A stretch of 64,000 nucleotides of DNA from an uncultured bacterium (lineage in GTDB: Bacteria; Desulfobacterota; Syntrophorhabdia; Syntrophorhabdales; JANXAF01): NCBI GenBank assembly GCA_938084905.1, contig CALKEQ010000004.1, positions 62,001 through 126,000 of the forward strand, written 5' to 3'. Positions 1 through 64,000 of the stretch are shown in pieces (position 1 is the stretch's first letter; the number at the start of each line of letters is the position of its first letter). The notes under the pieces are model-generated. The model worked only from the letters and a program-made list of their open reading frames with translations. It had not been told where the DNA came from and searched no databases. The translations under genes were made by a program, and so were the position numbers.

Positions 1-756
1 ATTCATCGCAAGGGCGTAGGCTTCCTCCTCTGTCTTGAAGACGTGCTGGACGAGTCTCCCGTCACCGTCAAGCTTTTCAAGGACAAAATTTCCAACCGAT
101 TTCTTCAGATCTTCAGGGCTACCCTCAGCTATGAGCCTTCCCCTACATAGAATTCCTACCCTGTCACAAAGCGCGTCAGCCTCCTCAATGTAGTGGGTTG
201 TGAGTATGACAGTCCTTCCCTCCAGTTTTGCCTTCCTTATAAAGTCCCATATCTGTCTCCTAACCTGGGGATCAAGTCCGGTAGTTGGTTCATCAAGAAA
301 AAGTATCTTTGGATCGGAAATAAGAGCTCTCGCCAGAAGAACTCTCTTCTGCATCCCTCCTGAGAGTTCAGAGACGAACGAGTCTTTTCTCTCTAAAAGG
401 TCAAAACGGACTAAAGCATCGTATATCCTTTCCTTAAGATTCCTTATCTTGTGCAACATCCCGTAAATTAGTAGATTCTCGTAAACTGATAGTTCCCTGT
501 CCAGATTGTTTTCCTGGGGAACAGATGAAATAAGGCCTTTTATTTTTTCTGGCATTCTCACTACATCCACGCCAAGGATGGAAACCTTTCCCCCGTCAGG
601 TTTGGAGATTGTTGTGAGGATCTTAACTACTGTGGTCTTTCCCGCCCCATTAGGTCCTAAAAGGCCGTATATCTCTCCAGAACGAATGCTAAATGAGACG
701 CCATGAAGGGCCTTTATTTTTCCATAAGTTTTTGTCAGACCTTCAACTTCGATCAC
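1..756 (-). CDS. ABC transporter ATP-binding protein (3' end outside the window)
   Basis: Read on the minus strand, the frame is open from a GTG at 756 to the window edge (252 codons), so the C-terminus is missing. The protein is a single ABC ATPase domain of the drug/lipid exporter (CcmA/DrrA-like) type. Walker A GPNGAGKTT is near residue 37, the signature LSGGMQKR near 140, Walker B LFLDEPTTGLDP follows, and an H-loop reads TTHYIEEAD. Such ATPases energise a separate membrane permease, normally the next gene, which would lie beyond the left edge. The start is inferred: GTG is the first plausible codon, it gives a normal N-terminus (VIEVEGLTKTYG), and no clear ribosome-binding site precedes it. 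The substrate cannot be told. Confidence 0.88.
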   Translation of the reverse strand, partial: MIEVEGLTKTYGKIKALHGVSFSIRSGEIYGLLGPNGAGKTTVVKILTTISKPDGGKVSILGVDVVRMPEKIKGLISSVPQENNLDRELSVYENLLIYGMLHKIRNLKERIYDALVRFDLLERKDSFVSELSGGMQKRVLLARALISDPKILFLDEPTTGLDPQVRRQIWDFIRKAKLEGRTVILTTHYIEEADALCDRVGILCRGRLIAEGSPEDLKKSVGNFVLEKLDGDGRLVQHVFKTEEEAYALAMN

Positions 757-859
757 AGAGGAAAATTAGAACACCAAATTTGAGAAAAAGTAAAGTGATT
801 GCTATTTGGGCGCTTGAATATGGATGAAGGTTGTGTCACAATAGACCTTGAATTTAGCC

Positions 860-2716
860 ATGGTTATTAAGGAAAAAATCATTCTCAACTTACTTAAGAA
901 TAAGTCCCTGAAGATGGACGAGATCGCAAAAAGACTCGGCCTAAAAAAGAGAAATATGGAGAATTTGAGAAAGGTTCTCCTTGATCTTTCAAGAAGGGGA
1001 GAGATCACCTATCTCGGCAGAGGCAGGTTTTGTGGGAGGGAGGAAAAAAATAGAATTACAGGATTCATACGTAAAGTGGGAAAGGTTTACTTTCTCGAAT
1101 CCGATGAAAAGACGAAAAACTCATACGTAATTGTCTCGGCTCCACAAAATTTACCTCAAGACGCTCTTGGTGTGGGAGAGAGGAAAAAAAATGGATGCGA
1201 AATAATAAGGGTTTTCCCCTCCCTCTCTACCATAGAGGATATAAGGGAATTTGTTATCCTTAAATACGGTTTAAAGGACAGATTTGGTCACAAAGTTGAG
1301 AAAGAGATAAAAAAGATTGAAAGCGAACTCCGCTTCGATGGAAGGCTCGACCTAAGGCACTTAAGACACGTAACAATAGATGGAGAGAATGCAAAGGATT
1401 TTGATGATGCCGTATCTATTGAGAGAAGGGAGGGGGGCTATAGGCTCTACGTTTCCATAGCTGATGTTGGGTACTATGTGCGTAAAAAATCGGCTCTGGA
1501 TGAAGAGGCAAAGCGAAGGGGAATGAGTGTTTATTTTCCAGATTCTGTGATCCCTATGCTTCCAAAAGTCCTCTCAGACGATTTGTGTAGCCTTAAGCCA
1601 AAAAGGGATAGGCTCTCCTTCTCAGTTATTATTGACCTTGACAAAAAGGGGAATGTGAAATCTGCCTCTTTTAAAAAATCTGTGATAAGAAGCGTAAAAA
1701 GGCTTACGTATGAAGAGGTGGAGAGGGCGATCATAGAGAAGGATAAAGATGAAAGAAAAAGACTGAGAGGTTTAATTAAAGACCTTGAACTTATGAAAGA
1801 GCTTACCGAAAAGCTCCTAGAGATTAGGGAGGAAAGGGGTAGTCTCGATTTTGACCTCCCCGAGCCTGAGATCATCCTCGATATGGAGGGAGATGTAAAG
1901 GATATTTTACGCTCCAAAAGACTCTTTTCTCACAGAATAATAGAGGAGTTTATGATCCTTGCAAATAAAAATGTGGCCGAATTTTTTGTCAAAAACAAGA
2001 TTCCAGCTCTCTTCAGAGTCCATGAGGAGCCTGAGACAACCAAACTTAAATCCTTTGAAAGATTCCTTAAGTCTCTTAAGATTGGGACATACGAGCACGA
2101 AAGGGGAATAAGAAGGCTCCAACGCATACTGGAAGAGGTAAAAGGAAAACCTTACGAATTCATAGTAAACAGGGTCCTTTTGCGATCCATGAAGCAGGCA
2201 AGATACAGTGTTGAAAACAAGGGTCATTACGGACTTGGGCTCCCAAACTACCTTCACTTTACCTCTCCCATAAGAAGGTATCCTGACCTTGTTTGCCACA
2301 GAATCCTTGACTTTTTCCTTTCAGTGAGGAAGATTCCTTACACTTACGAGGAACTGGAATATCTGGGAGAGTACCTCTCCGAAAGGGAGAGAGTTATAAT
2401 GGAGGCCGAAAGGGAGATAGAAGATAGAATTAGGATACTTTTTATGAAGGAATGTATGGGAGAGGAGTACTTAGGTATAATTACCCATGTTGCCCAATTT
2501 GGCTTCTTTGTTGAGCTTCTAGATATTTTTGTTGAGGGTCTCGTTCTTTTTTCTGACCTCACTGACGACTATTACGAGGCAAAAGGAGATGGAACTTCCT
2601 TCTTAGGCAAAAAAAGGAAGTCCGTTTTTAGGCTTGGCGACATAGTTAAGGTTAAGGTCATCTCTGCCGATGTGGAGAGAAAGACTCTAAGATTTCTACT
2701 TTTGGGCCGTGCTTGA
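860..2716 (+). CDS. rnr: RNase R/RNase II family 3'-5' exoribonuclease
   Basis: This is a processive 3'-5' exoribonuclease for RNA turnover in the cytoplasm. The N-terminus has a winged-helix-like segment (about residues 1-70) followed by a degenerate cold-shock-like stretch. The RNB catalytic domain carries the Asp cluster DGENAKDFDDAV near residue 174, which binds the catalytic metals, and the RNB signature LHFTSPIRRYPDLVCHR. A C-terminal S1 RNA-binding domain spans about residues 534-615. At 618 residues it is shorter than E. coli RNase R (about 813), mainly at the N-terminus. A TTG at 848 would add four residues. ATG 860 is preferred, although neither start has a clear ribosome-binding site. 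It is divergent from the ABC ATPase gene. Confidence 0.92.
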   Translation: MVIKEKIILNLLKNKSLKMDEIAKRLGLKKRNMENLRKVLLDLSRRGEITYLGRGRFCGREEKNRITGFIRKVGKVYFLESDEKTKNSYVIVSAPQNLPQDALGVGERKKNGCEIIRVFPSLSTIEDIREFVILKYGLKDRFGHKVEKEIKKIESELRFDGRLDLRHLRHVTIDGENAKDFDDAVSIERREGGYRLYVSIADVGYYVRKKSALDEEAKRRGMSVYFPDSVIPMLPKVLSDDLCSLKPKRDRLSFSVIIDLDKKGNVKSASFKKSVIRSVKRLTYEEVERAIIEKDKDERKRLRGLIKDLELMKELTEKLLEIREERGSLDFDLPEPEIILDMEGDVKDILRSKRLFSHRIIEEFMILANKNVAEFFVKNKIPALFRVHEEPETTKLKSFERFLKSLKIGTYEHERGIRRLQRILEEVKGKPYEFIVNRVLLRSMKQARYSVENKGHYGLGLPNYLHFTSPIRRYPDLVCHRILDFFLSVRKIPYTYEELEYLGEYLSERERVIMEAEREIEDRIRILFMKECMGEEYLGIITHVAQFGFFVELLDIFVEGLVLFSDLTDDYYEAKGDGTSFLGKKRKSVFRLGDIVKVKVISADVERKTLRFLLLGRA

Positions 2717-2752
2717 GAAATCCTTTTCTTTAGAATATCATTCTTTTTGACC

Positions 2753-3493
2753 ATGTCAGAGATAATGGTTGGATGTAGTGGATTTAACTACTTTAGCTGG
2801 AAGGGGAGATTCTATCCAGAAGATCTCCCACAGAAAAAATGGCTTCAGTACTACTCGTCCGTTTTTAACAGTGTGGAGCTTAACGTTACATTCTATAGAC
2901 TTCCAAGCAAGTCTACATTCAAGAGATGGTACAGGGAAACCCCTGACAATTTCTCCTTCGTGCTTAAAGGAAGTCGGTTGATCACTCACTTGCGAAAGCT
3001 AAATGAAGTTGAGGAACCGTTACAGGCATTTTTCGAAAATGCTCTATTTCTTGGCGAAAAGCTCAAAGTCACTTTATGGCAGTTTTCTCGAGGATTCGGC
3101 TTAGACATAAAAAAACTTGAGGATTTTTTAAAATTGCTCTCCACTTACAAAGTCAGAGCTGCATTCGAGTTCAGAAACGAATCGTGGATCAAAGAAGAGG
3201 TATTTCAGGTCATTTCCGGATACGGCTTTACACTTTGCATGGCTGACTGGCCTTCTTTTCTTGATGAACTTCCCGTAAGGTCAGAGTACGTGTATATAAG
3301 AAGGCACGGTCATCAGGGAAGCTACTCCACCTGTTACACTGAGGAGGAAATAATGCGTGACGCAAAGAGAATAAAAGGGTACGCTGAAGAGGGCAAGGAC
3401 GTCTACATCTTCTTTAACAACGATGCTTACGCTTACGCAACTCTAAATGCGAGACAATTGATGGATATCCTCTCATCTTACAATTTGATTTGA
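2753..3493 (+). CDS. DUF72 (YecE-like) family protein
   Basis: The protein of 246 residues has the family hallmarks: an N-terminal VGCSGFNYFSWKGRFYP segment, then LNVTFYRLPSKSTFKRW, and later a FEFRNESW motif. The DUF72 fold is a TIM barrel and its activity is unknown; members are widespread in bacteria and archaea. The start is ATG 2753. A TTG six bases upstream is possible, but the second Met lies nearer the conserved region. It sits 36 bp after the RNase R gene and just before tadA, so the three may share transcription, although tadA has its own promoter. No biochemical role is claimed. Confidence 0.85.
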   Translation: MSEIMVGCSGFNYFSWKGRFYPEDLPQKKWLQYYSSVFNSVELNVTFYRLPSKSTFKRWYRETPDNFSFVLKGSRLITHLRKLNEVEEPLQAFFENALFLGEKLKVTLWQFSRGFGLDIKKLEDFLKLLSTYKVRAAFEFRNESWIKEEVFQVISGYGFTLCMADWPSFLDELPVRSEYVYIRRHGHQGSYSTCYTEEEIMRDAKRIKGYAEEGKDVYIFFNNDAYAYATLNARQLMDILSSYNLI

Positions 3494-3514
3494 TACTGGA
3501 TCCTTTTGTATACT
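3485..3514 (+). promoter_or_regulatory. Putative sigma70 promoter of tadA
   Basis: TTGATT (3485-3490), an 18-bp spacer and TATACT (3509-3514). The predicted transcription start falls at about 3521, which is the G of the GTG chosen as the tadA start. That would make the tadA mRNA leaderless. The -35 box overlaps the end of the preceding gene. Confidence 0.5.
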
Positions 3515-3959
3515 TATCCCGTGACTGATATAGATTTTATGGAATTATGTTTGGAGCTCGCTGAGAAAGCCTACCTTCTAGGTGAGGTGCCGGTTGGTTC
3601 TATAGTTGTATCAAAAAGCGGAGAAATACTAGGAAAAGGACACAACGAGACTAGAAGGCTTCTTAAGCCATTTGCTCATGCTGAAATAATGGCTATCTCT
3701 TCCGCAGCGGAGAGAGTTGGAAATTACAGACTGAAAGACTGCACACTTTACGTTACGAAGGAACCGTGCATTATGTGCGCAGGAACCATATTAGAAGCTC
3801 GGATAGAGCGGATCGTTTTCGGATGCTTTGATAAGAGAAGGGGTGCTTTTGGCTCTGTAATAGACATAAATAGCCTCCCCCTTAACCACAAAGTAAAGGT
3901 TGTTGGGGGAATACTCAGTGAAAGGAGCGAGGAGCTTCTAAAGAATTTTTTTAGGGCAA

Positions 3960-4053
<94 letters not shown>

Positions 4054-4127
4054 AAAAGATTTACGTCTACTACGGGAAAGGAAGACTCTGGCTAAAAGAA
4101 ACCTTCTTCTCCTCTTGGTTTACTTCG

Positions 4128-4613
4128 CTAGCGCTTCTTCTTTGTCCAAAAAGATTCAGCGAGTCCAAGCCTCCAGGAATCCCCTTCTCTGAACATCTTC
4201 AAAATCGCGGGTTTTTTTGAATTTTTGTACCTAAGGACTATTTCTCCGAACTTACCTTTTACACCCTTCACTTCCCATGTTGATTCTTCAAGTGCAAGGT
4301 CGGGATTGAAGATTTGGACAAATGTACTCCAGTACACTTTGCAGATTGAACCACACTCCTCAAAATCTTTTCTTAAGGCTTGGATGTCGATTTCCTCCCC
4401 AGCTTTTGCCTTGTCAATTATGTCCTTTATAATTCTCTCTTTAGACTCACTTGTAAGTAAATCCCATGAAGTCTTGTAGTCTCCTACTTTAAGCGACTTA
4501 AACCATCTCTCCGCAATTGAAACCATCTCCATCTCTTCCCTTGTCTGAGCAGCCAAAAAAGAGAAGAGAAAGAGAGGGAGGAAAAAGGAAAAAAGACCTA
4601 TTCGTCTTTTCAC
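4128..4613 (-). CDS. Small secreted protein of unknown function, end of exopolysaccharide export operon
   Basis: 161 residues from a GTG start. A Sec-type signal peptide is evident (KRRIGLFSFFLPLFLF, then SFLAAQT, with likely cleavage after LAA). The mature part has mixed alpha/beta character, with an AERWFKSLKVGDYKTSWDL stretch resembling NTF2-like/DUF4019-type proteins; this resemblance is weak. Two Cys residues (ECGSIC) could form a periplasmic disulfide. It follows the alanine-rich 84-residue gene by only 9 bp and is the last gene of the run that exports exopolysaccharide, so a periplasmic accessory role is an inference from context only. Confidence 0.7.
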   Translation of the reverse strand: MKRRIGLFSFFLPLFLFSFLAAQTREEMEMVSIAERWFKSLKVGDYKTSWDLLTSESKERIIKDIIDKAKAGEEIDIQALRKDFEECGSICKVYWSTFVQIFNPDLALEESTWEVKGVKGKFGEIVLRYKNSKKPAILKMFREGDSWRLGLAESFWTKKKR

Positions 4614-4622
4614 GCTTCAATG

Positions 4623-4877
4623 TCAGTGGTGAGTAACTGGTACATGGACTGGAGCGGGTGTGGGAGCTCCTGCCGTAACAGCAGCTATTACTGCAGCTAT
4701 CGCTGCAGCTGCCACAGCCGCCGCAATCACAGTTCCAGCAGTTATTCCAACTGCTGTCGCGGCCGCCGCTTCTGCGGCAGCAGCACCTACAGCCCCTGGT
4801 GCCTGTGCGTTACCTGTTGTGTAAAAGAATAGTGTGATGGCTATAACCAAAATAATCGAAAGAATCCTTCTCTTCAT
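4623..4877 (-). CDS. Small secreted Ala/Val-rich peptide, GfcA/YjbE-like
   Basis: 84 residues: a signal peptide (KRRILSIILVIAITLFFYTT, cleavage probably after GNAQA), then about 45 residues that are almost only Ala, Val, Gly, Ile and Thr, and a PTPAPVHVPVTHH tail. A good ribosome-binding site (GAGGGGG) precedes the ATG. No enzyme motif is possible. In E. coli the gfcABCD and yjbEFGH exopolysaccharide operons each begin with a comparable small, low-complexity secreted peptide next to SLBB and YjbH-type proteins. Position beside YjbH- and SLBB-type genes therefore supports a GfcA/YjbE-like assignment, though low complexity makes homology unprovable by eye. Confidence 0.75.
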   Translation of the reverse strand: MKRRILSIILVIAITLFFYTTGNAQAPGAVGAAAAEAAAATAVGITAGTVIAAAVAAAAIAAVIAAVTAGAPTPAPVHVPVTHH

Positions 4878-4900
4878 TTTTCCCCCTCGCTTAGGTAAAT

Positions 4901-6961
4901 CTACCTTTCCTTATAGAATAACTCAGCATCCCTGTCAAGCATTTTTTTTACGTTACGGCCAATTCTGTCGAAGAGACTATCAGGATGGATCACATCTTGG
5001 GCAACATCCCTAGTCCATGGCGAGATAGTATAGCCATACACACTTCTAGATTCCTTTCCTTCGAAGATCCTCATGGGGATCATCACACTTATTCCCTTGT
5101 CCCTGTAATTTCTGTTGTACTTGTCCTTAAAGATGGAGGTGTCTGTTATACCCATCCATGCAGAAAGTGTCACACCCTTTATCCATTTTGAAATCCCAAT
5201 CCTTACCCCCACATCGCCAGCAAGAAAACGTCCAACCTTTAAATCAACATGCGTATCAAATTCAGGAATGTTCAACCTCAAATTTCCAAAAAAAGGCGCA
5301 TAGTAATCCTTTACATCACCACTCCTAAAGAGGAAAGCAGTATTTGGATCTCTCTTTTTTACGAGACTTCCGGAGAACCCTAAAAATAATCTTCCATCCC
5401 CATACACTTTTGCAATTTCTGCATCCAAGCCCCCGTACTCGTAATCTAAGTATCCACCGGTAAATCTGTAGTAAAGGTCCGTTTCTGTCTTTCCCACAAG
5501 ATTTAAAGCCACCGTATCGGGCCACAAAGGTCTCTTTAGATAGTCCACAATGTCTGAACGAACCGGAATCGAAAGAGGGCCAACGGTCGAAGAGATGTTT
5601 CTTACAGGATAGGCTGAGAATGCGAACTTAAAGCTCATTAGATCATTTAGCTTATAATCTCCCCAACCTACAATACCAGCCTTCCATTTCCAGAATCCTG
5701 ACGGGTCATTTACGTAAAATGAGATCTGGGGCTTATATCTGAATGTGAGTCTCCTTTGGGCAAACTTCTCCCCTTCTTGAATAAGGGAGGGGGTTGAAAC
5801 TTTGCAAATGCTTATAAAATCGAAAAGGTTTATCTCGTTCCTTAAGTAGAAACCGATGTCATCCCTTTTCGTTTCAACTTGGAGGACGGGAAGTCCACTC
5901 TCCTTAAATACGATAATTACATTCTCGACGTGAGGAGGTAAAAGAGGATAAATGTTTGTTGCGATCATGTGGAGCGCCTTCGGTAAGTAGAAGTACGTAT
6001 TGTTCTCAACATCAATGAAGATTGTAGCGCCCTCTATTCTCACCCCTATATCGATGAAACCGATTTCAAAAAGGCAGACTCTTATCCTTTCTTCTAGTGG
6101 TTTTTCCTTTACATTCGGAGCTTCTCTGTACGGCTTCACAGATATGGGAAGAAGGGGATTCCCAATTTCAAAAGGTGCGGAGATTCCGAAGCCAACTGTT
6201 TTTCCCCTTTCGTATGTGAATGTCAGATCCATCCATCTGTAAGGAGTTGCTACAAGACCCAAATTCAGTTTACTTTTCGGTTTCTCATAAAAGTAACGAA
6301 TCCTGGCAGGGTCTCCAATCTGTCTATGGTATCTTGTGGGATCGTATTCCAGGACGAAATTTAACCTTTCACTAACGTAAAATCTTACTCCCCAGAAGAT
6401 CTGCGACTCTTCAAGCCATTTTTTCGGATCCTGTAACATCTCTATGTAGAAACCCTCTCCTTTTGTGGAAAGGGGCCTCTTCCCAAATCTTCCATTTCCA
6501 AGACCTAATGTGATATCAAGGGGGTAGAATTTTTTGCTCAAAACTACGTACTGGGACGGATAAAGTCTTGTACCGTGAGGGTCCATAATTCCTATCAACA
6601 CCTGAGGTAAGTACTTATCCTCCTTTATAATTCTTAATTTCCCGTCTAGAGCCTTGTCTTTGTAGTTTCCGTACCCTTTCCATCTCGGATCTGATTCGCT
6701 CGCTTTAACTCCAAGTATCTCCGTAACTCTTCCCGTTATCTCGATCCCTTCAAAGGGTGTAAAGGATACAGAATAAAATCTATAAGGATGGGCCTGACGA
6801 ATATGGGGCCTCCACATTTCCTTTTCCATTACTCTAGCATCGGGTATCTCTATCAAACCAGAGTAGCCCCAATTTGAGGAGAAGAAATCCCTTTCCTTAC
6901 CTGCCGAATGATTAGGAAAAAAAAACATTCCCAAAAGGAGAAGTAAGAGAAAAAATCTCAT
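4901..6961 (-). CDS. YjbH/GfcD-like outer-membrane exopolysaccharide protein
   Basis: 686 residues with an N-terminal signal peptide (RFFLLLLLLGMFFFPNHSAG). The mature N-terminus WGYSGLIEIPDARVMEKEMW matches the start of the YjbH family (GYSGLxxIPxARxM), and the following sequence alternates like a large beta-barrel. YjbH-type proteins are predicted outer-membrane beta-barrels in exopolysaccharide secretion. The ATG lies 17 bp after the SLBB gene, so the two are surely co-transcribed. The length agrees with the family (about 700). No glycan-modifying active site is recognised. Confidence 0.85.
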   Translation of the reverse strand: MRFFLLLLLLGMFFFPNHSAGKERDFFSSNWGYSGLIEIPDARVMEKEMWRPHIRQAHPYRFYSVSFTPFEGIEITGRVTEILGVKASESDPRWKGYGNYKDKALDGKLRIIKEDKYLPQVLIGIMDPHGTRLYPSQYVVLSKKFYPLDITLGLGNGRFGKRPLSTKGEGFYIEMLQDPKKWLEESQIFWGVRFYVSERLNFVLEYDPTRYHRQIGDPARIRYFYEKPKSKLNLGLVATPYRWMDLTFTYERGKTVGFGISAPFEIGNPLLPISVKPYREAPNVKEKPLEERIRVCLFEIGFIDIGVRIEGATIFIDVENNTYFYLPKALHMIATNIYPLLPPHVENVIIVFKESGLPVLQVETKRDDIGFYLRNEINLFDFISICKVSTPSLIQEGEKFAQRRLTFRYKPQISFYVNDPSGFWKWKAGIVGWGDYKLNDLMSFKFAFSAYPVRNISSTVGPLSIPVRSDIVDYLKRPLWPDTVALNLVGKTETDLYYRFTGGYLDYEYGGLDAEIAKVYGDGRLFLGFSGSLVKKRDPNTAFLFRSGDVKDYYAPFFGNLRLNIPEFDTHVDLKVGRFLAGDVGVRIGISKWIKGVTLSAWMGITDTSIFKDKYNRNYRDKGISVMIPMRIFEGKESRSVYGYTISPWTRDVAQDVIHPDSLFDRIGRNVKKMLDRDAELFYKER

Positions 6962-6978
6962 CAGGTGAAATTCACGGC

Positions 6979-9843
6979 CTATTCAAAGAGGTACTTTAAC
7001 GTGCCGGCCACAACTGCCGTATTCATAAGGATCTGTGTTATGTCCTTTATGTTTCTTAGCCAGGCTATTCTTTCGAGCTTTTCAGGAACAACTATCGTGT
7101 CTCCAGGTTCTATTTTATCTTCCTCTGAAAATCTTGAGATTTCCCATCTCGACTTACCAAAATTCCAGCTAAGGAATGAGGATCCCACCTTTTTCGCAGA
7201 ACCATCAACTTTGAGAATAAATATATTTTTCTCATCTGCAAACCTAGAAAGACCTCCTGCCATCTCTATGTAGTCTTTGTGGGAATAACCTTCTCTGTAG
7301 ATGAAGCTCCCCTGGCTCATAACGGAACCGATCACATTCACAACAGGGTTCTTTGGAGGAATGAAGAGAGTGTCGCCATTCTCAAGTTCTATATCAAATT
7401 CGCTTCCCTTAAAAAGCCTCAAATGGGAAATCTTTATGGTCATTCTTCCCGTTGGCTCTATTTTTTTCAGAGATTCTATGAGCTTCTGTCCATAAGAAAC
7501 CTCCGCCTTTCTGGCTTCCACTTCCTCAGGAGATAGAGCACCGACTATCCTCTGGGCAGATTCTGAAAGCATTTCCCTCTCAATTCTGAGTATCATCTCC
7601 TGGAGAGTCTCCTTCTGCAACTTTTTCACAGATTCCCTTGTAAAGACAGCTCCTCTCAAATAGGCAGTCTCCTTGAAACCTCCAGCCCTCTCGATAAGAG
7701 ATGAGAGTCTCTCCCCTCTCTTTATTTTGTATTTTCCAGGAAATAGAACCTCCCCATATATGTAAGCGTAGCGTTCCTCTCCAAAATCGGTTATCCTTTT
7801 TACGGAAAGATGGTCGTAAGGCCTAAGCTCAATGTTGTGATTAGGATCACCCATCAAGGCCTTCCTCAAGTTCACAATTTTACGCTCAAGGTGAGCGATC
7901 CTGTCCTCTTTTACAATCTGGGATATAAGCTCCCCTTCTTCCAGGTAAGCAGAATCAAGAACGTTTCCCGCTGTGACTACGAGGTCCCTTACGGTCATCC
8001 CTTTAATAAAAGGGTACTTACCTGGTTTTAACACATCTCCTTCAATGGAAACGAAAGTTGGCGGTTCAAACTCCTTGTAAGAGTGAATCCTGATCAGATC
8101 ATTGTGGGCCACAGGGATATTTTCCTTTGGATCTTTCTGCATGGCTTTGCGGAGGTTGAACTTGATGAGCATTTTTTCCTTCGTTTCCGGATTGAACCTA
8201 ACTATTTGAGCCTCTTCCAGATAAGCTTCATCAGTCAGACCTCCAGCCATGTGAATAACATCGTATACGGTCGCTCCTTCGTCAAAAAAGAGCTTTAACG
8301 GCTTCAAGGTTTCTTTCTTTTCGCTTAGGGCTCCAGCTTTTTCTTTGTACTTTCTTACCTCTCCCTCCACGTGGCAAAATGGTCTCTCAACGAACATCCA
8401 TTTAGAGAAGATGTAAACCTCATCTAGTGGCTCTAAATAGACATTAGCGCTATCTTCATTTTCGAGAAGCAACTTCCTCAGATCAAAGGGAAAAAGAACG
8501 GTCTTTACTTCCGGTAAAACTATCCGTTTTATGAGTCCATATTCGAGATAGGTATCCTGAAGTAATTCCTCAACAGAACCGATAAGGTCCTTTAACCTCA
8601 TGCCCCTCTTCCACTCGTATTGACCAGGTTTTTTAACGTTTCCGTAAAGGAAGACCACATTACCCTTTCTATCTACAACGTTAAATATCTTCACCAGATC
8701 CCCATCCTGTAGTTTAAATTCCTTTAGCTTCTTCGAGTCTGTTGCATCCAAATCGATGACTACGTGCCTTTCATGCCTGACTATTCTCTCCACCTGGACC
8801 TGCTGGGCGTAACCTGTCGGAAGGATACCTCCTGCCATCTCTATCAGAGTTTCAAGATCGTGCCTGTCTTTGAGTTCGTAAATGGCAGGTCTTCTTACAT
8901 TGCCACAAACACCAACGAGGGGACCGACTACAGGGACGAAGATGATATCTCCAGCCTGGAGAATGACGTCCTTTGATTTGTCTCCTTTCAAGAGAAGGTC
9001 GTAAAGATCAAAGACCGTGTGAAGCTTGTTTTGACGCCTAAGTTCAATCCTTCTCACACTCCCAATCTCGTTGGGACCACCGGCTAAAAGCAAAGCATCT
9101 GTGATTGTGGCAAAGGCTCCGATTGTGTATGCGCCAGGTCTTCTCACATCACCCAAAACGAAAATAGGTATTGTTCTCAGTGAACCAAGTGTTACATCGA
9201 TGTTTGCTCCAACAATATTTTCGGAAAGCTCAATAAGCTTCTTAGACATCTCCTCGAATGTCATGCCTGCGACAGTAACTGGTCCTATTTGAGGGATTGT
9301 GATTTTTCCATCCCTGTCAACTTTAAGGGTGTAGTAAGCATTTACCCTTCCCCAGAGAAGTATCTTCACTTCATCTCCAGGCCCAATAACGTATTTAGCG
9401 GGAACTGGCAGGTCAGTTCTCTCCGTAATAACCTTAACCGCTGCCTCCTTGAAAAAGTCTGCTCCGAAGGGCTCAAGCTTTGTGTCTATCTCCTGATAAC
9501 CCTTTTGCGTCCTAAACCTGTGGAAAAGTGATTTTACCTCCCTTTCTGCCTCCAGCACGGTTTTCTGGGGTAAAAATAACGTTTCCTTTTTGGCTTTTGC
9601 TTTCTCCTCTTCTTCTAACAACTCTTTTCCTTTAGAAATTTCCTCTGGAGTCAATCCTTTGAACTCGGGCATGGTTTTGAGCATCTCTAATCCTTCAGGG
9701 GTTAATCTCCCCTCCCTCAACGCATCCGATAGGGACTTTGATATCTCCTTTTTTGTAATATCAGGGGTCTCCTGCGGGTAGACGTATGGGGAAATTAAAA
9801 GTGAAAGGATAAGAAGTAAGGAGAATATTCGAGTCCTGGTCAT
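6979..9843 (-). CDS. Large multi-SLBB polysaccharide export protein (Wza-like)
   Basis: 954 residues with a signal peptide (FSLLLILSLLISPYVYP). A Wza-type polysaccharide export domain lies near residues 145-225 (YVIGPGDEVKILLWGR ... GKITIPQIGPVTVAG). It is followed by a long series of SLBB-like repeats, each recognisable as a V-x-G-x-V-x-x-PGxY unit, for example GDVRRPGAYTIG, GNVKKPGQYEWK, GDVLKPGKYPFI and GEVLFPGKYKIK. The C-terminus ends in a short helix as in Wza. Wza-like proteins form the outer-membrane channel for capsule or exopolysaccharide. The extra SLBB units may merge the roles of GfcE (Wza) and GfcC/YjbG (SLBB proteins). A strong ribosome-binding site precedes the ATG. Confidence 0.9.
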   Translation of the reverse strand: MTRTRIFSLLLILSLLISPYVYPQETPDITKKEISKSLSDALREGRLTPEGLEMLKTMPEFKGLTPEEISKGKELLEEEEKAKAKKETLFLPQKTVLEAEREVKSLFHRFRTQKGYQEIDTKLEPFGADFFKEAAVKVITERTDLPVPAKYVIGPGDEVKILLWGRVNAYYTLKVDRDGKITIPQIGPVTVAGMTFEEMSKKLIELSENIVGANIDVTLGSLRTIPIFVLGDVRRPGAYTIGAFATITDALLLAGGPNEIGSVRRIELRRQNKLHTVFDLYDLLLKGDKSKDVILQAGDIIFVPVVGPLVGVCGNVRRPAIYELKDRHDLETLIEMAGGILPTGYAQQVQVERIVRHERHVVIDLDATDSKKLKEFKLQDGDLVKIFNVVDRKGNVVFLYGNVKKPGQYEWKRGMRLKDLIGSVEELLQDTYLEYGLIKRIVLPEVKTVLFPFDLRKLLLENEDSANVYLEPLDEVYIFSKWMFVERPFCHVEGEVRKYKEKAGALSEKKETLKPLKLFFDEGATVYDVIHMAGGLTDEAYLEEAQIVRFNPETKEKMLIKFNLRKAMQKDPKENIPVAHNDLIRIHSYKEFEPPTFVSIEGDVLKPGKYPFIKGMTVRDLVVTAGNVLDSAYLEEGELISQIVKEDRIAHLERKIVNLRKALMGDPNHNIELRPYDHLSVKRITDFGEERYAYIYGEVLFPGKYKIKRGERLSSLIERAGGFKETAYLRGAVFTRESVKKLQKETLQEMILRIEREMLSESAQRIVGALSPEEVEARKAEVSYGQKLIESLKKIEPTGRMTIKISHLRLFKGSEFDIELENGDTLFIPPKNPVVNVIGSVMSQGSFIYREGYSHKDYIEMAGGLSRFADEKNIFILKVDGSAKKVGSSFLSWNFGKSRWEISRFSEEDKIEPGDTIVVPEKLERIAWLRNIKDITQILMNTAVVAGTLKYLFE

Positions 9844-9853
9844 CTTCCCCCCC

Positions 9854-10726
9854 TCAATTTGAGGATTTCTTTTCTTTTAGCCTCCGAAAATAGTTGAGAC
9901 AAAAGGCCAAGATAACTCCGGAAAATAGCGAGACAAAAAAGGAAACTAAGGTAATCATAAGCCTTTTTGGCTTCGCTTTTTTATCAGGAACCTTAGGAGG
10001 GTCTATGATCTTGAAAGCAAAATTCTCTTTGGCCTCTGCCATCATTGACCTTTCAATCTGCTTGGCGATCAAGGAGTAGATATTTGACCTAACGTAAGGA
10101 TCTCCGGTCTTCTCCACCTCTTTTAGGAGATACTCCTTATTTGCCGTAGCCACTCTTTTCTCTTCAGACACCAGGTGCTCGTTAAGTTCGTACAAAAGGT
10201 TCTCCAGGAAACGGGCTGTAAAGGCTTTGTCCTTATGTTCAAAGGTTATCTCTATCAGGTTTTCCCTCTGCTGATATTTAACTTTTAGCGAATTCTCAAG
10301 TGATCTTAAGATATCCCATATTATCTCATCCTCGCTTTTTTCCTTCCTCAGTGGATTTTCAATAAAATACGGGATAAGGCCGTACTTTTTTACAACCTTT
10401 TCCCTTAAAAGGTTGCTTTTGAGAAGGGCAACTATGTCAGTAACCTGAGGAGGTGGATTTAGAGATATTCCCAGTTGTGAAGCCAATCCAGACAAACCTG
10501 GAGATCCCGAAGGAGGGACAACCGGAGAAATTACAGCTTTTGCCGAATAAATGGGAGTAAGAAAGATAGATACCAATCCGGAAGTAAAGGTCCCAAAAAT
10601 AACGACCAAAAGGATGAGCTTCTTGTATTCTTTAAGGACGTTGAAAATCTCTAGAAGGTCGATCTCGTCAGTCTCTTGATAGGAAGGGCTTAGGTTTTCC
10701 ATCTGCTCGCTGGAATTTGTTTTCAT
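9854..10726 (-). CDS. Wzz/chain-length determinant family protein
   Basis: About 290 residues with the Wzz architecture: a short cytoplasmic N-terminus containing DEIDLLEIFNVLKEYKKLI, a first membrane helix near residues 38-58, a periplasmic helical domain, and a second helix near the C-terminus (LMITLVSFFVSLFSGVILAF) preceded by the PKVPDKKAKPKR segment typical of this family. Wzz proteins sit in the inner membrane and set polymer length. No tyrosine-kinase domain is attached. ATG 10726 is given as start. The upstream promoter's -10 box ends only 2 nt before it, so the mRNA from that promoter would begin inside the gene and use ATG 10702. Confidence 0.87.
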   Translation of the reverse strand: MKTNSSEQMENLSPSYQETDEIDLLEIFNVLKEYKKLILLVVIFGTFTSGLVSIFLTPIYSAKAVISPVVPPSGSPGLSGLASQLGISLNPPPQVTDIVALLKSNLLREKVVKKYGLIPYFIENPLRKEKSEDEIIWDILRSLENSLKVKYQQRENLIEITFEHKDKAFTARFLENLLYELNEHLVSEEKRVATANKEYLLKEVEKTGDPYVRSNIYSLIAKQIERSMMAEAKENFAFKIIDPPKVPDKKAKPKRLMITLVSFFVSLFSGVILAFCLNYFRRLKEKKSSN

Positions 10727-10728
10727 CA

Positions 10729-10756
10729 ATTATAAAAACCGGTACTTAAAAGTCAA
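10729..10756 (-). promoter_or_regulatory. Putative internal sigma70 promoter before the wzz-like gene
   Basis: Minus-strand TTGACT (10756-10751), a 16-bp spacer and a perfect TATAAT (10734-10729). It lies between the adenylate cyclase and the wzz-like gene, so the export genes could be transcribed independently of the upstream genes. Transcription would start near 10722, downstream of the first ATG (10726). Confidence 0.55.
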
Positions 10757-10764
10757 GGAGAATT

Positions 10765-12660
10765 TCATATTACTCTCACCTCGTAGATTTCTACTGGTTT
10801 TTCCCTTCCCTTTACCGTCACCTTCTCAACCCTTCTTATCTCAACCGATGAGAAGGCGCCTTCTTCTATTAATTTTTTTATCTTTTCAAGCGTGAACTCT
10901 GTGATTAGAATATTGGCGTTGTAAGACCTCGTCAACTTTTCAACACGAGCGCCAAGATTAACGTGATCTCCAATAACAGTGTAATCCATCTTTTTCCCCT
11001 CTGCCCCAATATTACCCACGAGAACTTCTCCACTGTTTATCCCTATTCCTGCGTCTAAAACTGGCTTATTTTCCCTTTTCCATTTTTCCTTTAGCTTCCT
11101 CAGTCTTTGAACCATCTCAATTGCACATCTTACTGCCAGTTCTGCATGATTTTCCTGCTTCAATGGAGCACCCCAGAACGCAACAATCTCATCACCGACG
11201 AACTTATCGAGTGTGCCATTCCAGGACAGAATCGCCTCGCTCATCTCACCTAAGTACTCATTCAGCATAGCAACAACCTCTTCAGGCGAATGCTTCTCAG
11301 AAAAACTGGTAAAGCCCATAACATCCGAGAAAAGAACCGTTACTTCCCTTCTCTCTCCTCCAAGCTTTACAAGTTCAGGATTCTTTATTAACTCCTCCAC
11401 CAGCTTTTCTGTGACGTAACTTGAGAAGATTGCCCGTATCCTTTTTGCGTATCGTTCCTCGGTGGCATACCTGTAAGCTAATACCACAAGGTAGATAATA
11501 AGGATATTGCTTACGGAATATGAGGAATCTAACCAAATTTTCTGGAACGAAAAGAAGTAGTAATTCCCTACGAGGACTAGGGCAACAAAGGATAGCGCTA
11601 AAGCAAGCCCCGAAATCGCCTTAAGTTTTGAGATAAAATAGGAAAAGAGAATTCCAGTAAGAAAGATAAGCAGAAGGTTTACGTACTTTGGGACGGGAAA
11701 TATAAAATCCCCCTTAATTAAAGAGGCTATTACAGCTGCGTGTTTTTCCACACCGGGCATTTGTGCAGACGTAGGTGTTACCCGTAAATCGTAAAGCCCC
11801 GCGGCTGAAGCACCAACGAGTACTATCTTTCCAAATACATCCTCCTTTTTCACTTTCCCCTCAATCACATCTGAAGCTGAAATGTACTTAAAGGTCCCGT
11901 GGGGGCCGTAGTAGTGGATAAGGATTCTCCCCCAAAAATCCGTAGGGATGAAAGATTTGCCAAGTTGGACGCCCTCAGTAGCAATGAGAATAAGAGACTC
12001 CTTTGGAAGGTCAAGATAGACCCTGAAGACCTGCAAAGCAATGGAAGGATAGATTTCACCCTCATATTCCACAGCGAGAACTTCCCTTCTTAAAACACCA
12101 TCCTCATCGGAAAACATGTTTATGTGACCAAGTGCGCAGGCACTTTCCGAAAAACTCCTAACAGGCATTAGTACACCTTTTGCCTTTACAGGCGGAAAAA
12201 CCTTAAACTTATCCTCCTTTCTTACAAAGGAAAAGGCGTTATCGAAAAGTAGGTCATCTTCAACCTTCTTCAATTCCCCTCTAAATTCAAAAACAATTGG
12301 CAAAATCACGCTTTTAGCCTTTTTTATCGATTTCGCCAGAACCTCGTCGTTACTTGACGGCTCACTTAGGATTATATCGAGCATTATAACTTTTGCTCCA
12401 TTTCCGCTTAAGGTCTCAACAATTGAGGCAAGTTTGGACCTATCCCATGGCCACCTTCCAATCCTTTCAACACTTTTATCGTCTATGGCAACTATCACAA
12501 TACCTTCCGGAGGAGTAATCCTACCTCGCATTTTGAACTTTACGTCGTAAAAAAGGGTCTCGAGTCTTTCTAAGGGAAGAAATCCAACTATTTTTAATCC
12601 GCAAAAAAGGAGGGTTATGCCAAGAGCTAAAAAAAAGGGTATCTTTGGCTTCATACTCAT
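10765..12660 (-). CDS. CHASE2-domain class III adenylate cyclase
   Basis: 631 residues. An N-terminal membrane helix precedes an extracytoplasmic CHASE2 sensor domain (IVIVAIDDKSVERIGRWPWDR), three more membrane helices (about residues 320-400), and a cytoplasmic class III cyclase domain. The metal-binding Asp is in LFSDVMGF (about residue 444). The purine-specifying residues look adenine-type: Lys in DKFVGDEI and Asp in YTVIGDHVN. It should make cAMP in response to an unknown external signal. It lies 63 bp after the GT39-type gene and directly before the export genes, which suggests that cAMP signalling is tied to envelope polysaccharide output; this is an inference. Confidence 0.9.
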   Translation of the reverse strand: MSMKPKIPFFLALGITLLFCGLKIVGFLPLERLETLFYDVKFKMRGRITPPEGIVIVAIDDKSVERIGRWPWDRSKLASIVETLSGNGAKVIMLDIILSEPSSNDEVLAKSIKKAKSVILPIVFEFRGELKKVEDDLLFDNAFSFVRKEDKFKVFPPVKAKGVLMPVRSFSESACALGHINMFSDEDGVLRREVLAVEYEGEIYPSIALQVFRVYLDLPKESLILIATEGVQLGKSFIPTDFWGRILIHYYGPHGTFKYISASDVIEGKVKKEDVFGKIVLVGASAAGLYDLRVTPTSAQMPGVEKHAAVIASLIKGDFIFPVPKYVNLLLIFLTGILFSYFISKLKAISGLALALSFVALVLVGNYYFFSFQKIWLDSSYSVSNILIIYLVVLAYRYATEERYAKRIRAIFSSYVTEKLVEELIKNPELVKLGGERREVTVLFSDVMGFTSFSEKHSPEEVVAMLNEYLGEMSEAILSWNGTLDKFVGDEIVAFWGAPLKQENHAELAVRCAIEMVQRLRKLKEKWKRENKPVLDAGIGINSGEVLVGNIGAEGKKMDYTVIGDHVNLGARVEKLTRSYNANILITEFTLEKIKKLIEEGAFSSVEIRRVEKVTVKGREKPVEIYEVRVI

Positions 12661-12723
12661 CTGGCCGTAAATAAATCAAAAAATGGGACCCTTTTTCAAT
12701 CTATTTTTCCCATTCAGGTGGCT

Positions 12724-14121
12724 TTACTCTTTTGATAAAATTGTCAGCTTACGCCGAACAGGAACCCTTCCCTCATAGAGAACACGCTGAAAGTACCTCT
12801 TTACCACCTCTGATCGTCTCTTCTCTGCCCCATACTCATCCATCACAATTACGCAAGAATCCTTACTTATCCCATGTACTCTTTTCAGCTCTTCCTCATC
12901 CTTTATTGGCAAAATGTATCTTCCAAGATAGAAAGGGATGGAGGACAAAAGTATCTCCTGAGGCCTAAAGACGTATATTTTCTCACAATTTTTTACAATT
13001 GGGGCAATCTCCTTTAAGACCGGCTTTGTGGTCCATCTTCGATTCACCTCTGGCATAAGGATAAGGAGAAGGAAGATTAGTCCGATCGATAAGCAAATCA
13101 CACCTTTAAACAGGGACTCCATATTATTCCTTTGAATCCAAGCACACAATATGGCAAGGGATGGCAAAAGAGGGAGCAAATAAACCGGTCTTTTTGTTCC
13201 TGCAAGAGAGAAAAAGATAAAACCGGCCAAAAACCAGCAGAGGAGAAATGACACGGAACTCTCCTTTTTTTCCTTCCATAACTCCTTAAGGCGGAAAAGG
13301 ATAAAGAATATCCATGGTAGAGAAAGCAAAGGGAGATATTTGAAGTAGAAGAAAAAAGGTTCGCTGTGGCCGCCTCTGTACTCGGGAGAATCGGGGAAGA
13401 ATCTGTAAAGGTGATTGTGGATCAAAAAGACTCTAAGTAGATCCTCTCCCGGATAGTTTAAAAGTTCCCTCATCCAGAGAATTATTGGAATAAAGGTAAG
13501 AGGTAGCCACACCCAGAATCTGGTTCTTAAAAGCTCTTTTTTTCTCCGTGTCAAGAAAATCCACGATAAAAAGGTTATTCCTGGTATTGCCATACCTATA
13601 AATCCTTTACAGAAAAAGGCTCCAAGCGCGAACAAAAAAGAGAATGGATAAAAAGTGGGAGACCTATTCGCACCCATGTACAGAAAAAAGATAGCTCCCA
13701 TTGTGAAGAAAAGGAGACCAGTATCTGTTAGAATCTCCCTACTAAACAGGAAAAACCCACCCATCGTAGCTAGAAGAAAAACGGAGAGGAACCCCATCTT
13801 CTCGTTCTTTCCGATATTTTTTCCGAGTAAATAAGTGAAAAATAAAGTTCCTAGGCTAAAGAGAAAGGCTGGAATCCTCGCCACGCTGTCTTTCACGCCG
13901 AAAGCTTTAAAAAAAACAGCAGTAATCCAATAAACAAGAGGTGGTTTCTCAAGGAAAGGGTCCCCATTTAAAGTTGGGATTGCCCACATCATGTGATCGA
14001 GAAACTCCCTGCTTATTTCGGCAACAAGAATCTCATTGAAATCCCAGAGATTATAACCGAATGTTCCAATGGCACAAAAGGTGACAGTTAAGCAGAAGAA
14101 AAAAAGGCGGCTCAGATTCAT
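12724..14121 (-). CDS. ArnT/PMT-type (GT39-like) glycosyltransferase, multi-spanning membrane protein
   Basis: 465 residues with about ten hydrophobic helices. The N-terminal loop WDFNEILVAEISREFLDH ... LNGDPFLEKPPLVYW matches the first periplasmic loop of ArnT-like enzymes (usually DEARYAEIAREM...LNGxPYLEKPPLxYW). These transfer a sugar from an undecaprenyl-phosphate carrier onto lipid A or protein at the periplasmic face. The first acidic residue of the usual D-E pair is shifted here (DFNE). The ATG overlaps the lemA stop as ATGA, implying translational coupling. The acceptor is unknown. It is the only glycosyltransferase in this envelope cluster. Confidence 0.82.
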   Translation of the reverse strand: MNLSRLFFFCLTVTFCAIGTFGYNLWDFNEILVAEISREFLDHMMWAIPTLNGDPFLEKPPLVYWITAVFFKAFGVKDSVARIPAFLFSLGTLFFTYLLGKNIGKNEKMGFLSVFLLATMGGFFLFSREILTDTGLLFFTMGAIFFLYMGANRSPTFYPFSFLFALGAFFCKGFIGMAIPGITFLSWIFLTRRKKELLRTRFWVWLPLTFIPIILWMRELLNYPGEDLLRVFLIHNHLYRFFPDSPEYRGGHSEPFFFYFKYLPLLSLPWIFFILFRLKELWKEKKESSVSFLLCWFLAGFIFFSLAGTKRPVYLLPLLPSLAILCAWIQRNNMESLFKGVICLSIGLIFLLLILMPEVNRRWTTKPVLKEIAPIVKNCEKIYVFRPQEILLSSIPFYLGRYILPIKDEEELKRVHGISKDSCVIVMDEYGAEKRRSEVVKRYFQRVLYEGRVPVRRKLTILSKE

Positions 14122-14684
14122 TTAAACTCCACCTTCGGCAATTCTTTGGCCTCGGAGGGAGCCTCGAAAAAAGGTGCCTTATGGAAACCGAAGATCTTTG
14201 CCACTATATTTCCTGGGAAGGTCCTTATTTTCGTATTGTAAGCCCGAACTGCCTCGTTGTATCTTCTCCTTTCTACGGCTATTCTATTCTCCGTTCCTGC
14301 TAGCTCGTCCCCAAGTCTTATAAAGTTCTGATTCGATTTAAGTTCAGGGTATCTCTCTAGAACGACAAGTAGCCTTCCCAAGGCTCCAGTGAGCTCATTA
14401 TTCGCACTTATCTTCTCTTGTACATCTTTCGCTTTTGCCACCTTTGCCCTTAGAGCTGTCACCTCAATAAGGACTGACCTTTCATGTTGGGCGTAACCTT
14501 TGACAGTCTCCAAAAGGTTTGGAATGAGATCGTACCTTCTCTGGAGTTGACTCTCAAGGTGGGCCCAGGAGGCATTGACGTTCTCTTGGAGGGAGACGAT
14601 TGTGTTGTATGTGCTTAAAAGCGAGAAGAAAAGGACGATAAGAATGGCAACGAGAATGACAATTAGTATCTTTCCCCTCTCCAT
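14118..14684 (-). CDS. lemA: LemA family protein
   Basis: 188 residues with an N-terminal membrane helix (ILIVILVAILIVLFFSLL) followed by the LemA hallmark YNTIVSLQENVNASWAHLE and RRYDLIPNLLETVKGYAQHE. The rest is a long alpha-helical cytoplasmic or periplasmic domain. The start is ATG 14684: an AGGAGGG ribosome-binding site, lying in the last codons of the preceding gene, is ideally spaced from it, whereas an upstream in-frame Met (14705) has none. LemA and TPM-domain proteins are often neighbours, as here. Their role is unknown but is linked to the envelope. Confidence 0.92.
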   Translation of the reverse strand: MERGKILIVILVAILIVLFFSLLSTYNTIVSLQENVNASWAHLESQLQRRYDLIPNLLETVKGYAQHERSVLIEVTALRAKVAKAKDVQEKISANNELTGALGRLLVVLERYPELKSNQNFIRLGDELAGTENRIAVERRRYNEAVRAYNTKIRTFPGNIVAKIFGFHKAPFFEAPSEAKELPKVEFK

Positions 14685-14685
14685 A

Positions 14686-15432
14686 TCACCCTCCTGAGAC
14701 TTCATAGTTTAAATTACCAACAACCTCAAAAAGAAGGCGGGCTTCCCTAATGTAATCTTTAAATAGATCCGTAAGTTGACGAGGTGAAAACTTTATCTTC
14801 TGATCAACCATTTCGGCAAATTTTATGAAAGTATTCAAATCCACACCAAGCTCTGCTGAGGATGCTTTTATTATCTCCACCTTCTTTTGATGAACTTCCT
14901 TTCCCTTTGCGTAAAGTAGGGCCCTAAGAAGGGATATGTAGGCGGTCATTGACCTTTTTATAATCTCCATGAGCTCTGTGGATCTTCCCTCAGACTTTAC
15001 GTATTCCTCCCAAAGGTTTAAGGCCTTGGCCTTAAGTTCCCTTTTTAATTGTAAGAGAAGAGCCCTTTTATCAACCTCCAGATTTTTAAGAACATCTTCT
15101 CCAAAGATCGTGACATGGTCCATTTTTATATTGAGGAACTCCACGGGAAATGAATCGATGGAGGCCTGGATAAAAGATTTGGTCATAAAAAGAGGTACTG
15201 CAACGTTTCTCTTTTTCCATTTTTTTATCACATCAAAGCACATGTGGAGCCTCTCCATCCCCTCCTCAGTTAAAAGGACCAAAAAATTAATATCCGATCT
15301 GCCGGGAGAGTACTCTCCCCTTGCCCCACTACCGAAAAGGATTATTGACAGAAGATCCTTATCGAAGACACGTATAAGATCATGGGTTATCTCTGAAAAT
15401 ACATCTTCAGGTCTTTTTGGGATCCCTCCCAT
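14686..15432 (-). CDS. Nucleotidyltransferase-fold protein (MNT/ANT type)
   Basis: 248 residues. The N-terminal domain has the polymerase-beta-like signature GSGARGEYSPGRSDINFLVLL (about residues 33-53): GS followed by a D-x-N variant of the D-x-D metal pair. The C-terminal part is all-helical, like the HEPN or substrate-binding domain of aminoglycoside-type nucleotidyltransferases. DIN instead of D-x-D at the metal site may weaken catalysis. It lies between the TPM gene (9 bp) and lemA (stop 1 bp before the lemA ATG). This membership in a TPM-LemA cluster is unusual; the target molecule is unknown. Confidence 0.75.
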   Translation of the reverse strand: MGGIPKRPEDVFSEITHDLIRVFDKDLLSIILFGSGARGEYSPGRSDINFLVLLTEEGMERLHMCFDVIKKWKKRNVAVPLFMTKSFIQASIDSFPVEFLNIKMDHVTIFGEDVLKNLEVDKRALLLQLKRELKAKALNLWEEYVKSEGRSTELMEIIKRSMTAYISLLRALLYAKGKEVHQKKVEIIKASSAELGVDLNTFIKFAEMVDQKIKFSPRQLTDLFKDYIREARLLFEVVGNLNYEVSGG

Positions 15433-15441
15433 CTTCCCTCC

Positions 15442-16206
15442 TTAGAATCCCCTTGTGGCTCCTCCCCCTCCGCTCATTCCGCCTCCAAAGCCTCCAAATC
15501 CACCACCAAATGGCCCAAAGCTCCAATTACGCCCAAAGTATCCACTGGCAAAGTATAAGGGAATGGAACGCCTCCTATATTGCCTCCTAGCTGGAAACTG
15601 GGAGAGAATGAAAAGGATTAGGATAAGTAGGAGGGGCAAAAGGAGAAAGAGACCTACCCCCTTTTTCCTCCCCTTATGAATTTCCGAAGGTCTGGTATTT
15701 TTTTCCTTTTCAAGTACTGAGGCAATTGCAACTACTACTGAGTATAGACCCTGGCCATAATCACCTTTCCTAAGATGGGGTATCGCGTATGAGTCTAAAA
15801 TTTCTCCAACAAGCCCATCGGGAAGAAGATGCTCAAGTCCGTATCCAGTCTCTATCCTTATCTTTCTCTCCTTTATAGCTAGAAGAATCAGTACTCCCCT
15901 ATCCTCCCCTTTTTTCCCAATTCCCCATGCTTCGAACAGCCTATTTGCAAAGTCATTTATATCATTTTGACCGATTGTCTTGAAGGTTACCACAACTATA
16001 GAAGTGCCACTGCTTCGGAGAACCTCATGGGCAATATTTGTCATCTTTATCCTATACTCCTCTGGAATTACATTGGCAAAGTCAGCAAGAGGACCGTAAG
16101 GCCTAGGAGGGAGCTCAAACACATCTTCCGCACTTGAACTTACAAGAAAGAAGAAAAGAATTGCAAAAAAACCTAACAACCGGACCATTTTTAGGTACGT
16201 TTCCAT
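15442..16206 (-). CDS. TPM-domain (YgcG-like) membrane protein
   Basis: 254 residues: a signal peptide or anchor (LLGFFAILFFFLVSSSAE), then a TPM domain with GPLADFANVIPEEYR, EAWGIGKKGEDRGVLILLAI and RIETGYGLEHLLPDG, one membrane helix near residues 185-205, and a glycine-rich end (GGGFGGFGGGMSGGGG). This arrangement is typical for the family, which in plants includes a thylakoid protein (TLP18.3) and in bacteria goes with LemA. The start is uncertain: ATG 16206 overlaps the MATE stop by 16 nt and has a ribosome-binding site immediately next to it, whereas ATG 16188 has none at normal spacing. Confidence 0.85.
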   Translation of the reverse strand: METYLKMVRLLGFFAILFFFLVSSSAEDVFELPPRPYGPLADFANVIPEEYRIKMTNIAHEVLRSSGTSIVVVTFKTIGQNDINDFANRLFEAWGIGKKGEDRGVLILLAIKERKIRIETGYGLEHLLPDGLVGEILDSYAIPHLRKGDYGQGLYSVVVAIASVLEKEKNTRPSEIHKGRKKGVGLFLLLPLLLILILFILSQFPARRQYRRRSIPLYFASGYFGRNWSFGPFGGGFGGFGGGMSGGGGATRGF

Positions 16207-17567
16207 CTCCCTGTTTTAAACAGGAAACTGGACGTAAGACCTTGTAGTAAGTAGGTCACAAAAATTGCCCACCAGATCCCCCTAATACCAATAGGAGTCT
16301 TTGCAAGAAAAAAAGCAAGGGGAAGCTCAATCCCAAACATAGTCAAAAGTGATATCAAAAAAGGGGTTAAAACATCCTTTGCGCCTATGAAAGACCTTCT
16401 AAGAATGGTCCAGGCTGCAACAAAAGGCCACCCGAGGATCGTTATCCTCAAGTAATCCTTCCCAATTTCAATAACCTCCCTCTTTTTGTCAAAAATTGAT
16501 ACCATACTTTCAGGATAGAGCCAAATGATGAGACCCGCTCCTCCCATGATTAGAACATTCATTAGGCACGAAATCCAGGCGCTTTTTTCGGCTCTTCCTA
16601 AATGGCCCGCACCTAGGTTATTCGCAACGAGTATATTTGAGACTGTGGCAATGTCGAAGCCCCATAGCATACTGGCCATAAAAAGCCTCTGACCAATCTC
16701 ATAAGCTGCAAGTGCGTAAGTCCCCCATTCTGAGACGAAACGAACAATGATTAGGGAGACGATATTGGCAAGGAGCATCTCTGCTGTGTTAAAACCGGCA
16801 AGGCTGGCCATCTCTTTTATTGCTCTTATTTGGGGCAAACTCCATCTTAAACTTTTCGATATTCCACCTCCTATCGAGGATCTTCCACTAAAAAGAAAGA
16901 AAAGTGCAACAAATGTTCCCGCCCCGTGTGAGATTGTGTATGCCAGCGCGACCCATATAAGACCAAGATTTACGAAAAAACTGAAATCCATGAAAAGTGG
17001 AAAGAGAAGGCACCCATTAAGGATTATGCTGCCGTAAACAATAGTTGCTGGAATAACTATCTCTCCAACAGCTCTCAGTATACTTATGATCGCATAAAGG
17101 GGGAAGGCTACTATTCCGCCTATCATGACAGTCTTAAGATAGGGAGTAGCTATACGGATTATGGTATCTTTTGCTCCGAGAGCGGAAAGGATATCTTCAG
17201 CAAAAAAGGAGCCAACGAAGGCGAGAAAAAGAGATGCTCCGAAGCAAAAATATATTAGCCCTAGGACAACCTCCTTTAGTTGATCTAAGTCCTTTTTTCC
17301 TGAAAGATTGCCAACTATCGCGATCGAAATATTGCTTATTGCAGCTATTGCTGTCCAAAAGAACATTATTGAAGCCTCAGCTATGGCGGTTGCTGCGATG
17401 TACTCAGTCCCAAGCCTGCCAACAACGTAAAGCTCCCAGAGAAGAAGAAAGATGTAAAGGGAGGATCCGATCCACATTGGGACCGTATTAACCATAAGTG
17501 CCCTAAAAAGACCTTCCGAGGTCAGATCCATTCTCATCAAAGCCTCTTTTGTCGCCAACTTTCTCAT
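16191..17567 (-). CDS. MATE family efflux transporter
   Basis: About 458 residues with twelve predicted membrane helices. The repeats of the MATE family can be recognised: an N-terminal VPMWIGSSLYIFLLLWELYVVGRLG helix and an AAYEIGQRLFMASMLWGFDIA helix in the second half. MATE proteins export cationic or other organic compounds using Na+ or H+ gradients. MRKLATKEAL at 17567 is taken as start; an in-frame upstream codon at 17609 would add 14 poorly conserved residues. It is the first gene of the long minus-strand run to 4128, and its stop overlaps the next gene. Confidence 0.85.
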   Translation of the reverse strand: MRKLATKEALMRMDLTSEGLFRALMVNTVPMWIGSSLYIFLLLWELYVVGRLGTEYIAATAIAEASIMFFWTAIAAISNISIAIVGNLSGKKDLDQLKEVVLGLIYFCFGASLFLAFVGSFFAEDILSALGAKDTIIRIATPYLKTVMIGGIVAFPLYAIISILRAVGEIVIPATIVYGSIILNGCLLFPLFMDFSFFVNLGLIWVALAYTISHGAGTFVALFFLFSGRSSIGGGISKSLRWSLPQIRAIKEMASLAGFNTAEMLLANIVSLIIVRFVSEWGTYALAAYEIGQRLFMASMLWGFDIATVSNILVANNLGAGHLGRAEKSAWISCLMNVLIMGGAGLIIWLYPESMVSIFDKKREVIEIGKDYLRITILGWPFVAAWTILRRSFIGAKDVLTPFLISLLTMFGIELPLAFFLAKTPIGIRGIWWAIFVTYLLQGLTSSFLFKTGRWKRT

Positions 17568-17650
17568 CTTTAAGGAGCCTCTTTGAGAGAAAGAGAATTG
17601 GCGAAACAACTATTTTATAAACGATCTACCCCTTTCTATCAAGCAGTGGT

Positions 17651-17679
17651 TTGACAAATAGGAAAAATGGGGTTAATTA
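17651..17679 (+). promoter_or_regulatory. Putative sigma70 promoter of the ECF transporter operon
   Basis: TTGACA (17651-17656), a 17-bp spacer and TAATTA (17674-17679). The predicted start, about 17686, leaves a leader of about 9 nt before ATG 17695. There is no room for a riboswitch, so substrate-dependent riboswitch control of this importer can be excluded for this promoter. Confidence 0.55.
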
Positions 17680-17694
17680 AAGATCAAGCCTTAA

Positions 17695-18444
17695 ATGAGA
17701 TCTGCAATCTACATGTGGAAAAACACGAGAATGATAGCACTTTGTGCCACATGTGCCGCAATATACGCTGCCACACTGCTTGCCTTTAAGACAGCCTTCC
17801 CTCTCATACCCGGAATCACAGAAGTCCGTGTGGCGAATGTTTTTCCAATGACACTAGGCTTTTTGTTCGGCCCTGCTGCTGCGTGGGGTTTGGCAATTGG
17901 AAATGTGATAGGAGATATCTTCGGTGGAACACTCGGGCCAGGTTCCATAGCAGGCTTTTTTGGGAACTTCCTACTCGGCTATCTCCCCTACACAATGTGG
18001 ACAAATTTTTTCCCTTTTAGCCCGAGAAGTTATGTATGGGATAGAAAAAAATTTTTCCACTGGGTCACATTCATCCTCATAAACTTCGTATCCAGCGCCT
18101 CCTGCGCGATACTTATTAGCACTTTTTTAGATTTCCTCGGCCTTGTTCCTTACCCCATTCTTTCGAAGATCATAACAATCAACGACTTTATAGGAGGCTT
18201 AATCAGTGCCTTCCTGCTTATAACGGTCTATGAAACAGTGAAGGGACATTTAGGACTTATGTGGATAGATGTGATGGATTTTGAGAATGGGCCAAAAATT
18301 AGGCTAAAGAGTGTACTCGGTTGTTACATTCTTTTAGTTTCCTCATTTTTTGGGATTTTCGGTCCTTATCTATTCTCTCTTTCCTATGGGTCCACAGGAT
18401 TTATCTCCACCCTGCTTATACTTTTTTCGGTTTTTCTCTTTTGA
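17695..18444 (+). CDS. ECF transporter substrate-binding (S) component, QueT-like, substrate unknown
   Basis: 249 residues with about six to seven membrane helices. The segment GITEVRVANVFPMTLGFLFGPAAAWGLAIGNVIGD resembles S components of the QueT type (RxxxxxxxLPxxFxP..GLxxGxxIxN). The next two genes encode the shared energising module (ATPases and EcfT), so this is a dedicated group I ECF importer, probably for a vitamin or other micronutrient. The sequence does not reveal the substrate. The N-terminal conserved Ala motif of S components (CATCAAIYAATLLAF) is present. ATG 17695 is used; ATG 17713 is an alternative. Confidence 0.75.
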   Translation: MRSAIYMWKNTRMIALCATCAAIYAATLLAFKTAFPLIPGITEVRVANVFPMTLGFLFGPAAAWGLAIGNVIGDIFGGTLGPGSIAGFFGNFLLGYLPYTMWTNFFPFSPRSYVWDRKKFFHWVTFILINFVSSASCAILISTFLDFLGLVPYPILSKIITINDFIGGLISAFLLITVYETVKGHLGLMWIDVMDFENGPKIRLKSVLGCYILLVSSFFGIFGPYLFSLSYGSTGFISTLLILFSVFLF

Positions 18445-18447
18445 CGT

Positions 18448-20157
18448 ATGTCTGTCTCTTTTGAGGAGCTTTCATTCCGTTACAAAAACAGAGGATCTTA
18501 CGCACTAAAGGATATAAACGCGAAATGGGTCGAATCCTCATCGATTGCAATTATGGGACATGAGGGAGCGGGTAAATCCACCCTCTGCTACTCCATAAAC
18601 GGTATAGTCCCCCATTTTTTTAAGGGAGAGTATTCTGGTAGAACGATTGTTTTTGGAACGGAGGTTAAAAAATCGTCTGTCCAAGAGATGGCAAAAAAGG
18701 TGGGTCTAGTGTTCCAGGACTTTGAGTCCCAGATCTTTTCAACAAATGTTGAACTTGAAGTTGCCTTTGGACTGGAAAACCTGTGCCTTCCAAAGGAGGA
18801 GATGGGAAGGCGAGTCGATTTTTATCTCGCCTTTGTTGGCTTAAAGGAGTTAAAAAAAAGGGATACAGCCACCCTTTCAGGAGGACAGAAACAGAGGCTT
18901 GCAATAGCATCTGTACTTGCTATGGAACAGCCCGTAATCGTAATGGATGAACCTCTAAGCGACCTCGACCCTGTTGGGAAAAGGGAAATCCTTGAGATAA
19001 GGGAAAAACTGAAAGATGAGAAACGTTTACTTATAATTGTCGAAAATGATCCGGAAAATGTTCTTCAGATGGATGAAATATGGATAATGAAGGAAGGTAG
19101 ATTTTTTGCTTCAGGAAGAGCAAGGGATATTATAAAAGACGTCCCTCTTCTTGAATCTGCAGGAATTATGGTGCCAAAGCATTTCATCTTCTTTAAGGGA
19201 CTTGGGTTTAGGGATCCTCCTTTGACCTTTGAAGATTCTATTAAACTCCTTAGGGAAAAATGTCTCCTCAATGGAAATAGGAGATTTTTTGAGCTTAATA
19301 TTCCATCTCATTTTTGCAAAGATGGAATAATTGAGTTTAGGGATGTCCATTTCAGCTATCCAGGCTCGGACGAAGAAGTCCTAAAAGGTATAAACCTCGT
19401 AATACGAGAGGGAGATTTTGTCGCCATAGTTGGTTCTAACGGATCTGGAAAAACTACCCTTGCCAAGCATGCAAATGGTCTTCTCAAACCAACCAAGGGA
19501 GCGGTTCTTGTAAAGGGGAAGGATACGAGAAGTTACAAAAGGCACGAGCTTGCAAGAACAGTCGGTTATGTTTTTCAAAACCCGGATCATCAGATCTGTT
19601 CTCGAACCGTATTTGATGAGGTAAGTTTTGGCCTAAGGAGATTGGGGATTGAAAAAAAATACATAGAGGAGAGCGTTGAGGAGGCTCTCTTTGTCACAGG
19701 CCTTTCAGGCTATGAGCACCTTTCCCCATTCCTATTATCTAAAGGGGAAAGACAGAGAGTTGCCTGTGCTTCAATTCTTGCCCTGAAACCTCAAGTTCTC
19801 ATCCTTGATGAGCCTACAACTGGTCTTGACTTTGTGCATCAGGTAAAAATGATGGAGATGTTAAAAAAGCTCAATGAGAGGGGCCACACTATCATTATAA
19901 TCACCCATTCCATATGGGTTGCAGAAACTTACGCGAAAAGGTCAATAGTTATGAGGGATGGAAGGATAGAAAAGGAGGGACCAACTAGGGAAGTTTTTTT
20001 TGATGAAGAAACTCTTCTCAGCTGTTCTGTTTACCCCTCCACCCTCACAAGGATCGCAAATTTTCTAAAGACGAAATCAATGGAACCGGAAGAAATGATA
20101 GAGGAACTTAAAAATGAAGGTCTCCTTGTACCAGGAAAAAGAGACCCCAATTCATAA
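18448..20157 (+). CDS. ECF transporter ATPase, fused two-domain (EcfA-EcfA')
   Basis: 569 residues containing two complete ABC domains in tandem. Domain 1 has Walker A GHEGAGKST (near residue 36), LSGGQKQR and MDEPLSDLDP. Domain 2 has Walker A GSNGSGKTT (near 328), the altered signature LSKGERQR and LDEPTTGLD. In most ECF systems EcfA and EcfA' are separate proteins; here they are fused, as in the CbiO/YkoD-like group. The ATPase powers uptake with EcfT and the S component. It starts 3 bp after the S gene and its 3' end overlaps ecfT by 44 nt. Confidence 0.9.
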   Translation: MSVSFEELSFRYKNRGSYALKDINAKWVESSSIAIMGHEGAGKSTLCYSINGIVPHFFKGEYSGRTIVFGTEVKKSSVQEMAKKVGLVFQDFESQIFSTNVELEVAFGLENLCLPKEEMGRRVDFYLAFVGLKELKKRDTATLSGGQKQRLAIASVLAMEQPVIVMDEPLSDLDPVGKREILEIREKLKDEKRLLIIVENDPENVLQMDEIWIMKEGRFFASGRARDIIKDVPLLESAGIMVPKHFIFFKGLGFRDPPLTFEDSIKLLREKCLLNGNRRFFELNIPSHFCKDGIIEFRDVHFSYPGSDEEVLKGINLVIREGDFVAIVGSNGSGKTTLAKHANGLLKPTKGAVLVKGKDTRSYKRHELARTVGYVFQNPDHQICSRTVFDEVSFGLRRLGIEKKYIEESVEEALFVTGLSGYEHLSPFLLSKGERQRVACASILALKPQVLILDEPTTGLDFVHQVKMMEMLKKLNERGHTIIIITHSIWVAETYAKRSIVMRDGRIEKEGPTREVFFDEETLLSCSVYPSTLTRIANFLKTKSMEPEEMIEELKNEGLLVPGKRDPNS

Positions 20158-20908
20158 GCTCGACCCAAGAACGAAGATCATATCCTCCGTTTTTTTGTTC
20201 GTATGTGCACTGATATTCAACCACCCACTCTACCTTCTTGCACTTTTTTCTCCCCTTTTATCTATCCTTCTTCTTTTTCGTTCCTATCCATTAATCTTTA
20301 GGCTTAAGTACGTTCTAATCTTACTCTTCTTTTTCAGTCTCATTCTTTGGCCTTTCTTTGTGAAGGGCGAAAATATCCTCTTTTGGATAGCTTCCTATCC
20401 CATTTACGAGGAGTCGCTCTACTATGGGATGGCAATGGGTATAAGGCTTGTAACATTCGTTGTCATCGGTTTAATTTACGTTTCAACTACGAAAAATGAG
20501 GAGACGATGTACGGGCTTATAGCCCTTGGATTTCCGTATCCTTTCTCCTTTGCAATAGGGACGGCTTTGAGGCTTGTCCCTTCATTCGTTGACGCGGCAG
20601 TAACTATAATGGAGGCACAGTTCTCAAGAGGACTAGAACTGGAGACCAAAAATCCTTTCAAAATTCTAAAAATCCTTTCAGTATTGGCAGTACCCATGTT
20701 CGTTACAGCTATAAGGAATACGAATATGCTCGGTTTGTCTTTAGAAGCTCGAGGATTTAGCCCCTCTGCTCGTAGAACCTTTTATCTAGATCTGAAGATG
20801 AGACCGAAAGACCTTATCACAATTTTTTCAGTCCTCTCTATCTTACTTTTCTGCCTTTATCTTAGAGTCTTTCTCGGAAAAGGGGTTGTAATTCCTGGAA
20901 GGATATAG
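20114..20908 (+). CDS. ecfT: ECF transporter transmembrane component EcfT
   Basis: 264 residues in the CbiQ/EcfT family, with an N-terminal HKLDPRTKIISSVFLFVCAL motif that is highly diagnostic, membrane helices, and the two Ala-Arg-Gly coupling motifs, here AQFSRGLE and SLEARGFSP. These contact the ATPases. ATG 20114 lies inside the ATPase gene (44-nt overlap), and the conserved N-terminus requires a start there or very close, so the overlap is genuine. It completes the S-A-A'-T importer. Confidence 0.88.
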   Translation: MKVSLYQEKETPIHKLDPRTKIISSVFLFVCALIFNHPLYLLALFSPLLSILLLFRSYPLIFRLKYVLILLFFFSLILWPFFVKGENILFWIASYPIYEESLYYGMAMGIRLVTFVVIGLIYVSTTKNEETMYGLIALGFPYPFSFAIGTALRLVPSFVDAAVTIMEAQFSRGLELETKNPFKILKILSVLAVPMFVTAIRNTNMLGLSLEARGFSPSARRTFYLDLKMRPKDLITIFSVLSILLFCLYLRVFLGKGVVIPGRI

Positions 20909-20945
20909 ATACGGAGTAGGCCAATGCGCGTTAAATTTTGACTCT

Positions 20946-21947
20946 CTAGCCTTCCTCTTCCCTTTTTTTCCTTTGCGTTATATCCCTTATTGACGAAAGC
21001 ACGTCTTTCCCTTCATAAACGATCCTATAAAGCTCTGTCACAATTGGCATCTCCACATTTAAAGATCTGGAGAGTTTGTAGACTGCTGAAAGAGTGTGGT
21101 AACCCTCTATAACTCTTTTTTCAGATTCAATAATCTCCTTCGGTTTTCCTCCCTTGGCAATTTGAATTCCAAACCATCTGTTCCTACTTAGAGGCCCGAA
21201 AGAGGTGAGAATCAAATCCCCAACTCCGGATAGTCCCATAAAGGTCATTTCCCTTGCCCCCATTGCCCTCCCAAACCTTTTCATTTCCGCAAGTGCCCTT
21301 GTCAAATATGCACAAAGGGTGTTAGTCCCAAGCTCAAGCCCCTGTATCATTCCAGCACCTATTGCCATCACGTTTTTTAAAGCACCACCTAGCTCGACCC
21401 CAATTAGATCGTCGCTTATGTAGACTCGAAAGATATCACTGTGCGTAAGGTTCTGGAAATACTCTGCAGACCCCCTATCATGAGAGGCGACCACAACTGA
21501 GGTGAAAAAACCCTGGGCAACCTCCTTTGCGAAGGAGGGTCCTGAAAGAACGGCGATCTGTGTCTTTTTTTTTCCGAGAAGTTCAGTGGCCACCTCACTC
21601 ATCCTTTTACAGGTCTCCGGCTCTAAGCCCTTTGTGAGTATCAGAATCTTTTTTCCATCTAGATCTTCCGTAATTGCTGAAAAAACCGATCTGAAGGCAT
21701 AGGAAGGGACACTAATCAGAATGTCATCTGAGTACTCTACTGCAAAGGAAAGCTCATTAGTTACTTCGATTGAATGGGGGATAAAGAAACCGGGAAGGTA
21801 GTAAGTGTTTTCTCGCCTAGTACTTATAATTTCACATAGTTCCTTCTCATATATCCAGAGACAAACATCTCTGCCCATTTTTGCCAAATAAATGGAGAAC
21901 GCAGTACCCCATGCTCCACCACCGATTACAGATACCCTTTCAGACAC
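20946..21947 (-). CDS. gpsA: Glycerol-3-phosphate dehydrogenase [NAD(P)+]
   Basis: GpsA reduces dihydroxyacetone phosphate to sn-glycerol 3-phosphate for phospholipid synthesis. The Rossmann motif is VIGGGAWGTAFS, followed by LTKGLEP, SGPSFAKEV and the catalytic region VELGGALKNVMAIGAG and GLSGVGDLILT. About 333 residues from GTG 21947, which has a GGGGAAGGG ribosome-binding site at its 5' side and lies 10 bp after the gyrA stop; a longer frame back into gyrA is not needed. Likely co-transcribed with gyrA. Confidence 0.94.
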   Translation of the reverse strand: MSERVSVIGGGAWGTAFSIYLAKMGRDVCLWIYEKELCEIISTRRENTYYLPGFFIPHSIEVTNELSFAVEYSDDILISVPSYAFRSVFSAITEDLDGKKILILTKGLEPETCKRMSEVATELLGKKKTQIAVLSGPSFAKEVAQGFFTSVVVASHDRGSAEYFQNLTHSDIFRVYISDDLIGVELGGALKNVMAIGAGMIQGLELGTNTLCAYLTRALAEMKRFGRAMGAREMTFMGLSGVGDLILTSFGPLSRNRWFGIQIAKGGKPKEIIESEKRVIEGYHTLSAVYKLSRSLNVEMPIVTELYRIVYEGKDVLSSIRDITQRKKREEEG

Positions 21948-21957
21948 AACCCTTCCC

Positions 21958-24372
21958 CTACTCTGATACTTTGGCAAAAGCCTTTATCTTCTCGTTTTCA
22001 TTCACATCCATTAGCTTCACACCAATCCCACCCCTTTTTTGTACTGGAATGTCTTTGATTTTAAACCTTATCGTTCGACCCTTGTCAGTAATTAGGATAA
22101 CTTCGTCCTTTTCGGTCATTTCCTTAACGCATACCAGGTTTCCATTTTTTGAGGTTACCTTCACGTTTTTGACCCCATAACCTCCTCTCGACTGCGCTCT
22201 GAATTCCTGGCCTTTTACACACTTCCCATAACCCCTCTCAGTGACGGCAAAGATCAGACTCTCATCTTTTATCAAGTCACATGAGCATACCTCATCCCCC
22301 TCTCTCAGTTTTATACCCCTAACCCCATAGGCACTTCTTCCCATAACACGAATCTCCCTCTCTCTGATCCTTGTAGACATCCCTTTTTTGGTTGCTATTA
22401 TGATGTCTGAGTTTCCATCAGTTGTAAGGACGCTTACGAGCTTATCATCTTCCGGAACGCTAATTACTTTCACCCCTTTTGCTCTAAGACCGTAAAGCTC
22501 TGAAAGCTTTATCTTTTTCACAAATCCTTTTTTTGTTACGAATAGGAGAAATCTGTTATCTAAAAATTCGTTAACGTGGGTTACGGCTGATATCTCATCA
22601 TTCATATCAATGTTTACAAGGTTGATCACAGGCTTACCTCTTGCCGAAAGGGGAGCCTCAGGTATAGAGTACACTTTGATCCCGTACGCTTTGCCGGAGC
22701 TGGTAAAAAAGAAAATGTAAGAGTGGGTAGAAGCTATGTATATGTGCTCTACAACATCCTCCTCCCTAATGGCTATCCCTATTTTTCCCTTTCCACCCCT
22801 TGACTGATGCCTGTACTGCTCTAAGGGTGTTCTCTTTATGTACCCCTTGTTAGTAAGGGTAACGACAACCTCCTCCTCCTTTATCATGTCCTCTGCTGAT
22901 ATTTCAGGAAGCTCATCAACTATTTCTGTTAGCCTCTCATCTCCGTATTTTTCCCTTATCTCTATCAGTTCATCCTTGAGAGTTGAAAGTAGAATCCTTT
23001 CGTCCGTCAAAATCGATGTCAGCCTCTCAATCTCCTTCTCCGTTTGATCCAGATCCTCAAGTATTTTTTCACGCTCTAAAGATGTTAGTCTCTGAAGTCT
23101 CATTTCTAGTATACTTGTGGCCTGTTTTTCCGTAAGACCGTAAATTTTGATGAGCCCTTCCTTTGCATCCTGAACACTTTTTGATCCCTTTATTAAGGAG
23201 ATGACTTCATCTATTCGGTCAAGAGCCACCTTTAGACCTTGTAGCACGTGAAGTTTCTCTTTTGCCTTATTCAGCTCATATACTGTTCTCCTCCTTATAG
23301 TCTCCTTTCTGAAGTTTACGAATTCTCTTATGAGCCCTTTTAGATTTAAGGTTTTTGGCTCATTGTTGATTATCGTCAGAAATATTATCCCAAAGGTTGT
23401 CTGTAGCTGCGTATGCTTGTAGAGTTTATTAAGCACAGGGGTCGGATTTTCTCCTTTTTTAAGTTCAATTACTATCCTCATTCCCTCCCTGCTCGATTCG
23501 TCCCTTATGTTTGAGATACCCTCTATCTTTCTCGTGTTCACAAGCTCGACAATGTTCTCGATCAGTCTTGCCTTATTAACCTGGTAGGGTATCTCTGTTA
23601 TCACTATTCTTACCCTTCCATCTTTTCTACTTTGCTCTATATGGGCCCTTGCCCTAAGGACGATGTGACCTTTTCCAGTTTCGTAAGCTTCCCTTATCCC
23701 ACTTCTCCCGTAAATTATCCCTCTTGTTGGAAAGTCAGGCCCAGGAACTATCCTCATCAATTCATCTATTGTTATTTCCGGATTATCGATGAATGCAATT
23801 ATCGCATCCACAATTTCCCTGAGGTTATGGGGAGGTATATTTGTTGCCATTCCCACAGCTATTCCTGAAGAGCCGTTAATGAGGAGATTTGGAATCCTTG
23901 ACGGAAGGACCTGTGGTTCTAAAAGAGAATCATCGTAGTTTGGCCTAAAATCGACCGTATCCTTCTCAATATCCTTTAGTAACTCTTCCGCCATCTTAGA
24001 TAGTCTCACTTCCGTGTATCTCATTGCCGCCGGCTCATCTCCATCTATTGAGCCAAAGTTACCCTGACCATCTATAAGGGGGTATCTTAAGGAAAAATCC
24101 TGAACCATTCTCGTTATCGCATCATATACGGCCTGGTCTCCGTGGGGGTGGTACTTTCCTATCACATCTCCAACTATCCTTGCGGACTTCTTGTAAGGCC
24201 TGTCATGAAAGTTTCCAAGCTCGTACATCGCATAGAGAATCCTTCTGTGTACGGGCTTTAATCCATCTCTAACATCTGGAAGAGCCCTCCCTATGATCGT
24301 GCTCATGGCATAGTCAAGGTAGGACCTTTTCATCTCCTCTTCTATTGGAACAACAAAAATAGCCTCAGACAA
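21958..24372 (-). CDS. gyrA: DNA gyrase subunit A
   Basis: 804 residues. The breakage-reunion domain has [30 protein letters not shown] at the N-terminus and the active-site Tyr in [11 protein letters not shown] (about residue 122), followed by the coiled-coil tower. The C-terminal half holds the beta-pinwheel repeats; a GyrA-box-like QSRGGKG is visible, which favours gyrase over topoisomerase IV. The start is a TTG (24372-24370) with an AGGAGGG ribosome-binding site. Gyrase introduces negative supercoils with GyrB, which is not in this window. Confidence 0.95.
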
Positions 24373-24455
24373 TGTTCCCTCCTTTTTTTCCTAAATCTAT
24401 CATAAGGGGGATTGGGTTGACAAACTCTTGCCGGCCGTGGAATCATAAATTATTT

Positions 24456-24674
24456 ATGAGAACTCGTTCAATAGTATCCTTCCTTATTGTCATCTCTCTT
24501 CTCATCCCCGTCTCCTGCAAAAACAAAGTTAAGAACCTTGAGGAAGAGATAAAGGTTCTGAGAGAGGAGAACGCCTATTTGAAAGCTCAGAACAGGAGCT
24601 TAAAAAAGGAGATAGACGAGCTTTATAAGAAGCTGGAAGAATGCAAATCGGTCCAGAAAAATAGGGAAAAATGA
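24456..24674 (+). CDS. Small coiled-coil lipoprotein-like protein
   Basis: 72 residues: a signal segment (RTRSIVSFLIVISLLIPVSC) with a lipobox-like end (IPVSC) and then a heptad coiled coil (VKNLEEEIKVLREENAYLKA, continuing as NRSLKKEIDELYKKLEECK). It is therefore probably a lipid-anchored Lpp-like spacer protein, although the -3 position (Pro) is atypical. ATG 24456 is preferred; upstream in-frame codons give a non-signal-like extension. Its stop overlaps the truA start as ATGA, so the two are translationally coupled. Function unknown. Confidence 0.7.
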   Translation: MRTRSIVSFLIVISLLIPVSCKNKVKNLEEEIKVLREENAYLKAQNRSLKKEIDELYKKLEECKSVQKNREK

Positions 24675-25450
24675 GAAACATTGCAATGGTCATCTCCTAC
24701 GATGGAACCGATTATCATGGATGGCAAATTCAGCCCGGTCTGAGAACTGTTGAGAACGTTCTTAAGGAGGCCATAGAGAAGGTCGTGAATCATCCGGTAA
24801 CTGTGATAGCTGGCGCAAGAACTGACGCCGGAGTACACGCCATAGGTCAGGTTGTGAACTTCAGAACCGATTCCCAAATTCCTACAGAAAACATCCAAAA
24901 AGGGGTGAATACCTTCCTCCCAAATGACGTGAGGGTTAGCATCTGCACAGAGGTGGATTTGAAATTCAACGCAAGGTCACACGCAAAGAGTAAAACCTAC
25001 GTTTATGTAATACACAATTCAAAAACTCAGTCCCCCTTCTTCTTCAGATACTCCCATTACGTTCCACATCCGTTGGATGTTGATTTTATGGATGCTCTTT
25101 CAAAGCACCTTTTGGGAAAAAAAGATTTCTCCGCTTTTAAAAAGAAGGACGAGTTTTACAAAAGCACGGAAAGGGAGATAATTAGGGCGGGGGTAAAAAA
25201 AATAGGAGACTTTGTCTATTTTATCTGTGAGGGAACTGGCTTTATGCGCTACATGGTCAGAAACATAGTTGGTACTCTTCTCCTCGGCGGATTAGGAAAA
25301 ATCACGGAGGAAGACTTTTTAAGGATAGTCGAGTCGAAAAACAGGGACATGGCTGGGCCAACTGCTCCTGCAAAAGGCCTTTTCCTTAAAAAAATCACGT
25401 ACGAAAAGTACAATCTTTTCCCAAAAGATCAGATCTTTAAAAGACTGTAA
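24671..25450 (+). CDS. truA: tRNA pseudouridine(38-40) synthase TruA
   Basis: 259 residues. The catalytic Asp is in GARTDAGVHAIGQV (residue about 52). The N-terminal ISYDGTDYHGWQIQP and C-terminal GFMRYMVRNIVGTLL motifs are typical. TruA makes pseudouridine at positions 38-40 of the tRNA anticodon arm. The 3' end converges with and overlaps the DUF362 gene by 22 nt on the opposite strand. Confidence 0.96.
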   Translation: MRNIAMVISYDGTDYHGWQIQPGLRTVENVLKEAIEKVVNHPVTVIAGARTDAGVHAIGQVVNFRTDSQIPTENIQKGVNTFLPNDVRVSICTEVDLKFNARSHAKSKTYVYVIHNSKTQSPFFFRYSHYVPHPLDVDFMDALSKHLLGKKDFSAFKKKDEFYKSTEREIIRAGVKKIGDFVYFICEGTGFMRYMVRNIVGTLLLGGLGKITEEDFLRIVESKNRDMAGPTAPAKGLFLKKITYEKYNLFPKDQIFKRL

Positions 25451-26553
25451 TTCTTTTTACCCATCCCAAGTTTTTCCGCATGATCAAGCTGAACGTTCCA
25501 ATCAACGTTTGGGTAAAGATCTCTCCATTTATCAGACCCGGCCTTTTTTGCCCTCTTTATAGCCGATCCTGTAAGAGGCTCCTCCGCATTTACAAGGTCA
25601 CATGAGGCTTTGTCAATTGCCACAGGATCAAAAGATGCAAGTACACCTATGTCCCTTACTATGGGAGAATCGCTATTCGGGTAACAATCGCAAGCGGGGC
25701 TAACCTGAAGGACAAAGTTTAGAAATAGGATTTTTCCTTTTTTCTGGCTCCAAACTCCATACGCATACTCGACCATTTTTTTCTGAAAAACATCAGGAGG
25801 TTCGTTGAAATCTATTTCAATTGCCTTGTTCTGACAAACTATTACGCATTCTCCACATCCTATACACATCTCTTGAACTATTTTTGCCTTTTTTCCCTCA
25901 ATAAGTATGGCATTCTGCGGACAATAAGAGATGCAGACTTCACATCCTTTACATTCGTCTACTTTCACATAGGGAGAGACGCTCGAATGCTGAATGAGCT
26001 TGCCCTCCCTGGAAGCACATCCCATGCCCAGGTTTTTTAAAGCACCTCCAAATCCGGAAAGTTCGTGCCCTTTGAAATGAGTCACAACAACAAGTCCGTC
26101 GGCTTCCGCAATGGCAGAGGCGATACTCACCTCTTTAAGTATCTCACCGTTTATCTGGACCTTTACGGCACTTTTTCCTCTTAGGCCATCTGCTATGATT
26201 AGAGGACAACCCGTTGAACTATAATCGAAGCCGTTGTAAATTGCAGTAATGAGATGGGTGACAGCGTCACTTCTTGAACCCTTGTAGAGTGTATTAGTGT
26301 CAGTGAGGAAGGGTTTTACTCCTAAGGCCTTTAGCTTCTCTATTATCGGCCGCAAAAGTAAGGGCCTTATAAATGCGGTGTTCCCTTTTTCTCCAAAGTG
26401 AACTTTAACCGCTACGATTTCACCAGATCTATAGTTTCTCGAGACTTTAAGTCTGTCCATTAAGGATCCGATCTTATCCAGAAGATTCCTCTTCGGATCC
26501 GTCTTTAGGTCGGTGAAATAAACCTTAGGTAGAGTCTCACGTTCTGTGTTCAA
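25429..26553 (-). CDS. DUF362 / 4Fe-4S ferredoxin-domain protein
   Basis: 374 residues. The DUF362 parts (VKVHFGEKGNTAFIRP, FLTDTNTLY, THFKGHELSGFGGALKN) flank a two-cluster ferredoxin domain with CKGCEVCISYCP and CIGCGECVIVC, giving two 4Fe-4S clusters. Such proteins occur in anaerobes; the reaction is not established. The start is TTG 26553, the only usable codon upstream of the conserved region, and no ribosome-binding site is seen. It converges on truA with a 22-nt overlap. A promoter in the divergent region is annotated separately. Confidence 0.85.
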   Translation of the reverse strand: MNTERETLPKVYFTDLKTDPKRNLLDKIGSLMDRLKVSRNYRSGEIVAVKVHFGEKGNTAFIRPLLLRPIIEKLKALGVKPFLTDTNTLYKGSRSDAVTHLITAIYNGFDYSSTGCPLIIADGLRGKSAVKVQINGEILKEVSIASAIAEADGLVVVTHFKGHELSGFGGALKNLGMGCASREGKLIQHSSVSPYVKVDECKGCEVCISYCPQNAILIEGKKAKIVQEMCIGCGECVIVCQNKAIEIDFNEPPDVFQKKMVEYAYGVWSQKKGKILFLNFVLQVSPACDCYPNSDSPIVRDIGVLASFDPVAIDKASCDLVNAEEPLTGSAIKRAKKAGSDKWRDLYPNVDWNVQLDHAEKLGMGKKNYSLLKI

Positions 26554-26564
26554 TTTAGCTCTAA

Positions 26565-26592
26565 ATTATGTTAAAAAGTGTCTACTTGTCAA
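26565..26592 (-). promoter_or_regulatory. Putative sigma70 promoter of the DUF362 gene
   Basis: Minus-strand TTGACA (26592-26587), a 16-bp spacer and CATAAT (26570-26565). Predicted start near 26557, leaving only a few bases ahead of TTG 26553. The same region also precedes the divergent acyl-CoA dehydrogenase gene. Confidence 0.5.
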
Positions 26593-26611
26593 TTGTAAAA
26601 GGAGGAAAAAA

Positions 26612-27793
26612 ATGCTGACCTTCTCTGAAAAACACAACATGATAAAGCGCATAGCTGAAAAGGTGGCAAAAGAAAAGGTCCTACCCAGGGCAAAGGAGAT
26701 AGACGAGACAGGAGCCTTTCCATGGGATATTGTTGAGGTCTTCAAAAGACAGGGTTTTTTGAATCTCATGCTTCCCGAAGAATTTGGAGGCCTAGACGGA
26801 GATATAACTTCCCTATGTATAGTTGTTGAAGAGATAGCGAAGGTATCTGGAGCTTGTTCACTTATCCTTCTAGCTCATGCTGTCGGCATTATGCCAATTA
26901 TGATTGCAGCCAATGAATCCCAGAAAAATTACATATATGGAAGGATCGCCAATCCGGACGAGATAAATATTGTAGCCTTCTGTCTCACAGAACCTGAAGC
27001 TGGATCTGATGCCTCCCACATGAGGACGAGGATTACGAAAGAGGGAAACTACTACTACTTGAATGGAAAAAAAACAATGATAACAAACGCCGCTGTTGCA
27101 AGAATATTTACAGGATTTGCAACAATCAATCCCCAACTGAGAACGAAAGGTATACTAGCCTTCTTTGTAGAGAAGGACTATCCTGGAGTTATAATCGGAA
27201 AAAGCGAAAAAAAGATGGGGATGATAGGATCGGACCTGACAGAGATAATCTTCGACAATGTTAGACTGACAGAGGAAAATATTATCGGTAAAGAGGGACA
27301 GGGTTGGGATATTGCAATGACAACTCTTAACCTTTCAAGACCGGCAGTTGGAGCACAGGCGGTAGGAATAGCCCAAGGAGCGCTTGATTTTGCAGCTGAG
27401 TATGCTTGGAAAAGAGTCCAGTTCGGACAAAAACTTGCCGATTTTGAGGGGATACAGTTCATGATAGCAGATATGGCCACGCAGGTGGAAGCAGCAAGGG
27501 CTCTCGTTTACGACGCTGCCCAGCTTCTAGACATGAAGGTTTATGAAAGGGATAAAATGAGCGCAATTGGCGTAGATAAACTATCCGCAATGGCAAAAAT
27601 GTACTCTGCAGACGTTGCGATGAAAGTGACAACCGACGCTGTTCAGATTCTCGGTGGTTACGGTTACACAAAAGAGTACCCAGTTGAAAGGATGATGAGA
27701 GATGCAAAGGCAACCCAGATTTACGAAGGCACAAACCAAATCCAGAAAATAGTGATAGCAAGGGATATTTTTAGAAAATTCATAGGCACCTAG
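26612..27793 (+). CDS. Acyl-CoA dehydrogenase
   Basis: 393 residues of the FAD-dependent acyl-CoA dehydrogenase family: AFCLTEPEAGSDASHM and NGKKTMITNA in the middle, RVQFGQKLADFEGIQ, and the catalytic Glu in IYEGTNQIQK (about residue 370, the short-chain/glutaryl position). It oxidises an acyl-CoA to the 2-enoyl-CoA, passing electrons to ETF. ATG 26612 has a perfect GGAGG ribosome-binding site 7 nt before it; an upstream in-frame start is rejected. The exact chain length is not readable from sequence. No other beta-oxidation gene or ETF is nearby. Confidence 0.93.
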   Translation: MLTFSEKHNMIKRIAEKVAKEKVLPRAKEIDETGAFPWDIVEVFKRQGFLNLMLPEEFGGLDGDITSLCIVVEEIAKVSGACSLILLAHAVGIMPIMIAANESQKNYIYGRIANPDEINIVAFCLTEPEAGSDASHMRTRITKEGNYYYLNGKKTMITNAAVARIFTGFATINPQLRTKGILAFFVEKDYPGVIIGKSEKKMGMIGSDLTEIIFDNVRLTEENIIGKEGQGWDIAMTTLNLSRPAVGAQAVGIAQGALDFAAEYAWKRVQFGQKLADFEGIQFMIADMATQVEAARALVYDAAQLLDMKVYERDKMSAIGVDKLSAMAKMYSADVAMKVTTDAVQILGGYGYTKEYPVERMMRDAKATQIYEGTNQIQKIVIARDIFRKFIGT

Positions 27794-29160
27794 CTCGAAT
27801 CCAAACGCTTCTTTGCGTACTCAAGTGCCTCCTCCCTGGTTCTGATTTCTCCTGCCAGCTGCTTTTCCCTTATCTCGTTTAGAACCTTTCCAAGGAAGGG
27901 CCCTTCTTTGAAACCCATTGAGAGAAGGTCATATCCATCTACTATTTTTGGAGGCGGCTTCTTTAAAAATTCTTTGTAAATCCCCATCGTCTCCCTAGAG
28001 TACTTAAGAACTTTTGATGTCGTTTCGTTTCTCTTCCCCTCTGTAGTTCCAAACATGTCGCAAATGGTAAGAAGTATGAGAGAAGGGGTCAATTTCCCCA
28101 TTTTCAGAATTAGCCTTCTTGTTGCCCTCAACGTTGGGGTCTCTTTGTTTAGGAGGAATATCCACATGTGGTTCTTTACAAGTTCAAGGATGGCCCTCAT
28201 TTCTTGGTTACTGAATCTGAGCCTATCGAGTATGTTCTTTGCAAGCTCAACGGATATTTTTTCGTGGCCGAAGAAGTGCACGATCCCCTTTTCTTGATCA
28301 AAAGAAAACGTATAGGGCTTACCAAGGTCGTGAAATAGAAGAGCATAGGCAACTTGCAGAATTTCGTCCTTTTTTAGGGAGGTAATCCGATTGTACTTTT
28401 TCAAAAATTTAAGTCCAAAAAGGGCATGCTCTAAAGTCCTCAATTTTAGGCCCTTTTTCTGATCAAATTCTTTTAGCTCCTTAAGTTCTGGAAAGATCTC
28501 GTAAAGAAGACCAGTCTCCTCGGCTATCTTTAAAGTTTCATATGCCAAATCTGACCCTAAGATAATGTCTAGCTCGTACTTTATCCTCTCTCCTGCCACG
28601 TTCTTTATTCTCTCCTTGTTTCTTGATATAGCCTCTTTTGCTTGAGGAACGAGACTGAAGCCCCAAAGAGTGGCAAAATGTCTTAGTGCTTTTAGCATCC
28701 TTAAAGGATCGAGAATAATAACACTCTCATCAGGGAATCGTATGATCCTATTTTTTAAGTCGTCGAGTCCATCTAAAATGTCGACGATCTTCTCACTTTT
28801 TAGATCGTACGCAAGAGCATTTATCGTTAAATCCCTTCTTTTCAGATCCTCTTCGATACTCCCGTTCATAAGAGTGATGTCGACTGTAAGGTGCCGATGA
28901 CAGAGTCTATATGCGTGGAGGGGTTTCTTCCCGAGTACAAAGGACTTTTTTCTAAAGAATTCCTCAAATTTAGTTATGTCTTCCTCTTCGGATATGGAAA
29001 AGTCCAGATCCCTTGGCCTAAGACCCAATACTAGATCCCTTATGGCCCCACCAACGAGATATACTTGACCCTTTAATCCTTTCGACTTTAATCCTCTAAT
29101 TACTTTTAGGTTCTTTAGCTTCTCAGTAAGTTCATGTGAAGATTCATACCTTCTCTGCAA
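27790..29160 (-). CDS. CCA-adding enzyme / poly(A) polymerase family nucleotidyltransferase with HD domain
   Basis: 456 residues. The class II nucleotidyltransferase head has VYLVGGAIRDLVLG and the D-x-D pair in RPRDLDFSI, then RRDLTINALAYD and LDPLRMLKALRHF. A C-terminal HD phosphohydrolase domain contains LLFHDLGKPYTF and FFGHEKIS. CCA addition versus poly(A) polymerase cannot be told by eye. The tRNA-Gln gene in this window lacks an encoded CCA, so a CCA-adding enzyme is needed. The start is TTG 29160 inside the previous gene. The stop shares a CTAG palindrome with the convergent acyl-CoA dehydrogenase stop. Confidence 0.88.
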   Translation of the reverse strand: MQRRYESSHELTEKLKNLKVIRGLKSKGLKGQVYLVGGAIRDLVLGLRPRDLDFSISEEEDITKFEEFFRKKSFVLGKKPLHAYRLCHRHLTVDITLMNGSIEEDLKRRDLTINALAYDLKSEKIVDILDGLDDLKNRIIRFPDESVIILDPLRMLKALRHFATLWGFSLVPQAKEAISRNKERIKNVAGERIKYELDIILGSDLAYETLKIAEETGLLYEIFPELKELKEFDQKKGLKLRTLEHALFGLKFLKKYNRITSLKKDEILQVAYALLFHDLGKPYTFSFDQEKGIVHFFGHEKISVELAKNILDRLRFSNQEMRAILELVKNHMWIFLLNKETPTLRATRRLILKMGKLTPSLILLTICDMFGTTEGKRNETTSKVLKYSRETMGIYKEFLKKPPPKIVDGYDLLSMGFKEGPFLGKVLNEIREKQLAGEIRTREEALEYAKKRLDSS

Positions 29161-29728
29161 GGTTCCTCATTTCCCTCGCTACCTTCCTTATTGAATCTGT
29201 CATCTCCAAAAAAAGGTAGGATGCTTTAGGCATGCAGATACCCGTGATTAGGCGTTTCTGATGGGTTGTGTCAAATTCGTAGGCCATCTTAATCGTACGG
29301 TCGGTCCTTTCCTCGATTTTCTCCTTAAGCTCAGGATTTTTCGTGATGATAAAGTCCCTTACATCTCTCAATACCTTCTCAATCTCCTCTGTAAGGTCAT
29401 TAATCTCTTTTTTTGCTCTGTCACTGAAGAGAACATGCGACTCAAGTTTTGTAATCATCTTCTGCACAAGGTTTTCGATTCCTGAAGCTACCATCTGAGC
29501 GGAGACAAGGAGATCTATCGCTTTCTTATCCACATCGTCCTTCTCTTGTTTCTTTGTTATACTTTCGAAAAAAGGCAGACTGGACTTTATGATTTCCCTA
29601 AAATTCCTGAGCCCTTCCTTTAGTGTTTTTCCATTTTCCCTGTCAAATCCTTCCCTTATACTTTTAAAGACTGGAAGAGCTTTATCGAACATTTCTTGAA
29701 AAACGGATAGAACCTCTTTTTCTTCCAC
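29144..29728 (-). CDS. All-helical PhoU-like protein of unknown function
   Basis: 194 residues from a GTG with a GGGGG ribosome-binding site. The sequence is amphipathic and helical throughout, with charged heptads such as IEEDLT-type patterns (EINDLTEEIEKVLRDVRDF) reminiscent of PhoU or Pit-accessory helical bundles. No catalytic motif or membrane segment is seen. It is followed by the CCA-type gene (17-nt overlap) and preceded by the small EF-Tu-domain-like gene (13 bp). The similarity to PhoU is suggestive only. Confidence 0.65.
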   Translation of the reverse strand: MEEKEVLSVFQEMFDKALPVFKSIREGFDRENGKTLKEGLRNFREIIKSSLPFFESITKKQEKDDVDKKAIDLLVSAQMVASGIENLVQKMITKLESHVLFSDRAKKEINDLTEEIEKVLRDVRDFIITKNPELKEKIEERTDRTIKMAYEFDTTHQKRLITGICMPKASYLFLEMTDSIRKVAREMRNLAEKV

Positions 29729-29741
29729 AGTTTCCCCCCAT

Positions 29742-29999
29742 TCATTCTTTCAAAATGTAAACCAGATCCCCTTCCCTTACCTTTTCCTTCACCTTTATCC
29801 CAACATCTTGCCCTTTCGTGGCCCTCTCAACTGGAACGTGTTCAATCTGCATCGATTCTATTTTCTGTTCAAAGTCAGTGGTGTGCCCCTTTATCCTTAT
29901 TGTATCTCCGACCTTTAGCTCTCCTTCAGTGATCTTTATTGCGGCGACCTGTATTTTTGAGAAGAACTTTTCAACTCTGCCCGCAAGTACTTCCTCCAT
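29742..29999 (-). CDS. Stand-alone EF-Tu domain 2-like protein
   Basis: 85 residues forming one beta-barrel of the translation-factor domain II type: VEKFFSKIQVAAIKITEGELKVGDTIRIKG, then VPVERATKGQDVGIKVKEKVREGDLVY. There is no GTPase domain. Comparable small proteins are annotated as translation elongation factor-like proteins, and a similar domain ends U32 peptidases. A clear ribosome-binding site (GGGGGG) precedes the ATG. A tRNA or ribosome contact is plausible from the fold, and the CCA-type gene nearby fits, but no function is established. Confidence 0.8.
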   Translation of the reverse strand: MEEVLAGRVEKFFSKIQVAAIKITEGELKVGDTIRIKGHTTDFEQKIESMQIEHVPVERATKGQDVGIKVKEKVREGDLVYILKE

Positions 30000-30054
30000 T
30001 TTGTCCCCCCATTTTTTTCTTTAATAGATATCACGATGGAATCGAAAGTTAAAC

Positions 30055-31065
30055 TCATTTTTTGTACTCCTTTATTCTCTCCCTCATCTCCTCGTATCTG
30101 AAAAGCCTTTTAAAATCTACAAGACCCGCAAGTGCGCGCGATTCTGTTCTTACACCTATTTCCTCAAGTACAGAAACGGCGTTTAATCCCCCTACAACCA
30201 CCGCCCCTACCCTCCCCTCAAATACTGGAATTTCCAAAAGGCTCTGGCCTGGCAAACCCATCTCCAAAAGCCCTCCAAGGCCTATCCTTCGCATCCTTTC
30301 AGCAATCTGTAGAACTTCCTCTCTGCTTTCAGATGGAAATTCCCTGAAGCTCGCACCTATTTTTCCATTTCCACTGTGAAGTGCACCTAGATAATCCGTC
30401 ATGCCGCTTTTCACAAATATTTCGAGTGGATCGAGTGTGGTACCTTCGTACATTATGATTTCCAGGAACCTGAAAGGCTTTCCATTTTTTAACTCGAGAA
30501 GTCCCCCGAATCTTGAGATCGTGGGTATCCCATGCTTTAGGAGCACACCGTTTAATGTTATGGAACATACTGTCCCCACACCTATCATTCCGTCAGGAAC
30601 GGATATGCCATTTAGCCTCTCACCTGGCTTAAAAAAGGTGACAAGCTCTCCCATTGTGTATCCCTTCTCAAAGATTTTCTCAACAAAGGAGATGTTATTC
30701 TCGAATTTCCTTGCATCTACAAGCGTGAAATTTACCACCACTTTTCCGCTCAGAGTGTTTATGTCGAAGTCCATTGTGTAAGCCATCTGATCGATCTTTG
30801 CGGAAAGAAAGCCAACTTTCTCTATTACATGGGAGGACATGGTCTCTTCAAGTCCCCTTTCAGTTATTTCGTATCCCTTCTTTCCTTTCTTACGTGTCAG
30901 ACCCTTCGATGCCATCTCCCTCAAGTGAAATCTGACAGTTCTCTCACTGATTCTGTAACCTAGATAGGAGAGAAGCTCTGTTAGTCTCCGGCTGGAGGAT
31001 GGTCCGTTCATTTTCTTTAAGATATTGAGTATGGTAAGTTGTTTTTTCCTTGCCTCTTCTCGCAT
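30055..31065 (-). CDS. NrpR-like (DUF128) transcriptional repressor with N-terminal winged helix
   Basis: 336 residues. An N-terminal winged-helix domain (RKKQLTILNILKKMNGPSSS ... RISERTVRFHLREMASKGL) is followed by the DUF128/NrpR regulatory domain (about residues 85-310), with VPDGMIGVGTVCSITLNGVLL, KHGIPTISRFGGLLE and GLGGLLEMGLPGQSLLEIP. In methanogenic archaea NrpR represses nitrogen-assimilation genes and is released by 2-oxoglutarate; bacterial homologues are less studied. The start is ATG 31065 with AGGAGG five bases upstream; an upstream in-frame codon (31161) would place the promoter inside the gene. It is divergent from a glutamate-synthase-like gene, which fits nitrogen regulation. 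Confidence 0.88.
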   Translation of the reverse strand: MREEARKKQLTILNILKKMNGPSSSRRLTELLSYLGYRISERTVRFHLREMASKGLTRKKGKKGYEITERGLEETMSSHVIEKVGFLSAKIDQMAYTMDFDINTLSGKVVVNFTLVDARKFENNISFVEKIFEKGYTMGELVTFFKPGERLNGISVPDGMIGVGTVCSITLNGVLLKHGIPTISRFGGLLELKNGKPFRFLEIIMYEGTTLDPLEIFVKSGMTDYLGALHSGNGKIGASFREFPSESREEVLQIAERMRRIGLGGLLEMGLPGQSLLEIPVFEGRVGAVVVGGLNAVSVLEEIGVRTESRALAGLVDFKRLFRYEEMRERIKEYKK

Positions 31066-31077
31066 CTTTCCCTCCTT

Positions 31078-31097
31078 TTCTGGCAATATTGCCAGAA
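31078..31097. promoter_or_regulatory. Perfect 20-bp palindrome, probable operator of the nrpR-like gene
   Basis: TTCTGGCAATATTGCCAGAA reads identically on both strands. It lies 13 bp before the nrpR-like start codon and overlaps the predicted transcription start (about 31094), the right place for autorepression. Related half-sites, AATATTTGCCAG at 31141-31152 and ATTATTTGCCAA at 31224-31235, lie in the same divergent region. NrpR from methanogens recognises GGAA-N6-TTCC, so this would be a different motif. Confidence 0.65.
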
Positions 31098-31100
31098 TAT

Positions 31101-31130
31101 ATTTTACGTTTTTTCTGGACCGTTTGTAAA
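31101..31130 (-). promoter_or_regulatory. Putative sigma70 promoter of the nrpR-like gene
   Basis: Minus-strand TTTACA (31130-31125), an 18-bp spacer and TAAAAT (31106-31101). The predicted start falls inside the 20-bp palindrome. Confidence 0.5.
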
Positions 31131-31166
31131 CATAGGCATCAATATTTGCCAGGTTCTTCATTTTAC

Positions 31167-31196
31167 TTGACTTTTGGCTAATCGAAATGATAAAAG
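31167..31196 (+). promoter_or_regulatory. Putative sigma70 promoter of the glutamate-synthase-like gene
   Basis: TTGACT (31167-31172), an 18-bp spacer and TAAAAG (31191-31196), giving a start near 31203 and a leader of about 69 nt that contains one TTGCCA half-site and an 8-bp GTTCCGGC/GCCGGAAC inverted repeat (31215-31251). Confidence 0.45.
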
Positions 31197-31271
31197 TTAG
31201 GAGATCTTTAGCCTGTTCCGGCGATTATTTGCCAAATGAAAAAGCCGGAACCAACGCAAAAGGAGGTTACC

Positions 31272-32927
31272 ATGATAGAATGGCCAAAATCGAACGACGT
31301 CCTCGGTACCGTAAATAGGGGTAATCCGGCAGAATCCGGACTATGTACTCTTTGCAGGGCAGACTGCAGGGGAAAATGTGAGACATGGCTTTCGAGTCTA
31401 AAGGGAAGAAAGATGCTCTATCCTAGGGACTTTGGGATGGTGACGGCTGGTAGCAGCAATACCTGTCACATCGGTGTTTCCTACAATTCTTTAAGAATTT
31501 TGGGGTACAATTATGGAGCTAGGGGCCTTGCGAGTGGCCTTTCGTCCTCTCCGGATGACTGTATCTTTCCGAATGTGAAACTGGAGACGGAATTTGGCAA
31601 TGAGCAAAAAACAAAAGTTAGGATTCCGGTTATAACCGGTGCATTAGGCTCAACCCTTATCGCCCAGAAGTACTGGAATCCTCTCGCAATAGGAGCCGCT
31701 CTCACAGGAATACCGATAGTTGTCGGAGAAAATGTTGTAGGAATAGACAAGCAGGCTGTTATAGAGAAGGGAAGGGTAAAAGAAGCTCCAGAACTCGACA
31801 GGCGTATTGAGACCTACTTAAGGTACTTTGACGGTTACGGTGGTATATTTGTTCAGATGAATGTGGAAGACACGAGAAATGGAGTAGCTGAGTACGTTAT
31901 AGAGAAGTACGGAGACAAAATTATAATAGAGCTAAAATGGGGGCAGGGTGCGAAAAGCATAGGCGGAGAGATTCAGGTCGACAGCATAGAGTACGCGTTA
32001 TTTTTAAAGGAGAGGGGTTACATAGTTGATCCCGATCCAACAAAGCCCGAGGTTCAGAAAGCTTTCAAGGCTGGATCCATAAGGAGCTTTGCACGCCATT
32101 CTAGACTCGGATATACCGACCTCTCCTCTGCAGAAGAAGTTTACGAGGCTTTCTCCAAGTCTGTGAACTATTTGAGAAGTCTCGGATATAAGAGGATTTC
32201 TTTGAAGACTGGTTCCTACGGGATGGAAGCTTTAGCCCTGGCCATAAAATTGGCATCGGAATTTGGCATAGACCTTCTCACTGTGGATGGCTCTGGTGGT
32301 GGTACAGGGATGAGCCCATGGAACATGATGGAATCATGGGGTGTTCCCTCAATACTTCTACATGCAAAGGCCTACGAATACGCCTCCATACTGGCTGAAA
32401 GAGGAGAGAGAGTGGTTGATATGGCCTTTGCGGGAGGTCTTGCAAGGGAAGATCACATATTTAAGGCCCTTGCACTTGGGGCTCCATTTGTTAAACTTGT
32501 GTCAATGGGAAGGGCGCTAATGATACCCGCATTTGTAGGCTCAAATATTGAGGGTGTCTTAAGACCTGAAAGGAAGAAGATAGTAAACGGTAACTGGGAC
32601 GATCTGCCTCCAGCAGTAAAAGAAGTAGGAACGACCCCTGAAGAGATCTTCGCCGGTTACTTTGAAGTTCAGAAAAAAGTAGGAGAAGATGAGATGAAGA
32701 ACATCCCCTTTGGGGCAATTGCCATGTGGACCCTCATGGATAAGATCTCAGCCGGACTTCAGCAGCTCTTGGCAGGAGCGAGGAAATTTTCCGTTTCTGA
32801 GATATCACGAGATGATATAGCCTCAGCAAACAGAGAAACGGAGAGGGAGACAAAAATACCCTTCATAACGGATGCTCAAGACGAAAGGGCAAAGGAGATA
32901 CTTACAAAGGGTTTTAAAAAGGGATAG
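31272..32927 (+). CDS. FMN-binding glutamate synthase family protein
   Basis: 551 residues. It corresponds to the FMN-binding synthase domain of GltB (large-subunit central region) without the glutaminase domain: GALGSTLIAQKYWNPLAIGA, VDGSGGGTGMSPWNMMESWG and AGGLAREDHIFKALALGA. An N-terminal Cys cluster (CTLCRADCRGKCE) may bind a metal or Fe-S centre. In anaerobes related stand-alone proteins are common and their physiological reaction is not settled; a role in ammonia assimilation or a glutamate redox reaction is inferred. ATG 31272 has AGGAGG five bases upstream. Divergent from the nrpR-like gene. Confidence 0.88.
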   Translation: MIEWPKSNDVLGTVNRGNPAESGLCTLCRADCRGKCETWLSSLKGRKMLYPRDFGMVTAGSSNTCHIGVSYNSLRILGYNYGARGLASGLSSSPDDCIFPNVKLETEFGNEQKTKVRIPVITGALGSTLIAQKYWNPLAIGAALTGIPIVVGENVVGIDKQAVIEKGRVKEAPELDRRIETYLRYFDGYGGIFVQMNVEDTRNGVAEYVIEKYGDKIIIELKWGQGAKSIGGEIQVDSIEYALFLKERGYIVDPDPTKPEVQKAFKAGSIRSFARHSRLGYTDLSSAEEVYEAFSKSVNYLRSLGYKRISLKTGSYGMEALALAIKLASEFGIDLLTVDGSGGGTGMSPWNMMESWGVPSILLHAKAYEYASILAERGERVVDMAFAGGLAREDHIFKALALGAPFVKLVSMGRALMIPAFVGSNIEGVLRPERKKIVNGNWDDLPPAVKEVGTTPEEIFAGYFEVQKKVGEDEMKNIPFGAIAMWTLMDKISAGLQQLLAGARKFSVSEISRDDIASANRETERETKIPFITDAQDERAKEILTKGFKKG

Positions 32928-32934
32928 TAAAGGT

Positions 32935-32972
32935 CGAAAGCAAAGAAGGGGGTTACCCCTTTTTTGCTTTCG
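32935..32972 (+). terminator. Strong stem-loop after the glutamate-synthase-like gene
   Basis: A 17-bp stem (32935-32951 with 32956-32972, one G-U pair) closed by the loop GTTA, 7 bp after the stop codon. The 3' arm contains a run of six T. There is no separate U-tract after the stem, so it may act as a terminator with the U-run inside, or as an mRNA 3'-end stabiliser. Confidence 0.65.
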
Positions 32973-33044
32973 TAAAGTTCGATTCCATTTTTTGCAGCTA
33001 TATGAAAAACCTCGGAAAGAAACCAGGTCCTTAAAAGTTTTTCC

Positions 33045-33073
33045 TTGTCATAAAAAAGCTCAAATGGTATACT
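33045..33073 (+). promoter_or_regulatory. Putative sigma70 promoter of carAB
   Basis: TTGTCA (33045-33050), exactly 17 bp, then TATACT (33068-33073). The predicted start is near 33080, giving a leader of about 36 nt before carA. No pyrimidine-sensing attenuator or arginine box was recognised. Confidence 0.65.
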
Positions 33074-33115
33074 TATTGCCGATTTTTAGCTCTCACCACC
33101 CGGGATACCCTAAGA

Positions 33116-34231
33116 ATGAAAGCGTACATAGCTTTAGAAGACGGAACAATTTTTGAAGGAAAAAGTGTGTTCTTTGAGGGTGAGAGGGATGGAGAGATAG
33201 TATTCAATACGAGTATGACCGGTTACCAGGAAATCATGACAGATCCGTCATACAAGGGACAGATCGTCATTATGACATACCCTCATATAGGCAACTACGG
33301 AGTAAACGATGAGGATATCGAATCCTTCTCTCCTAAAATAGAGGGTTTCATAGTAAGGGAGTTAAGTAAGACGGCAAGTAACCACAGGGCAAAGGACAAC
33401 TTACTTTCCTACTGCATAGAACATAACGTTTTTTTAGTAGAAGAGGTTGATACTAGGGCACTTACAAAGCATATAAGGGTGAAAGGAGCGATGAAGGGTA
33501 TTATCTCGACAGTTGACTCAAATCCTGAAAGTCTTGTCAGGAAGGCAAAAAAGGCAAGAGGAATCGTAGGTGTGGATCTTGTGAGGGAAGTCACCTGTGA
33601 GAAGCCGTACTTGTGGGAGAATGGGGAAAGAAAGAGCATCGAATCTTTCAGAAGGGACGGAGAAAAACCTCTCTGTGTAGTCTTTGACTTCGGTGTAAAG
33701 CTGAATATCCTGAGGCTTCTCGAAAGCGTGGGATGTCAGGTTATAGTTGTTCCAGCTTCAACAAGTGCAGAACAAATCCTCGACTTTAAACCCCACGGTG
33801 TCATGCTATCGAATGGTCCAGGTGATCCGGAGGCTATCCCGTACGCTGTGGAAGAGATAAAGAAGCTTTTGGGAAGGGTTCCAATTTTTGGGATATGCCT
33901 CGGACAGCAACTCATCGGCCTCTCTTTAGGTGGAAAGACGTATAAACTGAAATTTGGCCACAGAGGTGCAAATCAACCTATAAAGGAGCTTTCATCAGGA
34001 AAGGTCTACATTGCTTCTGAAAATCATGGCTTCGCAGTTGATGTAAACACACTTGTTGACAAAAGGGTTAAGGTGACGCACGTGAACTTAAACGATTTTA
34101 CCGTTGAGGGACTGGAGCACGAAATTTATCCCTTATTCTCTGTTCAGTTTCATCCAGAAGCATCGCCTGGCCCCCACGATTCTTACGGCCTTTTCAAAAA
34201 GTTCAAGGAAATGATGGAATCTTATGCCTAA
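33116..34231 (+). CDS. carA: Carbamoyl phosphate synthase small (glutaminase) chain
   Basis: 371 residues. The N-terminal domain ([31 protein letters not shown]) is typical, and the class I glutaminase has its nucleophile Cys in [10 protein letters not shown] (about residue 260) and the His/Glu in [11 protein letters not shown]. It supplies ammonia to CarB for carbamoyl phosphate used in pyrimidine and arginine synthesis. No clear ribosome-binding site precedes the ATG. The stop overlaps the carB ATG by 8 nt. Confidence 0.97.
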
Positions 34232-37200
34232 AAGGGATGATCTGAAAAGTGTCCTAATCATCGGGTCAGGTCCAATTGTGATAGGGCAAGCCTGTGAGTT
34301 CGATTACTCAGGGAGTCAGGCATGCAAGGCCTTAAAGGAGGAAGGGATTAAGGTTATCCTTGTGAACAGTAATCCGGCAACAATAATGACAGATCCAGAT
34401 ATGGCAGACAGGGTGTATATCGAACCTCTAACTCCAACCGTACTTGAATCGATAATAGAGAAAGAAAGACCTTCAGCCATACTTCCCACGTTGGGAGGAC
34501 AGACAGGACTTAATCTTGCAACTATCCTATATGAAAGAGGGGTACTTGAAAAGTACGGGGTCGAAATCATAGGCGCCAACTACATGGCCATAAAGAAGGC
34601 TGAGGACAGATTGGAATTTAAAAAGGCAATGAATAGAATAGGGCTCGACATTCCAAGAAGTGCTCTTGCTTACTCTCTTGAGGAAGCAAAAAGGGCTGTT
34701 AAAGAAATAGGGTTTCCGGTCATAATAAGACCGAGTTATACCCTTGGTGGGACAGGTGCCTCATGCGCTTACAATATAGAGGAATTTGAAGACCTTGCAG
34801 TAAGGGGAATAGAAAGCAGCCTAATTGGGGAAATCCTTATAGAGGAATCCGTTATAGGTTGGAAGGAATTTGAACTTGAGGTTATGAGGGACAAAAATGA
34901 CAACGTCGTAATAATATGCTCAATTGAAAATGTGGATCCAATGGGTATTCACACAGGCGACAGCATAACTGTTGCGCCTGCCCAAACTCTAACAGACAAA
35001 GAGTACCAGAAGATGAGGGACTGGGCAATAAAGATTATAAGAGAGATAGGTGTAGAGACAGGAGGTTCTAACATCCAGTTTGCAGTCAACCCAGAAACTG
35101 GCAGAATGGTTGTAATAGAGATGAACCCAAGGGTCTCAAGAAGTTCTGCACTTGCTTCAAAGGCAACAGGTTTCCCAATTGCCAAAATAGCAGCAAAACT
35201 CGCCATAGGTTACACACTTGATGAAATAAAGAATGACATAACAAAGAAAACGCCTGCCTCATTTGAGCCAACAATAGATTACTGCGTTGTAAAGGTGCCA
35301 AGATTTGCATTCGAGAAGTTCAAAGGTGCAGATGAGACGCTTACTGTGCAGATGAAATCGGTTGGGGAAACAATGGCAATAGGAAGAACATTTAAGGAGG
35401 CGCTCCAGAAGGGATTTAGGTCCCTTGAGATAGGAGTAAGCGGAATAATAAATGAAAAAATAAGGGAAGTTGAACCGGAGGTACTGAGACAAAAGCTTAT
35501 AGTCCCAAATAAGGACCGCATCTTCTACATTTGCTATGCACTCAAAAACGGCTACTCCATAGACGAGGTATATTCGCTTACAAAGATAGATAGGTGGTTC
35601 TTGAGTCAGATCTCAGAAATACTTGACTGCGAGAGAGAGATCATCGAAAGTAAAGGATCCATCTCAAGGGAAACTATGTTGAAAGCGAAAAGGTACGGCT
35701 TCTCAGATAAGTACATAGGTTACCATCTGGGAATGGAAGAGATGGAAGTGAGAAAAAAGAGAAAGGAGCTTGGTATAGAGAGCGTTTTCAAACTTGTTGA
35801 TACCTGTGCAGCCGAATTTGAGGCTGAAACCCCTTACTACTATTCAACTTACGAGTCGGAGGACGAGTCGAGAATCTCAAACAGAAAAAAGATCATGATA
35901 ATAGGCGGAGGACCAAACAGAATTGGACAGGGAATAGAGTTCGATTACTGTTGTGTGCATGCAGCTTTGGCCCTCAAGGAACTTGGATATGAAACTATAA
36001 TGGTAAATAGTAACCCTGAGACTGTGAGCACAGACTACGACACATCGGACAAACTTTACTTCGAGCCACTAACCTTTGAAAACGTAATGGACATTGTGGA
36101 GAAGGAGAAACCGGACGGGGTAATTGTTCAGTTTGGAGGACAGACCCCTCTCAATCTCACGGTTCAACTCGCAAAAGCAGGGGTCAAAATAATAGGAACA
36201 CCTCCCGAATCTATAGATATCGCTGAAGATAGGGAAAAATTCAAAAACCTGATAAGTAGGCTTAATCTAAAACAACCTGATAGTGAAACTGCCTTTTCAT
36301 TTGAGGAAGCAAGAAGGGCTGCTCGACGAATAGGTTACCCTGTTATGGTTAGGCCTTCATATGTACTTGGTGGTAGGGCAATGGAAATAGTTTACAATGA
36401 TGAAGACCTTATGGACTTTATAGCAAAGGCGGCTGAGGCGTCTCCAGATAAGCCTATTCTTGTAGACAAATTCTTAGAGGATGCTATAGAGATAGATGTG
36501 GATGCCGTATGTGACGGAGAAAGGTGCGTAATTGCTGGGATTATGGAACACATTGAAGAGGCGGGTATTCATTCTGGGGATAGTGCCTGTGTTATACCAC
36601 CTTACTCCCTTTCTGAAGAGACAATTGCGAAAATAAAAAAGCAGACTGAGATCCTCGCCTTAGAACTGAATGTGGTCGGTCTTATAAACATTCAGTACGC
36701 GGTCAAGGACGATGGCATATACGTCTTGGAAGTAAATCCGAGGGCAAGTAGGACAGTGCCCTTTGTAAGTAAGGCAACTGGAGTCCAGTGGGCAAAGATT
36801 GCGGCAAAGGTTATGACTGGTTTGAAACTGAATGAGCTTGGGATTGAAAAAGAAATTGAACTTAAACATTTCGCAGTGAAGGAGGCTGTTTTCCCATTTG
36901 ACAAGTTCCACGGAATAGACCCTGTTTTAGGACCTGAAATGAAATCGACTGGAGAGGTTATGGGTATAGATTACAGTTTTGGTGCGGCCTTCTTAAAATC
37001 CCAGCTTGCGGCAGGAATGGAACTTCCGAGGGAGGGTAATGTGCTATTCAGTGTGAAGAACAAGGATAAAAGGAACATAGTGCTTATAGCAAAAAAACTC
37101 CAGGACCTCGGATTTAGAATATTTGCCACAAAAGGGACGGGAAAGGTTTTGCAAAATGGAGGTATAGATGTGACATTCGTTAATAAGGTCTCAGAAGGGA

Positions 37201-37427
37201 GACCGCACATTGTGGATATGATAAAGAACGGTGAACTTCACTTCATCGTTAACACACCAAGCGGAAGACATCCAAAGATGGACGAAATCCTCATAAGGAC
37301 AAACGCTGTTCAATACAGAATCCCTTATACCACCACCCTTTCCGGTGCACAGGCAGCAACATACGCAATTGAGTATTTAAAAACTGGCAAGATTAACGTA
37401 AAGGCCCTCCAGGACTATTTTGCGTAA
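34224..37427 (+). CDS. carB: Carbamoyl phosphate synthase large chain
   Basis: 1067 residues with the usual internal duplication: two ATP-grasp synthetase halves, each starting with a [17 protein letters not shown] or [16 protein letters not shown] motif, a central oligomerisation segment, and the C-terminal MGS-like allosteric domain ([15 protein letters not shown]). Length is normal for the family. It combines bicarbonate, ammonia and two ATP. It overlaps carA by 8 nt and runs to within 4 bp of mnmG. Confidence 0.97.
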
Positions 37428-37431
37428 AAAT

Positions 37432-39297
37432 ATGGATACCTTCGATGTAATAGTCGTAGGAGCAGGACATGCGGGATGTGAAGCGGCTCTTGCCGCTTCC
37501 AGGATGGGAATGAAGACACTCCTTCTCACCATGAACCTCGATCGCATAGCCTACATGTCGTGTAACCCGGCAGTTGGTGGTCTTGGGAAAAGCCATCTTG
37601 TTAAGGAGATAGACGCATTGGACGGCGAAATGGCTTTAAACACGGACAGAGCTGGAATACAGTTTAGGGTTTTAAACGTAAGGAAGGGACCGGCTGTAAG
37701 GGCAACGAGGGTGCAGGCGGATAAGGCAAGATACTCTCTTTTGATGAAAAAGAGACTTGAAATTCAGAAGAACCTATACATAAGGCAGTCTACAGTTGAG
37801 AGGCTACTTGTTGATGATAGAAGGGAGGTCAGAGGGGTTGAAACTTCTTGGGATGAGAAGTTTTATGCGAAGGCTGTAATTCTTACAACTGGAACCTTTC
37901 TAAACGGGCTTATTCACATAGGTCTTTTAAACTTTCATGCAGGAAGAATGGGAGATGCGCCATCTATCGGACTGTCCGAAAATTTGAAAAAACTTGGATT
38001 CAAAATGGGGCGCTTAAAAACTGGTACATGCCCCAGACTTGATGGAAGAACTATAGACTTTTCCCAGATGGAGATACAACCTAGCGACGACCCTCCGAAA
38101 CCTTTCTCTTACATGACTGAAAGGATAGATAACCCTTTAGTTCCATGTTATCTTACGTACACAAATGAAAAGACACACGAGGTAATAAGATCTAATCTCG
38201 ACAGATCACCCCTTTACACTGGAAAGATAAAGGGAATAGGAGTTAGATACTGTCCGTCAATTGAGGATAAGGTCATTCGATTTTCCGACAAGGATAGACA
38301 TCGAATATTTTTAGAGCCGGAGGGCTTAGACACTAACGAGTACTATCCAAATGGTCTCTCAACAAGTCTCCCGCTAGATATCCAGGTGAAAATGCTCAAG
38401 ACCATACCAGGCTTGGAAAATGTCCGTATCACAAGGCCAGGATACGCTATAGAGTACGACTTTGCAGATCCTACCCAGCTTTACCCAACTCTTGAAACAA
38501 AACTCATAAAAAATCTCTTCTTTGCAGGCCAAATAAATGGAACTACAGGATACGAGGAGGCAGCGGCTCAGGGTCTTCTAGCAGGCATAAACGCATCATT
38601 GAAAATAAGGGGTGAGGATCCCCTCATTTTGGGTCGTGATGAGGCATACATTGGAGTACTTGTAGACGATTTGGTAAGCAAGGGGACTGATGAGCCTTAC
38701 AGAATGTTCACATCAAGGGCAGAGTACAGACTCATCCTGAGGGAAGATAACGCCGATCTGAGACTGACGGAGAAGGGCAAAAAAATTGGTGTGGTTGGAG
38801 AGGAAAGATATAAGAGGCTACAAAGAAAAAAAAAGGAGATAGAGAATCTCAAAGAAATGTTGAGAAACGTGACTTTAAGGCCAGAAGGTTCAATAAGAGA
38901 TATCCTTATGAGGTATGGTATTGAACCGGCAGAGAGGCAGGTAACCCTCGAGGAACTTTTGAAAAAACCGGAAATAAATATGGAACTGTTAAAAGATGTT
39001 GAATGGAGGCTCAAAAATTTTCCAGAGGACGTTCTCACAAATGTGGAGCTGGATGTAAAATACGAGGGATACATAAAGAGACAGGCTGAGATGATAGAAA
39101 AGATGAGAAAATTGGAAGAAAAAAAGATTCCACAGAATCTGGACTTTTCGTCAATTCCTGGACTTTCACGGGAGGTTGTAGAGAAACTGGAAAAGTTTAG
39201 ACCTTTAACCCTTGGACAGGCATCCCGTATTCCCGGAGTTACCCCTTCCTCTATCGTGGCAATTACCGTCCACCTAAAAAAAATGGGCTTTCTTTAA
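37432..39297 (+). CDS. mnmG: tRNA uridine-5-carboxymethylaminomethyl synthase MnmG (GidA)
   Basis: 621 residues. The FAD-binding N-terminus reads [19 protein letters not shown]. Other family blocks include [23 protein letters not shown] and [11 protein letters not shown], then [17 protein letters not shown]. With MnmE it installs the cmnm5 group on U34 of several tRNAs. ATG 37432 is taken as start; a TTG inside carB is less likely. Its 3' end converges on the selenoprotein genes with only 5 bp between the stops. Confidence 0.97.
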
Positions 39298-39302
39298 TTA
39301 GG

Positions 39303-39605
39303 CTATGAGCAACAACCGCCACATTGAGGAAGGCTCGACCTTATCAAAAAACCTTCCCCGCTTAATCCCTTCACGTAATCTATATGGATTGGTTTTGCGC
39401 TTTCGTATAGATCCTTTTCAACAACAAAAATAACCCCGCCATTTTCAAAGGAAATGTCTCCCTCTTTTGGCTCATCCAGAGCCATCCTAAGACTAGGACC
39501 ACTTCATGCGTGCTGTAAGAAGATCCTAACAGCAGTTTCACTTCCTTCACTTGCTTTTAAGTAAGATCTTAACGCTTCTAGTGCTTTCTCTGTTACTTGT
39601 ATCAT
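39303..39605 (-). CDS. IscA/HesB-like selenoprotein (in-frame UGA read as Sec)
   Basis: The frame from ATG 39605 to TAG 39303 is 100 codons with one in-frame TGA at codon 34 (39506-39504). Translated with TGA as U it starts MIQVTEKALEALRSYLK, has HAUSGPSLRMALDEPKEGD across the TGA, and ends with QCGGCCS. U34 and C98 are 64 apart, the spacing of the first and last Fe-S ligands in IscA (C35 and C99), so Sec replaces the first ligand. HesB-like selenoproteins with USGP motifs are an established family. A stem-loop at 39468-39484 (25 nt after the TGA) fits a bacterial SECIS. The AGGAG ribosome-binding site fits ATG 39605. A caller that treats TGA as stop would report only a 60-residue fragment from 39485. 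Confidence 0.9.
39468..39484 (-). promoter_or_regulatory. Putative SECIS stem-loop of the IscA/HesB-like selenoprotein mRNA
   Basis: On the minus strand TGGCTC-TGGAT-GAGCCA forms a 6-bp stem and 5-nt loop with G at loop position 2. The loop begins 25 nt after the UGA. This meets the published pattern for bacterial SECIS elements (small loop with G in the first two positions, about 16-37 nt from the UGA). An adjoining stem (39485-39498, loop GTCT) could stack on it. Confidence 0.6.
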
Positions 39606-39618
39606 GTCTCCTCCCATT

Positions 39619-39921
39619 TTACTTCTCTTTCTCCTTCAAAAATTCCCTGTACTTTTCAAGCATCAGCGAAGAGTACTCCCTTTTCGCCTCATCTGACTCG
39701 GGAATGTAATTTCCGTAACTTTCAATCATTGACAGAATTTCTCCTGCCAGGTTCTTTTCCGGTTTTAACCCACTCTTATAGAGTTCTTCAAATACCTCTT
39801 TTAGCCCGTAGAGACCTACCTTTGTTCCGTCGGGAAACTCGATGGTCTGCCAGCTTACAGCTGGCCTTCCCTCTTCACCTCAGTCAATTCAACCGATTGT
39901 TGGAAGTTGAATGTAGGGCAT
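39619..39921 (-). CDS. Unrecognised small selenoprotein with U-x-x-U motif (two in-frame UGA codons)
   Basis: From ATG 39921 to TAA 39619 the frame is 100 codons and contains two in-frame TGA codons, 11 (39891-39889) and 14 (39882-39880), and no other stop. With TGA read as U, the N-terminus is MPYIQLPTIGUIDUGEEG, giving a U-x-x-U motif that corresponds to C-x-x-C of thiol redox or metal-binding proteins. The rest (EFPDGTKVGLYGLKEVFEEL, NYIPESDEAKREYSSLML) is an ordinary helix-rich sequence with no Cys. A SECIS-like hairpin follows at 39849-39865. The gene is 13 bp upstream of the IscA/HesB-like selenoprotein gene on the same strand. I do not recognise the family. Function is unknown; redox or Se/Fe-S handling is an inference. 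Confidence 0.8.
39849..39865 (-). promoter_or_regulatory. Putative SECIS stem-loop of the U-x-x-U protein mRNA
   Basis: On the minus strand GCCAGCT-GTA-AGCTGGC is a perfect 7-bp stem with a 3-nt loop starting with G and U. The loop begins 21 nt after the second UGA and 30 nt after the first, so one element could serve both under the usual 16-37 nt rule. Confidence 0.65.
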
Positions 39922-39976
39922 TTTCGTTTCTCTTCCGATTTTAGCACGAAAGAGATGAGGAAGGCAACGTTTTTTG

Positions 39977-40005
39977 TTGACATGGTAGTCGGTACATAAT
40001 ATTTT
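39977..40005 (+). promoter_or_regulatory. Putative sigma70 promoter of the TAXI-TRAP operon
   Basis: TTGACA (39977-39982), a 17-bp spacer and TATTTT (40000-40005). The expected start near 40012 leaves about 20 nt containing an AAAGGGGG ribosome-binding site ahead of ATG 40033. Confidence 0.55.
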
Positions 40006-40032
40006 TGTAAAAAAGGGAAAGGGGGTATGGCT

Positions 40033-41010
40033 ATGAGAAAATTTTTGGTAATTCTTGCAGCACTTTTCTTCTTGGTTGGTCTTGCCCTTCCGGCTCTATC
40101 CCAGGAGAAGAAAGGGTGGCCACTAAAAGGGGTAACAATAGGAGCAGCACCTGTTGGAGGCGTTTATTACGTGTGGGCGGGAGGTCCTGCAAAGATTCTA
40201 ACGGAAAAGATGGGTATACCAGCCTCTGTTGAGTCAACAGGAGGACCAGTTCACAATACTCAGCTCGTTGACAAAAACGAATTACACTTTGGAATGGTAA
40301 CGGCTGCTCCAGTCTACGAAGGATGGACAGGCACAGGCTGGGCAAAGGGAAAAAAACATCAGAATGTAAGGGTTGTCTTTCCCATGTACACCACCTATTT
40401 CCACATGTACGCTTTGAAAAAGAGCGGGATCAAAAGTATAAAGGATCTGGATGGTAAAATCGTTGGTACAGGTCCAGTGGGTGGAACTCCGGCAACTTAC
40501 TGGCCCATGATACTCGAAGAGGCTGGAGTCAAGCCGAAAAGGATAGTGAATGCCTCATCATCAGACCTAGATAACCAGCTGAAGGATGGTCTTATCCATG
40601 CAAATGCTCAATCCGTTGGACTACCGTGGGGCCTTATACTTTCGACTGAGACAACACACGAAATTGTCGTTTTGGGTGTTGAAGATGATATCGCAACAAG
40701 ATTCATAAGCAAGCATCCTTACTTCTCTAAAGGAATAATTCCAAAGGGGACTTACAAAAGTGCTCCTTATGACATCCCAACAGTCACTGTTTGGAACTTC
40801 ATGATAACTCATAAGGATATGCCAGCTGACTTCATTTATGAGTTCACGAAGCAGATTTTCAAAAATAAGGACATTTTGGTCAGTGTCCACAAATCAGCTC
40901 AGGAGGTAGAACCGAAGAACGTCCTTTACTCACCAATCCCACTCCACCCTGGAGCTATAAAATACTACGAGGAAATAGGGCTTAAGATTCCTAAAGAGCT
41001 TAGGCCTTAA
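40033..41010 (+). CDS. TAXI family TRAP transporter solute-binding protein
   Basis: 325 residues: a signal peptide (RKFLVILAALFFLVGLALPALS) and a TAXI-type binding protein with GAAPVGGVYYVWAGGPAKIL, YALKKSGIKSIKDLDGKIVG and TGPVGGTPATYWPM. TAXI proteins feed organic acids or other solutes to a fused TRAP permease, which is the next gene. ATG 40033 sits 7 nt after GGGGG; ATG 40027 is too close to it. The ligand is not identifiable; dicarboxylates or glutamate-like compounds are common for the family. Confidence 0.93.
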   Translation: MRKFLVILAALFFLVGLALPALSQEKKGWPLKGVTIGAAPVGGVYYVWAGGPAKILTEKMGIPASVESTGGPVHNTQLVDKNELHFGMVTAAPVYEGWTGTGWAKGKKHQNVRVVFPMYTTYFHMYALKKSGIKSIKDLDGKIVGTGPVGGTPATYWPMILEEAGVKPKRIVNASSSDLDNQLKDGLIHANAQSVGLPWGLILSTETTHEIVVLGVEDDIATRFISKHPYFSKGIIPKGTYKSAPYDIPTVTVWNFMITHKDMPADFIYEFTKQIFKNKDILVSVHKSAQEVEPKNVLYSPIPLHPGAIKYYEEIGLKIPKELRP

Positions 41011-41064
41011 AATGGAGGAGGAGCCGGGCTGGAAAGAAAAGCGGATCTGTCGGGAACAAAGGAG

Positions 41065-42972
41065 GTGGAGCTTTCTAGGACTCGGGAGTTCGGAAGAGCT
41101 GGATCTTTAATCATCTACATTTCTGGTGCAGTCTGCTCCATCCTTCACCTTTACTTCCTGCTTATAAGTCCCATTGACCCCTGGTTCTTCAGGGGAATGC
41201 ATCTCGTTTTTCTATCCTTCCTCTGTTTTTTGCTGTACCCAGGGTGGAAAAAAGCAAGAGATAGGGTCCATCCCGTAGATTACATACTCATATCCATGAC
41301 TGTTATTCCTTACTTTTACATGATTGTAAATTTCGATGAGTGGATCTACAGAGTCGGGGTTAGTCCTACAAAATGGGACACGGTTATTTCCCTTATGTTT
41401 GTTATTGCCGTACTTGAGATGACAAGAAGAACAACTGGACTCGCCCTCTCCATAATTGCAATTCTATTCATTCTATACGGATACTTCGGTAAGTACTTGC
41501 CCGGTCTTCTTTATCACAAGGGGTACAGCTGGCCAAGGATACTTACCTACCTTTTTAGTCTTGACGGAATCTTAGGCCTTCCAATCTTCGTTTCTGCTTC
41601 CTACGTTTATATATTCGTTATATTCGGTTCGTTTTTAAAGGCATCTGGCGTTGGAGACTATTTTATAAAATTCGCAAATGCAATGGTCGGATGGGCAAGG
41701 GGAGGTCCGGCTAAGGTTGCAGTCATATCTAGTTCTCTATTTGGAACAGTCTCTGGTAGTTCTGCTGCGAATGTGGTAGGTACAGGGAGTTTTACCATAC
41801 CCATGATGAAGAGCATGGGATACAAGCCGCATTTTGCTGGAGCTGTTGAGGCTGTCGCCTCAACCGGAGGTCAGATCATGCCTCCTGTTATGGGAGCAGG
41901 CGCCTTTTTGATGGCTGAAATACTCGGCATTCCGTACGTTAAAGTACTCCTTGCAGCCATCTTGCCAGCAGTCCTTTACTACATGGCAGTTTACTTCATG
42001 GTTGACTTTGAAGCTGCCAAAACTGGACTTGAAGGCTTGCCTAAGGATAAACTTCCAGATAGGAAGGAGACCCTCAAAGAGTTATACATGTTTGCGCCTC
42101 TTGCCGTTCTTGTTTACTTTTTGGCAGTTCAGCTCGCATCAATAATAAAGGCTGGAACAATGGCTTTAGTCTCCTCTATAATTGTAAGCTGGACAAAAAG
42201 AGAGAGGGCAATGGGAATTAAAAAGGTCATAGATGCTCTAGCAGGAGGGGCAAAGGGCGCAATAGAGATGGCGGGTACCTGTGCTGCTGCAGGAATAGTT
42301 ATTGGAATCATTTCACAGACTGGGGTCGGTCTCAAGTTTGCGAGTATACTTCTGAGCGTTTCTGAAAAATCTCTTGCTCTCGCACTTTTCCTCTCAATGG
42401 TAGTAGCCATAATTCTCGGTATGGGGATGCCCACAACCGCGGCATACGCAATATGCGCTGCTGTCATAACAACGGGACTTATTAAACTTGGCGCATTACC
42501 AATCGCCGCTCATCTATTCGTTTTTTATTTTGCTTGCATATCTGCAATCACCCCTCCCGTTGCTTTAGCGGCCTATGCGGGCGCAGCTATAGCAAAAGCC
42601 CATCCCAACCAGGTAGGCTTTACAGCTATGAAACTTGGTGCGGCAGCTTTTATCGTTCCTTATATGTTTGTTTTTAATCCGGCCTTGATCTTGATAGGAA
42701 CCTTAAAAGATGTTGCCTTAGTTTCAATCACGTCAGTTGTTGGAGCCTATGCCCTCGCATGCGCAATGCAGGGTTACTTTATAGGGAGGATTTTGCCCTT
42801 CTACTTTCGTATTCCCCTCTTTGCCTCGGCAATTTTTCTCATAAAGCCTGGCCTCTACACAGATGTGGCAGGATTTGCCCTTCTTGCATCTTTGGCCTTA
42901 CTTGTGAAATTTAAATCTAAAAAAGACCATGTTAGAGATCGAAGCCCAGGTAGAAAAAATAACGTTCCGTAA
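41065..42972 (+). CDS. TRAP transporter permease, fused 4TM-12TM type
   Basis: 635 residues with many membrane helices. The large DctM-like domain has SSLFGTVSGSSAANVVGTGSFTIPMMK, GGQIMPPVMGAGAFLMAEI and GMGMPTTAAYAICAAVITTG. The N-terminal helices correspond to the small DctQ-like subunit. Together with the TAXI protein it imports a solute with Na+ or H+. The start is a problem. GTG 41065 abuts a GGAG sequence, while a CTG at 41029 has GGAGGAGG at ideal distance. The 3' end overlaps recD2 by 44 nt. Confidence 0.9.
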   Translation: MELSRTREFGRAGSLIIYISGAVCSILHLYFLLISPIDPWFFRGMHLVFLSFLCFLLYPGWKKARDRVHPVDYILISMTVIPYFYMIVNFDEWIYRVGVSPTKWDTVISLMFVIAVLEMTRRTTGLALSIIAILFILYGYFGKYLPGLLYHKGYSWPRILTYLFSLDGILGLPIFVSASYVYIFVIFGSFLKASGVGDYFIKFANAMVGWARGGPAKVAVISSSLFGTVSGSSAANVVGTGSFTIPMMKSMGYKPHFAGAVEAVASTGGQIMPPVMGAGAFLMAEILGIPYVKVLLAAILPAVLYYMAVYFMVDFEAAKTGLEGLPKDKLPDRKETLKELYMFAPLAVLVYFLAVQLASIIKAGTMALVSSIIVSWTKRERAMGIKKVIDALAGGAKGAIEMAGTCAAAGIVIGIISQTGVGLKFASILLSVSEKSLALALFLSMVVAIILGMGMPTTAAYAICAAVITTGLIKLGALPIAAHLFVFYFACISAITPPVALAAYAGAAIAKAHPNQVGFTAMKLGAAAFIVPYMFVFNPALILIGTLKDVALVSITSVVGAYALACAMQGYFIGRILPFYFRIPLFASAIFLIKPGLYTDVAGFALLASLALLVKFKSKKDHVRDRSPGRKNNVP

Positions 42973-45088
42973 CGAAGAGAACAATTACACTGTAGCAAAG
43001 CTGAGAGCAAAGGAAAAAAATTCCCTCTTTACGGCAGTTGGTTATATACCAGCTATTTCTCCGGGAGAGGTTTTAAGGATTAAAGGCTATTGGAAAACAC
43101 ACAAAATATACGGAGAGCAGTTCCATATAGTCTTCTGCGAGCATTCTACCCCTTCCAATGAGGAGGCAATAGAAAAGTACCTTGGTTCGGGGTTGATAAA
43201 AGGAATAGGACCTGAGATAGCGAAAAGAATAGTTGAAAGGTTCGGTAAAGGGACTATAAAGATCATATCTGAGAGCCCAGAGCTGTTAAAGGAGGTACCT
43301 GGTATAGGAGAGAAGAGGATTGAGATGATAAAAGGTGCGTGGGAAAGGAGTTCTGAAGAAAGGGAAATCCTCCTTTCTCTTCAGGGCTTGGGGATAAGTC
43401 CAAATTTGGCCCTCAAAATATACAGGCAGTACGGGAAGGACGCCATAACAACAGTTAAGAATAACCCCTTTCGCTTGGCAGAGGACATATACGGGGTCGG
43501 TTTTCTTACTGCTGATAAGATATCAAAAAAGTTGAATATCGAAAGGGACTCCCCTCTGAGGATTGAGGCTTGTATTCACTACATACTTAGAAAGGCATCT
43601 GAAGAGGGTCACGTTTACTGCCCCTTTGAACAACTTGTAAAGGAGGCATCCCATTTACTCGGAATTGAAGAACCTAAAGTGAGAGATGCTTTGGTTCGAC
43701 TTGGAGAATCAGGAAGTGTCGTGATCGACAGTTCCTTTGAGGACAAACCCGTATACATAAAGGCCCTTTATATGGCCGAAAAAGGTATATCTGAAAAAAT
43801 GAAAAAAATCGCAAGCTCCCGATGGCAGCTCGATCTTCTAAGGGAAAGTGTTTACGACCATATCCAGAAAAAACTCGGAATCAGATTCACAGAGGCCCAG
43901 TTACAGGCAATAAAGGCAGCATTGGAAAATAAAGTAGCTCTCATAACAGGTGGGCCGGGAACTGGAAAGACGACAATTATAAAAGGTATTGTGGAAGCTT
44001 ATCTTAGGCTTGGGAAAAGGGTTCTTCTCTGTGCGCCAACAGGCAGGGCTGCAAAAAAATTGGAGGAGTCAACGACCTACCCAGCACAGACGATTCACAG
44101 GCTCCTTGAGTACAATCCCCAGACTAAGAGTTTCAGAAGAAATGAGAGGTACCCGCTCCAGTGTGACCTGATTGTTGTAGACGAATCCTCAATGATAGAC
44201 ATAGTCCTAATGTACCAACTAATGAAGGCCATCCCAGAGGATGCAACTGTTGTATTCGTTGGCGATTGTGACCAACTTCCCTCTGTCGGCCCAGGGGCAG
44301 TCTTTAAAGATCTGATAGAGTCCAACTTTACATGTTGCGTAAGGCTCAAGGAGATATTCAGACAGTCGAAGGAAAGTCTCATCGTTATAAACGCACATAG
44401 AATAAACAGTGGGTTTATGCCAATATTCGAAAATAGAACGGGAAAAAAGGCAGATTTTCTCTTTTACAACAGGGACAATCCGGATGCTGTTGTAAAGACT
44501 ATAGTTCAGCTGGTAAAATCCCACATTCCTTCCGAGTACGGAATCGAACCAGAGGAGATTCAGGTTTTGACCCCAATGTATAAGGGGGAGATGGGAGTGG
44601 CAAATTTAAACTCCGTGCTAAAAGATGTTATTAACCCACGAAGGGATGAGGGAGAGAAAAAGGGGTTCTCATTCAGAGTTGGTGACAAGGTGATTCAGAT
44701 GAGAAACAATTACGAGAAAGAGGTATTTAACGGAGATATAGGAAGGGTAACAGAGATAAATCCTCAACTTGAGGAGCTAAAAGTAGCATACGACACAAGG
44801 GAGGTAAGCTACTATTTCTCAGAACTAGACGAGATTACGCTTGCCTATGCCATCTCAATTCATAAGTCACAGGGTAGTGAATACGAGGCGGTCATAGTTC
44901 CAATTATGACCCATCATTACGTCCTTTTGCAACGAAATCTCATCTACACTGCTTTGACAAGGGCAAAAAGGCTGGCAGTCTTCATAGGGACAAAAAAAGC
45001 ACTTGCCATTGGGATCAAAAACAACAAACCAAAAAACAGGTACACTCTTCTCGCGGAGAGGCTGAAAAAAGAATTCTCAATCCCATAA
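42929..45088 (+). CDS. recD2: RecD2-type SF1B DNA helicase
   Basis: 719 residues. The N-terminal region has an OB-like start (EIEAQVEKITFRNEENNYTVAKL) and helix-hairpin-helix elements (GIGPEIAKRIVERFG, VPGIGEKRIEMIKGAW). The helicase core has Walker A GGPGTGKTT (about residue 340) and VVDESSM, with YAISIHKSQGSEYEAVIVPI in the C-terminal UvrD-like part. RecD2 unwinds 5'-3' in DNA repair and is found without RecBC. ATG 42929 lies inside the TRAP permease gene; the conserved N-terminus requires it, so the overlap is real although the functions are unrelated. Confidence 0.93.
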   Translation: MLEIEAQVEKITFRNEENNYTVAKLRAKEKNSLFTAVGYIPAISPGEVLRIKGYWKTHKIYGEQFHIVFCEHSTPSNEEAIEKYLGSGLIKGIGPEIAKRIVERFGKGTIKIISESPELLKEVPGIGEKRIEMIKGAWERSSEEREILLSLQGLGISPNLALKIYRQYGKDAITTVKNNPFRLAEDIYGVGFLTADKISKKLNIERDSPLRIEACIHYILRKASEEGHVYCPFEQLVKEASHLLGIEEPKVRDALVRLGESGSVVIDSSFEDKPVYIKALYMAEKGISEKMKKIASSRWQLDLLRESVYDHIQKKLGIRFTEAQLQAIKAALENKVALITGGPGTGKTTIIKGIVEAYLRLGKRVLLCAPTGRAAKKLEESTTYPAQTIHRLLEYNPQTKSFRRNERYPLQCDLIVVDESSMIDIVLMYQLMKAIPEDATVVFVGDCDQLPSVGPGAVFKDLIESNFTCCVRLKEIFRQSKESLIVINAHRINSGFMPIFENRTGKKADFLFYNRDNPDAVVKTIVQLVKSHIPSEYGIEPEEIQVLTPMYKGEMGVANLNSVLKDVINPRRDEGEKKGFSFRVGDKVIQMRNNYEKEVFNGDIGRVTEINPQLEELKVAYDTREVSYYFSELDEITLAYAISIHKSQGSEYEAVIVPIMTHHYVLLQRNLIYTALTRAKRLAVFIGTKKALAIGIKNNKPKNRYTLLAERLKKEFSIP

Positions 45089-45092
45089 AGTA

Positions 45093-46112
45093 ATGATGGA
45101 ACCCTTTTTCGATTTAACTCTCAAAGAACTTGAGCTTCTCCTTGGGGCCTGCGGAAATGAAAGGTACAGGGCAAAGCAACTGTTCAAGTGGGTTTACGGT
45201 AAGTCCGTATTCGATTTTGATCTGATGACCGACATATCAAAGGGGCTAAGAAAACTCTTTAAAAGTATGCTCTATTTCAATTTTCTTTCCGTTGAAAGCA
45301 CGAAGCGATCTTGTGACGGCTCTGTTAAATTTGGATTTAAAACGGAGGATGGATACGTTGTTGAGTCTGTCCTTATGCCAGAAAAAGACAGAACAACACT
45401 TTGCGTCTCAACTCAAATTGGATGCAAAATGGGATGCAAATTCTGCGTAACAGGAAAAATTGGATTTATAAGGGATCTTACAGCAGGGGAGATCGTCTCA
45501 CAGTTAATGACTGTAAAGAGGTTAGTAGGTACAAAGATAACGAACGTTGTCTTCATGGGAATGGGAGAACCCTTAGACAACCTTAAAAATGTGATAAAGG
45601 CTATCGAGATTTTTGGCGATCCATTCGGTCTTAACTTGTCAAAGAGAAGGATAACCATCTCAACATCGGGTTTAGTCGATGCATTAAGAACCATACCTCA
45701 GAAATCTTGCGTAATTGCCATCTCTCTTAATGCGGCAGATGATGAAAAGAGGAATTACCTTATGCCGATTAACCGGATCTATCCCCTCCACGCAATCCTT
45801 GATTTTGCAAGGAACTACAAGCCAGATAAGAGAAGTCGTATCACATTTGAGTACGTTCTAATAGGAGATATAAACGACTCTCAAGAAGATGCTTTAAAGC
45901 TCGCAGATCTCCTCTCAGGTATAAGGTGTAAAATAAACCTAATTCCCTACAATGAATCACCTTATATACCCTTTAGGTCTCCTGAGGAGGCGAAAGTTTT
46001 TGCCTTCCAGAAGATCCTACTAAGAAAAGGATACACTGCAACAATTCGAAAGTCTAAGGGACAGGATATTTCGGCAGCCTGTGGTCAACTAGGTTCACAT
46101 TACCTGAGATAG
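45093..46112 (+). CDS. rlmN: Dual-specificity RNA methyltransferase RlmN
   Basis: 339 residues, radical SAM. The CxxxCxxC cluster motif is CKMGCKFC (residues about 111-118), and the N-terminal RYRAKQLFKWVYGK is typical. The C-terminal catalytic Cys is in SAACGQLG (about residue 330). RlmN methylates C2 of A2503 in 23S rRNA and A37 of some tRNAs. Two consecutive ATG codons (45093, 45096) could start it. The last 59 nt overlap the 3' end of hflX on the other strand, including the codon of the essential Cys. Confidence 0.96.
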   Translation: MMEPFFDLTLKELELLLGACGNERYRAKQLFKWVYGKSVFDFDLMTDISKGLRKLFKSMLYFNFLSVESTKRSCDGSVKFGFKTEDGYVVESVLMPEKDRTTLCVSTQIGCKMGCKFCVTGKIGFIRDLTAGEIVSQLMTVKRLVGTKITNVVFMGMGEPLDNLKNVIKAIEIFGDPFGLNLSKRRITISTSGLVDALRTIPQKSCVIAISLNAADDEKRNYLMPINRIYPLHAILDFARNYKPDKRSRITFEYVLIGDINDSQEDALKLADLLSGIRCKINLIPYNESPYIPFRSPEEAKVFAFQKILLRKGYTATIRKSKGQDISAACGQLGSHYLR

Positions 46113-47748
46113 GTTCTTTTTTCAGCTCTTCTTCTATCCTTTCAATTAGCCTATCGATCCCAATCTCATTAAGGCAGGATATGGATACGGCGTTGTACCT
46201 CTTTTCAAGGTTCCTAAGGAAAATCATCTCATCGCCACTTAGTCTGTCTATTTTGTTGAAAACTACGATTCTTCTTTTTTCTATCAACCCCAACTTCTTT
46301 AAGATCTGCTCAACTGATCTTATCATTTCCTCTACATCGTATGCTGTGACATCGATAAGGTGAAGCAAAAGATCAGAATATTTGATCTCCTCGAATGTTG
46401 AAAGAAAGGCATCGAAGAGAGTTTCAGGAAGATTTCGAATGAGCCCTACAGTGTCACTTAGGATGATATTTTTTCTTTCAGGATACTTTATCAGTCTGGT
46501 TGTTGGAGATAAGGTACTAAAGGGTCTCTCATCAACCTCCACATTGCTTCTGGTTAAAAGGTTAAGGAGGCTCGATTTCCCAGAGTTGGCATATCCAACG
46601 ATGGAAACGATCGGTATTGAAGACTCCTTCCTTCTCTCCCTCTTTGTATCCCTTGTTCTTTTTATCTCCTCAAGTCTCTCCTCCAACAGAGCTATCCTTT
46701 CTCTGATCCTCCTCCTGTCGATCTCAAGCTTAGTTTCTCCAGGTCCCCTTCCCCCTATCCCTCCGGTGAGTCTCGAAAAGGCGGTATTTTTCTCTGCCAG
46801 CCTGGGAAATATGTACCTAAGCTGGGCCAGTTCTACCTGAACTTTTGCCTCTTTAGTTTTCGCTTTTGTAGCAAATATGTCCAGGATAAGCTGGTTTCTG
46901 TCTATTACCTTAAGATCCGTAAGGTCGGATATGTTTCTCAGTTGAGTAGGGGTAAGTTCAGTATCGAAAACTATGAGGTCAGCTCCCATATTAGCTGACC
47001 TTATTAGAATTTCCTCCATCTTCCCTTTACCCACAAGATAACCGGGATTGAGGGCCTTAGGTTTCTGTACGATTGTATCAAGAACAGCCAATCCTGCAGA
47101 TTCGCATAGAGATTTCATTTCGGTTAAGTGCTCATCTGTATCTCTTTTTGACCTCGGGGGTATAACGGAGACGATGACGCACCCTTCCAAGCCCTTCTTT
47201 ACAGGATAATAGGCACCCCATGTCCTTATGAACTCATCCTCAAGTTCGTTTATGAATTCTAAAAAATCGACACCTATTTCACCTATTGGAGAAGGACCTA
47301 TAAAATCCCACATCTGTCCTCTTATATCCTGAGGGACAAGGTAGGCACCGTGGAAGATTTCCCTGTCACCACCCTTCTTCTCCGTCATACATCCTATAAG
47401 GTCAAATTTACTAAGTGCGAGTGTTATCAGATCCTCTTTTGACAACGTTTCTCCGTTTAGATGGGTATGGATAAATCTAAGTCCACTCAGTTTTGCCTTT
47501 GTCCTTCTCGAACTATCAATTTCTGGAAGCTTTATCCCCCTTTTCTCTCCCACAATCACGTACTCTACATCTCCCTTCCTGTTTATGAGGATACCAATCT
47601 GGCGGCCTAACTCTTTAGAGAGACCCATAAGAGTCCTTGCCAGATCGGGATCTACGATCTCCCTTGGGTTTATCTTCCTCTTGTACAGGTTTAGGAGTCT
47701 TCTTTTGATTCGAGGACCAAGACCCGATGTGTTTCCGTAAACCTCTAT
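46054..47748 (-). CDS. hflX: GTPase HflX, probable AUA start codon
   Basis: HflX is a GTPase that splits stalled ribosomes. Its HflX N-domain has the PGETKLEIDRRRIRERI region, and the G domain has GYANSGKSSLLNLL, LSDTVGLIRNLP and FNKID. The first standard codon (ATG 47628) would remove about 40 residues that look like conserved family sequence (EVYGNTSGLGPRIKRRLLN, then KINPREIVDPDLARTL). The frame is open up to a stop at 47763-47761. Upstream of the ATG it has no ATG, GTG or TTG. An ATA at 47748-47746 overlaps the stop of the preceding gene as ATAG and has GGGAGGG 6 nt before it. This gives 564 residues. An AUA start is rare, so a sequencing change is an alternative. Confidence 0.9.
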   Translation of the reverse strand: MEVYGNTSGLGPRIKRRLLNLYKRKINPREIVDPDLARTLMGLSKELGRQIGILINRKGDVEYVIVGEKRGIKLPEIDSSRRTKAKLSGLRFIHTHLNGETLSKEDLITLALSKFDLIGCMTEKKGGDREIFHGAYLVPQDIRGQMWDFIGPSPIGEIGVDFLEFINELEDEFIRTWGAYYPVKKGLEGCVIVSVIPPRSKRDTDEHLTEMKSLCESAGLAVLDTIVQKPKALNPGYLVGKGKMEEILIRSANMGADLIVFDTELTPTQLRNISDLTDLKVIDRNQLILDIFATKAKTKEAKVQVELAQLRYIFPRLAEKNTAFSRLTGGIGGRGPGETKLEIDRRRIRERIALLEERLEEIKRTRDTKRERRKESSIPIVSIVGYANSGKSSLLNLLTRSNVEVDERPFSTLSPTTRLIKYPERKNIILSDTVGLIRNLPETLFDAFLSTFEEIKYSDLLLHLIDVTAYDVEEMIRSVEQILKKLGLIEKRRIVVFNKIDRLSGDEMIFLRNLEKRYNAVSISCLNEIGIDRLIERIEEELKKEPISGNVNLVDHRLPKYPVP

Positions 47749-48275
47749 AGGAGACCCTCCCTAAGATCCCCGTTTTTTCCTGATGGTACAATTAATTCCC
47801 TATGCAGGATAATCCTGGCCGAGTATTTAAGACCCTCAAGCAGGATGGAGACCCTCTCGTAAGGTTTCATCTCCCTCTCGAATATGCCGGAAAACCCTTT
47901 AAATGGACCTTGAGTTACGATGACCTTTTCTCCAGCTTTAATTTTTTCCCTCTCTATCTCAGCTACCCCGTTCTTTAGCCTACCCCTTATATACTCGATA
48001 ACATTATCGTCCAAATGGGGGACCTTCTCTCCAAAATGGACCACATCTTTGACCCCTCTCGTGTACTTAACAGTCCTGTAATCTGTAAGGTAAGAAAATC
48101 TAACGAATATGTATCCTGGAAACATCTCTTCTAAAGTCTCTTTTACTTGACCGTTCTTAAATCTCCTGTATTTGATCTTTGGAGCCAAAACCTCAAAGCC
48201 TCCGTTCTCCAAATTTTTTTTCGCCCTTTCCTCATTTTTAGGCTTGGTACGGACAACAAACCACTTTCTCATCAA
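47745..48275 (-). CDS. NusG/RfaH-like transcription elongation factor paralogue
   Basis: 176 residues. The NusG N-terminal domain begins WFVVRTKPKNEERAKKNLEN and contains MFPGYIFVRFSYLTDYRTVKYTRGVKDVV. A KOW motif follows (KAGEKVIVTQGPFKGFSGIFE). The N-terminal pattern with GFEVLAPK resembles RfaH/LoaP-type specialised factors more than housekeeping NusG. It is not in the secE-nusG-rplK context, supporting a paralogue. RfaH-like factors often promote transcription of long polysaccharide operons; the export cluster at 4128-17567 is a possible target, by inference. The stop overlaps the presumed hflX AUA start. Confidence 0.85.
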   Translation of the reverse strand: MMRKWFVVRTKPKNEERAKKNLENGGFEVLAPKIKYRRFKNGQVKETLEEMFPGYIFVRFSYLTDYRTVKYTRGVKDVVHFGEKVPHLDDNVIEYIRGRLKNGVAEIEREKIKAGEKVIVTQGPFKGFSGIFEREMKPYERVSILLEGLKYSARIILHRELIVPSGKNGDLREGLL

Positions 48276-48367
48276 TTTTAATTATCCTCCCTTTTCTCTC
48301 GAATATCAAGCCCCAATTCTTCCTTGAAAAGCCCACAATCCTTGTATTATTATTCGCATGTCCGAGG

Positions 48368-49138
48368 ATGGAAGAAGCAAAGATCTTAATAACCGTACCC
48401 TACGAGCTGGTCGAACCAAATCTGGGCCGCATAGTCTCTCTTAAATTGGGGACGGAAATATATTTAGAAAACAACCTACTCGATGACTTAAAGGAAAATA
48501 ACGTGAAAGAACTTGCAAAAAAATTAAAGGATCATGGGATAATCTGCACTTGCCATGCTCCCTATATGGACTTAAGTCCCGGTGGACATGATAGGAAGGT
48601 AAGGGAAGTGACTGTGGAAAGGCTGAAGAAATCGATTGAAGTGGCCAATCTGCTCGATGCTAAGGCAATTGTCTGCCACTCAGGCTACAGTAAGTGGCAA
48701 TTTGATGGGAATGTGGAGGTCTGGTTCAAAAACAGTATTCTGACTTGGACCGAGGTTTTAAAAGAAAAAGGAGAGGATCTTTACGTCTTGATTGAGAACG
48801 TCTTTGAGGAGACCCACGAAGAGATTTTGGAACTCATAAGGTATTTCAGGGGTAAACTCTTCATATGTTTTGATACTGGCCATTTTAACGTTTTTTCCAA
48901 GGTCTCCATTGATAGGTGGCTTTATCCATTAAAGGAATGGATAAAGGAGTTCCATCTCCACGACAACAGTGGAACAAACGATGACCACTTACCCTTGGGA
49001 AGCGGAAATTTCCCCTTTAGGGAACTTAAGGATTTTATAAGGCACATTCCGACGAAAGAAGTCTACTTTGTTGCTGAGCCCCTAACCGAATCAAGGGCTC
49101 TTGAGAGTGTAAAAAGGATAAGGGAATTCCTCTCCTGA
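48368..49138 (+). CDS. Sugar phosphate isomerase/epimerase-like TIM barrel (AP endonuclease family 2 fold)
   Basis: 256 residues. It has the xylose-isomerase-like TIM-barrel pattern: CTCHAPYMDLSPGGHD, KAIVCHSGY, LIENVFEETHE, FICFDTGHFNVF and KEFHLHDNSGTNDDHLPLG, whose His, Glu and Asp residues form the usual divalent-metal site. The substrate is unknown. The stop overlaps the purL ATG (TGATG), so it is coupled to purL, although no purine role is known. A possible promoter (TTGAAA, 18 bp, TATTAT at 48324-48353) lies just upstream with a leader of about 8 nt. Confidence 0.82.
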   Translation: MEEAKILITVPYELVEPNLGRIVSLKLGTEIYLENNLLDDLKENNVKELAKKLKDHGIICTCHAPYMDLSPGGHDRKVREVTVERLKKSIEVANLLDAKAIVCHSGYSKWQFDGNVEVWFKNSILTWTEVLKEKGEDLYVLIENVFEETHEEILELIRYFRGKLFICFDTGHFNVFSKVSIDRWLYPLKEWIKEFHLHDNSGTNDDHLPLGSGNFPFRELKDFIRHIPTKEVYFVAEPLTESRALESVKRIREFLS

Positions 49139-52122
49139 TGGCAATTAGGATCGAGGTTGCCTACAAAGATTGGTTTAAGGACGCTCCAGGAGAAAGGATC
49201 AAGAGAAGGCTCGTGAGGGATCTTGGTTTGAATGTTCAGAAAGTGAGAATTGTGGATGTTTACACAATAGATGGAGATCTTCCTAAAGAAACTATTGAGC
49301 TTTTAAGAAGGGACGGTTTTTGTGATCCTGTTATCCAGGTCGCGTATTGTGGGGAGCCATACCCAATTGTTGGCGATTGGGCAATTGAGGTCGCTTTCAA
49401 GCCAGGGGTAACTGACAACGTTGGAAGAACGGCAAAAGAGGTCATTGAGGCGATATCTGACTATAAATTTAGGAAGGGAGAGGGTGTTTACACTTCCCGC
49501 GTCTACATGATCTGGGGAGAAATCAACGAAGCAGAAGTTATAAGGATAGCTGAGGAAGTTCTCGCAAATGTTCTTATCCACAATTACAGATACAAGGATA
49601 GAAAGAGTTACCTTTCGGATGGTGGGATGGGAATATACCTTCCTAGACCTGAAGGGATTAGATCTGATCTGGTGGAAACCTTCGATCTAAAGGCTGGAAT
49701 AGATTATTGGATGAGCCTGAGCAAAAAAAGAACGTGGGCTCTCTCGGAAGATGAAATAAGAGCAATAATCGCCTATTTTGAAAGCGAGAGAGTCAAGGAG
49801 GAAAGGAGGAAGATAAACCTAAGCACCGATCCTACGGACGTGGAGATTGAAGCCATAGCCCAAACATGGTCCGAACACTGTAAGCACAAGATCTTCAACG
49901 CCACAATCGAATACGAAGAGGACGGAAAAAAGGAAACCATAGATAGCATCTTTAAAACCTTTATAGTTGGTGCGACAGAGAAGATAAGGAGGAAAAAGGG
50001 TAAGAGAGACTTCTGTGTCTCAGTCTTTATTGACAATGCGGGGGTCATAAGTTTTAACAGAAGGTACAACATCGCCTTTAAAGTCGAGACCCATAATACA
50101 CCATCCGCCCTTGACCCTTACGGTGGAGCACTCACAGGGATAGTTGGTGTAAATAGGGACCCTTTTGGGACTGGCAAAGGAGCAAAGCTCATATTTAACA
50201 CCGACGTTTTTTGCTTCGCTCCTCCTGACTATGAGGGAAGGATATTCCCAAGACTATTCCATCCAAAAAGGGTTCTGGAGGGAGTAAGGGAGGGGGTGGA
50301 ACACGGTGGAAACAAAAGTGGGATCCCCACTGTTAACGGTTCAATCACATTCCACAACGGTTTTCTCGGAAAGCCTTTAGTCTTCTGTGGCACAGGCGGA
50401 ATAATGCCAAAAAAAATAAAAGGACAACCTTCCCACATAAAAAAAGCGGAGAAGGGAGACATTGTGATGATGGTCGGTGGGAGGATAGGTAAAGATGGGA
50501 TCCACGGTGCCACATTTTCATCTGAGGAACTTTCGGAAAGTTCACCTACAAGTGCAGTACAGATAGGTGACCCTATAACGCAGAAAAGAATGACCGATTT
50601 TCTTCTTTTGGCAAGGGACAGAAATCTTTACAACTCAATTACTGACTGCGGAGCAGGAGGGCTTTCTTCCTCAGTTGGTGAGATGGCCAAAGACACAAAC
50701 GGATGCATCATATACCTCCATAGGCCCCCTCTCAAATACGAAGGTCTCTCCCCATGGGAAATCCTTCTTTCTGAGTCCCAGGAGAGAATGACCCTTGCAG
50801 TACCTCCGAAGAAGGTTGATGAATTTCTGAATTTGTCAAAAAAGATGGGGGTTGAGTCTACCCCAATCGGTGAATTCACGGACAGCGGTAAGTTCGTATG
50901 CGTTTATGGAGAGAAGGTTGTGGCCTATATTGACATGGATTTTTTACATGAGGGGCTGCCGAAGATGAAATTAAAAGCCAAATGGGAAAGAAAGATTACA
51001 GAAGAAGAACCCGTTGAAGAACCAAAAGACTATGCTAGTACGCTAATCAATCTTCTTGGAAGGTGGAATATATGCAGCAAGGAGTACGTGGTGAGACAGT
51101 ACGACCATGAAGTACAGGCCCAGACTGTCGTGAAACCACTTGTTGGAGTTGAAGACGATGGACCGAGCGATGCCGCAGTTCTAAGGGTAGACCCCAAAAC
51201 CATGGAAGGTCTAGTCATCAGTCATGGAATATGTCCGAAATATAGCCTTTTCGACACGTACCATATGGCAGCGTACGCAATGGCAGAGGCTATAGCCAAC
51301 AACATATCCACAGGTGGCACGTTGAAGAAGATGGCCCTTCTTGACAATTTCTGTTGGCCAGATCCTGTAAAGTCAGAAAAGAATCCGGACGGAGAATTCA
51401 AGCTTGCCCAGCTTGTAAGGGCAGCAAAAGCCCTTTACGATTTTTCTTTGCTCTTCGGAACACCTTTTATTTCAGGAAAGGATAGCATGAAAAATGACTA
51501 CATTTACGGGGAGGTAAAGATCTCCATACCTCCAACTGTCCTAATTTCTGCTTTATCGGTTATTCCCGATGTGAGAAAGGTTACCACAGTCGACTTTAAG
51601 GAACCTGGAAGTCTGGTAGTCGTTGTTGGGCTTACATTTCCTGAGATGGGAGGAACAGAGTACTTTTCCATGTTGAATAGAAGTGGGACAGTTTTTCCTA
51701 AGGTAAGGGGTAAACTCGCAAAGAGAGTATTCACGGGGATTGAAAGAGCAATAAAAAGGGGAATTCTTCTATCATGTCACGACGTCTCAGACGGAGGCCT
51801 TGCCTGCGCACTTTCTGAATCCGCATTCTCTGGAGGCCTTGGAGTGGAGATAGAGCTTTCGAAGGTGCCAGCCATTTGCACATTTAGGGATGATTTTCTT
51901 CTCTTTTCTGAGTCGGCAAGCAGGTTTGTTGTTACCGTGAGAGAGAGGGATCTAGATTCTCTTAAGGAAACATTCCGGGGCATCCCCTACGGAGTAGCGG
52001 GAAGGGTGAGAAAGGACGGGAGATTTATTGTTAAGGGCCTAGACGGAAAAGTTATTCTCGATCTCCATATAAGAGAGCTAAAAGAGGCATGGAAGGCACC
52101 TTTCCTCAAACATTTTGGCTGA
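49138..52122 (+). CDS. purL: Phosphoribosylformylglycinamidine synthase (PurL with N-terminal PurS-like domains)
   Basis: 994 residues. The first about 190 form one or two PurS-like alpha/beta units (MAIRIEVAYKDWFKDAPGER ... IEVAFKPGVTDNVGRTAKEV). Then comes the PurL linker with IEAIAQTWSEHCKHK, the catalytic KVETHNTPSALDPYGGA, and two AIR-synthase-like ATP domains. No glutaminase domain is attached and no separate purQ is in the window. It converts FGAR to FGAM in purine synthesis. The form is intermediate between the small Gram-positive PurL (about 740) plus PurS and the full-length fusion (about 1300). It ends 4 bp from the convergent MBL-fold gene. Confidence 0.95.
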   Translation: MAIRIEVAYKDWFKDAPGERIKRRLVRDLGLNVQKVRIVDVYTIDGDLPKETIELLRRDGFCDPVIQVAYCGEPYPIVGDWAIEVAFKPGVTDNVGRTAKEVIEAISDYKFRKGEGVYTSRVYMIWGEINEAEVIRIAEEVLANVLIHNYRYKDRKSYLSDGGMGIYLPRPEGIRSDLVETFDLKAGIDYWMSLSKKRTWALSEDEIRAIIAYFESERVKEERRKINLSTDPTDVEIEAIAQTWSEHCKHKIFNATIEYEEDGKKETIDSIFKTFIVGATEKIRRKKGKRDFCVSVFIDNAGVISFNRRYNIAFKVETHNTPSALDPYGGALTGIVGVNRDPFGTGKGAKLIFNTDVFCFAPPDYEGRIFPRLFHPKRVLEGVREGVEHGGNKSGIPTVNGSITFHNGFLGKPLVFCGTGGIMPKKIKGQPSHIKKAEKGDIVMMVGGRIGKDGIHGATFSSEELSESSPTSAVQIGDPITQKRMTDFLLLARDRNLYNSITDCGAGGLSSSVGEMAKDTNGCIIYLHRPPLKYEGLSPWEILLSESQERMTLAVPPKKVDEFLNLSKKMGVESTPIGEFTDSGKFVCVYGEKVVAYIDMDFLHEGLPKMKLKAKWERKITEEEPVEEPKDYASTLINLLGRWNICSKEYVVRQYDHEVQAQTVVKPLVGVEDDGPSDAAVLRVDPKTMEGLVISHGICPKYSLFDTYHMAAYAMAEAIANNISTGGTLKKMALLDNFCWPDPVKSEKNPDGEFKLAQLVRAAKALYDFSLLFGTPFISGKDSMKNDYIYGEVKISIPPTVLISALSVIPDVRKVTTVDFKEPGSLVVVVGLTFPEMGGTEYFSMLNRSGTVFPKVRGKLAKRVFTGIERAIKRGILLSCHDVSDGGLACALSESAFSGGLGVEIELSKVPAICTFRDDFLLFSESASRFVVTVRERDLDSLKETFRGIPYGVAGRVRKDGRFIVKGLDGKVILDLHIRELKEAWKAPFLKHFG

Positions 52123-52126
52123 AAGG

Positions 52127-52891
52127 TCAGATCTCTATCGTTTTGCCCTGCTCTAAAATGAATATGTTTTCTTTTTTCGACCTTTGTAGGTCCTCTTTTA
52201 TCTCCTCAATAAAAAATGGCTTTATGTGATAGATGTAGACTGGCAAATGTGAAAGTCCATAATTGTCCAAGGACTTAAGGACCATCGATAGGGTCATATG
52301 TCCGGACAGTCTGGCTATATCCCTTCGAGTTTCGGGAAAAGAGACATCCACTATAATGAACTCGATCCCTTCCTCACTTTTTGCTATCTCCCAGAATCTC
52401 TCCGTTTCTCCTGTGTCAGATGTGAACATGAAACCTCTTCTCCCCTCTTTTACAACAAAACCTGTTGTGTAAACAGTATGGGAAACAAGAACCGGTTTAA
52501 ATGTGACACCCGCTACCTCGACCTCCCTTTCAAGTTCTATTTCAAAAGGTCTTACAATCGGCTTTTCCTCCGAGGGGATCTTCATAAAATCTGGCCATAT
52601 CAGATTGTTGAAAAGATTTTGAGACATGATCTTCAGTATCGGTCCCGCTGCGTATACCTTTATCCCATCCTCTTTCAGAGCAGCCCGCTCGTCGAGGAAT
52701 GGGAAAAGCCCCTTTAGGTGGTCAATGTGTGTGTGTGTTATAAAGGCTGACGTTATTTTTTTTAACTTCTCATAGGAAAGAACCTCTGTGAGTGTGCCCG
52801 CATCCAGAAGAATCGTGTCGTTTATAAGAAAAGCGGTCGTTCTGTAGTTACCTATTGAAGCTCCGTAACAGCCAAGTACATCAACTTTCAC
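52127..52891 (-). CDS. Metallo-beta-lactamase-fold hydrolase, class II cyclic-nucleotide phosphodiesterase-like
   Basis: 254 residues. The MBL metal motif is THTHIDHLKG (HxHxDH), followed by FTSDTGETE with a metal-binding Asp, and GHMTLSM, then YIYHIKPFF with the late His. The layout (KVDVLGCYGASIGNYRTTAFLIND) resembles class II cAMP phosphodiesterases (CpdP type) more than RNase Z. The window also has an adenylate cyclase (10765-12660), so cAMP breakdown is possible, but this is an inference. The GTG start is 7 nt after a -10 box with a strong promoter, so the mRNA may be leaderless. Confidence 0.82.
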   Translation of the reverse strand: MKVDVLGCYGASIGNYRTTAFLINDTILLDAGTLTEVLSYEKLKKITSAFITHTHIDHLKGLFPFLDERAALKEDGIKVYAAGPILKIMSQNLFNNLIWPDFMKIPSEEKPIVRPFEIELEREVEVAGVTFKPVLVSHTVYTTGFVVKEGRRGFMFTSDTGETERFWEIAKSEEGIEFIIVDVSFPETRRDIARLSGHMTLSMVLKSLDNYGLSHLPVYIYHIKPFFIEEIKEDLQRSKKENIFILEQGKTIEI

Positions 52892-52898
52892 AGCAATG

Positions 52899-52927
52899 AT
52901 AGTAGAAAATAGTAGAACTTATGTCAA
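52899..52927 (-). promoter_or_regulatory. Putative sigma70 promoter of the MBL-fold gene (leaderless)
   Basis: Minus-strand TTGACA (52927-52922), exactly 17 bp, then TACTAT (52904-52899). Transcription would start on or next to the GTG start codon at 52891, which has no ribosome-binding site. Confidence 0.65.
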
Positions 52928-52957
52928 GATATTTGTACTTAAAGAAAGAGGATGAGC

Positions 52958-52986
52958 TTGTCTCAACTGAAAAAAATTGCTATAAG
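52958..52986 (+). promoter_or_regulatory. Putative sigma70 promoter of purF (leaderless)
   Basis: TTGTCT (52958-52963), 17 bp, and TATAAG (52981-52986). Transcription would start 7-9 nt later, at about 52993-52995, the purF ATG. There is no ribosome-binding site before that ATG, and no PUR box was recognised. Confidence 0.6.
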
Positions 52987-52994
52987 TATTTGGC

Positions 52995-54440
52995 ATGTGC
53001 GGTATCTTCGGCATCTTTAATCACAAATACGCTTCAAATCTAGTATATCTTGGATTGCACGCACTTCAGCACAGAGGACAGGAAAGTTCGGGAATTGCGG
53101 CTACAGATGGGACCAAAATAGTATCCCATAAAGCGATGGGTCTTGTCTCAGAAGTCTACACAGGAGAGATTATAAAAAAACTGATCGGTACATCCGCTAT
53201 AGGGCATGTGAGATACTCAACAGCAGGAACAACTAATCTTTCCAATGCTCAGCCTCTCGTAGTTGAATACGCCCACGGCTTCTTAGCCATTGCCCACAAC
53301 GGCAACATAATAAATGCATCCATTCTAAGGCAAAAACTGGAAAGTAAGGGATCCATATTCCAGTCTACGAGTGATTCAGAAATTATCATCCACCTTATGG
53401 CAATATCAAAGAAGAAGAGCACGGTTGAAAGACTGATAGATGCTTTAAAAAGGGTAAATGGTTCATATGCTCTACTTATTCTTACGAGCTCAGAGCTCAT
53501 AGCCACAAGGGATCCCTATGGCATAAGACCCCTTGTTCTCGGAAGGCTTAAAGATTCGTATGTTGTCTCAAGTGAGACCTGTGCCTTCGACTTAATAGGT
53601 GCTCAGTACGAGCGTGAAATAGAACCCGGGGAGATTCTCTCAATTACAGCGGAAGGTGAGGTATCAATTTATCCTTTCAAAAAGGTTGAGCCAAGAAATT
53701 GCATCTTCGAGTACATATACTTTGCAAGACCTGACAGCATAGTCTTCGGTAGGTCCGTCTACGTGGTTAGAAAAGCTCTTGGCACAGAACTTGCTAAAGA
53801 GACCCATGTGGATGCTGACATGGTTGTCCCAATACCAGATTCAGGGATAGGGGCCGCACTCGGTTATGCTCAGGAGGTGAAACTTCCGTTTGAGCTGGGC
53901 CTCATAAGGAATCATTACGTTGGAAGGACCTTCATTGAGCCAGAGGAGAGAATACGACACTTTGGCGTGAAGTTAAAACTGAACCCTGTTTGTGAGGCTG
54001 TAAAGGGAAAGAGGATTATCGTCATAGACGATTCCATAGTAAGGGCAACGACAGGAAGAAAAGTGATAAAAATGCTTAGGGACTGTGGTGCAAAGGAGAT
54101 TCATTTCAGGGTCAGTTCCCCTCCTGTTACACATCCGTGTTTTTACGGAATAGACACACCGACAAGAAAGGAACTTATCGCATCCTCCCATGATCTCAAA
54201 GAAATCAGAAAGTACATGGGTACAGACACTCTCGAGTATCTAAGCGTTGAAGGGATGAGAAGGGCCCTTATGAGAGTTGGGGGATCGAATTCCTATGTGT
54301 TTTGTGACGCTTGTTTCACAGGCAAGTACCCAATAAAATTCCCGTCTCAGATGACTTTAGAAGAAGTCGAATCCATAGCCAGTAGAAGAGTCCTGAGTCG
54401 GAAAAAGGAACCGCTTATCATTGGGATAAAAAGATCTTGA
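52995..54440 (+). CDS. purF: Amidophosphoribosyltransferase
   Basis: 481 residues. It transfers glutamine amide nitrogen to PRPP, the first step of purine synthesis. The Ntn glutaminase nucleophile is Cys2 (MCGIFGIF), and the PRPP motif is IIVIDDSIVRATTG (about residue 345). The Cys residues in PRNCIFEYIYF, THPCFYGID and VFCDACF match the 4Fe-4S ligands of the Bacillus-type enzyme. The start is certain: Cys must directly follow the Met, and the only upstream in-frame codons before a stop are GTA, TTT and GGC. It has no propeptide. The next gene begins at its stop codon. Confidence 0.97.
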   Translation: MCGIFGIFNHKYASNLVYLGLHALQHRGQESSGIAATDGTKIVSHKAMGLVSEVYTGEIIKKLIGTSAIGHVRYSTAGTTNLSNAQPLVVEYAHGFLAIAHNGNIINASILRQKLESKGSIFQSTSDSEIIIHLMAISKKKSTVERLIDALKRVNGSYALLILTSSELIATRDPYGIRPLVLGRLKDSYVVSSETCAFDLIGAQYEREIEPGEILSITAEGEVSIYPFKKVEPRNCIFEYIYFARPDSIVFGRSVYVVRKALGTELAKETHVDADMVVPIPDSGIGAALGYAQEVKLPFELGLIRNHYVGRTFIEPEERIRHFGVKLKLNPVCEAVKGKRIIVIDDSIVRATTGRKVIKMLRDCGAKEIHFRVSSPPVTHPCFYGIDTPTRKELIASSHDLKEIRKYMGTDTLEYLSVEGMRRALMRVGGSNSYVFCDACFTGKYPIKFPSQMTLEEVESIASRRVLSRKKEPLIIGIKRS

Positions 54441-54445
54441 ATCTT

Positions 54446-55921
54446 ATGATCCATCTCTCCGTATATCTTTTGGCTCTCTTCCTATTTGCCTTTGGATGCT
54501 CTCCAAAGGTTCTTAATGTGAGTAGAGAACCTGAAAGGGTTTTTTTTGAGGAGAGCCCAAAGCATAAGCAAGAAACGCAAGTCTATGCAAAAGAGACGAA
54601 AAAGGAGGAAAAAAAGAAGGAAGAGACTTTGAGTCCACAATCTTTTGAGCCTTTTCAGGCTAAATTTGAAAATGAACTCCTTTCCGAAAGCGAGGAGGTA
54701 AATCTCAGAGACCTACTTGATGAGAAAACTCTAGGGAAATTCGATATTCCCATCGTGTTTAATGAAGCAGTCCAGTACTTCATAAATTACTTTCTCACAG
54801 AGAAAAGAAAGGTTTTTTCCAACTGGTTAAAAAGGTCACAAAGATACGTCCCATTGATGAGGGAAATCTTAAGGAAAGAGGGTCTTCCAGAGGATCTCGT
54901 TTATCTCGCAATGATCGAAAGTGGTTTCAATCCTAAAGCCTACTCTCCTAAAAAGGCATCAGGACCTTGGCAGTTCATATATAAAACTGGCGAACGTTAC
55001 GGGCTCAAGGTGGATCACTGGGTAGATGAAAGAAGGGATCCTGAAAAGTCAACTGTTGCCGCCGCAAGGTATCTAAAAGATCTATTCGATCAATTTGGTT
55101 GCTGGTATCTTGCAGCTGCTTCTTATAACGTTGGAGAAAAAAGGGTTGAGAGAGTTGTGGAAATGCACAACACGAGGGATATATGGGAGCTTATAAAGTA
55201 CAACACCCTTCCAAGAGAAACGAGAGAGTACATTCCAAAGCTGATAGCAGCTGCAATCATAGCGAAAAATCATGAAAGTTTCGGTTTTGAAAAGATAAGT
55301 TATGACAATCCAATTCGCTTTGTGAGACTTGAGGTACCTAGGGCAACACCTCTCAAATACGTTGCAGAGGCAGCTGGTGTGGATTTAGATACGGTCAGAT
55401 CCTACAACCCTGAAATTTTACGGGGAATTACACCGCCCAACAGGGAGTTTGTCATAAAACTTCCAGAATGGGTTAATAAGGAAAAATTTAAAGAAAAGCT
55501 TTTGAACATCCTTTCTAATCAGAGGAAACTTAAGGATTACATTGCTTACAGGGTTAAGAAAAACGATACAGTGATGAAGATCTCAGCCAGATATGGAGTG
55601 AGTAAGGAGATTCTCTGTCTTTGGAACACTGACAAGGAGACGATCAAACTTAAGCCAGGTAGCCTTATATACATCCCAAGGTTTTTATCAGATGAAGATG
55701 AGAAAAAGGAGAAAGAGAAGCCAGTATTTGCAAAGTACAAAACGAAGGCTAAGGGAGGGGAAAAGAGAATTATTTACTACAGAGTAAAAAAAGGGGACAC
55801 ACTTAGCAGTGTCTCAAAAAGATACGGTGTGGACGTGTACTCCATAAAGGTCCTAAACAACCTGAAAAATGATAAGATATCTCCTGGGATGATCCTAAAG
55901 ATTGCCGTTCAGAAAAGGTAG
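54446..55921 (+). CDS. mltD: MltD-like lytic transglycosylase lipoprotein with LysM domains
   Basis: 491 residues. An N-terminal lipoprotein signal (IHLSVYLLALFLFAFGCS) ends in the lipobox FAFGC. A Lys/Glu-rich linker precedes the goose-lysozyme-like SLT domain: the catalytic Glu lies in YLAMIESGFNPKAYSP (about residue 169), with SGPWQFIYKTGERYGL and AAASYNVGE. Two LysM repeats are at the C-terminus (YRVKKNDTVMKISARYGVS and YRVKKGDTLSSVSKRYGVD). It cleaves peptidoglycan at the cell envelope. ATG 54446 is taken as start; an in-frame TTG lies at the purF stop. Confidence 0.92.
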   Translation: MIHLSVYLLALFLFAFGCSPKVLNVSREPERVFFEESPKHKQETQVYAKETKKEEKKKEETLSPQSFEPFQAKFENELLSESEEVNLRDLLDEKTLGKFDIPIVFNEAVQYFINYFLTEKRKVFSNWLKRSQRYVPLMREILRKEGLPEDLVYLAMIESGFNPKAYSPKKASGPWQFIYKTGERYGLKVDHWVDERRDPEKSTVAAARYLKDLFDQFGCWYLAAASYNVGEKRVERVVEMHNTRDIWELIKYNTLPRETREYIPKLIAAAIIAKNHESFGFEKISYDNPIRFVRLEVPRATPLKYVAEAAGVDLDTVRSYNPEILRGITPPNREFVIKLPEWVNKEKFKEKLLNILSNQRKLKDYIAYRVKKNDTVMKISARYGVSKEILCLWNTDKETIKLKPGSLIYIPRFLSDEDEKKEKEKPVFAKYKTKAKGGEKRIIYYRVKKGDTLSSVSKRYGVDVYSIKVLNNLKNDKISPGMILKIAVQKR

Positions 55922-55922
55922 T

Positions 55923-57119
55923 TTGTCCTCAAAAATCCCAAAAGGTGTCTTTTTTCTAGGATTAGTCTCCCTCTTTATGGATACATCCTCGGAATTGATT
56001 CATTCCCTTCTACCTCTTTTTTTGACTTTGACCCTTGAGGCCTCCGTTTTTACTGTTGGAATAGTTGAAGGTTTCGCAGAGGCAGCATCAGCAACGTCAA
56101 AGGTGATCTCAGGCTTTGTAAGTGACTACTTCAGAAAAAGGAAAACGCCTGTTCTTTTTGGATACACACTTTCGGCCTTGACAAAGCCCCTTTTTCCACT
56201 TGCATCATCTGTCACTTTGATCTTTATAGCAAGGTTTTTTGATCGGATTGGAAAGGGTATAAGAGTTGCTCCCCGTGATGCCCTCGTTGCGGATATAACC
56301 CCTTCCTACCTGAGAGGTTCAGCGTACGGATTGCGCCAAGCCCTAGATTCATTTGGGGCTTTTTTTGGCCCAACTATTGCCCTCTTTTTCATGATCTCCT
56401 TTGAGAGCGATATTAGGACGGTCCTCTGGATTGGCGTCTTGCCTGCACTTCTTGCCGTAGTCGTGCTTATCTTCGGAGTTGAAGAGCCAACTACCCTTCA
56501 CAGTTACCGTTCAAAACCAAAATTGAGCCTTTCCCGTGCAAAGCTACTGGGAGGGAAATACTGGCTTATTGTCACTCTTGGGGCCTTATTTTATCTCTCC
56601 AGGATAAGTGAGGCTTTTTTTATTCTACGTGCGCAAAAAGCGGGGCTTCCCGTCCAGTACGCTCCATCGGTCCTAATTGTCATGAACCTCACCTATTCGA
56701 TATTCTCTTATCCTGCAGGTATATTTGCAGATAAGTTAGGAGCGATCACTCTTCTTACCGCCGGTCTTTTTGTCCTCATCTTCTCTCACATTCTCATGGC
56801 AGTATCGGATTCTTTTTCCATTGCCATTTTAGGTTCAGCATTTCTGGGGTTACACATGGCGATAACCCAGGGTTTATTTTCCAAACTCGTTGCGGATTCC
56901 GCTCCCTTTGAATTAAGGGCTACTGCTTTCGGAATTTTCAACGTTGTCGTTGGCTTTTTTTCGCTCTTTGCAAACGCCTTAGCTGGGTTACTTTGGACTA
57001 AATTTGGAGCAAATGTACCATTTCTGGTCGGAGCTTTCTTTGCGAGCCTTACCCTTATTACTCTTATCTTCCATCGTACCTTTCTTTCAAAGGATACTGC
57101 AGGTTGTGAAACGCGTTGA
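55923..57119 (+). CDS. MFS family transporter
   Basis: About 398 residues with twelve membrane helices. It belongs to a MFS subgroup with the N-terminal SLFMDTSSELIHSLLPLFL motif and the loop FDRIGKGIRVAPRDALVAD, which is highly typical. The substrate is unknown. TTG 55923 is proposed as start because it follows AAAAGG by 4 nt and gives a normal-length N-terminus; an in-frame TTG at 55902 also exists, inside the preceding gene. The 3' end converges with the modC-like gene. Confidence 0.82.
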   Translation: MSSKIPKGVFFLGLVSLFMDTSSELIHSLLPLFLTLTLEASVFTVGIVEGFAEAASATSKVISGFVSDYFRKRKTPVLFGYTLSALTKPLFPLASSVTLIFIARFFDRIGKGIRVAPRDALVADITPSYLRGSAYGLRQALDSFGAFFGPTIALFFMISFESDIRTVLWIGVLPALLAVVVLIFGVEEPTTLHSYRSKPKLSLSRAKLLGGKYWLIVTLGALFYLSRISEAFFILRAQKAGLPVQYAPSVLIVMNLTYSIFSYPAGIFADKLGAITLLTAGLFVLIFSHILMAVSDSFSIAILGSAFLGLHMAITQGLFSKLVADSAPFELRATAFGIFNVVVGFFSLFANALAGLLWTKFGANVPFLVGAFFASLTLITLIFHRTFLSKDTAGCETR

Positions 57120-57127
57120 CGGCAAAC

Positions 57128-58174
57128 CTATTCTTTATACTGGATCCTCCTCAGCTTGATTATAACATAGACCCTTTGCCCAACAGAGAGGTCCATCTCA
57201 TTGAATGCCTCACGGGATAGTTCAGTCACGAGTGTATTTCCCTCAACATTCAGCTTTATCCTTACAACAGAGCCCACAGGGACTATGCCTATAATAGTAC
57301 CAGTGTATCTGTTTAAGGTTGGACCTGGCGGTTTAGTGCGAGAAATGTAAATGTCCTGGGGAGGAATTGCGATCTTTTTTACATTAGTTCCCTCATATGG
57401 AAGTACTATCGTCATATTACCAGTTTTTAACTGAATTAGACCTGTCGCCAGTACGGTTGTTTCGTCGCAGGATAGAATATTCGGCATGCCAACAAACTCT
57501 GATACCCTTTCAGACTCAGGGTGAAAAATGATATCCTTTGGATCTGAGACCTGTTCAATCTTGCCGTTATATAGAATTCCGATTCTATCTGCAACTTCCT
57601 CCGCCGCAAATAGATCGTGCATGACAAAGATAGCCGTTATTTCCATGCTCTTCAGAAGAGATCTGATTTCAGTTCTAACGTATTTAGCTGCTTGCGCGTC
57701 CAGGCTTGAGGTTGGCTCGTCTAGCAAAAGAATCCTCTGAAATGGAGCCAGTGCACGGGCTATTGCAACACGTTGTTTTTCACCTCCACTTAACTTATCA
57801 GGGTATAGATCCTTCAGTTTCGTAATGTGAAGGGCATCCATCAGCTCATTTACCCTTCTTTTTATAACTTCTTCTGGATAACGGCGGACTTTAAGCCCGT
57901 ACGCAATGTTCTGCGCAACTGTCAAATGGGGAAAAAGAGCAAGATCCTGCAAAAGGTAACCCACACCCCTTTTATGGGGTGGCAGAGGATTAACGTTCAC
58001 TCCATCTAAAAGAACATCCCCTTTGTAATCTGTCAGTCCTGCGATTATGTTTAGTAGGGTTGTCTTCCCTGATCCGTTAGGTCCCACAAGGCAAAATATT
58101 TCCCTGTCCCTTACGGTAAGGTTTATATCTTTTAGCACATGCTTCTCTACCCCTTTGAGCTCAATAATTGGCAT
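57128..58174 (-). CDS. modC: Molybdate/tungstate-type ABC transporter ATP-binding protein
   Basis: 348 residues. Walker A GPNGSGKTT, signature LSGGEKQR, Walker B ILLLDEPTSSLD, and a C-terminal TOBE-like domain (PPGPTLNRYTGTIIGIVPVG). It is the ATPase of the importer with the next two genes. ATG 58174 is used: GGAGG lies 6 nt before it, while an upstream Met (58216) falls inside the permease gene. The TOBE domain may sense the oxyanion. Confidence 0.85.
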   Translation of the reverse strand: MPIIELKGVEKHVLKDINLTVRDREIFCLVGPNGSGKTTLLNIIAGLTDYKGDVLLDGVNVNPLPPHKRGVGYLLQDLALFPHLTVAQNIAYGLKVRRYPEEVIKRRVNELMDALHITKLKDLYPDKLSGGEKQRVAIARALAPFQRILLLDEPTSSLDAQAAKYVRTEIRSLLKSMEITAIFVMHDLFAAEEVADRIGILYNGKIEQVSDPKDIIFHPESERVSEFVGMPNILSCDETTVLATGLIQLKTGNMTIVLPYEGTNVKKIAIPPQDIYISRTKPPGPTLNRYTGTIIGIVPVGSVVRIKLNVEGNTLVTELSREAFNEMDLSVGQRVYVIIKLRRIQYKE

Positions 58175-58187
58175 ATTATTCCTCCAC

Positions 58188-58973
58188 CTATCCCATATAT
58201 ATTCCTCTCCTTCCACTCAGTACCCTCACAGTGTAGAGTGTGCCAAGCCCAAGGAATACGAGTATTAAGACCAATATAACCGTTCCCTCTATGTCAGCAG
58301 TTGAAAGTCTCATGAATATGGCAATTGGGATGGTTTCTGTCTTCATTGCCATCGAGCCAGCAATTGTGATAGTGGCTCCGAATTCTCCAAGGGCCTTTGC
58401 CCATGTGAGGATGGAGGCAGCGATAATTCCATTTTTGCTAAGGGGGAGCGTTACCGTAAAAAAAGACTGGAGTGGAGAGGCTCCAAGGGTCCTTGCCGCC
58501 TCTTCGTATCGCACGGGGATTGAATCCATTACAGCCTTGATAAGCCGAACAGCAATACCTACTGTTGTGATAAACTGGGCAAGGAGGACACCGTAAACTG
58601 TAAATACGAACTGTACCCCCTTTTTTTGGAGAAATAAGCCAACTGGATTATTGAAAAAAATGAGAACCATTGCACCAAGTGCTACAGGTGAGACGATCAT
58701 AGGTAGTTCGAGGATCGTGTCTATCATTTCTTTTCCAAAAAACTGGTAACGGGAAAGACCATAGGCGGCAGGTATTGCAAAAATTAGAGAAAAAATGGTA
58801 GCAGCCGTAGCCGCAAAAAGGCTCAACTTTATCGAGTAAAGTGTTCTCTCAGAAAGAAGTATGGAAAGAAGGCTCTCTCCCGAAAAGAAATAGAAAAGGG
58901 ACAAAATGAGAAGTGCATAAATTGAAAAGATACAAAAGCTCAAGAGAATGGTTACTCTCTTTAAGCTCATCAT
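58188..58973 (-). CDS. modB: Molybdate/tungstate-type ABC transporter permease
   Basis: 261 residues with about six membrane helices and an EAA motif facing the ATPase (EEAARTLGASPLQSFFTVTLP). The layout agrees with ModB/WtpB proteins. ATG 58973 overlaps the modA stop as ATGA, consistent with translational coupling; an upstream Met at 58982 is not needed. It sits between the ATPase gene (13 bp) and the binding protein gene. Confidence 0.87.
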   Translation of the reverse strand: MMSLKRVTILLSFCIFSIYALLILSLFYFFSGESLLSILLSERTLYSIKLSLFAATAATIFSLIFAIPAAYGLSRYQFFGKEMIDTILELPMIVSPVALGAMVLIFFNNPVGLFLQKKGVQFVFTVYGVLLAQFITTVGIAVRLIKAVMDSIPVRYEEAARTLGASPLQSFFTVTLPLSKNGIIAASILTWAKALGEFGATITIAGSMAMKTETIPIAIFMRLSTADIEGTVILVLILVFLGLGTLYTVRVLSGRRGIYMG

Positions 58974-59809
58974 TTTACCCATTCCCCTGGGACAACGTAT
59001 ACCCCTCCAATCGGCTTCTTTTCTCCGACCCAGGCAAATGCCTCCTCAGGTGTTGCAAAGTAATTGAACTTTCTGAAAACCCTCTTTCCCTGGTCAGAAA
59101 GCAAAAAATCGATAAATCGAAGCCCAAGCTGCTTATTGGTTGTGCGCGTAGATATGGCAACAGGCATGTAGCCTATGCGCTTAATCTCCTCCTTCCTTAA
59201 GGGTATACTCTCAATACGATTCGGGTCCCAGTGCTGGAATACCTCCCAGCCTATTGCCGCATCTACCATCTTCAGGGAAACAGCTGTCGCAACCTTCTCA
59301 CAAGTCTCCATATAAGTAACTATGTTCTTCTTAAGGAGAGCTTTCTCGGAATCTGAGAGGTTACTCTCTATTATTTCAACCGCATAAACCCCCAATGCGA
59401 CAACTTCAGGGTTCGCCAATACTAACCGGATACCGGGCCTAATGAGATCTCTAAGTCCCCTTATCCCTTTTGGGTTTCCCTTCTGTACAACGATTGCAGG
59501 AACAAGGAAGGCTACACGCCTTTCCGTCTCTGGAAATACAAGCCCCTTTCTTTTTGCGATTTCCATAAATTCTGACGAGGCGGGAAAATAGACATCACTT
59601 TTAGGTGATAGAGCCATTTGGGAAAGGACAACTCCCGAACCGCTGAAAATAAGTCTAACCTTCACACCAGTTACTCTCTCAAAGATCTTGGCGACTTCTT
59701 CAAGTGGTGGCCTGCCCGCAGCGCCGGAAAATACAATAAGATCTTTCCCATAGCCAGGCAATGAAATCGTTGTCAGTATCAAAAGAGAAAGGAGGAATTT
59801 GGAAAGCAT
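58970..59809 (-). CDS. modA: ModA-like molybdate/tungstate ABC transporter substrate-binding protein
   Basis: 279 residues: a signal peptide (LSKFLLSLLILTTISLPGYG) and a periplasmic binding protein of the ModA type (IVFSGAAGRPPLEEVAKIFE, FSGSGVVLSQMALSPKSDVYFPAS). Whether molybdate or tungstate is bound is not readable; the protein has an unusual Cys (METCEK). It may support molybdo- or tungsto-enzymes of anaerobic metabolism, such as formate dehydrogenases, some of which use selenocysteine, but none is encoded here. No Moco riboswitch was recognised upstream. Confidence 0.85.
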   Translation of the reverse strand: MLSKFLLSLLILTTISLPGYGKDLIVFSGAAGRPPLEEVAKIFERVTGVKVRLIFSGSGVVLSQMALSPKSDVYFPASSEFMEIAKRKGLVFPETERRVAFLVPAIVVQKGNPKGIRGLRDLIRPGIRLVLANPEVVALGVYAVEIIESNLSDSEKALLKKNIVTYMETCEKVATAVSLKMVDAAIGWEVFQHWDPNRIESIPLRKEEIKRIGYMPVAISTRTTNKQLGLRFIDFLLSDQGKRVFRKFNYFATPEEAFAWVGEKKPIGGVYVVPGEWVK

Positions 59810-59909
59810 TTTTTTCGTTATCTACGGCTGGCAAGAACCTAATATAGACGAATCTCTACGGACTTTCAACCGAAAAAATGGGATAAGTTTCCCATGTGGA
59901 GTAGCTTTC

Positions 59910-59939
59910 TTGACGCGTAAGCCGATTAGATGGTATTAT
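59910..59939 (+). promoter_or_regulatory. Putative sigma70 promoter of tRNA-Gln
   Basis: TTGACG (59910-59915), an 18-bp spacer and TATTAT (59934-59939). The predicted start is near 59946, only a few nt before the mature tRNA 5' end at 59950. Confidence 0.55.
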
Positions 59940-59949
59940 TTATTTAGAC

Positions 59950-60020
59950 TGGGGGATCGTTCAACGGTAGGACAACGGGCTCTGAACCCGTGAATCAAGG
60001 TTCGAATCCTTGTCCCCCAG
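59950..60020 (+). tRNA. tRNA-Gln (anticodon CTG)
   Basis: A 71-nt tRNA gene. TGGGGGA (59950-59956) pairs with TCCCCCA (60013-60019), followed by discriminator G. The anticodon loop CTCTGAA has CTG at 59982-59984. The T-loop GGTTCGAATCC is normal. CCA is not encoded (the next bases are CCT), so CCA must be added. It ends 15 bp from the 3' end of glnS, whose product charges it. Confidence 0.96.
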
Positions 60021-60035
60021 CCTAAGATTCCAAGA

Positions 60036-61685
60036 TCATTTCTTTCCGTAACTATCCTTCAAAGGTACGATAAGATTAAAGACGGGTCTTTCCTTTTTGG
60101 AGTCCTTAGAATCAATGCAGAAGTATCCTATCCTTTCAAACTGAAAGACACTTCCTGGTTCCTCATTTAAGATTCGTTTTTCCACATAGGATGGGAAAAG
60201 GATCTCCCTAGACTTTGGATTTACGTACTTTATAAAATCGTCTCCGTAAGAGGCGGGATCGGGCACAAGAAACAGCCTATCGTAAAGTCTTACCTCGGAT
60301 GCTACTGCATTCTCCTTTCCCAACCAGTGGATCACTCCCTCCTTTACTTTGTTGCCTTCTTTTATAGAATCTGGATCGTATGTGCAAATCAATTTGACGA
60401 CCTTTCCACTTGCATCTTTAATTATCTCTTTGCATTTTATCCTATATGCGTACCTTAGTCTAACATGGTTCTTTGGGGTTAACCTTTTGTACCCTTCTGG
60501 AGGATTCTCTGAAAAATCGTCCTCCTCTATGAGTATCTCCCTTCCAAAGAGGACCTCTCTCTTGCCCATCTCAGGCCTTTTTGGATGGTTTGGACATTCT
60601 ATTATCTCCACCTTCCCAGGGGGGTAGTTCTCTATAATCACTTCAATTGGTCTCAGAACTGCCATGATTCTCGGAGCCTTCCAATCGAGGTCCTCCCTTA
60701 CGCAATGCTCAAGTAAGGATATGTCGATCAAGTTCTCATTCCTCGCAACACCTATCCTCCGTAAGAACTCTTTTATCGCATCTGGTGTATATCCTCTTCT
60801 TCTTAAGCCCGCAAGGGTGGGCATTCGCGGGTCATCCCATCCGTCAACGATCTTCTTCTCTACAAGTATAGAGAGTAGTCTCTTACTCAGTACGGTGTGG
60901 CTCAGATTGAGTCTTGCAAATTCGATCTGTTTCGGTCTTTCCTTGGAAGGGACTAACTCCTCTATGAACCAGTCGTATAAGGGCCTATTATTTTCGAACT
61001 CAAGGGTACATATTGAATGTGTCACACCTTCTAGGGCGTCTGAGAGGGGGTGGGCAAAATCGTACATGGGGTATATTTTCCACTTTTCCTTTGTTCTATA
61101 ATGGGGGGTCTTTTTTATCCTGTAGATCACAGGATCGCGCATGACCAAATTGGGCGATTTCATATCTATCTTTGCCCTAAGTACGCATGATCCTTCTTCA
61201 AATTCCCCATTCTTCATTTTTTCAAAAAGCTGAAGGTTCTCCTCAACAGATCTGTTCCTATAGGGACTCTCCTTTCCAGCCTCAGTGAAACTTCCCCTGT
61301 AAGCCTTTATCTCTTCAGGACTTAAATGACAAACATACGCCTTTCCTTTCTTTATCAGTTCCACTGCAAATTCGTATAGCTTGTCAAAGTAATCTGACGC
61401 AAAAAAAACCTTTTCCCCAAAATCGAAACCGAGCCATTTCACATCCTCAATTATCGCCTTTACGTACTCTTCCTTTTCCCCCTCCGGATCCGTGTCATCC
61501 ATCCTAAGATTACAGCTACCGCCATATTCCTGAGCAATACCAAAGTTAAGGTAAATGGACTTTGCGTGTCCTATGTGTAAATATCCATTGGGCTCAGGGG
61601 GGAATCTTGTTACAACCTTTCCGTACCTTTTCTCTCTTAAATCTTCCTCAATAATCTCCCTGATGAAATCCTTCGGTTTCTCCAT
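60036..61685 (-). CDS. glnS: Glutaminyl-tRNA synthetase
   Basis: 549 residues, class I. The motif PPEPNGYLHIGHAKSIYLNFG includes HIGH, and the second signature (KMSKS equivalent) is VLSKR. The MDDTDPEGEKEEYV segment and two C-terminal beta-barrel domains are typical of bacterial GlnRS. It charges tRNA-Gln directly, so the Gln-tRNA amidotransferase route is not the only one here. The ATG has no clear ribosome-binding site. The cognate tRNA-Gln gene lies convergently at the 3' end. Confidence 0.95.
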   Translation of the reverse strand: MEKPKDFIREIIEEDLREKRYGKVVTRFPPEPNGYLHIGHAKSIYLNFGIAQEYGGSCNLRMDDTDPEGEKEEYVKAIIEDVKWLGFDFGEKVFFASDYFDKLYEFAVELIKKGKAYVCHLSPEEIKAYRGSFTEAGKESPYRNRSVEENLQLFEKMKNGEFEEGSCVLRAKIDMKSPNLVMRDPVIYRIKKTPHYRTKEKWKIYPMYDFAHPLSDALEGVTHSICTLEFENNRPLYDWFIEELVPSKERPKQIEFARLNLSHTVLSKRLLSILVEKKIVDGWDDPRMPTLAGLRRRGYTPDAIKEFLRRIGVARNENLIDISLLEHCVREDLDWKAPRIMAVLRPIEVIIENYPPGKVEIIECPNHPKRPEMGKREVLFGREILIEEDDFSENPPEGYKRLTPKNHVRLRYAYRIKCKEIIKDASGKVVKLICTYDPDSIKEGNKVKEGVIHWLGKENAVASEVRLYDRLFLVPDPASYGDDFIKYVNPKSREILFPSYVEKRILNEEPGSVFQFERIGYFCIDSKDSKKERPVFNLIVPLKDSYGKK

Positions 61686-61777
61686 TTTTTATGACTTTTT
61701 AACATTTTGGACCTCTTGACCGCAAGTGATTTACAGGTCCTTTTGCAAAAGAGCTTTTCTTTTGGGGATTTTTGTGT

Positions 61778-61783
61778 TATACA
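61778..61783 (+). promoter_or_regulatory. Putative extended -10 box of glyQ (leaderless)
   Basis: TGTTATACA contains TG, one base, and TATACA (61778-61783), an extended -10 element. Transcription would start at about 61790-61791, the glyQ ATG. A -35 box is poor, as is usual for extended -10 promoters. No ribosome-binding site precedes the ATG. Confidence 0.45.
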
Positions 61784-61790
61784 AGAAAAA

Positions 61791-62669
61791 ATGTTCCTTC
61801 AGGACCTCATAATAGAGCTTCAAAAATTCTGGGCAGAGAAAGGATGCGTTGTTCAGCAGCCCTACGACATGGAAGTAGGTGCAGGAACTTTCCACCCTGC
61901 AACCTTCCTTAGGGCACTAGGTCCTGAGCCCTGGAATACGGCCTATGTGCAGCCATCGAGGCGGCCAACTGACGGAAGGTACGGTGAGAATCCAAACAGG
62001 CTCCAGCATTACTACCAGTTTCAGGTGATAATGAAACCCCATCCTAAGGATATCCAGGAGATCTACCTGGAAAGCCTAAAGAGGATAGGTATTGATCCAA
62101 GGACGCACGACATAAGGTTCGTGGAGGACGACTGGGAGTCTCCCACCTTGGGTGCGTGGGGTTTGGGATGGGAAGTATGGGTTGACGGAATGGAGATAAC
62201 ACAGTTTACCTACTTTCAGCAGTGCGGTGGAATAGATCTCAATCCTATTACGTGCGAGATCACGTATGGATTAGAGAGAATCGCCATGTATCTCCAGGAC
62301 GTGGATAGTGTCTTTCAGATAAGGTGGAATGGGGATATCCTGTATGGAGACATTTTTTTGGAACCGGAAAGGGAGTACTCCATATTCAATTTTGAGGAAT
62401 CTGATCCTGAAACCCTAAGGAAGCTCTTTGATATTTATGAAAGTGAAGGGGTAAGAATGCTAAAGGTTAAGGAGCTCGTGTATCCGGGGTACGATTTCTG
62501 TCTTAAATGTTCTCACATCTTTAATCTTCTGGATGCAAGAGGTATCCTTAGCGTCCAGGAGAGGGCCCATTACATTGCAAGGGTCAGAAATCTTGCCAAA
62601 ATGGCAGCAGAATTGTATCTTAAGAAAAGAAAGGAGCTCAACTATCCCCTCCTCAACCGGAAGAAATGA
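61791..62669 (+). CDS. glyQ: Glycyl-tRNA synthetase alpha subunit
   Basis: 292 residues, the normal length. Family motifs are [40 protein letters not shown] and [12 protein letters not shown]-type sequence ([15 protein letters not shown]). It binds Gly and ATP in the alpha2beta2 enzyme. ATG 61791 is preferred; an upstream in-frame codon (61707) would add 28 residues with no conservation. The stop overlaps the glyS ATG as ATGA. Confidence 0.96.
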
Positions 62670-64000
62670 AAGACCTTCTTATTGAAATCGGGACAGAGGA
62701 ACTACCGGCCCGAATAATTGAAAATGTAAAGGAAGCTTTCAGAACATTAATAGAGGAGGCTCTTGCATCAAGGGGGGTACAATTCGGTCACTCCTCTTCA
62801 TACGCGACACCGAGAAGAATTTCTGTTCTCGTCAATAGTGTATCAGTTAGGCAAAAAGAGACGATTACATTAAAGTACGGACCTCCGGTAAAAATCGCCT
62901 ACGATTCATCGGGCAACCCCTTGGAGGCTGCATTCGGCTTTGCCAGGTCACAGGGCGTAGATTTAAAAGACTTGCTAATAGTTGAGAAAAATGGGGTCAA
63001 AGTTATTGCATGCGAAAAGAGAGAGGGAGGAAAAAATACGGAGGATATACTTCCAGAGATAATAAGAGATGCTGTGGAAAAAATTCCACTTCCAAAAAAG
63101 ATGAGATGGGGTTATGAAACATTCGGGTTTGCCAGACCCATCCGTTGGCTTCTCGTACTTTTCGGAGAAAGCGTTATAGAACTCAAAATCGCAGACGTCC
63201 AAAGCGGAAATCTCTCCTATGGTCATAGATTTCTTTGCCCAAATCCAGTCCAAATTCTAAGACCTTCTGAGTACTTCTCAAAGCTTAAAGAGGCGTATGT
63301 GATAGTTGATGAGAGGGAAAGGAGAAATCTCATAGTAGAAGGGATAAGAAAAATAGAGGAAGAAACAGGTTCAAAAGCCCTTTATGACGAACCACTTCTC
63401 AATGAGATTTTGTACATGACCGAGTATCCATACCCTATGAAGGGGAAATTCGATCCTTCCTATCTTTCCCTTCCACCTTCTGTACTTGTGAACGTAATGA
63501 AGTCTCACCAAAAGTACATACCCCTCATCTCTCAAGATGGAACCCTTTCTCCCTATTTCATCTTTTTTGCAAACATCCTACCTCGAGATGAGGGAATCAT
63601 CGTAAAGGGAAATGAGAAGGTCTTAAAGGCCAGACTCGATGATGCGAAGTTCTATTTTGAGGAGGACAAAAGGCAGGATCTTTTTTCCCTTTATGAGAAA
63701 CTTTCAAATGTGATCTATCACGAAAAGATTGGGAGCATGAAAGAGAAGGTGGAGAGGATTGAGGGTATAGCCCGTTTTCTAAAAAGTCACTTCAACTTGG
63801 CAGATATTCCGAATTTGGAGAGGACCTCGAAGTTATTGAAAGTTGATCTTTTGACCCGCATGGTCTCTGAATTTCCCGAGCTTCAGGGTAAAATGGGAAA
63901 AATCTATGCGGAATTGAAAGGCGAGGAAGGGGATCTGTGTATGGCTATCGAGGAACATTACTACCCCCTTTCATCGGAAGGGAAACTGCCCAATACATGG
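62666..64000 (+). CDS. glyS: Glycyl-tRNA synthetase beta subunit (3' end outside the window)
   Basis: The frame is open from ATG 62666 to the window edge, 445 codons. The N-terminus [17 protein letters not shown] is diagnostic, followed by [33 protein letters not shown] and, after it, [12 protein letters not shown], the family catalytic-core segment. The C-terminal tRNA-binding (DALR-like) part lies beyond the window. Translation is coupled to glyQ. Confidence 0.96.

Follow-up and report, generated by a model that had tools for sequence, protein, structure and literature searches.

A family of small proteins with two selenocysteines, apparently uncatalogued and usually located near arsenic genes in Desulfobacterota-type genomes

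The window, the whole stretch of 64,000 nucleotides that was analysed, contains on its minus strand a single 100-codon frame that starts with ATG and whose only interruptions before the terminal TAA are two TGA codons, as the preliminary description had reported (Table 1). With TGA read as U, the encoded protein is MPYIQLPTIGUIDUGEEGRPAVSWQTIEFPDGTKVGLYGLKEVFEELYKSGLKPEKNLAGEILSMIESYGNYIPESDEAKREYSSLMLEKYREFLKEKEK, with the selenocysteine (Sec) region TIGUIDUGEEG and the two UGAs 9 nt apart. It has zero Cys residues, so that the remark that no Cys occurs elsewhere in the protein holds. Calling under translation table 11 gives nothing of comparable length on the minus strand here, again as described; gene finders overlook the gene, taking its UGA codons for stops. 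The genetic code is otherwise ordinary, with TGA terminating 9 of the 29 ORFs of at least 300 aa in the window, and an alternative code was rejected. An antisense ORF on the plus strand (39597-39944, 115 aa) is open under table 11, but it would begin with TTG, and it is the minus strand that carries the start sites, the hairpin and the conservation at protein level, leaving a negligible probability that it is the real gene.

Table 1. Features of the double-selenoprotein locus (positions are those of the window)
Feature	Position	Strand	Remarks
Possible sigma-70-type promoter	39938..39967	minus	TTGCCT-18-TAAAAT; a consensus match, not evidence of function
Double-selenoprotein CDS	39619..39921	minus	100 aa; ATG at 39921; TAA 39621-39619; profile HMM match 1.5e-37 in the family search, and family alignment
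Sec codon 1 (TGA, residue 11)	39889..39891	minus	TGA in 65/66 homologues with the motif; L109 has Leu TTA instead
Sec codon 2 (TGA, residue 14)	39880..39882	minus	TGA in 66/66 motif-bearing homologues, spacing variable
SECIS hairpin	39849..39865	minus	Five-base loop UGUAA, closed in the family register by a stem of 39864-39860 with 39854-39850; conserved and covarying
Intergenic spacer	39606..39618	minus	Holds the Shine-Dalgarno GGGAGGAG ahead of the HesB/IscA gene
HesB/IscA-type selenoprotein, next gene downstream	39303..39605	minus	Sec TGA 39506-39504; NF038090 IscA_HesB_Se, 96.3 bits (cut-off 85)
TAXI TRAP transporter and its permease	40027-41010 (transporter)	divergent	Upstream of the double-Sec gene

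The gene immediately downstream encodes a HesB/IscA-type selenoprotein, and ordinary gene calling breaks it up as well. Co-transcription of the two genes is probable, and mnmG converges on the pair from the other side. The HesB/IscA protein resembles the double-Sec protein in being a small selenoprotein, and it also occurs near several other family loci (HesB-Se genes were found by tblastn near five of them), but the two are unrelated in sequence and the HesB/IscA protein has a single Sec.

The genome from which the window derives (1.54 Mb, 98 % complete) was searched for the machinery of Sec insertion. All four of the components that the preliminary description had named as a check, selA, selB, selC and selD, were found over their cut-offs, with tRNA-Sec at 74.4 bits (gathering score 47) and SelA, SelB and SelD at 588, 375 and 365 bits respectively, above the curated cut-offs. 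Among the 55 genomes carrying the double-Sec family, 51 had SelB above cut-off. The SelD of the window's genome (G000:C4:47574-48485) is a selenoprotein too, with one in-frame TGA.

Homologues of the double-Sec protein were present in dozens of Desulfobacterota-type genomes. A homologue search of 198 relatives gave matches in 53 genomes, and a profile search over 395 genomes of the phylum matched 59, some of them through the shared C-terminal domain alone. A scan of GTDB species genomes yielded 33 loci, mostly from MAGs labelled Deltaproteobacteria or Syntrophobacterales but also including the complete genome of Desulfonema magnum and a small number of MAGs of Nitrospiraceae and Desulfotomaculum. 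No relatives were found among PLSDB plasmids or IMG/VR viral contigs.

The motif census covered 66 distinct orthologue-grade sequences that keep the N-terminal motif when TGA is read as U. Both positions were TGA in 65 of these, the remaining one being Leu/TGA, and the recurrence of the TGAs in independently assembled genomes means that they are not sequencing errors. Cys was found at the aligned Sec positions in none of the 66, and the relatives with Cys pairs have a different N-terminus. Cys orthologues at Sec positions are usual in the field and are not required of selenoproteins. The homologues anticipated in the preliminary description thus exist with Sec at both positions and without Cys forms; we add to that account that the family appears, from these sequences, to be Sec-only and not mixed Sec/Cys. 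The spacing of the Secs takes three forms, GUxxU in most members, UxxxU (e.g. GUKDGU) and UxxxxU (e.g. GUVGGCU and GUKGGEU). In most members a Shine-Dalgarno precedes an ATG placed at a conserved distance of about eight codons upstream of the first Sec, and the region past the TGAs is under purifying selection, with a median dN/dS of 0.29 (660 pairs). Two atypical copies were observed. The single-Sec variant (L109:6979-7293, minus strand) has TTA (Leu) as its first Sec codon and retains the second TGA and the hairpin, and an apparently decayed second gene copy (L126:2907-3113, plus strand) keeps the motif and hairpin region but has lost the C-terminus, an intact copy being present in the same genome.

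The 7-bp hairpin that had been described just past the two UGAs is present as GCCAGCU-GUA-AGCUGGC (39865-39849 when read in the window alone), with its GUA loop starting, as had been described, 30 nt past UGA1 and 21 nt past UGA2, and 14 nt between UGA2 and the base of the stem. By itself, this hairpin outperforms shuffled sequences by a modest margin only (z -1.9). It is placed far above chance by conservation, since both TGAs occupy the same columns in the homologues and all 65 homologues with two TGAs have the hairpin at an identical position and register. The family alignment of 33 nt around a conserved Val/Gly codon is gap-free and gives the core stem CCGAC-AGUUA-GUCGG, for which the window counterpart is CCAGC-UGUAA-GCUGG. 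Together with two outer pairs, the core stem was paired in 85.9 % of alignment cells. Pairs 12-22 and 13-21 showed two-sided changes in 28 sequences, with a covariation score above that of every one of 500 shuffles and of every slid register. An invariant G occupies column 16, in the loop, in 63 distinct sequences. Of the 60 loop codons that encode Val, 58 are GTT, compared with 37 of 107 Val codons nearby; this near fixation indicates a constraint that acts on the RNA as well as on the protein. Measured to the loop Val/Gly codon, the distance across the family is 18-24 nt for UGA2 and 27-33 nt for UGA1, so that one hairpin probably serves both UGAs. An Rfam search gave no relevant match. The alignment adds to the earlier account that the hairpin is a conserved SECIS element.

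A frame with two stops could also be a decayed gene, a sequencing error or a chance product, in keeping with the modest significance of the window hairpin on its own and with the absence of a match to any known family. This explanation is refuted by the two TGAs in the same columns of 65 homologues, the covarying hairpin, the dN/dS beyond the TGAs and the complete Sec machinery, and we regard it as very improbable. The proposal that the protein carries two Secs in a U-x-x-U motif and belongs to an unrecognised family is supported by the Sec machinery, the conserved TGAs and the lack of a family match, and judged on such comparative evidence the gene almost certainly encodes a real double selenoprotein.

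Scans of the window protein and four diverse homologues against Pfam and NCBIfam (June 2026) gave no meaningful match, and nor did a PHROGs profile scan of the double-Sec protein. In its predicted UGA recoding, its hairpin just past the UGA and the Sec machinery of its genome, the protein resembles other bacterial selenoproteins that depend on SelA, SelB, SelC and SelD and an in-frame SECIS. Almost all of those have Cys homologues (PMC12013277), whereas the double-Sec family has two Secs as a rule, with no Cys form seen and no model match. Two Secs close together are also found in Prx-like UxxU (PF00578), metal-binding NF041115 UxxU, FmdB-like UxxU and MbdU (NF045648) proteins, of which NF041115 and MbdU are also named metal-binding, but none of these was hit by the window protein or the four homologues in the Pfam and NCBIfam scans. 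A May 2026 review lists 119 prokaryotic selenoprotein families (PMC13188914), and no entry evidently corresponds to the present one on a comparison of names, motifs and NCBIfam accessions. Searches of the open-access literature turned up no comparable family, whether linked to arsenic or with a UxxU motif, although an earlier description may exist outside it. The double-Sec protein therefore apparently represents an uncatalogued selenoprotein family. The deep-Sep method may miss families without Cys homologues, as its authors state (PMC12013277), which would explain how the present one came to be overlooked.

The structure was predicted with AlphaFold2 from a family alignment of 36 sequences (mean pLDDT 74.7, pTM 0.57). 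Both Secs fall on a predicted disordered tail, in which pLDDT stays under 50 at residues 1-5 and 7-19. The fold past the tail is predicted with more confidence and consists of a beta-hairpin (strands 24-28 and 34-38) and three helices (40-50, 56-68 and 77-99). A thioredoxin fold with the motif at a helix start was not seen in this model, which is of moderate confidence. Sequence and fold searches of the PDB returned nothing significant, with no match below E 0.2; the top fold match, the RiPP-leader-binding protein 5v1u (E 0.23, TM 0.31), was rejected as noise.

The genomic context was compared among the 54 family loci with enough flanking sequence, taking neighbours within 8 kb. At least one of ACR3, ArsP, ArsM or ArsC was present at 37 loci and none of these at 17. 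Individually, ACR3 was found at 28 loci, ArsR at 19, ArsP at 18, and ArsC and ArsM, labels that are our own reading of the sequences, at 12 and 9. Pfam searches on representatives confirmed the ACR3-type permease (PF01758), ArsR (PF01022), ArsP (PF03773), PadR and ThiS/MoaD, and the identity of ACR3 also follows from genome searches with TIGR00832. Of 58 family loci, 33 had ACR3 no more than 10 kb away, with only about 51 ACR3 genes or fragments in 55 genomes; at about one ACR3 gene per genome, the chance expectation is below 1 % by rough estimate. At three loci (L040, L042 and L122), a recurrent group comprising a PadR regulator, a MoaD/ThiS-like protein, a Cys-rich ArsP permease and HesB-Se surrounds the double-Sec gene, with not all genes at each locus, and this set is perhaps a distinct metalloid module.

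Relatives of the C-terminal domain were also found in arsenic loci. The domain is homologous to an N-terminal extension of MTH895/ArsE-type thioredoxins (TIGR00412, PF13192), an extension that itself matched no Pfam or NCBIfam model. The two groups differ in that the double-Sec protein has no thioredoxin domain and the fused forms have no Sec tail. Such fusions were observed in ars-type loci at L039:10403-11278 (minus strand), L050:3396-3935 (minus strand) and L055:2294-3109 (plus strand), and at L056, L057, L110 and L113. Further relatives of the domain carry Cys pairs (L040:10229-10612, minus strand; L044:5524-5826, plus strand; L042:9367-10104, plus strand; L096:5947-6246, plus strand). Their motifs are CPC, PCCAP (PCCAPV), GGCCC and GGCCPQP, and they lie in related arsenic loci, in some cases adjoining the double-Sec gene.

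The window's genome departs from this pattern. ACR3, ArsB and ArsP were not found in it, and no ArsM was found above cut-off, so that delivery to such efflux pumps cannot be the role of the protein there; an arsenic role in this genome is one that we infer, and the expectation of a purely ars-operon protein is weakened. The HesB/IscA selenoprotein is the only partner in this genome, and together with the loci in which MoaD/ThiS-like and PadR genes stand beside ArsP and HesB-Se this would be compatible with trafficking of a chalcogen or metal other than arsenic, such as delivery of selenium or sulfur, mercury handling or, jointly with the HesB/IscA selenoprotein, Fe-S repair; linkage to ars genes would then reflect co-location on stress islands. 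Such a role is improbable given the tight, repeated, operon-like linkage to ACR3 and ArsR across many genera, and given that a HesB-Se neighbour was found at just 6 of the 54 loci. Arsenic or soft-metalloid handling is the likely function of the family, for which the gene neighbourhood gives indirect evidence.

A more serious rival is a redox centre, with the Secs acting as a selenol/diselenide carrier. Arsenate reductase, ArsM or the HesB selenoprotein would be the partner that it reduces, and thioredoxins and CcdA/DsbD-like proteins encoded nearby would recharge it. Genes of the thioredoxin-like and CcdA-like kinds are indeed frequent neighbours (Trx3 at 19 and CcdA, by our reading of the sequences, at 16 of the 54 loci), the C-terminal domain is fused to thioredoxin in paralogues, the UxxU motif resembles redox motifs, and a redox function is presumed for most selenoproteins that are still uncharacterised (PMC13188914). 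However, the motif lies on a predicted disordered tail and not at the helix start of a thioredoxin fold, and the spacing of the Secs drifts among UxxU, UxxxU and UxxxxU, a variability easier to reconcile with chelation than with a fixed CxxC-type or rigid redox active site. We consider the redox centre rather unlikely on balance, and lean slightly towards binding as the chemistry of the Sec pair.

The reading that best accounts for the whole, with a probability of about 60 %, is a small cytosolic double selenoprotein that acts as a selenium-based metallochaperone or buffer. Its two UGAs would be recoded by a SelB-dependent process, both apparently served by the single hairpin, and the model places the two selenocysteines on a flexible tail ahead of the small folded domain. 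The paired selenolates would act as chelators of a soft metal or metalloid, with As(III) as the likeliest target, a proposal that is based on the linkage to arsenic efflux and methylation genes, the Cys-pair paralogues in the same loci and the relaxed spacing of the Secs. The folded domain would dock to a partner, which in most relatives would be the neighbouring arsenic efflux or thioredoxin apparatus (ACR3, ArsP, an MTH895/ArsE-type thioredoxin or ArsC) and in the window's genome probably the co-transcribed HesB/IscA selenoprotein. The protein would work like the arsenic metallochaperone ArsD (PF06953), also a small ars-operon protein, with a vicinal chalcogenol pair proposed to hold As(III). 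This is an analogy of function only and the protein is not an ArsD, as five members of the double-Sec family gave no PF06953 match and the predicted fold is not thioredoxin-like. More tentatively, the family may be a Sec-only 'selenochaperone' for arsenic resistance in anaerobes, in which the selenolate pair of the tail binds arsenite and Sec, used for its metalloid affinity, is irreplaceable by Cys.

These results add an apparently uncatalogued selenoprotein family of a kind that standard gene calling and finders based on Cys homology miss. The presence of two Secs without a Cys form raises the question of why selenium is indispensable in such a family, and the linkage to arsenic genes provides a testable hypothesis, namely that anaerobes may handle arsenite by means of selenolates.
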